NCBI GenBank assembly: GCA_022316685.1
Contig: JAKJHU010000046.1
Coordinates: 1,976,001-2,040,000, forward strand
DNA: 64,000 nucleotides
From: Progne subis subis
Taxonomy: Eukaryota; Chordata; Aves; Passeriformes; Hirundinidae
Direction: 5' to 3'
Shown: positions 1 through 64,000 of the stretch, in pieces
Numbering within the stretch: the first letter of the stretch is position 1
Layout of the letters: each line of letters starts with the position of its first letter
Notes under the pieces: model-generated
Databases searched by the model: none
The model's input: the letters and a program-made list of their open reading frames with translations, nothing else
Told to the model about the DNA's origin: nothing
Program-made: the position numbers and the translations under genes

Positions 1-2265
1 GAGCAACCTTCATATTTTAGTGCTAAAAGATTTAGAGTTATGCCCTTTTGTTCCTGAATGTGTCCCTTCTCTCCCACGTGTGAGTTTCCTGAAGTGGCAC
101 GTGCTTGTCCCTGTTTATACAGGGTGCATGTTATAATGTACAGCAGTAGCTGAGGGTGTTGTCTGACCCATCCATCTGCTGGACATGCAGCATCTGGAAT
201 CAAAGCCGGGATTAGGCCACTCCTGTCCTGCTTTTGTATGGCCTGGGAGCGGCCCAATGGTGACGTTTCACCCTGCTTGTTCTGCAGTCATGTTCTTATC
301 CCATACTAACCCTTGCTGCAGCAGAAATCAGGGGAGCCATGAGAAGAGAGCAGTAAGAAGGAAGTAGTGGGTACTGTGGCTGGTTGAGCTTGGTAAGCAA
401 CACTATGAGGAAGATGATGCTGAGTGCAAGGAAGGAAAGAGAGCACAACCTGGGGTGTTGGTGTAAGCACTGCTGATGGAGTCTGCAGGCACTTACTTGC
501 TTTCCCCGTGGTTCACTCATAGCCTTTGTCTTCTGGGCATTGCAGGCTTTCAAATGAGGCACTGCCCTGTGTGTTCTGCCAGGAGCCATCTGGTGATTGG
601 GAAGGCCAGTGAACTCATCACTCTGCTGGAGCTCCTGGCAGAGGGGTCTAAGAGCCCCATAGATGTTTCAGTGGGGTGTGCAGATCTTGGAGGCACAAGG
701 ATACACAGTCAGTCACGCCACTGTGCCTTGAAGCTGGGAAGTCTTGAGGTTATCAGTCATAATCCTTCCCCTGTTCCTCTTGCCAGTTCCTGTTCCCTTA
801 AGTGCTCAAAAGCTGTCAGTGACTGCTCAGGAAGATGATGGCAGGGTTAAGGGAAAAGGAGGACTGGCTGTTGCTCTGTGAGCCCTCCTTAGGGTGCTCA
901 GCCCTCTGACTGTCAGCTGGTCAGGTCTCCAAGTGCCCACAAGATGACAGAGTGAAACTCCTCCCTTTCCCTCCCCATGCTGTGCTGAATTCCAGAGCAG
1001 TCTGAGAGAGCGAGGGAGCGAGGTCTGTGCCAATCTGCCGTGTTTGGCTCGCCTGGGACACCTCACACTTTTGCCATTTTTGGCCAGAAAATCTCTCTCG
1101 CTCAGACTGAGCTCTGTTCTAATTATACATTTTTGTTTTGGGAGCAGGGAGATTTTCATGGGTTCTGACCCTGAGGATCGTACTGCCAGCTCCAGAGGGG
1201 TGGGGGTAGCAAATACACGGTGCTGCACCTCCTGTCCTCTTCCTCTCCTCACCCTCTTCCCATCTTTTCCTGTAACCTTTTTTTCCTTCCCTCAAATATT
1301 TCACTCATTTTAAATTTGTTCCTCTGAGATTTGTAGAAGTGAAGGGTCTGAGAGATCCTACAGTGAGGACATAGGTCTCTCTGAGTTGTCCACATCTGCA
1401 TGCTTGCTGCCCAGCCGTAGCTGTCAAAATCCTTATTCCATTGCACATTCACCCTTGGGAGCTAAGGAAACGTTTAGTGGATGTGATGGTTCCACCCTGG
1501 ACTCTCACCCATGGGTGGACTGTGCTGTCATTATGTAACAGGTGTAAATAACATCTTGTTTTTGTCCCTGTGGTTTGCAGCAGTGGGAATGGCAGAGACA
1601 GGGTTTTCTGTGAGCTGGGGGAGTGTAGCACGCTGCACTTAATGGAATGAGTCTGCTTTTCAGATTACTAACCCCTTAAGTGGGATCTGTACTTAAAAGG
1701 CACCCAGCAAGCGGGTGTGTGTGCACATTGTGTATATAAAGTGCTTGAGATGCTGCTCTGAAAGCTTTGCAAACTGGCAGGCGCCCAGGCGTCGTCATCC
1801 TGCATCTGCTGGGGGAGGCTGCTGCTCTCCCAAAGTTTATTCTTTGCTCAGGACTAGCCCAGTGGAATGTTTCCTGGAGCGATTTGGTCTTGCTTGCACA
1901 ATTTCAGCTGCTGTTTGAAGACACTCGGATGCCTTGGTTGTTCTGTGTGGGGTGGGCACTGTTGGCTGAAGGAACAAGTGAGAGGCTTAGTGTGATGGGA
2001 AGGGAAGGAAGGAAATGATGGGAGGTAGGAGAGAGGCTTTGTGGTCCTGCTACAGAAAGGATGTTTAGCATCCTGTTGCTGGGGGGGCTGGGGTTGTTCA
2101 GCTGTGATGGTGCTTAGCTGTGGCATCCAGTGGTCACAATGAAGAGATTCAGCATGAGATCTTGAATGCCCTCTAGTACAAATATAAAAGTTAGGGAAAA
2201 TGTTCTGGGATGAGATGTTCAATGTGCGTGCATAACTTTGTGTGTCTCTCCTTTTTATTTTGCAG
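1..2265. other. Intron of CAMK2G, partial
   Basis: This is the intron upstream of the catalytic-loop exon, cut by the window edge. It ends in a pyrimidine-rich tract and TGCAG at 2261-2265. I see no coding exon, structured RNA or recognisable mobile element in it. The small open frames on both strands lack splice context. Confidence 0.75.
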
Positions 2266-2338
2266 CCACTGTATTCATCAGATACTGGAGAGTGTGAATC
2301 ACATTCACCAGCATGATATCGTGCACAGGGACTTGAAG
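2266..2338 (+). CDS. CAMK2G: CAMK2G exon: catalytic loop (HRDLK)
   Basis: This 73-nt exon is bounded by TGCAG and GTAATG. Its first base completes a serine codon from the previous exon; the rest reads HCIHQILE, then [11 protein letters not shown], then HRDLK. HRD is the catalytic-loop motif of protein kinases, where the aspartate (about residue 136 in gamma numbering) is the catalytic base and the lysine contacts ATP phosphate. The [11 protein letters not shown] stretch is the gamma/delta form and rules out alpha and beta. The length and phase equal those of the corresponding mammalian CaMKII exon. Confidence 0.97.
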
Positions 2339-13014
<10,676 letters not shown>

Positions 13015-13057
13015 GGTGCGATCCTCACAACCATGCTTGTGTCTCGGAATTTTTCAG
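13015..13057 (+). CDS. CAMK2G: CAMK2G exon: calmodulin-binding segment, last constant exon before linker
   Basis: This 43-nt exon reads GAILTTMLVSRNFS and leaves one base (G) for the next exon, donor GTAAGT. The two adjacent threonines are the inhibitory sites (Thr305/306 in alpha) that block calmodulin rebinding when phosphorylated. MLVSRNFS is diagnostic of gamma; alpha and beta have MLATRNFS. The phase-1 exit fixes the phase required of every following linker exon that starts within a codon. Confidence 0.97.
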
Positions 13058-16000
13058 GTAAGTTCAGTGTTCCCATCCCTTCCTTGGTGTTGTTTTGTGT
13101 GAGTGAGCTGGAGAATATTTTAACCATTTTGGGGTCAAGTAGGAGGGGAGGAAACATGCTTTCAGTTCATCATGGTGTAATGGTGATCGCTTTACCTGAG
13201 CTGTTGACCAGTGTGAAATAGGAAATTTTTTGTTTGGAGAGGAGCACATTGTATTGTAGTCTGGTACAAAACAGGAGTCAGCATCCATAATTGGCTCATG
13301 ATATTTTATTAACAAATTTCTTGTGAGAAATTCAAGCTGATATCATTAGCTTTCCCATCATAAACCAGGAGTGAAGAGCTCTTATTAGGTAGGAGTGTTT
13401 CCTTTAGACCTGAGGCAGGGACAGGGAAGTAATATTGGTGAGAATAGGGACAGGAGCTATTTGGGTATTTTATTACTTTGACTCATCAAAAATGGGTCTG
13501 AAGTGTCTAGCTATTAGTTTTCCTTCTTGGAGTCTCAGAAGTGGTTTTCATCCTTTTAAATTTAATAGCTGGTAATCTGGCTCCCACCCAACTGCATTAT
13601 GTAGTGCATTTACTGAAAATGCAAATCTCAACATGTAAATCCATGCTTTTTGGAAGATTATTGTCTTGGCTCGGCACACCTAGGTGACGCAATCTTGTTT
13701 GTGTTCATTTTCACTTGGGTGGAAAACCTCTATTTGTAAGTGCTTTTGATTTATGGGATCTTTGTTTTCTTTACCCTCTTTGTAATTTTCTTTCTCTTAA
13801 AAGAGCAGTCATTGAATGTGTGAGTCAGATTTTTATTGCACCTGAATGCAGCTGCCTTCAAGTAGAAGTCTGCTATATGGATTCATCTGGCTATTTACTA
13901 ATGGTGGATACCAATAGTTATATTCTGGATGTTGTTACAATAAACTTGTTATTGGAATGAAAACCTCTGTGAAATGGCCATCCCAGCATACAAAGTGTAT
14001 ATTCATGCATACATTCTTTTGTGAACTCAAGGCAGAGTTTTTAACCTTCTGTACGGTGATAAAAAAAAAAATTATGTGAAACCATGGTACAATTAAGGGC
14101 CAACCCTCTGCAACATCCATACTTTTTTTCTTAGTTCTTGCTTTCAGGTAGACCTGTGCCAATATGTCAGCATTACTTGTGGCTACAGCAATTTCTTTTC
14201 ACTGCATTTCTCATAGTTTGGCCTTAAAGGGACAGTGATTTTATCCATTCATCTGTCCCACTATTGTGCTATTACAGGGCTTAAAAATTCTGTACTGTTT
14301 TCTGAGATTGATTCTGAAATACCTGTTTGAGGAGCTGTGGCACAATGACAGGACTTCCACAGGCCTGTACTGAGCGAAACTCTTCCTGGGCCTTCTGCTG
14401 CCGTGAACTGATTTTGTTCTCTTCACACAGCTCATCTTCATTTCACTTAATTGATGATTCTGAAATACACAGGGGTTTTATTCTTTTTCTAATAAACAGA
14501 AGTTTTAGATTAGTCTTTAGTCTGCAAATGTTGTATTTTCTAATGGAGCTGCAGAAGTGCTTGGGTAAGAAAATCTCTTACAGCCAAGATCTCCACTACA
14601 CGAAATGCCAGAGAGAACGGTTCTCCTTAATGATGTGTGACCTATACATCCACGTAATCCCTGAGCTAGCACTGAGGAAGAGAAACCTTGCTGTACTCAT
14701 TCTTCTCCGTGTCAAGGGCCAAAGCTGCTGGATCCACTTCAGTTAACAGCTGAAGAAAAGGAAATCCTAGGTGGCCCTATAGTGAGTGCAGGGTTTGCAG
14801 TGTCAGAGTTCTGCTTTGAATATAAACTGTGATTCCAAGTATGAGACACTCAGAAAAACTGTCCAGAGAGAGATGTTAGAAATTGAGATGCAAAGCCTCT
14901 GTTGAGAGTAGCAATTCCTTACATTTTGATGTGTTTTTAGAGGGGTGAGATCATCTACTCATATTTTCTTTGCAGTGTAATATGAGCTTGACTTTTTTAA
15001 AAATTGTAATTATTTTTAAATTTACTTAGATTTTCTAGTTGGCTGCAGTTGAAGTAGATACATCTGCTGGAATTAAAGAATAAATGCATGCTAACTGGAA
15101 GTAATAAGTTAAAAGGTTTGTGTGGGAACTTTGGGTAAAACTCAGGCTTTTCTTACAATGACAGGAGTCTAACTGCCCTTGAAGAGTTCTGCAAAAATAT
15201 TTGTTTCTTTCCCTAAAGCTCTTAAGAGGATTTTATTTTCTTGGATTGGGTGACACTATTGTGTGGGTTTTTAGAAGTCCCATTCCCAGCAGACAAGGAA
15301 ATAGATTTGTGAAGAGAGAAGCTTCTTCCTGCCTGGGGATGAGATCTCCTAAAAGCTTCTTTCACAGATGTTTTGAACAAAGAGGAAGATGAGGGCTCAT
15401 GTGACCCCAATATCAATTAATTAGGCACAATTTTACTATCTGCAGGTAATATGAGAAGACTCCTTTAATGTTCTTGTCATCACTATCTCCTGTGTCACAT
15501 TTTGTAATGGGGAGTTCCTTCACTGTGTAGGCCTGTGACAAATTGTATTCCTAAAGAATCTGTAGCAGTACTCTCTCTCTTTTCAGCCCATCAAAAAATC
15601 TTCCTTTTTATAAAGGGAAAAAAAAAAAAAAAACCAAACAAAAAACAAACAAAAACAATCAAAAAAAGTTTCTGTTCTTTTTATGAGTGATTTGTGCTTG
15701 CTATGTGCCTTGTACCCCAGGCCAGTTAAGTTAAAGGACATCTGGTTTCTTTCCCCAGTTATGATATATTTGGCCATGTAATACTGGCTGGTTGTGGTTC
15801 TTTTTAGAAGATTGCATCTCAGGCCAGCTGTAGGCGATTTATTAAAAGCAGGTACAGTTGCACTCCTTTCAGTGTAAGTCAGGAAGTCACAATAAGGGAT
15901 TTCTAGCTTCTCTGCACACTCTGGTAGGTTAATTCAGCTGCAAGAGAGAGCAATGCAGTCGAAGTCTTGCTCTAGGATTGTTAGGGTCACACCAGGGTGC

Positions 16001-19000
16001 TCACACTTGGGGCTCAGATGTTCAGATGATCCAAGCAAACACTGATCTGATTTGCATTCACTTACAGAAGGCAGGAGTGCACTCAGGTAAATCAACTGAT
16101 TAGATCATATGCAAGACTAAATCATCTTCTGAGAAGTAAATGCTCATTTATTACTAGAAGAGAGTTGGCAAGGTTTTTAGAGAGTCCTGTAATTTTTAAG
16201 GGTGCCTGGGCTCACTTATGTAGATAAAACTCTGTAAATAAGCTTGCTATAAACTGAGAGAAAGGATGGAAGAAACTGGTTTTCATCTTAGGAGCAGGCA
16301 TCTTCACAAAATCCTGAGAAGTGGCTTTTTTCATAAGCTGATTTTTATACACAACTTACAAATGGCCTATGTGAAATTCTTAGAGCTGTTTTCCTAAGTG
16401 GATTGGCACTGTTAATTTGGGGAGCTGTTCAACAAGCTTTCACTCTGTGAAATTCACTGCTATCACGTGGTTCAGCACAAGTCCTGGGTTCAAAATTGAT
16501 CCTAAGGCAGACATTACAGGTGATTAAGCCTTATGCCTGAATCCTCTATTTTTGACCGATGTTGAGCTTTTTTTCTGGGTTGTTGTCACTGCTTGCTCAA
16601 GTCAGTTTTGTGAAGGAGCTATTGTGGCAGAGTGTGACAATGACTGGAATTTGTTACATGTCTCTACAGATCCTTATTAACACTCCAATGTGCAGGTTTG
16701 GGTTTTTGACTAAACAGGTGAGGTTGAGAGAGGCTGGAGGCAGATTCAAGGAGCAGAGTACTTTCAAACTAAGTAAAGAAGGCCTTAATATGCCTGTGCA
16801 TATTTAGTGTAACCTGTACAGAGACATTTTTAGCTGACTAAAGAGCAAGAAGGAGGAAATGATGCAAATACTGAAGTGGTACTGAAATATTTTGCTGTCT
16901 TGTTGTACCTCCCTTCCAGAAGTATGAAACAGTTTTTGCTATTTTGTATGTGTGTATGTGCATATACATATTTATACTCATATTGAAATTTGAGTTCTTT
17001 TCTTTAACTGAGATGAGTAATACATGTAAAGTTTCTACTGTGTTATGTTAGGTATTGATATTGATTCAGAAATTTGTATCTCCTGGTAGAAATCTAAAGG
17101 TATGGAAATATGTAGGGGGAAAAAACTATTAAAGGTATTTGTAGAGTTTTGACTAAATAAGGGTAACATCACTGGAAATCACATTTCCCAAGCAAGAGAT
17201 GAAGTCACATTGAATGAAAAATTAAGGGGTTTTTGAGTGTTTTCTCTGTATCTACTAAATCTCTTAAATTTTAGTGAATGGTGCTCAACTACTACAGCGT
17301 AGACCTGCCGAAGTAGTGGATTTCAGTAACTTCAGTTTGCAACTTCCTAGAGCGATACGGATTTCATGACTGCATCTAAGTGTTGATCACTATAGCCAGA
17401 GAGTCTAATTTATCAGCAAAAGTGGATGTAATAGAATCATTTCTTCTACCTTCCTCTCTCTAAAATTCAGGAAAGCTCTGTGAATATTTTTATTGTGGTG
17501 TTTGCTCCTGATGAATAGATATTCTTGGAGTTACACTGCATGCATGGGCATTGTGTGTGATGGTAGCCAGGAGTGCCTCTTGTGACTGTACACTGACTGT
17601 TGGCTCCTTTGTGGTGACCCCAGAAGTGACATCGAGTTGGGAAATAGTTAATATGACTTTCTTTGAACTGAGAGTATGGGAATGACAAGCTGCAACTCTG
17701 TGTCATTAGGAAGCGTGTGTTAGTATGATACAATTTTTATTTTATCAAGTCTCAGTAAAGTCCAGAATTCTTCAGGTATAAATGCTTGTGTTTAGAAACC
17801 AGAACTTGGCTTGTTTGTTAAACTAGCATCGTGACTTAGACAGACTTAATAAAAGCAGCCTCAGCATTCTTCCTGCATCCCAAAAAAGAACTCTCTGGAA
17901 GCTTAACTGAGAAGTTAAGAGATGTGACTGAGTTTTGGCAGCTGAGGACAGGGCAAACCCAGGGACAGGCTGGATGAAGGGTTGCTCTCTCTGGAAGAGG
18001 AGGGGTGTGGCTGGCAGTGGGGAGGGCACTATCCTTGGCGCTCTTTGGAGTATTTCCTCTTCAGTCCCCCCTTGGCTCTGGTACATCCAGAGTGTCTGGT
18101 GTTTATTGCTGATGAGTTCAGCATTAGGGATTTGTGCTTCTGCCAGGAGCATGGTCCAGAGCCCAGCCCATGGAGGCCAAAACTGAGAAATGTGGAAAGA
18201 GGGAGGGTATGTGCAGGAGAGGCCTTTTGTGTTCCTCTTCAGAGATTAACTGAAGAGTTAACTGAAGAGTCTTGTTAAGCCAGGAACAGAACTGTGTTTT
18301 TAAATCACTGGGTTAGCAGCATGTGCATTTGTGTTTCTTTATTCTCTTAACTTCTAGAAGTTAAGAGAAGAGGGAATTTAATCCTTTTAACATGTAGAGG
18401 AAATGGGAAAGAGAAAAAAATTAATACTAGCATCTCGTGCCTGGAAAACCAAAGAGCATTGGTACCAGACCGTTTCAGGAACAGTAAAGAATCTGCCTGC
18501 ATTTTTCTTTGGATTTTTCCCCTCCTGCTGTCTCTTTGCTAATGTGCCTCTCTTCTAAAAGGATTTTTGTTCCAGGAAGTCTTGTCTGTTGCTTGTGCAG
18601 AAATTCCTCTTGCACCCTCTTTTATTTCTGTCCTGTAACTTGCACAGGTTAATCTGTGGGTAGCCCTGCTTGCATCCCTGTTGTCTGAGGTGTCTGAGTC
18701 ATCTTTGTGTGTAAATGCATTTCGTGGGCTCTCCAGCTCTCTTTATGAACCACAGTGTGATGCACGAACCAAATACACCACAGAGCAAGTTTCTACAGTC
18801 CTGGGATGCTGTCAGGCCTGTGGGAGAGCAGTGTATGCCGTGCAGAGGCACCATCAGGGAGGGAGGCTGATGGGCAGGCTGCACCAGGGAACACAGATCA
18901 ACATGGCATTGTGCTGGGCTCTACACAGCTCTCAGCTGAATTTGCTTCAATGGTGTGGAATATGATTTTGGCTGTCTTCTGTCCACAAAGACAAATGTGA

Positions 19001-20913
19001 GGTTGTGGGAAAACTGCAGAAAGTGGGAAAAATGTTGGTTCCCTGCTTGTCTCTGGGATGTTCCAGAACATATGGTGGTACTATTTCGTTTCTCTGATGG
19101 TGCTTTTGGGTTTGGGGGTTTTTGCATTTCAAGGATGTCCCATTTGGCATATTTGTTAAGTTGCAGAATCCTTTAGGCCTTCTGAAGTGTTGTAAGGCTG
19201 TAAGAGTTTCTTGTTTTCAGCAGTTGTTGCATGAGATGCCTTGATGCACATGTGGTATGAATTGCTGGAGCCCTTTTGACCCCATAGTCACATTGTTCTC
19301 CTCCTCACTTGCATGTAGAATCAAGCTAGGCTTTGTCATGCCTTGAAGGCGGCAAGAACTTACTTGTCTTGCAGTCTTGCAACGCTTTAATATGTGTACA
19401 CTCAGAAAAGAGAGTGTTGCAGGGCAGATGAGTTGCTTTGCCCACCTTCATGTGTGCACCTTGGAACACTGTGTTTTGACACATCATATTCAGAAGACCT
19501 CTGCGTGAAGTTCTTCCAATGTTCTTGGAGAACATTTGTTCTCTCTTGTGAGAGCTGGAATGGAAACAAAATTGTAATCTAGCTTTATACTTGTGTTAGA
19601 GAGTAGAATTAGGAAACAAATTCAAAGATTCTAGTAAGCTTATATAGGGTGCCACCTCTTCGTTGGGGGGAGATGCTGTAATCATTTGCACCAACTCAGC
19701 TAATACTGTGTAGTTAATCCATGTCTGTAAGGTCTTGTAGGGAAGGCAGGGTGAAAAATGGTTGACATAAAATTTGAACACTTGGTTCAAACTTAGGTAT
19801 TGCAAATAACCTTTTTTGCCTAATGTTGCTGCTTCTAGAGAGACTGAGCACTGCGCAAATTCTTCAGTGTGTCTTTGGGAATGGATCATTTCAACAGTCA
19901 TGTGAGCAATGTCTTAGGACTTGCCTTTTCTCTAGGCCTCATCTTTGCTGCACCTAAAACACAGGTGCCCAGACCCACAAGGTTCCCAGCAGCTGCTTAG
20001 GAGAGCCATAGCATGTGTTGGCACAATAGTTGTCTCGCATGCTGTTTACAGAAGTTGATACAATTGAATGCATTCTTCATAAGCAGGCAAGAAATGGTTT
20101 ATATGTGTTGAAGTTGTAGGTGGGGTCTTGCTGTTGACACTCATTGTTAATGCACCACTTTTCTGTAATAGGTGGAGCAGCTCCTTCGTCACTCCCAAGC
20201 ATGCCTTCTGCCAGGCATTTGTTGTGAACTCTGTGTGTGCTTATCATTCTCTCAGTTTCATTGTAGTGCCAGTTGTTCAGCTTGAGCACAGCAGAGCATC
20301 TCTATCTTTCAATGAAGAAATTCAGCCTAGTTCCCTGTCTCTTTTGTCATTCTTCCTTTTTTTAACAGTTTTCAGATGCTGCCTTTTGCACTTTTTCAGT
20401 CCCTTTCTTTTAGCTATCTAGCTATCCCCAGAGAAACTGAATAACAGCAATTAGAAGGCTTCTGTGTTATCAGCACCCCCTTTATAAACTGTCTGTTATG
20501 TGAATGGCTGCACTTACAGGCGCAGTCTTTATCCTGTTGCAAAATCAGACAGGTTTCTTAAGCTTTTCCTCCTGTAACTGCTGGCACTTCTGGATGGGGT
20601 CACTGTGTGAGTGGAGGATTGACATAAAAGCTCTAAATTACCATTTCAGACTTGTTCTTGAGGTGGTGAAAGTGGTAGGTAGTATTTTGCCTGAATAGGT
20701 GAACAATAGATAGGATAGATGACCCTCTGCTATCAGGATGAATTTGATGAGTGAGTTGTCCTGTTTTTCAGGTCTCTTACTGCTAGAGGGGAATTAACAG
20801 AATGGTTGTCCTTCTGAAGTTTCATGCATTTTTGAGGGAAGTGTGGGGGAGAGAGTGAGAGAGCAAGATAGTCTTGAAACCAAAATCTGACCTACTTCTG
20901 CTTCTCTCCACAG
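13058..20913. other. Long CAMK2G intron at start of variable linker
   Basis: This 7.9-kb intron precedes the first linker exon. In mammals a Ser/Ala/Pro-rich exon beginning VGRQ can lie here. I looked for a phase-1 exon starting TGGG after an AG and encoding such a sequence and did not find one. An A-rich stretch at 15608-15667 (A run followed by short CAAA/CAAAA units) is the only low-complexity feature. Confidence 0.65.
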
Positions 20914-20954
20914 CTGCCAAAAGCCTGCTGAACAAGAAGTCAGATGGAGTGAAG
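20914..20954 (+). CDS. CAMK2G: CAMK2G linker exon AAKSLLNKKSDGVK
   Basis: This 41-nt exon lies between CCACAG and GTAAGT. With the carried G it reads AAKSLLNKKSDGVK and ends on a codon boundary. It is the first part of the variable linker between the kinase and the hub. The mammalian equivalent often reads SDGGVK; here there is a single glycine. Joined directly to NFS it gives the common short gamma linker. Confidence 0.95.
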
Positions 20955-23900
20955 GTAAGTTCTCGCTTTGCCATATCACTCTCTCCCACCATCTGAACAG
21001 AAGGCAGGCACTCTCTCTAGTGCCTGTCCCCTTCCAGGGTAAAACCACAGCCCTGTCCTGTGGCTGGGGTTGCTATAATCAGTGTCTTGTTATGGAACCC
21101 TGGGTGGGATCTTGCTGTTCCTTACTAGTTAAGTGCACTGTTGCAGCAGCAGGAATTCCTTTTCCCCTTTCTGTGATGTGTGGATAACTGGATTAGAAAG
21201 ACCAAGGACTTGCTCAGTTGTGACACATGCCTCTGACTAGTCTGTTCTCTTCAGTGCTTCTGACTGAAAATTGCACAGAGCAATTGTGAGTGACTGATGA
21301 TATACCCAGCAGACCCCGTGGAAGTTTCTTGGTCTACTCACTTGGACAGATGCTGAAGGTTGAGCTGGGAAGAAGGGTGGGGAAGGAGGAGCCTCCAAAT
21401 GTTCATGTTTGGACAGAACAGAAACTGAGGATTGTTAAAAGTTCAGTTCATGTGCCTGAAGTTGAGGCACTCTCCTGTTCCCTTCTGAAGGGAAAATAAT
21501 TCCCCACTTCAATGTCACTCTTTGTGTTGCACGGTCATCATTTAATTCTGGAGGTCACACAGGCCCTTGCCACGGCTCTGTTGTTGCAGGCAGCAGCCCT
21601 TTACCATCTGTAACCAGAGGAGAGACAATTACAGGCTAGAGCATGGTCCTCCCCTAACTGTTCTGAAGGATGTTTGTCCTCCATATGGAAAAGAAGAGTT
21701 GGGTTTATTTGCTTGCATTTTCCTTTGAAGTCCAAACCTTTCTCCACAGCGGTTTGGTGGAAGAGTTCATCTCCTGGTTTAGCACTGTGGGCAGTCTTCA
21801 TTCTCACCATGCTGCGGGGCTGACATTCACCCTGTAGGGCCAGCACACTTGTTCTCTCCTGCTCTGAGCCCTCTTCTGTTTTAATGAGGCTTTGTTCCCA
21901 GAGGGCTCACAGTACAAGCAGGCTTCTGGAAAAAGATGTTTTCAGAAGAGTTGTGTTTGTTTTGGGGACTGCTCTAATAAAACATAATAAAATATACACG
22001 CATTCTTACAGTTCTGCAGTATTCTGCCTATTGACATCCAGGTTCTGAGGTTTGTTTATTTCTTGATCAAAATGCTGATCCTGCCCTAGGATTCTTGTCT
22101 TTGAAACGTGCCTGCAAGAGTGAGCTTTTGGCCATTGCACCAGCCTGCCTCTTGTAGAGACATGCATTGAACACATGCACATCAGTGCAGCAAGTGTGTT
22201 AGAGTCATTGCATCTGTTGATATTTAAGACATTACAGTAGAATTCCAAGGGAATAAGAATGGATTATCCCAAATGTTGTGAAATGAGAACCAACAGGTGC
22301 TTGTTTCAAAATCCCAACATGGCAGGGGAGAAGTAATTGAAAAAACAGCAGGTATCAACACATCTACATTGTTTTGTTACCTATCTCGGATAAAAAAAGG
22401 CTTTCTTCTTAGGATTCTTGATTTCTAACAAGCTTTCGGGAAGTGCCACATCTTGGGTTAAAATATTCAAAAAATGGGCAAAGGATGTACACATAAATCT
22501 TGAGGCACAACTTCCTAGTAACGTAGTTACAAGGAGACCCTGTAGGTTAGAACCTTCCAGCTCCATAGAAAGCTTGTAGTGTTTGGTTCATGGAGTACGT
22601 GATGTCTTCCTCTGTGGAAAAGAATTCTGGATTTATTTTTCTTCAGCCCTTTGCAGTATGTGTTGTTCCTTGTACGTGTAATTGAAAACTTCGATAAAGT
22701 GGAAGGTACGTTAGAGAGCATAGCATTCTCTGTTCATGGTGAATGAGATTGTCCCCTGGAAACCGCTGCTTCTGCAGCACTGGAGACCTGCAGTCAAGAG
22801 TCTGCATGCAGCTTCCACCCTCCAAAGTGTTACAGCAGACTGGCTTTGCAGTATGACCTCCAGTGCTGTCCATGAGGTGCATTGCTCATGTTCACCCTGG
22901 GCTGAGGGCCCCCGGGTGAGGTGTTCAAGCTTCCCATTTTCCCTAAATGCTGTTTATCTTCAGGTGTGGATTTTGAGTCCTCATTTCTGTAAGTGTTAAA
23001 ACTCAGAAATAAATAATGTATTTCTTATTAAAGCTCCTGATTTGTGTTACTCTTCTGCTCAGTAATGCAGACTTTTAAAAGAACAAGTTGTTTTCCCCAA
23101 GTGCTAAGCTTGGACAAGATAGATGGTGCATAATGGTCTCTGTGTGTTTGTAGGACATCCTTAACACTTCCGTGGTAGGATTTCTGTGTCTACGTGCTTG
23201 CCTCTTTCCTTGTCCTACTGTAATGGGTGCTGCATCCCATTAGGAGTGGTGACTTTTACCGTGTCCATTTGCTTGTTGGAGCAGTACTGGCCCATTGGCT
23301 GCTGGGGACAGTCTTTGCACAGGTCACTGTCTGGCTGGTGGCCTCACCATTGTGACCAGCATACCTGTCATGTGTTGCTTCTTACGCAGGAAACGTGTCA
23401 TTTTAGCTCCACTCACTTTCTCACCCTGTACAGTTCTGACAAACAACTTGTGGCAGTGTCTGGTTGAGGTAAGAACATCTGGTCTTACTTGTGGCAAACG
23501 ATGATTTTCTGCCCATTGCAGCAGTGCAGAGCACAAGTACCGTGGCTTGAACATCAACCAGATTTTCAGCTTTGTGGTATCCTTTTCACTCCCACTTCCT
23601 ATGTAAATTATTCTATGTCAGATATAGGTTTAGAACAAGCACTGCATGCTGTAGTTTTAACTGCAGTCTGCTGCTGACCACATGCTATCTGGTTAGGCTG
23701 TTTCTCATGTTTCCTCCAGATAAGAAGACCGGTTTGAATGTTGAGTTTTCTGTTTGTTTGTCTCTTACAACCTTCTTGGAAATAAACTCTTTATGGATAT
23801 TTGAAAGAAAATATGTTTCAGTTTCTTCATGGTTTTTATCTGATCCAGGGTGACTTATGCACCGTAAGACTGTTATCACAGATATCCACAAAGTAGATAA

Positions 23901-24467
23901 GAATGGAAAGAGTATTTCTTCCACAAATAGATTATTACACTAGTGTAAAACTTAATGGCTTTAAAGACATTGAAAAAAGCACCAGCAGTTTGTATTAATT
24001 TACTTTCTATTCAAGATAACTTTCCCCATTTTCTGGTTGGTGTTCAGAGCTGTCTGTGCTAGAATTCTGTGTTGTTTGACAAGGATAGCAGAAATTTCTA
24101 TTACATAGTATTACACAAGCTTGAGTGAGACATATACATCTTTCTCATGCTTGATTCCCAATAACTGTGTAAAAATGTGTGTTGGTGAATTTCTGATGCA
24201 AGGAACACCATGTACTTGCTGACAGCATAAATGAGAGAGGAATGATTTACTAGTCATATGTGGTGATATGAGCATCTAGCATGAGTTGTGTTGAGCTGAT
24301 CCAAAAAAAAAGGCACGATTTTTGTTTCTCTAGCATTAGGCTCAAATCCTTCACTGAAGAAAGTTTAGCACTCCAGCAATGAGGGTGCATGCATTTTACT
24401 TGGATCAGAGACTATTTTGGAAGGCAGTGGAAAAAGCTTAAATCAAGAAGGGACAACAAGAAAGAAA

Positions 24468-24469
<2 letters not shown>

Positions 24470-24497
<28 letters not shown>
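24470..24497. repeat. Poly(T) run, 28 bases
   Basis: This is an uninterrupted run of 28 T. It is intronic, with no target-site duplication or element body recognised next to it. Confidence 0.9.
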
Positions 24498-24502
<5 letters not shown>

Positions 24503-26684
24503 CTAATACTAGTCTGTCCACACTCGGGTTGTTTTGATAAATTTCTGTGGATATGACCCTCCCCTCTAGCAAATTCCTTTCCAAATTTTATTTGAAGCAT
24601 TCCTGGTTTTCATTTTGCACTGTTGCTTCTATTTCAAGTACTAATTCTGCTAATTGGTAGATATTTCATCAGCTTGGCACTTGAGAACTTTTCCATTATC
24701 TTAAATAATGAATGATTTAAACTGCCTTGAATCTTAAATTCTGCCTGCTCACCAAAGCTTTGTAGTGCTGCACTCACTTTCTTCAAGCAGAATTTGGATC
24801 CAAGCTGTAGCAGCAGGAAGGCCCAAGTTTTATCCCCAAGGAATATGGTTTTCTGCTTTCAAATCCAGAAAGTGAGGCTAGAAGATACTGACTGACGAGT
24901 TGCAGAGCCCCTGTAAGATACCACATATCTTGTGGTCATCACTGTAGGTCCCAGGTATTTTTTTAAGATTCTAAATTTATGAGCAACATTGTGTGTCTAC
25001 CGTTTTAAAGTTTGCTTTAGATGATTTCAAATCAAATTTATTTTCGTTCTTGTTCCCCTTTCTGACTGTAATCTGGAGTTGCCATCTACTACAAGGTGAG
25101 AGAGGGGTTAAGGAGTGGGCTGGGGCAAACACCTGGATGAAGATTAAGGACACTTTATGCTCAGTGTCCTTCCTCTAAGCTTGTCAGGGTCTGGGCTCCC
25201 TGTAGTTAGTGTTACGGTATTCCTGCTGATTTTTTTTTTTTTTGGTCTCTGGGTAGTACTTCAAAGAGTCATGCTCCCTTTTTTACAAAGGGGTATTTCA
25301 CTTCCTGCTGGTGTGAGAGGCTGTGTATGTTTCCGGTTCTAGCGGGTCCTGTAAGACCCATTTCTATAATCAGAAATTTTTAATGCACAAAGTGTTATTT
25401 TCAGTTAAGCATATCATTGTTACTATTTTTAAATTGGTCCTTCTCTAAGCTCTTTGTCAGTTTCTTTTTTTCTTTCTTCTTTACTTCTGACCACTTGGGT
25501 TTGTGACTAGGATTTACAAAATTATATCAATAATGTTCCTCAGGCCCACTGTAACACTATGTAGATAGTAAATTGTGGAGTATGCTGTGGGATGCAGGAG
25601 ATTTTAACAGCATTCACTTGCCAAGTCTGTTGATTTTCTACCTTGTCTTTCTGCCACATGCACTCTGTTTTCTTTCCCAGTAAAAGCTGGATAGCACAGC
25701 TGAAAGAAGAACTCAACTGAAAGAGGAAAAATCCATTTATTTGGTTTAACAAGGTTAATGTTCTAGAATCTGCCCTATATTTTACATAACTGCAAAGAGG
25801 TACCAAGTAGTTTGTTCTACTGTTTGTAAGGAATATTGCAGTAAGTGTACATTGTATGCCTGATGGGCAGCTTTCCCTGCCCTTTGCCCAGTAAAGAGTA
25901 TGTGGGGTAAAGTAAAGGATGCTCTGGGAACTGGCCTGGCTGCTGGGAAGCAGTTGGTGAAAGCATGCCTTGAACAGAGAAGGCACAGTGGCAAGGTGAA
26001 GCAACTTACGAAATCTGCAAGGATCAAGTAATTCACGCAATGATCAACAGGAGTTAATGCTCCTATCTCTGCATCTGGACTTGTTATAATCTTAAAGCCA
26101 TACTGTTTAAAGATTGTTTATGGTAAAGCTAAACGGGGAGAACCCAAGTTCATCTGAACAGCAGAGTTCTGTGCTGAACTGTGTTGTGCAAGATACCTGG
26201 GGAGTGCTTCAGCTCTGTTTAAGTGCTGACATCCAGTAGCATATTGTATCCACCTTTGATGCATTCAGTTTTTTCACTGCATTGTAATGCGTAGAAACAC
26301 CGAGATCAAGGGTCCAGTGTGCTTAGCTAGTGGTGGCTAAGGAGGAAATTCCTGCCTCTGAGCTTGCAATTTAAATAGACAAGCTGACAAAAGGGCAAGA
26401 GAGAATATGGCTTGACAAAGATTAAATTATTTGCTCAGCATCACACAAAAGGGTTAAAGCAGAAGTAGAAATAGGATGTCAAATTTACTGGTTCAAGATG
26501 ACTCTCTATGACTTACTATGATGGTCTGCTTTTAGTTCATTTTTTTCCTGCCTTAAGTTCTGAAATGACTATACTCTCCATAGGAATATGAGTTGCTGCA
26601 AGCGTGATAGTCTGACATAAATACTGTCAGTATCATACTGGGGAAGATCTGCATGTAGAAGATAGAAACACAAAAAGCTGTCAT

Positions 26685-26701
26685 AAAAAAAAAAAAAAAA
26701 A
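26685..26701. repeat. Poly(A) run, 17 bases
   Basis: This is an uninterrupted intronic A run with no recognisable retroelement upstream of it. Confidence 0.85.
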
Positions 26702-27222
26702 TAGCCACATTAAGTTCCCAGGGCCATGAATGGGACCTTGCTTGGAATCACTCTGCTTCTTATAGCATGTTTTAGTATGTGTTCTGGAACAATTTGCACT
26801 CAACCATTTCTAGTATTTCTGCCATGCTGAAGAGACAGTGATTCTTCAGGTTGTCTTCTGTCTTCTACTGACTTCTCTTGATTGTTACCTAAAGCAAGTC
26901 TCTTCCTTATGTTTCACTGTAGAGAATCTGCTCCTCTTTTGAGATGAACACCTAAAATTCACACACATAATAAAAATGGAACTGTAACAAACATTCATCC
27001 CTCGGTTTGTTACCTGTACTGTTTTGGGAGAATGTTTTGTCACTCAGGTGTAGGTAAACCCTTAAAGTGATCAGTAAGATACTTTACCATAGGCTGTGTC
27101 TGCCTTTAACAATTTGTTTCATTCCCTGGGACATCTCTGCACTGCCTAGTAGTTCTTAGAGATGTATCTGTGTTCTGGAAGGGAAAGAGAACTCTATAAC
27201 TAAACTTCTGTTCTCTTATTTA

Positions 27223-27312
27223 CTTTGCTAAGTGGCAGTCACATTACAAGAAGAACAAAAAACTTTGCTTTGCTAAGTGGCAGTCACATTACAAGAAGAA
27301 CAAAAAACTTTG
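27223..27312. repeat. Perfect 45-bp tandem duplication (2 copies)
   Basis: Copies at 27223-27267 and 27268-27312 are identical. Each starts CTTTGCTAAGTGG and runs through CACATTACAAGAAGAAC and an A6 stretch. The lack of divergence points to a recent event. It is intronic with no coding role apparent, although 45 is a multiple of three and the copies therefore share a reading frame. Confidence 0.93.
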
Positions 27313-29621
27313 CTCACTCAGCTAGTCACCTTGGGAAGGTAACAATAGATGGTTCTGATGCAGCTGTTAAGATGTATTGGGAGATTGATCTGGTTTTAGT
27401 AACTTCCTTGTGTGTGATTTGACTTAATAAGTTTTGATGCTTTAGCACTTACTGCCAGTGCCTCCTGTTGGCATTTTCTAACCTGTCTGTTGTTTTAGCA
27501 GTACTTTGATGCTCTGGTCATAACACAGACCTCAGTCCCCACCCCCTTCATACTGCCAACCTAGCTTTTCTTCCCCGTGTTATTATAGTAGCCAGAAAAT
27601 AATAATGTGCTTTCTGGGATTTCTACATTACATCATACCCTGTAATAGGCTGATGCTGTTTTAAATTTAGCTTGTACTCTAATTAAGTTCTGATCTGCAG
27701 AGGGTTCTGTTTCCTCCTGTGTCATTGTTACTCGTGCCTCTTTGTAGGAGGGTGTTTGTTTTCTGCATGGCTTCATTGATTATTTTCATATTGAACCCTT
27801 TGCTTATATCTTAACATTTTCTGTCCCTTTTTTCTTTTGTAACTTACTGGAAGTCTGTATGAATTTCGAATGAGACTTTCTTAGAGACAGGTTTACCTCA
27901 ATATCCATATAGTCTCTTTTTGTCTGCTGCAACTTGCAGGGTACATTAAAAGTAAAAACTGAAGTTTTTCATTGCTGTGAATTTCCATTTTTCCCAGTTA
28001 AAAATTCCCTGTTGTGATGGGGTACAAGGCTTTCTCTGGGTTGATGGCAGTCTAAGCATTATATTCATGCACTAGTAGTACATGATATTTTAGCTCTAAC
28101 TTGAGGAAAAGCCTGTGGAGAAACTAAATTGTCCTGAAAGAAATGAGAGGAAACGTAAATCTGTAAACCATGTAATGGCAAGCCCAAGGAGGCAAGGGTT
28201 GTGCCTCTGTGAAGTGGAAGATTCGTATGCCAAATGCTGAGCAGATCAGAGTCTGTCTGTACTGGAATTAAAGATCAGATGAGGCAGAAGCTTCGCTAGT
28301 TTGAGTCTGTTCATGCACTGGCTATGTGACTGTGGACCGTATGGTGTGATTAGGAATGTGGTTCTGGGTATGAGGTGAACATGGGCACTTCTGCTTTCAA
28401 GGACGTGCCAGTCTCTGTATGTGCTTGAGCTCTGATGTGAGGATAGCAGGGATGATGGCAATGTTCAAGGTAAGAGCTCTGAAGGCTCAGTAAGTGTATG
28501 AACAGGGGAGCTACAACTCCGTGGCCAGTTCTGTGTTCAGGGGCTGCTCCAGGGGGTGCTGTGGTAGTGTGCAGGAGTCCAGAGCTGCAGAACTGAGCCC
28601 ACACCGGTGGGCTTTGACTGACCTGAGGTGTGCTGTCCTACACCACTCTGTGGGCTAGACTGCAGTAAGCAGCAGAGAAATGACCTAGATAGTACCAATG
28701 GAGAAGAGCAGATGGAAAATGAACGTGGAGAAGCAAGGGGAAGGTGTAGCATTGTAATGGTGAAAGACCTGCCAGGCTCAGCATGAACTGGATGACACTG
28801 AGTTTAGTGAAAGATCCGGGCAGTGCATGCTGAGCCTCATTTACTGGAGAGTGCAGTTTGGTGTGAAGGCGTCTTTGAAAATGACTGAAGATGCCATTGA
28901 ACAAGAGCAGAGTCCAAGAAGGTTGAGCAGTTTGAACCTGTCTGTTCTCTTCCCAGTATCTGAGAGTGCAAAGTGTTCTGGCTGTTCAGTGCTTCTGTCT
29001 TTCTTGTTTGAGCATTAGTGCACCTTACCTCTGCAATCAACCCCAAATTCTGTGTGAGGGAGGCTTTCTCCTCCCCATGCTATGCACACAAGTTCCCTCT
29101 TCTTTCTTGAGCCCCTGTGTGTGCCTTTCTGTTGTGGCCTCCTCCCTACCCTCTAATTTGAGTTGCAAACACACCTGTGCATCCTCCAAATGTGGACACA
29201 TGGGGGGTTTGTGCCTACCTCTTCAGTTTGGCTGGGGAAGCTGCCCCATTTTCTGAGGTGGGAGAGCACAGAGAGACACCCCCTTGTATCCCACAACATG
29301 TGCATATATATATTGCTCTCTCTTCTTCTCTCCTTGTATCAGTGTGTGGGGCACCTATATGCTGACCTCAGTGTTTGAGGGGATGGGGGTCTTCAGCCCT
29401 GCCCTTTCCTCTGGTGTGTAGTCATGTGCTTTAATGGTGACTTCTCTCTCTCTCTCCCTTTTTTCCATGTCTGTGCATTTCTGCTGCTGCTTATACCTGC
29501 CTCGGGGGAGCATTATTGGCAGGGGGGCCCTTGCTGGCACACTAATGTGTGAATAGTTTCTGTGCTTTTCTTCTCATCTCCTCTCTTCCCTTCTCTTTCC
29601 CTCTCTCAATGATGTGTCCAG

Positions 29622-29654
29622 AAAAGGAAGTCGAGCTCCAGTGTGCATTTGATG
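29622..29654 (+). CDS. CAMK2G: CAMK2G alternative exon KRKSSSSVHLM (nuclear localisation)
   Basis: This 33-nt exon is flanked by TCCAG and GTGAGC and encodes exactly KRKSSSSVHLM. It is the well-known nuclear-localisation exon shared by alphaB, deltaB and gammaA variants. KRK is the import signal, and phosphorylation of the adjacent serine by CaM kinases I/IV blocks import. It is phase 0 at both ends, so it can be included or skipped without changing frame. It lies in GC-richer sequence than its neighbours. Confidence 0.96.
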
Positions 29655-32600
29655 GTGAGCACCTCCCGTAAGCTGCCTGTGATTCACGCCTCCGCCATTT
29701 TCCATGCCATGCACGCTCGGCTTGTGCTCATCACCCTACATAGCATGTCCGTGCAGGGGGGTGGCAGGGGGCATCAGTGTGCACTCAAGGGTCCATGTCC
29801 TCACAAAAAGGGCTCTGTGATCCTCTGGCCACATATAGCTCCCATTTTGTGCAGAAAACCCAACTGCTGGCAATGCAGTTTGACTTCGCCTGCTCTGAGT
29901 GTGAAACAAAAAAAGACAGTGGTTCTCCTGGGCTCAGCAGAGCAGGTGTGTGCCTTGCCTGGACATGAGGCTTTGTCATTCTGTTGCAGAGGTGCCAAAA
30001 AGAGGAACAGGTGCTGTCATCCTTGATAGGAGCCTTGCAGTGTAGAACAAACTGGGAGTCACTCCAAATGTGGCAGAGACTGATGGGGCTCCACTGTTCA
30101 GATGAAATGTGTGGGCACAGCACCACTGGGCAGCTCAGAGCTGCCGGTCACTTCTTTTTTTAGCAGACTTACTGAAAAGGTTTGTCAGAGCCTTTATAAT
30201 CCAAAACTTCCTTTTGTCCTGATCTCATTTATGTATCCCCAGCATGCCCAAATACTCAGTAACTGCCTCCCCTGTCCTGTTCATTTCCTTTTTCATCCAT
30301 CAAGGTGTTTGACATTTATAGAATTTGTCAAAAAAGTAGTCAAATCCACTCTCAAGGGTCCAAAGAGGAAATTGGCCAGTGTCATATTGTCAGAAGTCAT
30401 ACACAGCCCAATGACACACTTTGACACCGAGATATGAACAGTAACTAAAGTACAAAAATTAGTTGTTATATTATCTCCTATGCACAGAAAAATAACAGAA
30501 AAGGTTTCTCCCGTTTCAGATAGAAGTGGGAATGTTACAGTACCAAGAAAGCAGAATAATTGTTTTTGCATTACTAGCTGGAAGATATTTCTCCTCTTCC
30601 TCCTTCAATGACACCTTAAAAGTGTGTAAAAAAAAACACCACAAAACCACAAACAAAGTAATCCCAAAGCACTGCTTTGAAGCAAGTGACTGACTTTTCA
30701 CCAGCTCTGCTTTTATGCAGGGCAGAAGTTAAGTTCACTGTGCTTTTCTTGCCCTTCTTTTCTGCCCACTGCCAGCAATATTTAAATTCCCTTTGCATAT
30801 TGTTTTAAAGCAGCTGGGATGTGTAGACCACGCAATCATCAGCCTCTGAAAACATGGAAGCAGTGGAAGTGGCTGAATGACCAGAGACAGCCCATGTGTT
30901 GGTAGTTACTTTCTTTTAGTCAGCTACATGTGTGTGTCCCTACGATATGAGCACTGGTCTGTTTTCTTTCTCTTGCACCCTCTGTGTTGTTCGTGCTTGT
31001 CTGTCTGTCTCTTGTCCAGCTCAGGAAATGTTGCCAACTGCTGTGCCAAAACTAATCATGTCTCAGAACTTAAGAAAGGCCTAGCACCTTTTTAGGTGAA
31101 TTGGCCTCTTTTAACTTGAGTTGTACAGAATTACCAAGGTTTGTTCCCTGGCCGGTGACTGATGTTGGCTGGCAGCAGGGAGGAGGGAGGGGTGAGAGTT
31201 GGCTGTGCTGCCTGCACTTCTGGGAAGGGAAAGCTGGCTTTTTCCAGGGCAGAGCAGTTGGTTAGGTGGCCACATGACATGAGTGTGTGCAGGAAACTCG
31301 TATGTCAGATACCTTCCTTCACCTGAGAAAGAGCTGAGAAAAATGTGCAGGCTAAGCTGCCTCTAATTTCATTGGGACACTATCCTGCAGTAAAATGCTA
31401 TCCAATTCTGGAGCAGCAAACGTGACACTTGGTTTTCTTCAGCCCACTGGCTGGGGAAGAATATCATGGGTGAGCTGGGTGCTCAGTGCAGACTGGAGGG
31501 CAGGCAGGCTGTGTACCTTGGGTGTGTGGGGGTTTGCACTTCATAAGGCAACATAACACTCCTAACAGGTTGTTGTCAACTTGGTTTTTGTGGAACAGTG
31601 GCTTCCTGGATGTTTCTTTAGGTTTTGGCTGGGGGTTTTTTTGGGTGTTTTTTTTGCGGGGGGAGGGAATGTTTTTTGGGGTTGTTTGGTTTTTTTGGTT
31701 GGTGATTTTTTTGGGTTTATTTTTTTTAGTTGGTTGTTTCTTTCCTCATTTGGCCTTAGTTATAAAGCCTTCCAAAACACTGAAATTATTTTTGTATAGC
31801 TTCTTTCATGCTAATTTTATCTTCTTATCCCAGTGGACTAAGAAAAACGGGTTACATTCCTCTCACTGGAAGAGGTTTGGAAGATCTATCTCTGCATTAG
31901 GATCACTGTTTCTGAAGAAGTACAAGAGCCTCAGTGCTGTGTGGAGAGGTGGACCATTGTCAGAAGTTTGATTGTGTTTGTGCCACAAAATAGCTTGGGA
32001 TTAATTTTTTCAGGTTGATCTGGTCCTCTTTGACATCCACAGTGATCTGTCACCTCTTCTGCCATCAGGCTGGAAATACATGTATAAAACAAAACTCTTG
32101 GAAGGCCAGAGTCTTAGGACAGTGCAGGGATGGATAGAAAGAGGCAGGAAACCATAATTTCTGTGGTATTTCTCCTTTCTTAGATTGAAGTTTGAGTGTG
32201 TATGTTCTTTTTTTTCCCCATGGACCTCTAAAGAGTTCATTCTTGCCTCTCTCTCTTCTACTTCCTCTCCCCTCCACCTGCTCCATCTTCCTCTTTTGTT
32301 TCTCCTCTCTCCCTCTCCAAAAGGGATAGTTAAGCCAAGACACACTGCTTATGAAGAAAACCCGAATTGTCAGTAGGTGTTTAAGTCTCGGTCTTATAAG
32401 ATCTGTCACTGGTTGACATAATTATACCTTTGGCAGATGTTTTCCAGCTTAGCATTTGACTTCTCCATTCTTTGTGGTGTTTGTGGTGTGGTGATGAGGG
32501 CCTGATGTTTCACAGTACGAGTTTGCACTCCCTGAGTGGGATAGAGAGCTGCTGCAACAAGGGCACTCTACTGTGAGCTCCCATCAGGTGCCCTGATCTG

Positions 32601-33609
32601 TAAACTGAGGAGTGTGAGCGAGGCTCCTGCAGGGCCAATTTTGACCGTGCTGGCATCTAGCAGCAAAAGAGACGTAGCCTGGTGTGGGGGTCACACGTGG
32701 GCTGGATTTGTGGGCCAGGAACTCTGTACTTACAGACACAGGTTTGGATTCCTACAGACATAGACTTGGCTCATTCCTGACGTACACAACTCGATGGGAT
32801 GGATGATTCTTTTCAGCAAGCTGGTGATGGCCTCATTGTTGCTCTCTATGACTGCAGGAAACAGAGATTTTATTCTTCTACCACAGCTACAAGAGAGTCC
32901 AAAGAGGGGAAAGATGAAAAGCTGCTGGGCACCATCCAGAGAACTTCCTACTTGTGGAACTATAAGGCCTTTTCCTTATGTCCCAATCCCATTCCTTTCA
33001 GTATTTTGGTCCTGAAGTCTCTTTGTTCAGGTCACAGCAGGGACACAACATATCATACATTACCTTTTCTCTACCTTTTCTAGGGCTGATCACACTTTTA
33101 CTTGGATCAATAGATTTCCTGGAACTCTCAGCATTATCTCATACCTAGAACTGATTCTGTACGAATTTGGGGCACCTCAGGCTTGACTCCCATTTGTGCC
33201 CCGTTTGAAACCATGACTATTGTGCGTCCCTCACTTCTGTAGTCTCTTTCTCTCAGGACACCTGCCATCTCTCATTTTCCTTCACCAGATATTTTTTGTT
33301 AGCGTTCCTTGCAGGATTCTCTTCACCCCTTTGGGCTGCTGCCTATTTGCCTTCTGATTTCCTTCTTTATAGCTCTAGCAGCTCATTCATATTTGGATTT
33401 TGGTACATCCCTTACAACTTCTATTGCCTCTGGGGGAAGGATGATGTCCAGCAACCCAGGCAGCACTCCTCCTTCCTCCCTCTTCTTGGTGACTGAGCCT
33501 GTGGGGAGGGGAGGGTCTGAGGAGATGGTTGGGGTTGGAGCAATACTGTCATTTTCTTGCTGCCTCTGCTGCCCAGCAGAGGAACTAAAACCATGTTTTT
33601 CTGTCTCAG
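29655..33609. other. CAMK2G intron with low-complexity G/T tract
   Basis: This intron of about 4 kb ends in TTTCTGTCTCAG. It includes a strongly G/T-biased tract at about 31620-31735 and a pyrimidine-rich tract at about 32205-32325. Retained-intron reading continues the NLS exon frame open to 30026. No standard linker exon was seen inside. Confidence 0.65.
31620..31735. repeat. G/T-rich low-complexity tract
   Basis: This stretch of about 115 bases is composed almost only of T runs separated by groups of G. It explains the long low-complexity open frame (Phe, Gly, Val, Trp) read across it, which is not a gene. Confidence 0.8.
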
Positions 33610-33678
33610 CCACAGAGCAACAACAAAACCAGTATAGTAAGCACTGCAAAAGAAACACCCCCAGTGCAGACGTCCATG
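33610..33678 (+). CDS. CAMK2G: CAMK2G alternative exon with two donor sites (PQSNNKTSI / +VSTAKETPPVQTSM)
   Basis: The acceptor is CTCAG at 33605-33609. The short form ends at 33636 before GTAAGC and encodes PQSNNKTSI. The long form runs to 33678 before GTATCT and adds VSTAKETPPVQTSM. Mammalian gamma isoforms carry PQSNNKNSL with or without VSPAQEPAPLQTAM at the same place, so both halves and the alternative donor are conserved. The internal donor is the stronger one by consensus. Both ends are phase 0. The VS dipeptide at the junction is the GTAAGC donor read as codons. Confidence 0.93.
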
Positions 33679-35253
33679 GTATCTTCCCCAAACGCTATTT
33701 TTTTTCCTGTTTGGTTTAATTTTGATTCTGTGCTCTCCCCTTCTCCTCCCAAACTCCTTTCCGAGTGTTGCTTGTGCCACTCTGTTTCAGCTTATGTTTT
33801 GGCTTCTTTCTGTCTGTGTCCCTGTGCTGCTGTGGGGCCTGATCACAGCCTCACAGGCTTTGGGATGGGGGTGCTGAGCAGAGCCGTGGTTGGGTGTGGG
33901 GATCGCAGCTTGCCTGGACTTCCCCGTGTGCCACCCCTCTACAGTCCTGTGTGTCCCCTTCAACTGTTCCTGCTGGCTTTGGGGAGGATGGTTTCAAAGA
34001 AGAGAGTGTCAAGCTCCATCCACTCTCCAACACTCAGGAAATGGAGGATGGACTTCAGGACACCAGAGAAGAAAGGGTAGACAAAGGGTTTTTAGAAGAA
34101 TCCTTTGCTGGCCTGTTTGGCCTGCTCAGTTGAGCGGCTGATCTCCTGCAGCCCGCTGACTTGCCGGGCTGGCATTTTCTGTTTGGCCTGTGTGCAAGCT
34201 CTACAGGGGCAGTACGGTGCCAGTTCCAAGTACATTGAACGGCACAGCTTGGGCGTGTGCCCTGCCTCAGTTCCCGTGGGAGATCAGGCAGATGGGTGAT
34301 GTACAGCATTGTCCCTGATGGCCTTGCTGAGCCACCCAGCAAGAATGGCAGCAGTGGTAGGAGATGGTGCAGGGTCCTGAAGTCTTGTCCTGGTAATGAA
34401 GGGATGAGTGCAGGAGCTCGTTAGCACCCGTAGGCTTGGTAGCTGCTCTTTGTTGTCTGTCTCCAGAGAGTTGGATTTGGCATTTTTGGGGCGTGGGAGG
34501 GTGGCATTTGGTATTGGGTTTTTTTGTTGTAGGCTGAAGGATTCTTGGGACACTTCATAATTTTCCGCTTTCTTTTCACTAGCTTTGTTCATTATGTTTT
34601 TGATATTGAGAAAGCCTTTCTAAATTATTAAATATGGTTATTATTGAAATTGGAGCTCATTTCAGAGACTTTTAGAAAAATGTGCCTTTTTTCACATTTT
34701 CTTAGCTACTCCTCCCCGAGAGGCATTGAGGTGGTCTGGCTCATCTGTTTTTTTTTTAATGGAAATTATGAATGTCCCTTTTTTAGGGTAAAATACCCAG
34801 CAACCTTTCCAAAAAAATGGGGAGACAAAGGCCCCAGCCTGGTATTATCCTTTCTTTCCCCCTCTCCTCTTCTGAAGCATTTTCCAGTAAGGGTGCTGCT
34901 GAGGGGTCATTACTTCGTGAACAGCTGCAGAGGATGCAGACTGGCTCCTTGATTGCCCCCTGGTGTCAGTGCCAGCCTGGTTCACTGGAAGCGAATTGGG
35001 AATCAGGGGCAGCTGCAGGGGAGCTGGGGGCTTTGTCTCCTTGTGACTGTAGCTTTTTGTGCAGCCTCTCTCTTAATGAAACCTATGCAGGAAGTGTGTG
35101 TGCACGCACGCAGGCACATGTGTGCTCTTTGGAGTTTGTGACTTGGTTTCATTTTTTTAATGTCAGTCACCTTTTCTCCACTTGTTGGGGAGTGAAAGTA
35201 AATGAGAGAATGCTTTGGAACTAGAGTTTAATGATTCTTCCATCCTTTCCTAG
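33679..35253. other. CAMK2G intron
   Basis: This intron of about 1.6 kb ends in CATCCTTTCCTAG. It is moderately GC-richer than the earlier introns and so has many chance open frames on both strands. None has splice sites in phase that I could defend. Confidence 0.7.
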
Positions 35254-35298
35254 GAGCCTCAAACAACTGTTGTCCATAATGCTACAGATGGCATAAAG
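35254..35298 (+). CDS. CAMK2G: CAMK2G linker exon EPQTTVVHNATDGIK
   Basis: This 45-nt exon is phase 0 at both ends, with acceptor CCTAG and donor GTAAGG. It encodes EPQTTVVHNATDGIK, identical to the mammalian gamma linker as I know it. It contributes part of the flexible region between kinase and hub. Confidence 0.97.
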
Positions 35299-35562
35299 GT
35301 AAGGGATGGGAGTGTTGCCAGAGAAACCTCTGCTTCTCTCTTGTTCTTGCCTTCGTGTGTCTTAATTCAGTTTCTACCTTTCCAATGTCTGGTTTGTAGC
35401 GTGTTGCTGAGTACTGCTGACAATAGATTAGGAGGTTGTGGATCTCTCAAACAGGCTAAGTAAAGACAACTGTTCAGATGCTAACACATCTTCCCTATTG
35501 TGGTGTATAACCACCACTCTCTTTTGTTTGTGGGATGGAAGAGGAGATATAGGCACTTAGGC

Positions 35563-35580
35563 TTTTTTTTTTTTTTTTTT
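35563..35580. repeat. Poly(T) run, 18 bases
   Basis: This is an intronic homopolymer run, about 360 bases upstream of the next exon. Confidence 0.85.
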
Positions 35581-35937
35581 CCTTCTGCAAATGGACACTT
35601 CCTCTGAGAAAGCCTAGGAGCCCTTCTTTAGCTTCTTGTGGCTATTCTTCCAAACAGAAGCAACTCTCATTAGATTTCATTTGACAGAGTCTGGTAACTT
35701 CCACACTTGTAAAAGTTCTGAGTTAACAGCTCAAACATGCAAAAGCTGAGCGGAAATGCTGTTATATTATGCTTTGTATTTGGCCTGCTTACATACAAAT
35801 CTTCCTTGTATCATCCGCTCCCTTCCATCCCTGCCAACGTTTTTGTGCTTTTCCCCATCTTTCTTCACAAAGAAATCAAACTATTTGTTCATGCTCCCAA
35901 CTGCTGATGCCTGGTAATGCTCTGTTCTGCCATGCAG

Positions 35938-35986
35938 GGTTCCACAGAGAGCTGTAACACCACAACTGAAGATGAGGATCTGAAAG
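35938..35986 (+). CDS. CAMK2G: CAMK2G linker exon GSTESCNTTTEDEDLK
   Basis: This 49-nt exon lies between ATGCAG and GTAGGT. It reads GSTESCNTTTEDEDLK, then leaves one G. That phase-1 exit is shared by all hub-entry alternatives: the G joins TG of the hub exon to give valine, or CT of the 114-nt exon or of the candidate cassette exon to give alanine. Confidence 0.97.
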
Positions 35987-38018
35987 GTAGGTATTTTGCC
36001 TGTAATTTCTAATACAGTTAAGTGTAAGCAAGGGATTCTAGAGGTTCAATCACTGCCTTGAACTAGCTTCCCAGATTTCTGTGTCTGACTCAGTTCATAA
36101 ATTCGCCATGACGTTGTCATTCCTGTCACAGTGGGACCGTGCATTGGGGAACTGTCTTACTCAGCCTCTGTGGTATATAAACACTGAGCTGATTTGTTTT
36201 TGTCTCAGAGTTGGAATTCTTTTCTTGCATATATCACAATCTGTTCATCTCCAGCCCATTTCTAGGTGTGGAAAATCCCTACCAGTCCTTTGAGGTTTGG
36301 TCTCTGCTTGTGTTTCTGTGCTTCCCTGTAGATTACAGGGAGTTGAAACTTCTCTGTTACTTACTCAGTCTCCCTTTTCACCCCTTTCTAGGAATCTCTT
36401 TTGTGACCTGAAAAGACTTCCCTTGTTATTTTTTCTCTTTGGGTCTATATTTTTTTTCTAAGATGAAGATCATTCTCAGCCTGTTGTCCTTGACTGAGAT
36501 ATCAGTAGAGGGAGAGGCTGAGAAGAGATTTCATGCCTTTCAGTGACCGTATCATAAATATTCTGTGCTTGTGAAACTCTTTTAAATGAAGGAACTCCAA
36601 GTTCTATATCTGCTCTTGTTGTTTGAGCAGCTATCTTTTGCCTAACCTCCCTAATGAAGGACATGCATTTTCCTGAATAAGCAAGTTTGGGATGGGTAAA
36701 GGTAGTTTGCATTCTGAGACAAATGTGTTAATAACTTGCATTTTGTGGCAGAGGTATTCTCATTCTCCCTTCAGTTCATCTGAGTTACTTATCCAGGGAA
36801 AAATGAGTGCTGACCCTGTGATGTAACAGCAATGTCACATCTGTCAGTGGGGTAGTTCCTTATGCTTTTCCCATGACTTGTCACAAGCTGCTGGCTCCTC
36901 TTCTGAGGAATCACAGGGAGCAGAAACACATGTCAGTGAGTGAATGAGCTCTGCAATGCAGATTGGTTCAGCTAAGACCTGACCTTATTACAGGACAGTA
37001 CTCTAGCTCCCATCCTTTTGCCAAAGGGTAATCCATGGTTTAAGAACCTGGCTTTGAGGGATGGGAACTGGATGGGTTTCATAGTGTGGTAATGAATTTG
37101 ATCTATCATCTCTGCTGGATAGCCATCCAGAATAGGTATTTGTCCAGAACCTTGTCTGCTGTGGCACTTTTTATTTTGGAGAGGCCCCATGTTTGAGCTA
37201 GATGAGCCAATGGGTGTTGTAAGTCAGGAATAAAAAGCTGTGAGGAAAAGAAGTCTAGGACTGGAACAGAAGGTGGGGAGGAAGGAAGGCAGCTGGTCAA
37301 TGTATAGAGTTGTATAGGGCTACATTGCTACAGATCAAAACTGTGTTCTGGTTTTTTTGGCAGAGGTTAGAAAATTTTGTTATGATTTTAATAGAAGGGA
37401 GCATTTGAATGGTGATTGGGAGGGAAAGAGTTTGCACAGTAGTGGTTTGTGCTGTGGCCAGCTCTGGTAATTTTAGTCCTCCACTTTTAAGTGTAGCTGT
37501 GTTCACCAGTGTTCCTTTTCCATTCCTGCCTTTCCACATTTTAAGATAAGCAAGCATTTGAGCAAAACTAAGTAGACCAAAAGGTTTGAGACTGTTGGAA
37601 GTTCTCAGTGTTCTGCATAGCCATGACTCTCCAAAAAGTGAAGTGTTTGTGCAGTTCCTCTGCCAACTTCTTGTTTTAAATAGACACCAGGATACACAGA
37701 TCAGCTCTGGTGTGCTGTAGGAGACATTGTCTCTATCCATCAGTGACAGTTGCCTCAGGGATAAGTTGTTTCCACTGTGGTGGGGCGAAAGGCAGTGTGT
37801 GTTGTTCTTCCTCCGCCCCCTGCCCTTGTGTCATTCTAAATTGCACAGCCGGTTCATGTTGTAGAGCTGTCTATTTGGCTTTGCCCTGGAGGATACTCCT
37901 GCATGCTTTGTGCCCAGCATTGTGGTTTCTTTAATGTTCTCCTATTTCCTTTCTCTTTTTTTATTTACTGAACTTGCGTGTTTTGTTTGTGTTTGTGTTT
38001 AATTCCCTGCCATGCTAG
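35987..38018. other. CAMK2G intron
   Basis: This intron of about 2 kb ends in CCTGCCATGCTAG. Nothing other than intronic sequence was recognised. Confidence 0.7.
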
Positions 38019-38132
38019 CTCCCCCTCTCTCCACCGGGGACGCCAGCTCAGTGCTTGAAGGACGGAGGCACAGTGAGAGCAAAACACAGACTGAGTCCAT
38101 GCAGTCCCAGCTTTCTCTCTGTTTCTCGGCCA
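38019..38132 (+). CDS. CAMK2G: CAMK2G alternative 114-nt linker exon
   Basis: The exon has acceptor CATGCTAG and donor GTAAGT, with phase 1 in and out (38 codons). With the carried G it starts APPLSTGDASSVLEGRR and ends MQSQLSLCFSA, leaving an A. Joined to the hub exon this gives methionine then RKQEIIK. A rare mammalian gamma isoform has an insert of the same length with the same skeleton: PL-TG--SSV-EGR, then MQ-Q-SLC-SA, then M-RKQ. The middle is poorly conserved, as is usual for the linker. It is Ser/Thr-rich and probably disordered. Confidence 0.88.
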
Positions 38133-38344
38133 GTAAGTCCAGGGGTGCAGTGCTTCACAGCATCGTTTTCCCACCCCTTCCTCCACCCTTCCCATTCCTC
38201 CTTATCTAAGATTTTTCCTTTCCTCAACTTCCTTCCAAAATGTTGTTTTTTCATTTCCAGTACTCCAGAATAAATAGATATCATCTCCCTTCCTGCAAAA
38301 TACCCTCCTTTGCACACTGAAATTTTCCAAACATTTCCTCCCCT

Positions 38345-38348
<4 letters not shown>

Positions 38349-38375
<27 letters not shown>
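38349..38375. repeat. Poly(A) run, 27 bases
   Basis: This is a run of 27 A followed by A-rich sequence with scattered C. It lies 216 bases downstream of the 114-nt exon. No retroelement body was recognised upstream. Confidence 0.88.
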
Positions 38376-39805
38376 CAAAAACCAAAAAAACCCCAAACCA
38401 CAGAACTTCATCCTAGCTAATTTCATTCCCTTGCTTTCATCTGGGTGTGATGGGGAATCCTCTGCAGAGACACTGCCTTTTGGGGTTTCCTTGGGCGAGT
38501 CACTGCATCTCTTACTTTTCCTAGTGGTTAATGGGGTCAGTGGTGCAGGTCTGCTTATGGAGGGGATGCACGAGACCGAATTCAGTCTCACTTGTCCAAA
38601 CTTCTTAGGGTGCTCGGGTATGGATGGTGCTCAGAAGTACCGAAGGAACAAAAACCAGTTTTTTCAGACTATCTTAAGGTGCTTTGAAAAGGAGGCTGTG
38701 GCTCCTGAAAAACCCCAAAGCATTTTTGAATCCATTATCGGGTGTTTTGAGTGAGAATCCTGGGATAATGTTGGCTCTGAAGAGCATTTGTCTTTAGTGA
38801 GCTTTGCCTTGTGTGCTTGTCTTGCTAGCTCAGTTAGCTGGTACCATGGTTCGTCTATGAGTTGTAGTAAGTTCTGAGTGATATCTCCTGAACTTGCTAG
38901 CTCTGTAGACAGCCTCTGGCTGACAAACTCTGAAAATGCATATGGAAAAAGCTAATAGGTTGGAGAAAATCTAGGTGGAATTCACAGCCTTTCTCCAATG
39001 CTGCTTGACTATTTAAAGCGATAGTAGAAGGATCTTTAGTGTCAAGTGGGAACATCTGGAATATTTGATTCTGTTCAGGTCAGTCTAGGAAGGAAGAACC
39101 AGGCATCCTCTCTTTTGTTGCTTCCTGTTTTATTTTCCTGGTTTTCTACACACAGCACCAGTAACTCATGTGATGCAGCAGTTGCAGCATCTCTGTTGCT
39201 TGTTTTTGAAGTAGGTCGAAGGATGTCAGACTACTGGTTTGTAAGGTGCAATGGGAAAGATGTTTTGCCTAGCCAGAATGGAAGGGAAATGATCTCTCCT
39301 GAAGTCCTTTTTGCTATGAGCTGTCCATCGCTTCAATCTTACTAATTCCTTCCTCTTGTTCATAGCAAGGCCCTGCTTGGTACACTGAGGAGTGCCAAAT
39401 CACTTCTCTGCCAAGTGGGTCCATGTTCTCCCACTTTGCTTCCCTCCAAGTTGAGATTTGCAGTGATTTGGATGTCCCTACTCTCTTTAACCCCACCTTG
39501 TACTTGCCCTTGTGCTGCTCTGTCACTACTCTGACCACTGTTTTAGGTCACCCTCAAACTTCCTCCAGCACTAGTGTAATTCCTGCTGTGCTTTTTGCAC
39601 CAGTGCCCGGGTGGCCCCTGCCAAGCAGTGTCTGGCCCAAGTGATGTGACAGAGGCAGGAGAGCAGGTAGAAGTTATTGGGATGTGGATGTGTCTGCGTG
39701 CCGACCGGGACTGGGGCAGTGTGTGTCTGTACTTCTTTGTTGGCTTTTATTTTACTTTCTAATTTTTGTTTGTTTATCGTTTTAACGCTTACATTTGTTT
39801 TGCAG

Positions 39806-39931
39806 CTACACAGTCTTGTGAAGAGAAGCTCCATGCCTGGGACAGCCCAGGGCAGACATTGGAGTTAGAGCGTGCTCGGTCGGAGCCTTTGCTAACTCCA
39901 GTAGTTCCCTTTGTACTTAACCAAACACCGT
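39806..39931 (+). CDS. Candidate in-frame cassette exon of CAMK2G (126 nt)
   Basis: This stretch is not recognised from any isoform I know. It is preceded by a T-rich tract and TTTTGCAG and followed by GTAAGTTA, a near-perfect donor. Its length is 126, a multiple of three, and both ends are phase 1. It therefore fits between the EDEDLK exon (or the 114-nt exon) and the hub entry exon. Of its three forward frames only the phase-matched one is open; the other two hit stops. It would encode ATQSCEEKLHAWDSPGQ, then LELERARSEPLLTP, then VVPFVLNQTP, Pro/Glu/Leu-rich and possibly phosphorylatable at LTP and QTP. It could also be a chance pseudo-exon. Confidence 0.55.
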
Positions 39932-40072
39932 GTAAGTTAGCAGCTGGATAGCAGTAGTGGAGTAGTGCAACTCATGCTAGTCACCCTAGATGTAAAGCTC
40001 CCTCCTCTCTCCTCCCCTGCCCCTCACCGCCCGTCCGAGTCGGGCCGGGGCCGAGCGCTCCGAGCCGGCGCC

Positions 40073-40240
40073 ATGGATCCCAGCGAGGGGCGGGGCTGCA
40101 GGGGCCAGGGGCGGGGCGGAGAGCGGCCCCGCCCTCGGCTCGGCCCCGCCCTCGGCTCGGCCCCGCCCTCGGCCCGGCCCCGCCCTCGGCGCGGGGCGGG
40201 TCGGAGTCCGAGCCCGGCCCGAGCTGTGCCCCGGCCTTGA
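40073..40240 (+). other. Short open frame in the CpG island (55 codons)
   Basis: The ATG lies in the context GCGCCATGG, which is an ideal initiation context. It opens a frame beginning MDPSEGRGCRGQGRGGERP, followed by Arg/Pro/Gly/Ala-rich sequence, and stops at 40238-40240. The composition is dictated by the GC-box repeats, so it is probably an incidental or upstream open frame, not a functional protein. No family was recognised. Confidence 0.25.
40124..40191. repeat. Tandem repeat, 4 x 17 bp GC-box units
   Basis: There are four consecutive 17-bp units, each CGGCCCCGCCCTCGGC plus one variable last base (T, T, C, G). Each unit holds one CCCCGCCC GC box, so the array gives four evenly spaced Sp1-type sites. 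Confidence 0.93.
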
Positions 40241-42366
40241 ACGGTGCCCGCTGCACGCCCCGCGGCGCTGCCCGGCCGGCGGTGTAGCTGCTGTGGCGGG
40301 GCTGCCTCCCTGGGCTCGCACAAAGCGCGGTGGAGCAGCCGCAGGCCATGCTCGAAGTCCGTGCTGGTGCATGTCGCCTCACGCTTGTGCTCTGCCGTGC
40401 CAGTTTGGAGGCCCCGCGGATTCATCGGGAGCGGCAGGCGCGAATGCCGTCCCCCTGATTGACATCCTGAGGCTCTCTGTCCTTCGGACGGAGTGGTCAG
40501 CTCCCGTGTGCCGGTTCTAACTCGGGACATGTAGCGAAAGCCAGGAGACGAGCACAGTCTGATGGCATGGAGTAGTGTTGAAGGGCAGGCCTGATGGCAC
40601 CGCATCAAGGCACCTTGGAAGGGGATGCAAATTTCCTTAAGATGAGCCAGCACACCGTGGCTGTGGTCTGCAGACTCCCTCACTCATCCCAAATGCGGCC
40701 TTTCACATGGACTTCATCTTCTGAACATTTGGAGGTCCAAGTAGCCCTTCTTCATGTGAAAGTAATCCCAGACAACTTGCTTGTGAGAACACTGCCCACA
40801 ACAGACATAGCCCACTGTGTCGTTTTGACCCTTTCCCTGTGTACATCTTTCCACATGTGGAAGTGCATGCAGCCTGCATAGCAAAACCAGCCACCTTATT
40901 GTCCCCTGTCTGAGGGGTTTCTGAGGCTGGCTCAGTAGTAGCATTCTCTTAACTGGTTTCCAGAGTGGGTACGGAAGTTTCATAGCCAGTGAGATTGTTA
41001 TCTGGTTCTTTGGCTGCACTTACCAATGGTGGGATGAAGTGCACATGTGGATGAAAGCTTATGGGCAAGGGGCAGAGCAGTTCACAGTAGCGTCTTCTGG
41101 CATTTAGAATGCAATTCATCTTCCCTGACTTGAACATCTAAAAACAGTAGGTTGGATTTAAACACCACCCCCCTAATGACAGGCATCCACGATGCCTATG
41201 TGAGACTTCCAGAAGTCCCAATTTCTTGGGAGAACAGTCAGGGGACTGGTTGCATTTCAGACACCTATATTTTAGATGCTGAAGGGCACAAGAATGGCAC
41301 TTGTAGTGGTAGGAATTTTATATTATCTGATAACATTGAAAAGAATGCTAGAGAACCTCTTGAATGCCTGTATAATGTGCAGAAGAGTCTGCCTAAAGGT
41401 GTGAGAAAGGCTGAAGAGATGTGAGGTTGTACATATAGGCTCAGGCATGGGTGTGGTGCACATAGTAGTCGTAAAATAGAACTGTGTTGTTTAACAGACC
41501 TAACTGAAACTTTGAGACCAGCATGGATGATAGAACACTAGAGAGGGGATGGGGCCTGGGCAATCTGCTGTGGGGAGCCAAGAGAAGAGGCTGCACAGGT
41601 GCTGGTGACATGGGAGCCAAACAACAGTAGACAGACAGCACTTTTCTTAATCCATCTTGAAGTCCAGTGTGCTGGGCTGGGTTAATGGCAATGCTATTAA
41701 GAGTGCTGTAAAGAATTGTGCTATAGGGATTGGCAGAAGCTGCCTGAAGAACAGTGTGCACACTGAGACATAGCCAGGACCTGCTCATCCAACCCATCCA
41801 TCCTGCTGCCGTTGTCTTTCTAGCTTGTAGAAGCCATTCCTACATGTCCCAGTCGCTTGTTTGCAGCATTCGCAATATCTGAGGTATTGATGATGGTGAT
41901 AGACAAGTTGTTGGGAGACTCTTTCCAATTGCCTTGATCTATGTGGTGGCCATTTGTATATGGCCCCTGGTGTGAAGATTTTTCCACATCTTAAGCTGCC
42001 AGACAAGTACTTCCCATGGGCAGGGTCACTGGCAGTCATTGGTCAGACTCCCCAGAAGCAGCTCAGGCTGTCATTCAGGAGATCCCTCTGATGCTTTAGG
42101 CCTTTCTAGAAGAAAAAAAATTAATATGGTCTCTTTATTCCCTTTCTCTCTGCATTATGGGATCACCATTTCCCTTTCATACCACTACCCCCCTACTCTC
42201 ATGTGGATCACTGTCTTTAGCGTGTATCTCCAGAATGCAGGGAGCAGCATCCTATGAGAACTAGACTAATGGTGCTCTACAAATTGCTTGTAGGAAGCAC
42301 CCACTATCCTCATATTTCTGCTGAACTCTTCAGCACAGCTAAATTGCTCTTTCTTCTTGTTCACAG

Positions 42367-42442
42367 TGCGTAAGCAAGAAATCATTAAGATAACAGAGCA
42401 GCTGATAGAGGCCATCAACAATGGAGATTTTGAGGCTTATAC
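42367..42442 (+). CDS. CAMK2G: CAMK2G exon: hub domain entry (VRKQEIIK)
   Basis: This 76-nt exon has acceptor TTCACAG and donor GTAAGT. With a G carried from the linker it reads [16 protein letters not shown] then [10 protein letters not shown], ending two bases into the Thr codon. It is the first helix of the hub (association) domain, a cystatin/NTF2-like fold that assembles 12-14 subunits. The INNGDFEAY sequence matches gamma; beta has VNNGDFEAY. Confidence 0.97.
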
Positions 42443-44342
<1,900 letters not shown>

Positions 44343-46898
44343 GGATCAAATACGGGTATGGACTCTCGGGGAAGGAGTACATCACACACACAGCTGAGGC
44401 TGCTGTTATGTGGGAATTCGGCATTCAAGGCTGTTTAGCTGGCTGTGAGAGGACCATATTTAGTTGTCTGTAGGCTGAAAACTTCAGCTTGTAGATGGTG
44501 TTTCTTTAAGTCCTCTCCTCTGGATTCAGTAGGGTTATCTGCCACTCCTGGCAAATGGGAATCATGTGCCAGACAGCTGTTCCTGGGCTTAGGTACCCTT
44601 GTAGCAGCTGTGCTTCCTCCCAGGTGCTCATGCCTATGCTTGGACAAACAGCTAATCTGGAGCAGAGAGGAAGAGTATGTCATGCTGTGCACGGGTTGGC
44701 CCTTTCACATCTACCTTTCCGTGCTGGGGGTCATTTCAGAGGATGTTTTTGATGATTCTGTCATCATCTAGAAAGGATATTGTAGAATCCATACGGAACA
44801 ATTTCTATGCCGTAAGGGGTAACTGTTTATTCATAAATTTTACCACTGATTTTCTGATAAGCAAAAGCTATTTAATGTACCATGTTGAGAGAACTCGGAG
44901 GGGAAAAGAATCTAAACTAATAATAATATCAGAGGATTTAAAATATCCCCCAATTAACTTGCCACAATTCAGCATGGGAAGAAACTTTGACTCTAAAATA
45001 TGTAGTGAATTAATGATTGTTGCTTGCTCCTGAAGGACATCAGATCCATTTACTTCTTCAGCATTAAGGCATTCTGGTTTATTGCCTTAGTGATTTCTTT
45101 TAATTAGATGTACAAAGTCTCTCTGCATCCTTTTGTTTTATGCTGAAATATATGTCACATTCATTTTATAGCCCAAAATTTTCTAATCTTAGGACCTTTT
45201 TACTGAATGTTTCCTATTTAAGGACAAACACAACAAATACCTACAACTGGGAGGCAACCTTTTTTTTTGATGTGGTCATTTAAGGATGAACCACTCAAGT
45301 ATAGTTGCTACTTGAGTCCTAGCTCTGTGAACAACTTGGGACTAAGCCAAGAGCAGTTTGTATTCATGTGTTGTGAGGTATTCAACCCTGCTGAAGGCAG
45401 TGGGAAGGAATGTGAACTATCACAAGCAAGCTGCAGAGGTCACAGATGGAATTTGAAAAGCAAAAGCCAGTTGGGGGCACCAGAAGCAGGGAAGCTTTCA
45501 AGAGAGATGGAAAATCAGCTGAATTTCCAGGGAGTTAGGCAGTGAGAAGGATAAAGCCTTTGCAGGAAAACAAAAAAAAGCCTTGCATCATATTTCATCA
45601 CAGGAATTTTGAGGGAGACGTCTGTCCTGGATTTGGACGTCTTTCCAAAAAAAGATGCAGAAGAAATTAATAAATTAAGGATCAATGTGGCTCAGTGGTT
45701 ATGCCTAGGAATTTTGAGGAAATTATGGAAAGTCTGCTGCAGAAGAGCTATGTTCCTTGGCTATGGAAATACTGAAGCCCTCCAAAAGTATGTGCTGGAG
45801 GGTTTCTGAAAACTGCAGAGCAGAAGCTATTTCCAAACCACAAAATGTTGGTCAAAACAATATTTAAAAATACTCTGTAAACTAATAGAAGTTGAAGTAT
45901 TTGCATGCATTTCTGGGTTCTGAAGGAGGTGTACCCACAAGCAATTACAAATGGGGTCAATGTGGGCAGCCCCCATCTGAATGCACTGAATCATTTTGGA
46001 GCAGTATTATCCCATGTGCAGTGAAAGCTAAGGATGAAGAATGAATGAGGTAAGAATGCTTAAATAGAAATTAGTGGTTTCTTCTCACCTGGAAGCCAGA
46101 GTTCAGTTCTGGGTAAGTCATCTCAAGAGGAAACTGCAGCCAGAAAAGAAGTTTGATGTTAATCAGAGGACTTCTGTGTAAGGAGAGAGTGGGAACCAAG
46201 AAGGGAGAAGACTAATAAGGGAGATTCTACAAAGATTTGCAAACTAAGAAACGATAGAAAGAAGGGTTTGGCTATACTTTCATGACAGGATAATGCTTAA
46301 ACAGATGTGAAAACTGATCAAAATAAATCCAGTAATTTGGCACGTGAAGGTTAACTAGGAAGGGCTTTTGCTAAAAGCAGTCACTAGGGCTACAATTTCA
46401 CAAAACTGCAGAAAAGCTCATACATTTGTTTAAGTATTAAGAAAGTTCAGAGACAAAATTACTGATGATTTGAAAAATAAAAACCCTAAGAAAAATCTTT
46501 CAGTTCAAGACAAAAGCCACTGGAAAATGTTCCTTAGGAACAGAGTCTTTGAGCATCCCCTAGGAAACGTCTTCAACTTCTGGGTCTTGTCTATGAGAGA
46601 GTGGGCCCAGGGCTGCTCCAAAGCAGCACATAATACATTTTAGCAATTAGTTAATTTTCATTGGCACACTCAGCCAACTGGAAGGGGAAGTGAGTGCCTC
46701 TTATCTTTAGAGCTCTCCTCAGAAGCCCCAGTTTGTCTTGTGTTAGGGGTTTCTACCTACACCCAATAGTTAACCTGTAGAAAACTTGGTTTTTTTAATT
46801 GAATTGTGTAGAGCTAATGTATGGCTTTATTTCCTTCCATCTTCTATCCTGTTCTCCCCTCTCCTTTCTGGGTGGACACTACCTCTTCTTGACTGCAG
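44343..46898 (+). other. CAMK2G 3' UTR or terminal intron
   Basis: This 2.6-kb AT-rich stretch follows the stop codon. If the donor at 44339 is used it is an intron; if not, it is 3' UTR. AATAAA-like hexamers occur (about 46323 and 46486), so an intronic polyadenylation isoform is possible. No second gene is apparent. Confidence 0.6.
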
Positions 46899-46962
46899 CA
46901 ACTTGTGGAGATACTCAGCTGGAGGGCAATATCTTCTTAGCAAGCAGCTCTGGAGTGCCTGA
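46899..46962 (+). CDS. CAMK2G: Alternative C-terminal tail / 3' terminal exon of CAMK2G
   Basis: A donor overlaps the stop codon (44338/44339). The acceptor CTTGACTGCAG at 46888-46898 would join CA to C, turning the last Gln into His and adding NLWRYSAGGQYLLSKQLWSA before TGA at 46960. A second acceptor, ATCTTCTTAG at 46931-46940, stays in frame and gives HKQLWSA. The DNA from about 46945 on resembles, from memory, the conserved 3' UTR start of vertebrate CAMK2 mRNAs, so a terminal exon here is likely. Whether the tail is translated or the stop at 44340 is kept by read-through is unknown. CaMKII delta has an alternative tail of 21 residues at the same position. Confidence 0.5.
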
Positions 46963-47166
46963 GTGACAGCAACGGTCATGTCTGTTTTGACGTTAAAAAA
47001 TTAAATACAAATTACAAACAGGCAGCAGCCAAATGCACGAAACCCTGCATGCATCTGATGCTCCGGGCACTGCCTTTCTGTTGTTTTCCATGGATCCATC
47101 GTGTCTGTTTCTGCTGTACGAAGGTGTTTTTAAATCTAAAAAAAAGACATGTTGTTTGTATAAAAT

Positions 47167-47195
47167 AATAAAAACCAGGAATAATGCTAAATAAA
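47167..47195 (+). terminator. Proximal polyadenylation signals (two AATAAA)
   Basis: AATAAA lies at 47167-47172 and again at 47190-47195, after the UTR-like block. They are the first closely spaced pair of canonical hexamers after the terminal exon acceptor. Confidence 0.55.
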
Positions 47196-47572
47196 TGACA
47201 GATTATCCAACGTGCCCCCTCCCCCAGGGCTAAGAAAGTGGCAGCAGCCAGAACACCTTTCAGAAATGAAGTGAGGGGGAAAGCAAAAGTGAAGGAGAGA
47301 AAGAGAGAGGGAGAGCAAGAAAGGAGGCGGCTTGAACAGCGGATGGCTGAACTGTGCTCCGCAAAGCGATGGTGGAAGTTAACACCGCATTCGCTGTGCT
47401 GCAAATACGGTCCGTGAGAGGTGGCAAGGAGACCCCAGAGGAGCCAGTGTGAAGACTGGGGTTCAAGAGAGAGGAGGTGCTTCTCTTCCTGTTGCCCAGC
47501 AGTCTGACTTCAGCCTGTTTCTTCTTCGATTTCTGCACAGCAAGAACGCTATGGAAACCTGGTTGCTCGGCT

Positions 47573-47651
47573 GCTGGATCCCAAACCAGACTTTTCTTTT
47601 TTGGGTTGTTGGTTTTTTTTTTTTTTTTGTTTTGTTTTTTGGGTTTTTTTA
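47573..47651. repeat. T-rich (T/G) low-complexity tract
   Basis: T runs, including 16 T at 47613-47628, are interrupted by GGG or G. The tract causes low-complexity Phe/Val frames that are not genes. Confidence 0.8.
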
Positions 47652-49622
47652 AGTCATAAAACAAAATGGGATGTTGATTTAAAACTCAAGATGGAAGTAG
47701 GGATTTAAAAATGGGTTTAAGTGAATATAACTTGAATAGAAGCTTGCTCTTTAGCGATACTGGTTTTAGAAATGGTCAGTACCTGGACAAACAAGGAGTT
47801 TTGAAGCCAGCTTATTTAATTTAACAAAACAAAAAAACATTTCATTAAGAGCAGAGATTTTAGAGGAAGAGGGTATTTGTATGGGATTCTCTAATTTTTT
47901 TTCCTTTTTAGTAGCATAGTTGGGATCCACAGTGCTGCAGAACACGTGTTCCTTAGGAAGCAGACAAAAAAACTTAGTGTTATGTTCTTCATGAAAACTT
48001 GCACATACACTCCTATATGAGGCATAAATAGCGTGTGTTTTTTATACTGAAATATATGCACCCGTAGAATTAAAGGGGTTGCCTGGCCTCCTGTTTGATT
48101 TGTTGGTCTCCAGTAAAATAGCAGCGGGAGCCAGCAGCCCCAGCCAGGTGCTTCTCCCCACCACTAACCCATCTGATGTTTGTAAGTGTCATGTTTCCTA
48201 GTGTTTATTTGGGTAATTTTTCTATTTTTTACAGTGATGTTGTAACACAGAAAACTATCAGATCAGAACCTCAAAAGCTGTAGCTGAAGGAATCCAGGCC
48301 ACCCCCCAGCCCGTGTTGCCTCTGGGTGTTAGAGGATACCTCATGAAGCAGAGGGGAAAGGGAATGAGCATGTGATCTGATGTTCGTCCTTTGGGCCAAT
48401 TCATCTTCCTTTCTTTTCTTTGCTGCAAAAGGAGTTCAGTTCCTTTATTCGTTGGGTGGGGGATGTGGAAGTGTTTTGTTGAACTTACCAAGGGGGGAGC
48501 CTAGCCCCAAGAAGAAAATGGCCTTTCTGGCAGACCTGGTGGGACTTGTCTTAACCAAGGGAAGGCATCATTTGCAGAAGTTGGAATGGGCTTTTACCTG
48601 AATTTATCTACCCCTAATCATTCTTTGGATCTCTAGAGGGAGTTGAAATTATTCCCCTGACAGTGTACTAAGTGTGTGGCAATCTTTTAGCAGACTATAG
48701 AAGAGAAGAAAGACAATTTGGAATTTTCATCCTTATTCAACAAAATGCAGAAAATAAAAGCTGTTGCACAAAGTGGAGCTGTCACTTTGCAGCAGATAGT
48801 GCTCTGCTCCCTTTGTTGGAGAGGTGCTATCCCACACCAGGATTAGATCAGCTAACCCCTTATGAAGGAAAAGGCCATCCACGCTTCCCAGGTTTGTTTG
48901 AGCAAACACCCTTTTCTTTCTTCCTCCCTCCGCTGTCCCAGGGGAGGAGTGAGGAGGAGGTTGAACCCATGGGGGGGCAAACACTAGATTTTATTATTTC
49001 AAAACATTTCTAAGACAGCACTAGGCCAGTGAGTGAAGTGGAAAAGTAAAAAGCCTTGATACTTCATTCAGAAAAAAAAAAAAATTAAGCCACAAAGAGA
49101 GCAAACAGATTACAATTATGCCATTTAAAAAAGATAAATACAAAATATTATGCATGCCTTCTTTCGGTCTGATCTTCCTTGTCTCTTTACCTGATGATTA
49201 TTAATAGTTAAAAAAGAGAACCCTCTGTATTAAGTATATGCATCTTTCAGAGAAAATTTTAAAAGAACAGAACTGTTGGGGTTTTTGTTTTTGCACAGTC
49301 TTGGAGACAAACTCTTGGATTTTTGTTTGTTTGTTTGTTTTGTTTCCTTTTAAGTTAATGAGAACCTTAGCTTGGTATGGCCATTATCAAACACAGCTGT
49401 ACACCTTTAGCATTCTTAATGTTCTCTTATGGGGCTAATGTAAGCATCTATATAATATATATTATAAATATCACATTTTAAACAGGAAATGGAAGGCATT
49501 TGATGCAGAATTTTTGCATGATATAGAAATAATTAAAGTTAGCTAGTGTTTGTTTGTTTGGTCTGAATGTTGGTAGAACCTTCATAGCTTTGTTACAATG
49601 AAACCTTGAACTGAAGATATTT

Positions 49623-49628
49623 AATAAA
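49623..49628 (+). terminator. Possible distal polyadenylation signal
   Basis: AATAAA sits in an A/T-rich stretch followed about 20-30 bases later by GTTTGGAGTGTC, a GT-rich element typical of cleavage sites. It would give CAMK2G a long 3' UTR. Confidence 0.4.
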
Positions 49629-50329
49629 ATAACATTTAAACAGTGCAAAGTTTGGAGTGTCACATTATTCTCCTAAACCATGGGACAATATGAAATTGGT
49701 ACTTCTGTGATAAGAATCAATTGACAGAGGAGTTGGTTTTTTTTTCCTGTGTCATTGAAAAATGTAATGTTTAAACAGTGGTACCATACCTAAAAGGGGG
49801 GAGGGGAGAATACTAGCATTGAAAACAAAAGGATTGACAGAACCCATTAAAATGACCTTTATGGCATTTCCCTGACAGAGCAGGGATAATAGGGAAACTC
49901 TGCTTTTGTTCCCAATGGCCTGATCCTTGGCAAATCCATGCTGTTATTTCCTTTCCTGGTCTTTGTTTTCTTCACCAGTATTTAAGACCCCTTGTGGGAG
50001 AAGCTATTTTGCTATTCGTTTTGCCTGATGTAAACACGCTGATCTCAAGTTGTGTGACTTACTCATTTGTCAGCTCGTGTATTTTGTGTCCTAGCTGGGA
50101 TGCTCCTGCAGAAGCACAGAACTTGTCAGGTCTAGCAGTGTAAGCACCATTCCGTGTGAAGTTAAAAGTTAGTTCGGTTTAACTCGTTTTGGTTTTATAC
50201 TGCCTCTTGCCGTTAGCATTTCACGTTTTGGTATCGGCATTTCGTGTACGCCCCATTAAAGCAGGCTTTCTTCCACTCAGGCCTTTACAGCTTTGCCATT
50301 TCTGTGTTATTTCCCACCTTGCAGATCTC

Positions 50330-50570
50330 ACCCGCTCTTGAGGGCTGAGCCGTGGGGCTGCAGCCGGTGCTGCCCTCGGCGCCTGCCCAGCGCGGGGCAC
50401 TTAAAGCTCTGCTCCCGCTGGCCTCGTCTTACCGCTGTGACTGCGCGGGAACGCGCATCTCCTGGGGCACTCACTGCCTGCAGCCGAGGCTTGCGGGCTC
50501 CAGCCAGCGTGTGGCCCCCGTTCGGCCTCCGTTCCCCTGAGCTCTTCCCAGGTGTGTCTGGGAAGCGCAG
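50330..50570. promoter_or_regulatory. Small GC-rich / CpG-containing block
   Basis: About 240 bases are clearly richer in G, C and CpG than the sequence on either side, with overlapping chance frames on both strands. It could be a small CpG island or distal regulatory element. No TATA box, exon or strong donor on either strand was identified. Confidence 0.4.
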
Positions 50571-51089
50571 CAAAGGGCAGGGGGTGGTCTTGCTTATCAC
50601 TGAAAGCAAGTTCATTGTGCTTAATCCCCTTTAACTGCAGCAATTACCCAGTAAATAGGTGTCAGCTGTTGCTGCTTAAAGAGATGATTACTTTTGCTGC
50701 CTGATGAAACAGGAGGGGGGAAAAAAAAAAATCGTCCTTAGTGTTTAAAGGGAGAAGGTAAGGGGTTTTACAGTCCGTTTTAAAACTGAGACTAAAGCTA
50801 ATCTGTTCGTGTGCAGAAGAAATGGCTCCTGCTATTTTGGGAGCGAAGAAACGTTCTGCTCTCATTTCAGACATAAAAGGCAGGAGCATTCATCAGGTAA
50901 GGCTTCTCCCGAAGCAGTTAATCCTGTCTTAATGATCTTTGAAGATATGTTGCAGTATGAGCCGGTAAGCACTAGGAAGGTACTCATAAAATTAGTGATG
51001 GTCGCCCATGTTTTTAGTAGCTCTTAACCAGGGTAAGAGTAATTTAAGCACTTACTGAAAGCAAAATAGTCAGACTAACACTCAGGTCC

Positions 51090-51129
51090 AAAAAAAAAAA
51101 AAAAAATTGTAGCATATATATATATATAT
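51090..51129. repeat. Poly(A) run and (AT)8 microsatellite
   Basis: A run of 17 A at 51090-51106 is followed by eight AT units at 51114-51129. Confidence 0.9.
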
Positions 51130-54100
51130 TATGCCTTATGTTTTAGCTGACAGCAGGGATTGGGAATGGTACTTCCCTGCATTGTAATAGTTCCAGTATT
51201 AAGCTATTAAACAGGGATATTCCCAGAACCTTACTTCCCAGTATGCTATAGCTGGCTAAAATCTCTTCATCCCACGAGATGAAGTTTTGCCATCTTCCTA
51301 CCAAAGACAAGTGTCTAAGCATGTTTTCTTAAGTTCCTTCCCAACTTATGCATGATTGTATACATAGGTAGGTTATGCTGCAGGAGACCTGTAAGTGATG
51401 GTAGCTTTATTTACGCCCAAGTAGATTTCCTTTTAAATTAGGATTGCTCTCTTCTCAGTTGCTGGGCTAGTGGCACAAAGGCCTGGGAGGACGCTCCTGT
51501 GCTTATGGTATCTATGAGATGTGGGGAGAAGTATGAGCAGAACTGGCCCCTGAATGTCAATATCCTTTCCATTTTATTATGAAAATTGTTACCTCTTACT
51601 TATGTGTAATTGATAACATAGAAAAACAAACAGAGCATTTGACTAATGATTGGATTTGTGATCTGTTTTTGGGTTTGCTATGGCTTTGCAGAGTGACTGC
51701 AGAAAAGCCAGCTGTGTGCTCTGTGCTTCAGCTTTCCCATTTGTCCATGCAGACGATAAGCCTGACCTCTGTAGAAACCCCTGTAAGAGACTGATGAACA
51801 GTGCTCCAGAGCAGCAAGGTGGTATAGCTGCTACACATCACACATGATTTTTTTTTTGCCTGAGAATTTGAAAGGTTTGGGACTGCAGATTAAGGCACCT
51901 GGAATGCTTGTTTATTTGGGTTTGGTATACATTTATTTAAGAGTAGAGAAAGGTGATCCTTTGGGGGCACTTAAAGCAGCCTGAGTAGAGGATTATGAAT
52001 TTTTCCCTTGAGAGTCTTAGTGCCTGAGAACTCCTCACCTGCCAGAATGTCTTTTTTGCCTGCTGGTAAGGAATAGGAATTTACTGGTGCATAGTACTCT
52101 GAAGAATTTTAAGCTAATGTACTTAACAAGTATTAGAAAACAAAAATGCATATGTTCATGGTTTTTAAGGCAGACTGGCAACAAGGAAATGATGGATATA
52201 ATTAAGTTAATAAAATCTCCTTCTGAAAGTTTCTTGTGGTACAGGAGAGACCTCTAAAATGCTGGTGGACAGGGGAGAGGGAAAGGTGGTTGTGCCTAAT
52301 CTGTGACAATTTATATAATTTTACCATAATTATCCATGAAAATTGATGGGCAGGATGACATTTATTCACAGAAAACCATTTTGTTAATGCATCATACAAC
52401 TGCATGTTGGCAGACTTGGGATTTGGCCAGCACTTGCAATGAAATACTGTCTCATCATGGTTTATTTCTCCTTCACACTTCTGTGGGAAAGAGTAGTGCT
52501 CATACCAAGAGAGGATAGGCTGCATAAATGGCACCAGGGCTCTGCTTCAGAGGCTTGTTTACATTGGAACATCGTATAGGTTACATCAGTAGTCAGAGCA
52601 GTGCTACTGCCGTATGGTTGTTCCTGTTCCAGAAAGCGTTTGTTTGTTTCTTACTACAAGTCTAGAAGTTCAGAATAAACTGAAAAAATTACTTATACAA
52701 AAAAAGATACGTTCTACTAAAGTGACATTTGAAATTCATTGCTTTAGATTTAGCATATTTTTCTTGTAGAAAAAAGGCCCAAACTTGGCATAGATAGTCT
52801 TAAATGTTCTTAAGAACTGTAAACAAATTAGTCTTGCTCATTCCAAAACAGTATTAATGCTGAAATTGTTTTATATATGGTAAGTTAGCAAGTTTTAACA
52901 CCTTCTAATCTGTTACAGTATCAGTAAAAATCTTCCATACCTATTATAAAGACTGTATTGAGCTTCAGCAGAAACAGCGAGACATTTAATCTTCAACTTT
53001 CCCTTTAGGAAGAAACAAACCTCAGCCATTAAATGCAATATCTAGGGAAAGATGGCTTATGTCACCCTAAGAAAGAGAAATTGCTTCAGTGAAATGCAAC
53101 GTTACCAGGGACAGCACATGCTAAGTGAGGTAGGCACAGAGCAATGTGGTAACCTGAAGACACAAGTCATAAAGCCAAACACTGAGTGGTTTGGAGTGTG
53201 GGGAAGAGAGCGGAGATGCAAGATGGAGTTGAAGGTGTCTTGCAAGTGTGAGTAGAGGAAGTTACGTATGGGGTAGCTAGAAAGGCAGTGGGGACAGTGG
53301 GATGGAGAGTTGTGGTGGAATGAGAAGGAAAGCAGGTGAATTCTGTGCTGGTGGTTTGAGGAGGGGTTTGGAGAGATGGGGCGTATTTTGGGGTAGTTTC
53401 TTCCCTGGCACATTTAAATATTTTTACCTGATACTCTTGCAGTAGTATGGCAAACTATAGTGTACAACATACCCTCCTGTCAGTGATTTCCCTCCCTCAC
53501 TGTAACTGAGATAGGTTGGACTGAGGAAGAGATGGGAACTACCAAAAACTGTTATTTTTTTTACCAGAATATCAAATCATATTTTGAAATGGTAAATCCT
53601 ATTTCACAGAATGTAGTACTGGATGATGAATGCTACAAGCACATAACACAAAGTGCTGAGCTGCTACAGAGTCCCCCTCTTGGCTCATATTTGATCAGCT
53701 GTTTTGGAAAATGCAAGGTCTCTGGTAGAGTGGCATCACCTGTTGCTGCCATGCTAGCTTTGGGATGGCTGCAAGCTGGGGGACAATATTAATCTGATGT
53801 GAGCACTGTAGCACATGTTTGGATTTACTCAACAGAAATGCAGTCACGTGTTAAAATAATGTGCTGCTGGGTATTTTGGCAGCACAGAACTCTGCGATGC
53901 GACTGCAGGTGGTGGGAGCAGCTGCCTCATCAACCTCTGCTGAGCTGGGGGTGCTGTCAGCCAGAGGCAGAACAGGCTTTTGAAGCCTGCTGAGATATGA
54001 CTGCTCATAGCTTTTGTCTGCTTTTCTTCAGTCATTTGATTCACCTGCTAACAGGCTTGCAGAAGCCTGGTCAGTACTTCAGGTGCAAATTGATTAGCTG

Positions 54101-54886
54101 AAGATTAAAAGCCCTCTATAAATGTGTCCGTAAACCATGGCTTTCAAGCTTTTTAAACTTTTCAGTAGAGGAGCAGGTTCCTGTACAGCAAGTCTATATA
54201 TTGCAGTGCCTTTTTGAGGGTTTTCTGAGGATTATTCACAAGGTGCCAACAATCCTGTGACACCAAGATGGGAAGCAGTACTTTGCCAATATGAGGCCTT
54301 ATTCCCTGGACATCTGCTTTCCCTTTGCTTGCTCCTCTTCTGTCGCTTTTGACTGCTCCATGTCCCAGTTGTGTTAACCTGTCCCAAATATTCACTTTCT
54401 GCAGCTCGATCCTCTCCACAGCAGATCCAAAAGCAGGACTGCATAATAGGACTCCCAGACTACTGTCCACTCCTCCAGCCTCCCCTGAGAATAAATGTTT
54501 CTGTGATGTGGCTTCACATCCCATTCTGGCTTCCTACTACAATTTCCTCCACCTCTTGATCGTAGCAAATTGCACCGTGCGTGTTTGTGTTTCTCGAGAG
54601 GCTGCTGCCGGCGATGTCACGGCAGTGTCAATCCCAACCTACTGCTTTCCTGGGCATCCCACGCCTTCCGCGCTGCCGGGAGCGCCGCGGCCGCGATCGC
54701 GCCGGGCCGCGGAGACGCCGCCGGTCCCCGCTCCTGCGGCCGCGGGGAAGCCGCCGCCACGTGTTTGAGCGCGGGGCGCGGCTGCCGCGGCCGGGCTGCG
54801 GGACCCCGGCCCGAGCCCTCCCCGCCGGGCGCCGCCCCGCGCCCCTCCCTCGCTCCGTCCCTCCCCCGCTCCGTCCCTCCCCGCGG

Positions 54887-54897
54887 AAGATGGCGGC
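54887..54897 (+). promoter_or_regulatory. YY1-type motif AAGATGGCGGC
   Basis: This is a perfect match to the core of the YY1 element. In CpG-island promoters this element lies just downstream of the start site and in the direction of transcription. Here it points to + strand initiation near 54.85 kb. Confidence 0.65.
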
Positions 54898-54979
54898 CGG
54901 GCGGCGCGGCGGCGCCGGCTCCCCCAGCGGCCGGACGGACGCGCAGCGCCCCGGAGCCGACGGGCCGCGACCGGCCTGA
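54890..54979 (+). other. Short upstream open frame (29 codons)
   Basis: It starts at the ATG inside the YY1-type motif and begins MAAGRRGGAGSPSGR. It ends with TGA at 54977-54979, well before the donor at 55066. It is probably an upstream open frame in a 5' UTR. No known family. Confidence 0.3.
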
Positions 54980-55065
54980 GCGCTGCTCGTGGCACCGGGG
55001 GACGCCCGTCCGCTCTCCCTCCGGGCCCCGCGCCCTGCCCGCTCGGCGGGGCCTCCTCGCGGCAG

Positions 55066-58000
55066 GTGAGGCGGAGGAGGAGGAGGGCAGCGTGGTGGCG
55101 GCGTACCGGCCCGGTCCGGCTCGGAGGGCGGCGGGGCACAGCGAGCGGCGCTGGCGGGGCCGGGGGAAGTTGTGCCGGCCGGGGGCCACGGTCGCGGTTG
55201 GGGGCGGTCTGCGAGGGGCGCCCGGGGCGTGGGAGGAGGCGGGGGGGCCGGGCCGGGCCGGGCTGTCCGGAGGGCGCTGCCCCCTGCCCCGGAGCCACCT
55301 GTGCGGCCGGGGGGCCCCGCCGGGAGCCCGCTCCGGAGGCTCGCGCCCCAGCACGGGGCTCCGTTGCCGGTCGTGCCCGGGGCCGAAGGTTTCGCAGCCC
55401 TGCCCGGCCGCTTCTGTCGGACGCCGGGCCCCCGACGCGCGGCTGGGAGCGGCGGCCCTGCCCCGTCGCGGCTGCCGCCCCTCGGAGCCCCCTGCGCTCC
55501 GGCCGCCGGCGGGGAGCGGGGTCCTGGGCCGGAGCCGCGCTCCCGGCCTCGCTCCAGCTTTGTTCACCCCACGGCGTCGTGCTGCGCGCCGCGAGGTTGC
55601 CGAGTACGGCGGGACCGGCGCCGAAGTAGTCGGCGTGCGCCGGGGCAGGGGATGCTCCTGTCCCCGTGGCGAGGCTGCGGCTGCACTGCCCGTGCTGCAC
55701 ACGCTGCTGTCTGGGGGCTGCGCTCGGAGCAGGCCAGCCGTGGGGGCAGTTGTGGTACTATAGGCGACGCAACAAAAATTACGTAGAGAAAGCTGATGGA
55801 ACGTGAGGAATCGTTCCTGTAGTATTTTCGATCGTATTTTAGTTGTTAAAACATTTTTGCAGAGGTAGAGCGATAAATTAAAGCATGAGACGTCCCTGTT
55901 TGCTTATGCAAGAGTGCGTAAATTGGGTTGCCTGAATTAGAAGTGAGCAAATGTCACACGTTTGAATTCAGCCACAAGTTACAGTACTCCACACTGGGAT
56001 CCTTTGTGACCAGCTTTGCCAAAGAAGCATTCGGAGTTGTTAATTTTATGTGCGTTTCTCACTAGGAAATGTAATTTTGTCCTTTGTAGCAGAGGTAAAC
56101 TAGAAACTTCTGATGAATTGTTCAGGTTATGTGTAGTCAATTATCTGTGGTAATTGGGCTGGGAAATTTTGGATGATGGCAGTATGGAGGGACACAAACA
56201 TCCAAAGAGCCAGAAAAAAATTAGAAGCTTAGTGTCAGCCCCAAGAGTTTATTGGCTTGGGTACCCACACGTGCTGACACTGCCCGTGTGCACCCGTGTA
56301 GTGATCCCAGAGCCAAGCCATCTCGAAAGACACCCGAGGCGCTCCATCCACAGTGGGTTTGTGCAGTGTTTCTGCATTGGGCTGCTCGGTGCAGCTGTTT
56401 TCATGGCACTGAGATCACTGTTTTACTGACAAAATGGACATAGGACAGGCATTTTAGTTGGTTCTTCACCCTGCACAAAAGTGATTGTGGTGTGTTGAGA
56501 TTGTTGGTTCCAAACACAGCCTGACTCCAGTAGACCAGTTTTGAACCAGTGGAAAATCTCTGTTCTTAAATCTGGCAACCAGCATAAAATGGTCTAAAAA
56601 CTTTCTGCCGTCAGCAGCTGGGAGCAAGTACATATCTCTTACAGTTATCATCTTGTCCAGTTGTTGCTTTCTTCCTAAATTTTTCTTCCTTATCCCAAAT
56701 TCCTATTTTTGTTTGTTCTTCCCTTTTAGTTTTGTTCTCCCCATAGCACATGGTACCGTTTTCCTTGTTGCTTCTTGAACACGGTTTCCTACTGGGTCTT
56801 CTCTTCCCCTATTTCAATATTTCTTCAGCCTTTGTAAAACTGCTTTTTTGCATGCATATATGAACTATGAGGAACTGGAATTTTCAAAAAAAGGTGCAGC
56901 TCAGAATGAGCTGAGAGCAAGGACACAGAGCGGGAGTGGTGATACATCTGTCCATGTCAAATATTTTGCTCCACTTGTAGAAATGACTTTTGCTTGTGGG
57001 TATGGGTTCTCAGGCTGGGTGTCAGAATGGAGAGGGGGGCCAGTCTGGCAGCAAAATGAGATTGTGATACAGAAAAATTGAGAGGCAGTGTTTTGAGGTA
57101 TGGTATAATGCGTGTGGTTGTTTATCAGGACGTGAGCGTGTGCCAGGGCAAGCTGTGTCTCCCAGCAGCATCTAGCAGTGCAGTGATGTTGGGATCTGCT
57201 GCATGGATTTTGCATAAAACGTGTTTCACTGTTGTCCCTAACCTTCAGTCTGATCTGCATCAGAATTCATGTAGGGGCCCGGTAAAAATAGCTTGAGCCT
57301 ACTTTTGTTTTTACATTTATAATTACATATTTGTTTAAAAAAAAAAAAAAATGGGGGAGGTGGAAATAACCAAATGAACCAAATGCAGCTGAGATTTCGA
57401 TGTGACCTGAACCCTATCTCCCCATCACTGAGCCTTGTTTCAGGGGATTGAATGACTGTCTCAGATCTCTCTGTGGTATATCTGGAATATGTGGTGATTC
57501 TCTGAGCAGAGCTGCACAGATAAGATAATGCATTTCATTTTAATTGGCGGAGTTGTTTACACATGATCTCTTGCTCATTTTCCTCTTTTAAAGGAATGCA
57601 TATCTATCCCTGATTACAGCTCAGGTCAAAATCCCTCAGCACTTGTAGCAAATCTCCTTTAATTGGTCTCATTTAGCTCTCATAAGGTTGTGTTTTAATT
57701 CCCGCTCTTCCGAATCCTTTTCCCCAATCTGTAATGTAATTTATTACAGGATATTTTATAGACAAGGGAGCAGCCTCTGGCTGTCAGCAACCTTTGCAGT
57801 GTATCAGATTTCCAGCTCAACAGGCAGCTGCGGTGGAGTTGTGGGTGTAAGGCAGTGATGCTGCAGCAGAGGCACACAGGCAGTCAGTGGTGGCGGCGCT
57901 GGGCATGAGTGCAGGGTTTGTCCAGGATTCTGGAGATAATTGGGGTGAATGCTCCTGTTTGCTCTCTCTGCTTCTCTACTCTTATTCTTGCTTTGCTGAT

Positions 58001-58405
58001 GCAGGGGTCTTTGAGTTCCATCTTTTTCCTTTCTAGCTGTCTTTCCAATCTCTGCGTTTCAAGGCAAGTACATCCTAGTTGCTGCTGTTTTCTGATGACA
58101 GGCTTTGAGCAGCACAGGAGTGGTGGAAGGCAAGTACTGGCAGTGTATTTTTAGAAGGCCCAAAGCAACATTAGCTGTCTTTAGAAAATTCCCTGTGACT
58201 TTGCTGAGCACGGTTGCTTTGGTTAATTGAACATAATGCAAAGAGGTAAAATTCTGCATTTCATTATGCCTGTGCTGAGGTGCTTCACCTCTGGCCTGTA
58301 ACAGCACAGTCTGCAGGCACCATGCGCTGGTGCAGCTCCTGCCTGATTGATCTCTGGGTGTTCTGACATCACCTCTGAAAGTCTCAAAGTCTGGGGTTTG
58401 TTTTT

Positions 58406-58437
<32 letters not shown>

Positions 58438-61400
58438 CTGTGCCCTCTGCCTTTACACTGGCAGTTTTCCCACTACAGTAAAATCAGAAGGGACCATGTG
58501 CCTCTGCTCCAGCTGCTGGCAATGGCAGGCTGTGTGGTGCAGCAGGGAAGGTACAGACAGACCTTTTGCTTTGCTGATCCTGCTCCGGGAGCAGGAATCT
58601 CCAGTAGAGCTCACAGTTATGTCTTAAATCACCACTGAAAGATTTAGTGGAGTGTACAGTTGAGAGCCCTGCCTGTCCTTCCTGCATAGTGGTATTTGAA
58701 GGCCTTTGTGCTCTGGCAGTTGCTGTTTTCTATAGACTCATATGCTGAAAGGAAATTATATAGATCACTAGACTCAATCCATATGTGCTCTGTTAAAAAT
58801 GCAGTAGAACTCTCTAGACACGAGTGATGAATTAATCTTCTGCACCAGGAAGGTACCCTCCATCACATTCTTGCCTGCTCTATTATTTTTTAGTAAGCAA
58901 ACTGATTTAGCAGTGAATGTGAGGGTTTTGGTAAGATTGTAAGTGCAGTTTGGACCTTCTCAAAATATTTGTGGCTTATGCTGGGCAGTCTAACAAGATC
59001 TATTTTCACAGAAGTGTGATTTGCTGTTTGCTTGTTTTTTAAAGCTGCCCAAACTCTTTAAACAAGGAGAGGGATGGGCACACACTCTCTCTATGTAGAC
59101 TCAGCCTGCTTTTAAATTTGTCAAGTAAACTGAATAGCACAAAATAAGAAAGGACAGCTTCACGCAGCACTTGCTTATGTACTAGCAACACCAAGAAGGT
59201 GTTTGGAAATACCTGTCTCTTCCAAATGTGTTTGTAGCTGTGTGCAGCTGCAGCTGTTCCTCCTGCTGGGGTTGCAGATGTGGACTGTCAACAGAGCTTG
59301 CAGCTCTTCCCAGGCTGAAATGTTATTGCCATAACTTAGTCTATGATAGTGCCCTCTTCTTTCCATTAAGTGAATTTTATATTAGTCATTAAATACAAAT
59401 TAGGAAGTTACGCATTAAAAGTAACAGTGATCAGATACCAACGTTCGTATTTTTTTCTCCAAAGTCAAAGGAAGTTGAAAAAGGAGAGATGCGTTTTGTC
59501 CTTTGCTCAGTGTACATGGCTTCTGTAGGTCCTGGTGCTGGTGATCCCTGTGCTTTGGGTGTCTCACACTGCACTTAATATCTGCAGCATTTTGTCATGT
59601 TTTGAGTGTGGAATGGAAGTGAGGGAGTGTGGGGTACAATTGTACTGCACTAGCCTTATCTGTTTTCTCTCAACACTGCAGTGCATTATTCTGATTTTTT
59701 TTTTTTCCCTTTAGAAATATTTCCATTAGTAGAAAAGATTTCCAGGGCATTCTCTGTAAAGCCAGAGACAGAGTCTGTCCTCTCGTCTCCTACTTTCCCA
59801 TCCCAGTACACTAGCTCACAAGAGGAGGATGCCTCCTCAAGGAGGGTTTCCACGGTGGGAGAGAGAGTAGGTCATAAAGCTGCATGTGTTATGTGGCATA
59901 CCAACAAGTCATGGCCCTCTCCAGAGTCAGGGATCACTGCTGCTTTTATTTATTGATGTATGTTTTTTCTCTGTATTCAGTTTTTGGATTGGCAGCTGGG
60001 TTGGCATAACTGATGCAAGGGAGAAGGAGGAAAGAGGGACAGCAAAATGACAATTTTATCCCTTAATCTCTTTTTGCAGTTCTTGTCTGCCATCTGGTCA
60101 GTCTCTTTGAAAGCATACAACCCCAGCACCCCGTCCTTACTCTTTCTTTGTCCGATCTCCTACATCCTTCAGTTCTGCGTTAGGGACCCTCCAAGAATAT
60201 TGCACTCCTCTGGGTGGTTTGTGTTGGGAGGCTCCTGAAGCAGGACCATTAGATTAGGTGATGTTTTCCTTTAATCGTGTTTAGTTTTACAGTTCCAGAT
60301 GATTCCATTAGCCTAATATTTTATTGGTCTTTAAGCTTGTCTCTAATTAATGCTAATTTGCTTGGCAGTACTTCTGAAGTAAAATCAGAGCTTGCACTGT
60401 GGGTTTTTAGAGCTCTTCAACAGATCTTAACTCTTACATTTTCAATCACTTTGGTATTAATTCCTCATAGGCAGCAGTGGAATGATAGGCCTTAGCTGTG
60501 TTACATTGTGAATAGCAGAGCTCAATTCAGAGAAGCAGAGAAACTTAAGATTTACTTCAGAAAGGTTAGAAGAACCACAGAACATTTACAAATGTCTATT
60601 TTTGTTTTAAGAACCTCTTACTGAATGACTTTGCATTAGCTTTCTAGCCCTTACTGGTGCTTTAGAGTGAATGGAAAATTTTGTATCACAAAGGGCTTTT
60701 GAAGCAGTCAGATGTGACTTCTCTTGCATGATGATAGTTGGACTCATCTGAGTACCTGTGAAAATATAGTATATCAGTGAATACAGCTCAAGTGTCCACA
60801 TCTGAGCTGGGCACTTCAACTTCCCTTTATATTAAGGGTATGTTAGGGCACTGTTCATTTCTAAATTTACCCTAAAGTAGATATCCACGTTTGTTGAGGT
60901 GAATCACTTGCTGGAAGTTCTTTTTTGTTTTTCCACTGAATATATTAAAAACTGAGAATGTCACTCCAGATGCAGAGAATGTCAGCAGGATAAGTATCTG
61001 AGCAGCAGCTGAGTTGAATACCTTCCAGAGTGACAACCAACTTGCTCCTAATCCTGGACTGCTTTTCAGTGTAGCATTTTTAATATCTTCACCATTAATT
61101 AAGTAAGTTTGTCTCTTCTCATCTTAACTACCTTTCCCATATTTAGAACACTTTTTTCTGTACATTTTTCTTTTTAAGCTAATGCTGATGTGGGGAATCT
61201 GTGCCATTCACACTTTATTCTGAAAGCTTTTGTAAGTGCTGACTGTTAGGGCTTGCTCTGCAGCTCTCGGTAGTCTTTGCCCTTGCCTCTGTGGTTAAGT
61301 TGTTTGACAGCCGGGATTCCATTGTAGGCGGTAAGCAGGACCTTACTGGGATCCTGGGCAGCCATGCCTGTCCCAGAGCAGTCAGACCAGTTCATGGCTG

Positions 61401-64000
61401 GGTCTTTGATTCAAAATCTAGCTGCAGAGACTGTAGTTGACTCTAAGCAAGGAGAATGTCAAAATTTCAGATACTGGCCTATGTTTTTTTCTGTAAAGAG
61501 ACCAGTTTCTCTCCTGCACAGTCTGGGGCTTACACTGCTGGAAGTTTAACTTTGAACAAATGATGAGGTCAGGTTTGGAGCGGCCCAACACAGTGGCACA
61601 TTGCATGACTGAAATGAATAATGTAATTTCACAGCAAGTTGAATATCTCTTAATATTTAATGGCCCAAGATGAAAAAGGAGCACAGCAAGACTGGGAACT
61701 CTCATGCAATCTAATAAAAAGCAGAAATTTCAGTGGAAAAAAGTTTGGTGTTTTGCCTGACCTCTTAAAATGTCATCCTCTTGAATCTGTCATCACCCAT
61801 GTTTTGTTTGTGTTTGTTTTCTGGACATCACCTGTGTATAGGTGAATTTCAAGTATAGAGATGTCTTTGAAGTGGCATCCCTTGTCTCAGCAATGGAGCT
61901 AACAGAACTGAAGTCATCATCACCTAACTGTTGGAAAACTGCTTGTCCTCCAGTTATTGAGGGCTGCAGAGGTATTAAAAAGAGCAGACAGAAACTAGGG
62001 TAGACATTGCATCGATTGACTCAGAGTGTCTGTGTGTGAGGACTTCTGCAGCTCCCTGTTTCATCAGCTGTGTGAATCCACTTTCAGGAGAACGATGTGA
62101 GCTTTTGTAGTGTTAAACCTGCTTTTTCAGTGTGATAAAGTGTGATCCTGGCACAGTCCAGCAGGTGTGAAGAGGCAGATTCATTTCAGCATTGAAGCCT
62201 GGCATAAATTGCTAGTCTCCATGTCTGATCTATTGTCTGGAACAGTCAGCTTTCTCCTGCCCCCTATTTTGGTTACAAATAATGTATTTAATTTGTTACT
62301 TGTCATTTCATTGTTTTTGTTTTTAATTAAATGCTCTGGATTCACTCAGTGATTCTAAAGCTCAAAATGCATGTGCTTTACTCGTTGCTGAGTCATAATC
62401 ATCTTCCTCATAAGCACAGATCTGTCACTGTCTCCTGATTTAGTTTTGTCTGGAGACTTCCATCCATATCCTTCCTTTATGTTCCTTTTTCTGATCTGGT
62501 CACTCGCATCAAAGCATGATATGAATAAGCTTGCTTTCCTGAGCCAAGGCTACCATGAAAATGTGCTGTTATCGTGTGCTTGCATCTATATTTTAGTATC
62601 CTGTAACTGTGCATGGAACAGGGTGTGTTTCCATGGCCCACGTCCACGTAAACATATAAACACAAAGCTCTCTGCAGGAAAACCTGCTTGCCTCAAACAA
62701 AATATTGATGTTTGCCTTTCCCAGCATTACCTATAAATACAAATTCCTCGCTAACCACACGCGATGCTACGGTGCCTGTAGTAGCAGGCAGAGCTCAAAA
62801 GTTCTTTTTGGTCTTGCGTTGTGTATGTGGGCAGGTTAAGAGCAAACTGGTGTTCAGGGATTGTCATAATTGCAGTTGGTGTTGAACATAATGTTTCTCT
62901 CAGGTTGTTAACTCTGTTGCATGTAGCAGAGCTGTGGTATAATTATTTTTAAGTTAGTCCTAGGATTTTCCTATTGCTAAGTGAAAACAGGGTGAAGATG
63001 CCCTTTGAACATGCTCCTCTTGGTTTGCATTTAAACTGGTACTACTGCTGAGGAAAGCAATCCAATCCTGTAGTGGCGCTTCTCTGTACTGGTGCAAGCG
63101 CTCACCAAGGAGGATCAGGCAACTCATGTGGAAATTAAAATAACAGAACAGAACAAACCTCCTTTTTTCCAATATTATCATTCTCCAGTGGGGAAAATGT
63201 TACTTATCAGTAAGAAACCCAGTCAGGCCCAAACTGCTCTTGTAGTTGCACCCCACAGAGTTCCTTGAGGATAAGATGAATTGCTGACATGGCAGGGCCT
63301 CTGTCTTTGGAGGAGAGGAGCGACCTTAGTACGGTTTCACGTGGAGTAAGCTGAAGAGGAGTCTTGTGCTACTTCTCTCTGCACCTGTCCTGCAAAGTTT
63401 TTAAATCTGGATTAGCCTTAACTAACAGTGGTCATGAGGAGCTGTGAAACAAACAGCACGACGAGAGCCAAGCTGCATGCCCAGCAGAGAGAGCCAGCAA
63501 CTGCAGGTCTTCGTGGCTGCTTGTTCTTCTCCACCTCTAATTGTACTCCAGGTTAATTTTTATACTGCTGATTTCTTTTAAGGAGTAAGATTGAAGAAGT
63601 AATAGCAAGAGTAGTTTCTGAAGAAAATAGGTCCTGGGAAAGAGCAAAGTAGTCATTTTGACTGAGGTGCAGACCTGCCCTGAGTTCACAGGTTCTGCAG
63701 TTTATTTTTTCTTGCATCTACTCCAAGACTTCCCACCTTCTCTGATTAATAGACAATAGACCATTGTCTTTATGGTCCTGTGCAATATACCAGAAAGACA
63801 TGACATGTTATGTCAGAAAACTAGTTATGTTTCTGTGGAATTGTTCTTGGGCTTGATTTTTTCTGTATGTTTTAAAAACAAACAAACAAACCAAACAAAG
63901 GAAAAAACCATCTAAACAAAAACAATGTGTATGTGTTTTCCTCAACAGTTTTTCTTAGCACCCTTGCACAGGCAGTCTGTCCCATGATACTGTTCTGGAC
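55066..64000. other. Probable first intron of the downstream gene
   Basis: After the donor at 55066 about 9 kb of AT-leaning sequence runs to the window end. It has a 28-T run (58407-58434) and one weak exon candidate at 59715-59866. No ATG-bearing coding exon, known domain, RNA gene or mobile element was recognised. It could also be partly intergenic if the CpG-island transcript is short. Confidence 0.45.
58407..58434. repeat. Poly(T) run, 28 bases
   Basis: This is an uninterrupted run of 28 T following a TTTTTC segment. No element body was recognised beside it. Confidence 0.9.

Follow-up and report, generated by a model that had tools for sequence, protein, structure and literature searches.

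Optional Exons of the CaMKII Linker

CaMKII is a ring that is held together by hub domains, with the kinases carried on flexible linkers. In CAMK2B, the proline-rich exons 19-21 are optional and lie at the linker-hub junction. The passages covered of a study of CaMKII linkers state that no CAMK2B isoform detected contained any of these three exons (PMC9772828). They also report that the spliced linker of CaMKII beta alters maximal activity and substrates, leaves cooperativity unchanged, and has only small kinetic effects (PMC9772828). Because cooperativity was unaffected there, the tuning of activation by linker length, a premise of the initial annotation, is not settled. In mouse brain, the splicing of Camk2g is described as involving exons 13, 15, 16, and 19 only, within the passages covered (PMC9853378). 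A mouse Camk2g cassette exon that was unannotated, is regulated by Rbfox, and is conserved in human has also been reported (PMC4801060, in part), as has a zebrafish camk2g1 exon that depends on Rbfox1 (PMC4541041, in part). In CaMKII delta-B, phosphorylation of Ser332 enhances 14-3-3 binding, according to the parts covered (PMC12642011). This is a precedent for a linker phosphosite that is read by 14-3-3.

The literature on CaMKII splicing, as represented by such passages, draws for the most part on genes of human and rodents. If a linker exon was kept from amphibians to marsupials and lost in placentals, the standard models would miss part of the ancestral regulation. In that case CaMKII gamma of chicken, songbird, lizard, and frog may respond differently, and the placental loss would offer a natural experiment on the length and the phosphosites of the linker.

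The CAMK2G Gene

The window is the whole stretch of DNA that was analysed, 64 kb in length. Its + strand carries the kinase, linker, and hub exons of CAMK2G between 2266 and 44342, which together form a single open frame ending in ...SGAPAAPLQ. Upstream of 2266, exons of the gene were sought with a few short motifs. A true kinase exon (6444-6527, + strand) is open in phase 1. The last linker exon before the optional ones (35938..35986, + strand; GSTESCNTTTEDEDLK) ends in phase 1, and the first hub exon (42367..42442, + strand), which encodes V, M, or L and 24 further residues, has the phase that fits the 126-nt exon described below.

Two other optional linker exons of this + strand gene were found in the window. 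One encodes PQSNNKTSIVSTAKETPPVQTSM (33610-33678). The other, called x19 here, encodes APPLSTGDASSVLEG...LCFSA (38019..38132, + strand) and is the orthologue of the mammalian insert AAPLRTGNGSSVPEG...LCSSA. Its product is identical to that of the window at 33/38 positions in Anolis and at 19/38 in human. From the exon numbers rather than from sequence, x19 is presumably the mouse exon 19 of the partly covered PMC9853378. An exon of turtle and lizard models, VGRQSSAP...AAGLAEQ, was not found in the window with the two short motifs that were tried. In addition, 14716-14790 encodes GPKLLDPLQLTAEEKEILGGPIVSA, which a Hirundo model (P0132) places between NFS and AAKSLL. This could be another optional exon or an error of the gene model.

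A 126-nt Exon before the Hub

A coding exon of 126 nt, presumably optional, is located at 39806..39931 on the + strand, with the product ATQSCEEKLHAWDSPGQTLELERARSEPLLTPVVPFVLNQTP(L). Predicted proteins of amphibians, sauropsids, and marsupials have it in conserved form. Its edges are AG|CTACACAG...ACACCGT|GTAAGT. On its 5' side are a T-rich tract and the acceptor TTTTGCAG (39740..39805, + strand). The donor is GTAAGTTA (39932..39939, + strand), and reading through it gives CKLAAG and then a stop. The phase-matched frame is the only open one, with stops in both other frames of 39806-39931. The length, the phase of 1-1, the AG acceptor after the T-rich tract, the GTAAGT donor, and the sole open frame had all been given by the initial annotation and were found again.

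The same annotation had proposed a coding exon in frame between linker and hub. This agrees with the joins, since the exon connects 35938-35986 and 42367-42442 in frame. All four combinations of x19 and the 126-nt exon give a single open frame through to the CAMK2G stop. Inclusion adds 42 residues, or 80 together with x19. An insert of 42 residues before VRKQEIIK had been expected. The length stands, but the residue that follows is L and not V, for inclusion turns the hub-side V (G|TG) into L (T|TG) and the product ends in ...NQTPLRKQEIIK.

The exon shares its arrangement with the optional exons of the variable CaMKII linker: it lies between the regulatory segment and the hub, is symmetric in phase, and keeps the frame. 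Like x19, it is in CAMK2G, at a phase 1-1 junction before the hub, and presumably optional. Unlike the exon, which placentals lack or have in decayed form, x19 (human insert AAPLRTGNGSSVPEG...CSSA) is found in them; it also lies 1.7 kb upstream and has another sequence. Exons 19-21 of CAMK2B, themselves optional, lie at the equivalent junction. The exon is best filed with the known class of CaMKII linker exons, among which its apparent loss in placentals is unusual.

An origin from a repeat was rejected, as a search of the 64-kb window found that the exon region matches beyond itself over just 13-20 bp.

Conservation in Tetrapod Proteins

Predicted proteins, most of them from automated gene models, were explored with three queries. 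A search with the exon and x19 within the whole protein matched 697 of 754 candidates at E<=10, and the best 120 of these are CAMK2G of birds, crocodilians, turtles, and lizards by name. The exon core is present in 120/120. In 116 of the best 120, the insert could be cut out by a simple pattern, after x19 and between EDED.. and RKQEIIK, the misfits being P0038, P0103, P0104, and P0105. The exon alone matched 31 of 36 candidates, which are proteins of 171-544 aa. These matches come from birds, a crocodile, turtles, a monitor, two geckos, three caecilians (Rhinatrema, Geotrypetes, and Microcaecilia), and the frog Ascaphus truei; four further ones read past the donor into CKLAAG. The third query was a chimera of the human upstream exon and 20 residues of the 126-nt exon. 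It matched 368 of 405 candidates, and among the 120 listed, 12 marsupial rows from five species (Dromiciops, Phascolarctos, Macrotis, Notamacropus, and Trichosurus) have both x19 and the exon. Fish and monotremes are not among the matches listed from these searches, which need shared five-residue words and, in two of the three, give the best 120.

The exon segment of Hirundo rustica rustica (P0132) is the same as that of the window. When spliced without the NLS exon and without x19, the product of the window equals P0132 over 422 residues, apart from one insertion of 25 residues for which the window also has the code, near 14716. By this match, the window probably comes from a barn swallow or a close relative of it. 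Over the exon, the caecilian Rhinatrema is identical to the window at 35/42 positions, crocodilian and turtle representatives at 33-38/42, Anolis at 32/42, the frog Ascaphus at 31/42, and marsupials at 22-24/42 (the wallaby at 22/42). An alignment of 18 chosen proteins has A, S, C, E, L, A, W, L, R, S, E, P, L, V, and F as invariant residues. Twelve positions (SC, L, AW, G, L, S, P, L, V, F) are constant across 19 non-placental representatives. Breaks in these twelve occur in four distinct non-placental cores, those of a penguin (Spheniscus, L), Pangshura (P), Macrochelys (C and G), and a gecko (G). Thus, coding constraint across species is seen at the protein level, in predicted proteins. A broken frame in related species had been set as grounds for refuting the exon; none was found among the examined rows from birds, reptiles, and amphibians.

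Because the same in-frame segment stands before the hub in amphibians, sauropsids, and marsupials, there is hardly any doubt that the exon is real. Since it occurs in both amphibian and amniote rows, it is older than the split between them, and judged from these predicted proteins its age is at least that of tetrapods. Two emu (Dromaius) models have the exon, P0032 with x19 and P0121 without it, so the two exons vary separately in the gene models.

The exon had been called undescribed. This holds for the open-access literature, where no description of it was found, several of the sources being covered in passages. It does not hold for the databases: automated protein records of many species already carry the exon, P0132 in identical form.

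In squamates (P0111-P0120, P0125, P0126, P0131, and P0137), there are two extra residues at the start of the exon (ATTTTQSC, ATTATQSC) and in some of them three. This suggests that the squamate exon, as predicted, is about 6 nt longer at its 5' end.

Apparent Loss in Placental Mammals

With the chimeric query, 108 of the 120 listed rows were taken as placental. Of these, 105, human included, join x19 directly to RKQEI. The statement that no mammalian isoform contains the insert is therefore correct for these 105 and fails for the five marsupial species. Because the placental rows either lack the 126-nt exon or have it in decayed form, the Rbfox-regulated mouse exon, as described in the part covered of PMC4801060, is more likely x19.

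Remnants are present in the other three placental rows, from a galago, a dolphin, and a cat. The dolphin (Sousa) model reads SRSCEERLVAWASLGLRSGLARAQYEASLTLAVPSANSGAPL, which is identical to the window at 19/42 positions and has lost the candidate phosphosite discussed below. The galago model agrees with the dolphin in its first part and then diverges; upstream of x19, too, it is odd. The cat (Prionailurus iriomotensis) model reads APVRKGLWPGP, which can be obtained from the codons of RSCEERLVAWAS shifted by one base. All 11 of the testable positions fit this shift, and the best of 500 shuffled cores fits 8. The same kind of shift explains 8 positions at most in the galago, in a test that had no control and is not counted as proof. 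Three gene-model rows are thin, and the 105 rows that lack the exon agree with them. Together they suggest decay of the exon, which seems, at least in predicted proteins, to have fallen out of use in placentals.

Possible Role of the Exon

By the best explanation, CAMK2G has an ancient optional exon that codes for protein, lengthens the arm, places a conserved segment before the hub, may carry a serine for phosphorylation and docking, and decayed in placentals. It is probable, and considerably so. Behind it are the sequence, the frame, the position, the deep conservation in predicted proteins, and the models with and without x19. Whether spliced alone or after x19, the exon would make the disordered arm between kinase and hub longer by 42 residues. 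Directly before the hub, it would place the conserved segment SCEEKLxAW...L-x-R-A-(R/Q)-S-E-P-x-L-T-P-V-V-P-F. Its inclusion is presumably regulated. The serine in L-x-R-x-x-S-E-P may be phosphorylated, possibly by neighbouring CaMKII subunits, and the phosphoserine could then be a docking site, e.g., for 14-3-3. Structure prediction with 18 sequences gave a mean pLDDT of 35; even the kinase domain scored low, and nothing was taken from it.

L-x-R-x-x-S is found in 32/36 distinct exon cores and matches a CaMKII-like substrate pattern. R-x-x-S-x-P, which corresponds to the 14-3-3 mode I consensus, is found in 31/36. The five cores that lack it are from three turtle genera and from the galago and dolphin models. 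Lepidochelys and Carettochelys are without the R of the motif and Pangshura is without the P, and all three keep the exon. A caecilian and a marsupial share 26/42 residues, and by our own arithmetic, made post hoc, five chosen residues would be kept by chance with a probability of ~0.08. The motif is thus suggestive only. The serine of delta-B, Ser332, lies beside an NLS. Both serines are in linkers, but that of delta-B is a 14-3-3 docking site in another gene and exon, whereas here there is a sequence pattern alone. A phosphosite in the exon, as read from this pattern, is accordingly doubtful. A fuller proposal is an ancestral tetrapod phospho-switch. The ring would phosphorylate its own L-x-R-x-x-S-E-P, 14-3-3 would dock, and the compaction or location of the ring would change. 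Placentals would have lost the site, and it would have moved from the exon to its neighbour x19, which in therians carries a comparable R-D-R-T-A-P. This occurs in one human and one marsupial x19 and does not occur in one bird and one Anolis x19. Such a switch is improbable, more so than the phosphosite itself.

The exon could also be real and serve purely as a spacer, with its length of importance and its residues of none. CaMKII linker splicing does alter length, and linker length and composition may influence phosphorylation rates, according to the passages covered (PMC9772828). More drift would be expected of a pure spacer than is seen in the twelve constant positions of the 19 non-placental representatives. 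A spacer role is a possible reading, though on the unlikely side.

Far less probable is that the exon belongs to an internal promoter unit for a hub-only protein. Such a product is made from CAMK2A, as alphaKAP. In the intron before the hub exon there is a CpG island (40020-40600) that begins ~90 bp downstream of the exon. It contains a 17-bp GC-rich tandem repeat, and in 40020-40300 the GC content is 0.84 and CpG observed/expected is 0.9. It is possibly an internal promoter or merely a GC-rich minisatellite. Two Ascaphus models (P0140 and P0141) begin with other residues and continue with this exon and the hub, P0141 starting inside the intron. However, their start seems to resemble the translated T-rich tract before the acceptor, and the exon follows the upstream linker in the 116 rows counted above. 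A start at 40.0 kb would leave the exon out entirely. Beyond the island there are five ATG-donor combinations from four ATGs in 41176-41969. From the ATG at 41176, phase-1 donors can be reached, one of which, at 41398, has a good score of 7.7. Within the island, no ATG-started frame reaches a phase-1 donor at the cut-off used. An alphaKAP-like start in the CpG island was rejected, as the island has no suitable first exon at this cut-off.

A chance pseudo-exon, that is, splice-like sites and an open frame that lie unused in the intron, is extremely improbable and is rejected because amphibians, birds, and marsupials alike keep the in-frame peptide at this junction, which an unused intron would not do. 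In its favour, about one such hit is expected per 64 kb, and the intron contains a pseudo-exon whose summed score is higher.

The expected number of hits comes from a scan of the 64 kb with our own simple position matrices. The cut-offs were the site scores of the candidate, and acceptors and donors were paired at a spacing of 60-250 nt. The + strand gave 22 pairs, 8 of them symmetric, and the two that are open in phase 1 are the candidate and the true kinase exon. On the - strand there were 20 pairs and 7 symmetric ones, none of which was open in phase 1. About 19% of 126-nt stretches are open. By our own arithmetic, the false hits expected are 20 x 1/3 x 0.19 = ~1.3 per 64 kb, or ~0.13 in the intron. 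The better-scoring pseudo-exon (36209-36265) has 57 nt, is open in the same phase, and has a summed score of 17.3, against 16.0 for the candidate. Hence conservation, and not the splice sites, carries the case.

Other Features of the Window

The Rbfox motif TGCATG is absent from 39500-40200. There are three copies in the intron, one of them at 37900, upstream of x19. Many models read on past the donor of the second hub exon (43027), which gives a shortened hub. The read-on is CEWADSS in a turtle (P0066), CEWVDLV in a bird (P0130) and likewise in the window, and REWVRAADILLP in human (P0162) and mustelids. It is possibly an old alternative C-terminus. Farther downstream, 54001-56000 is strongly GC-rich, with a GC content of 0.65 and CpG observed/expected of 0.9-0.98; a neighbouring gene may have its promoter island here, perhaps the next one.
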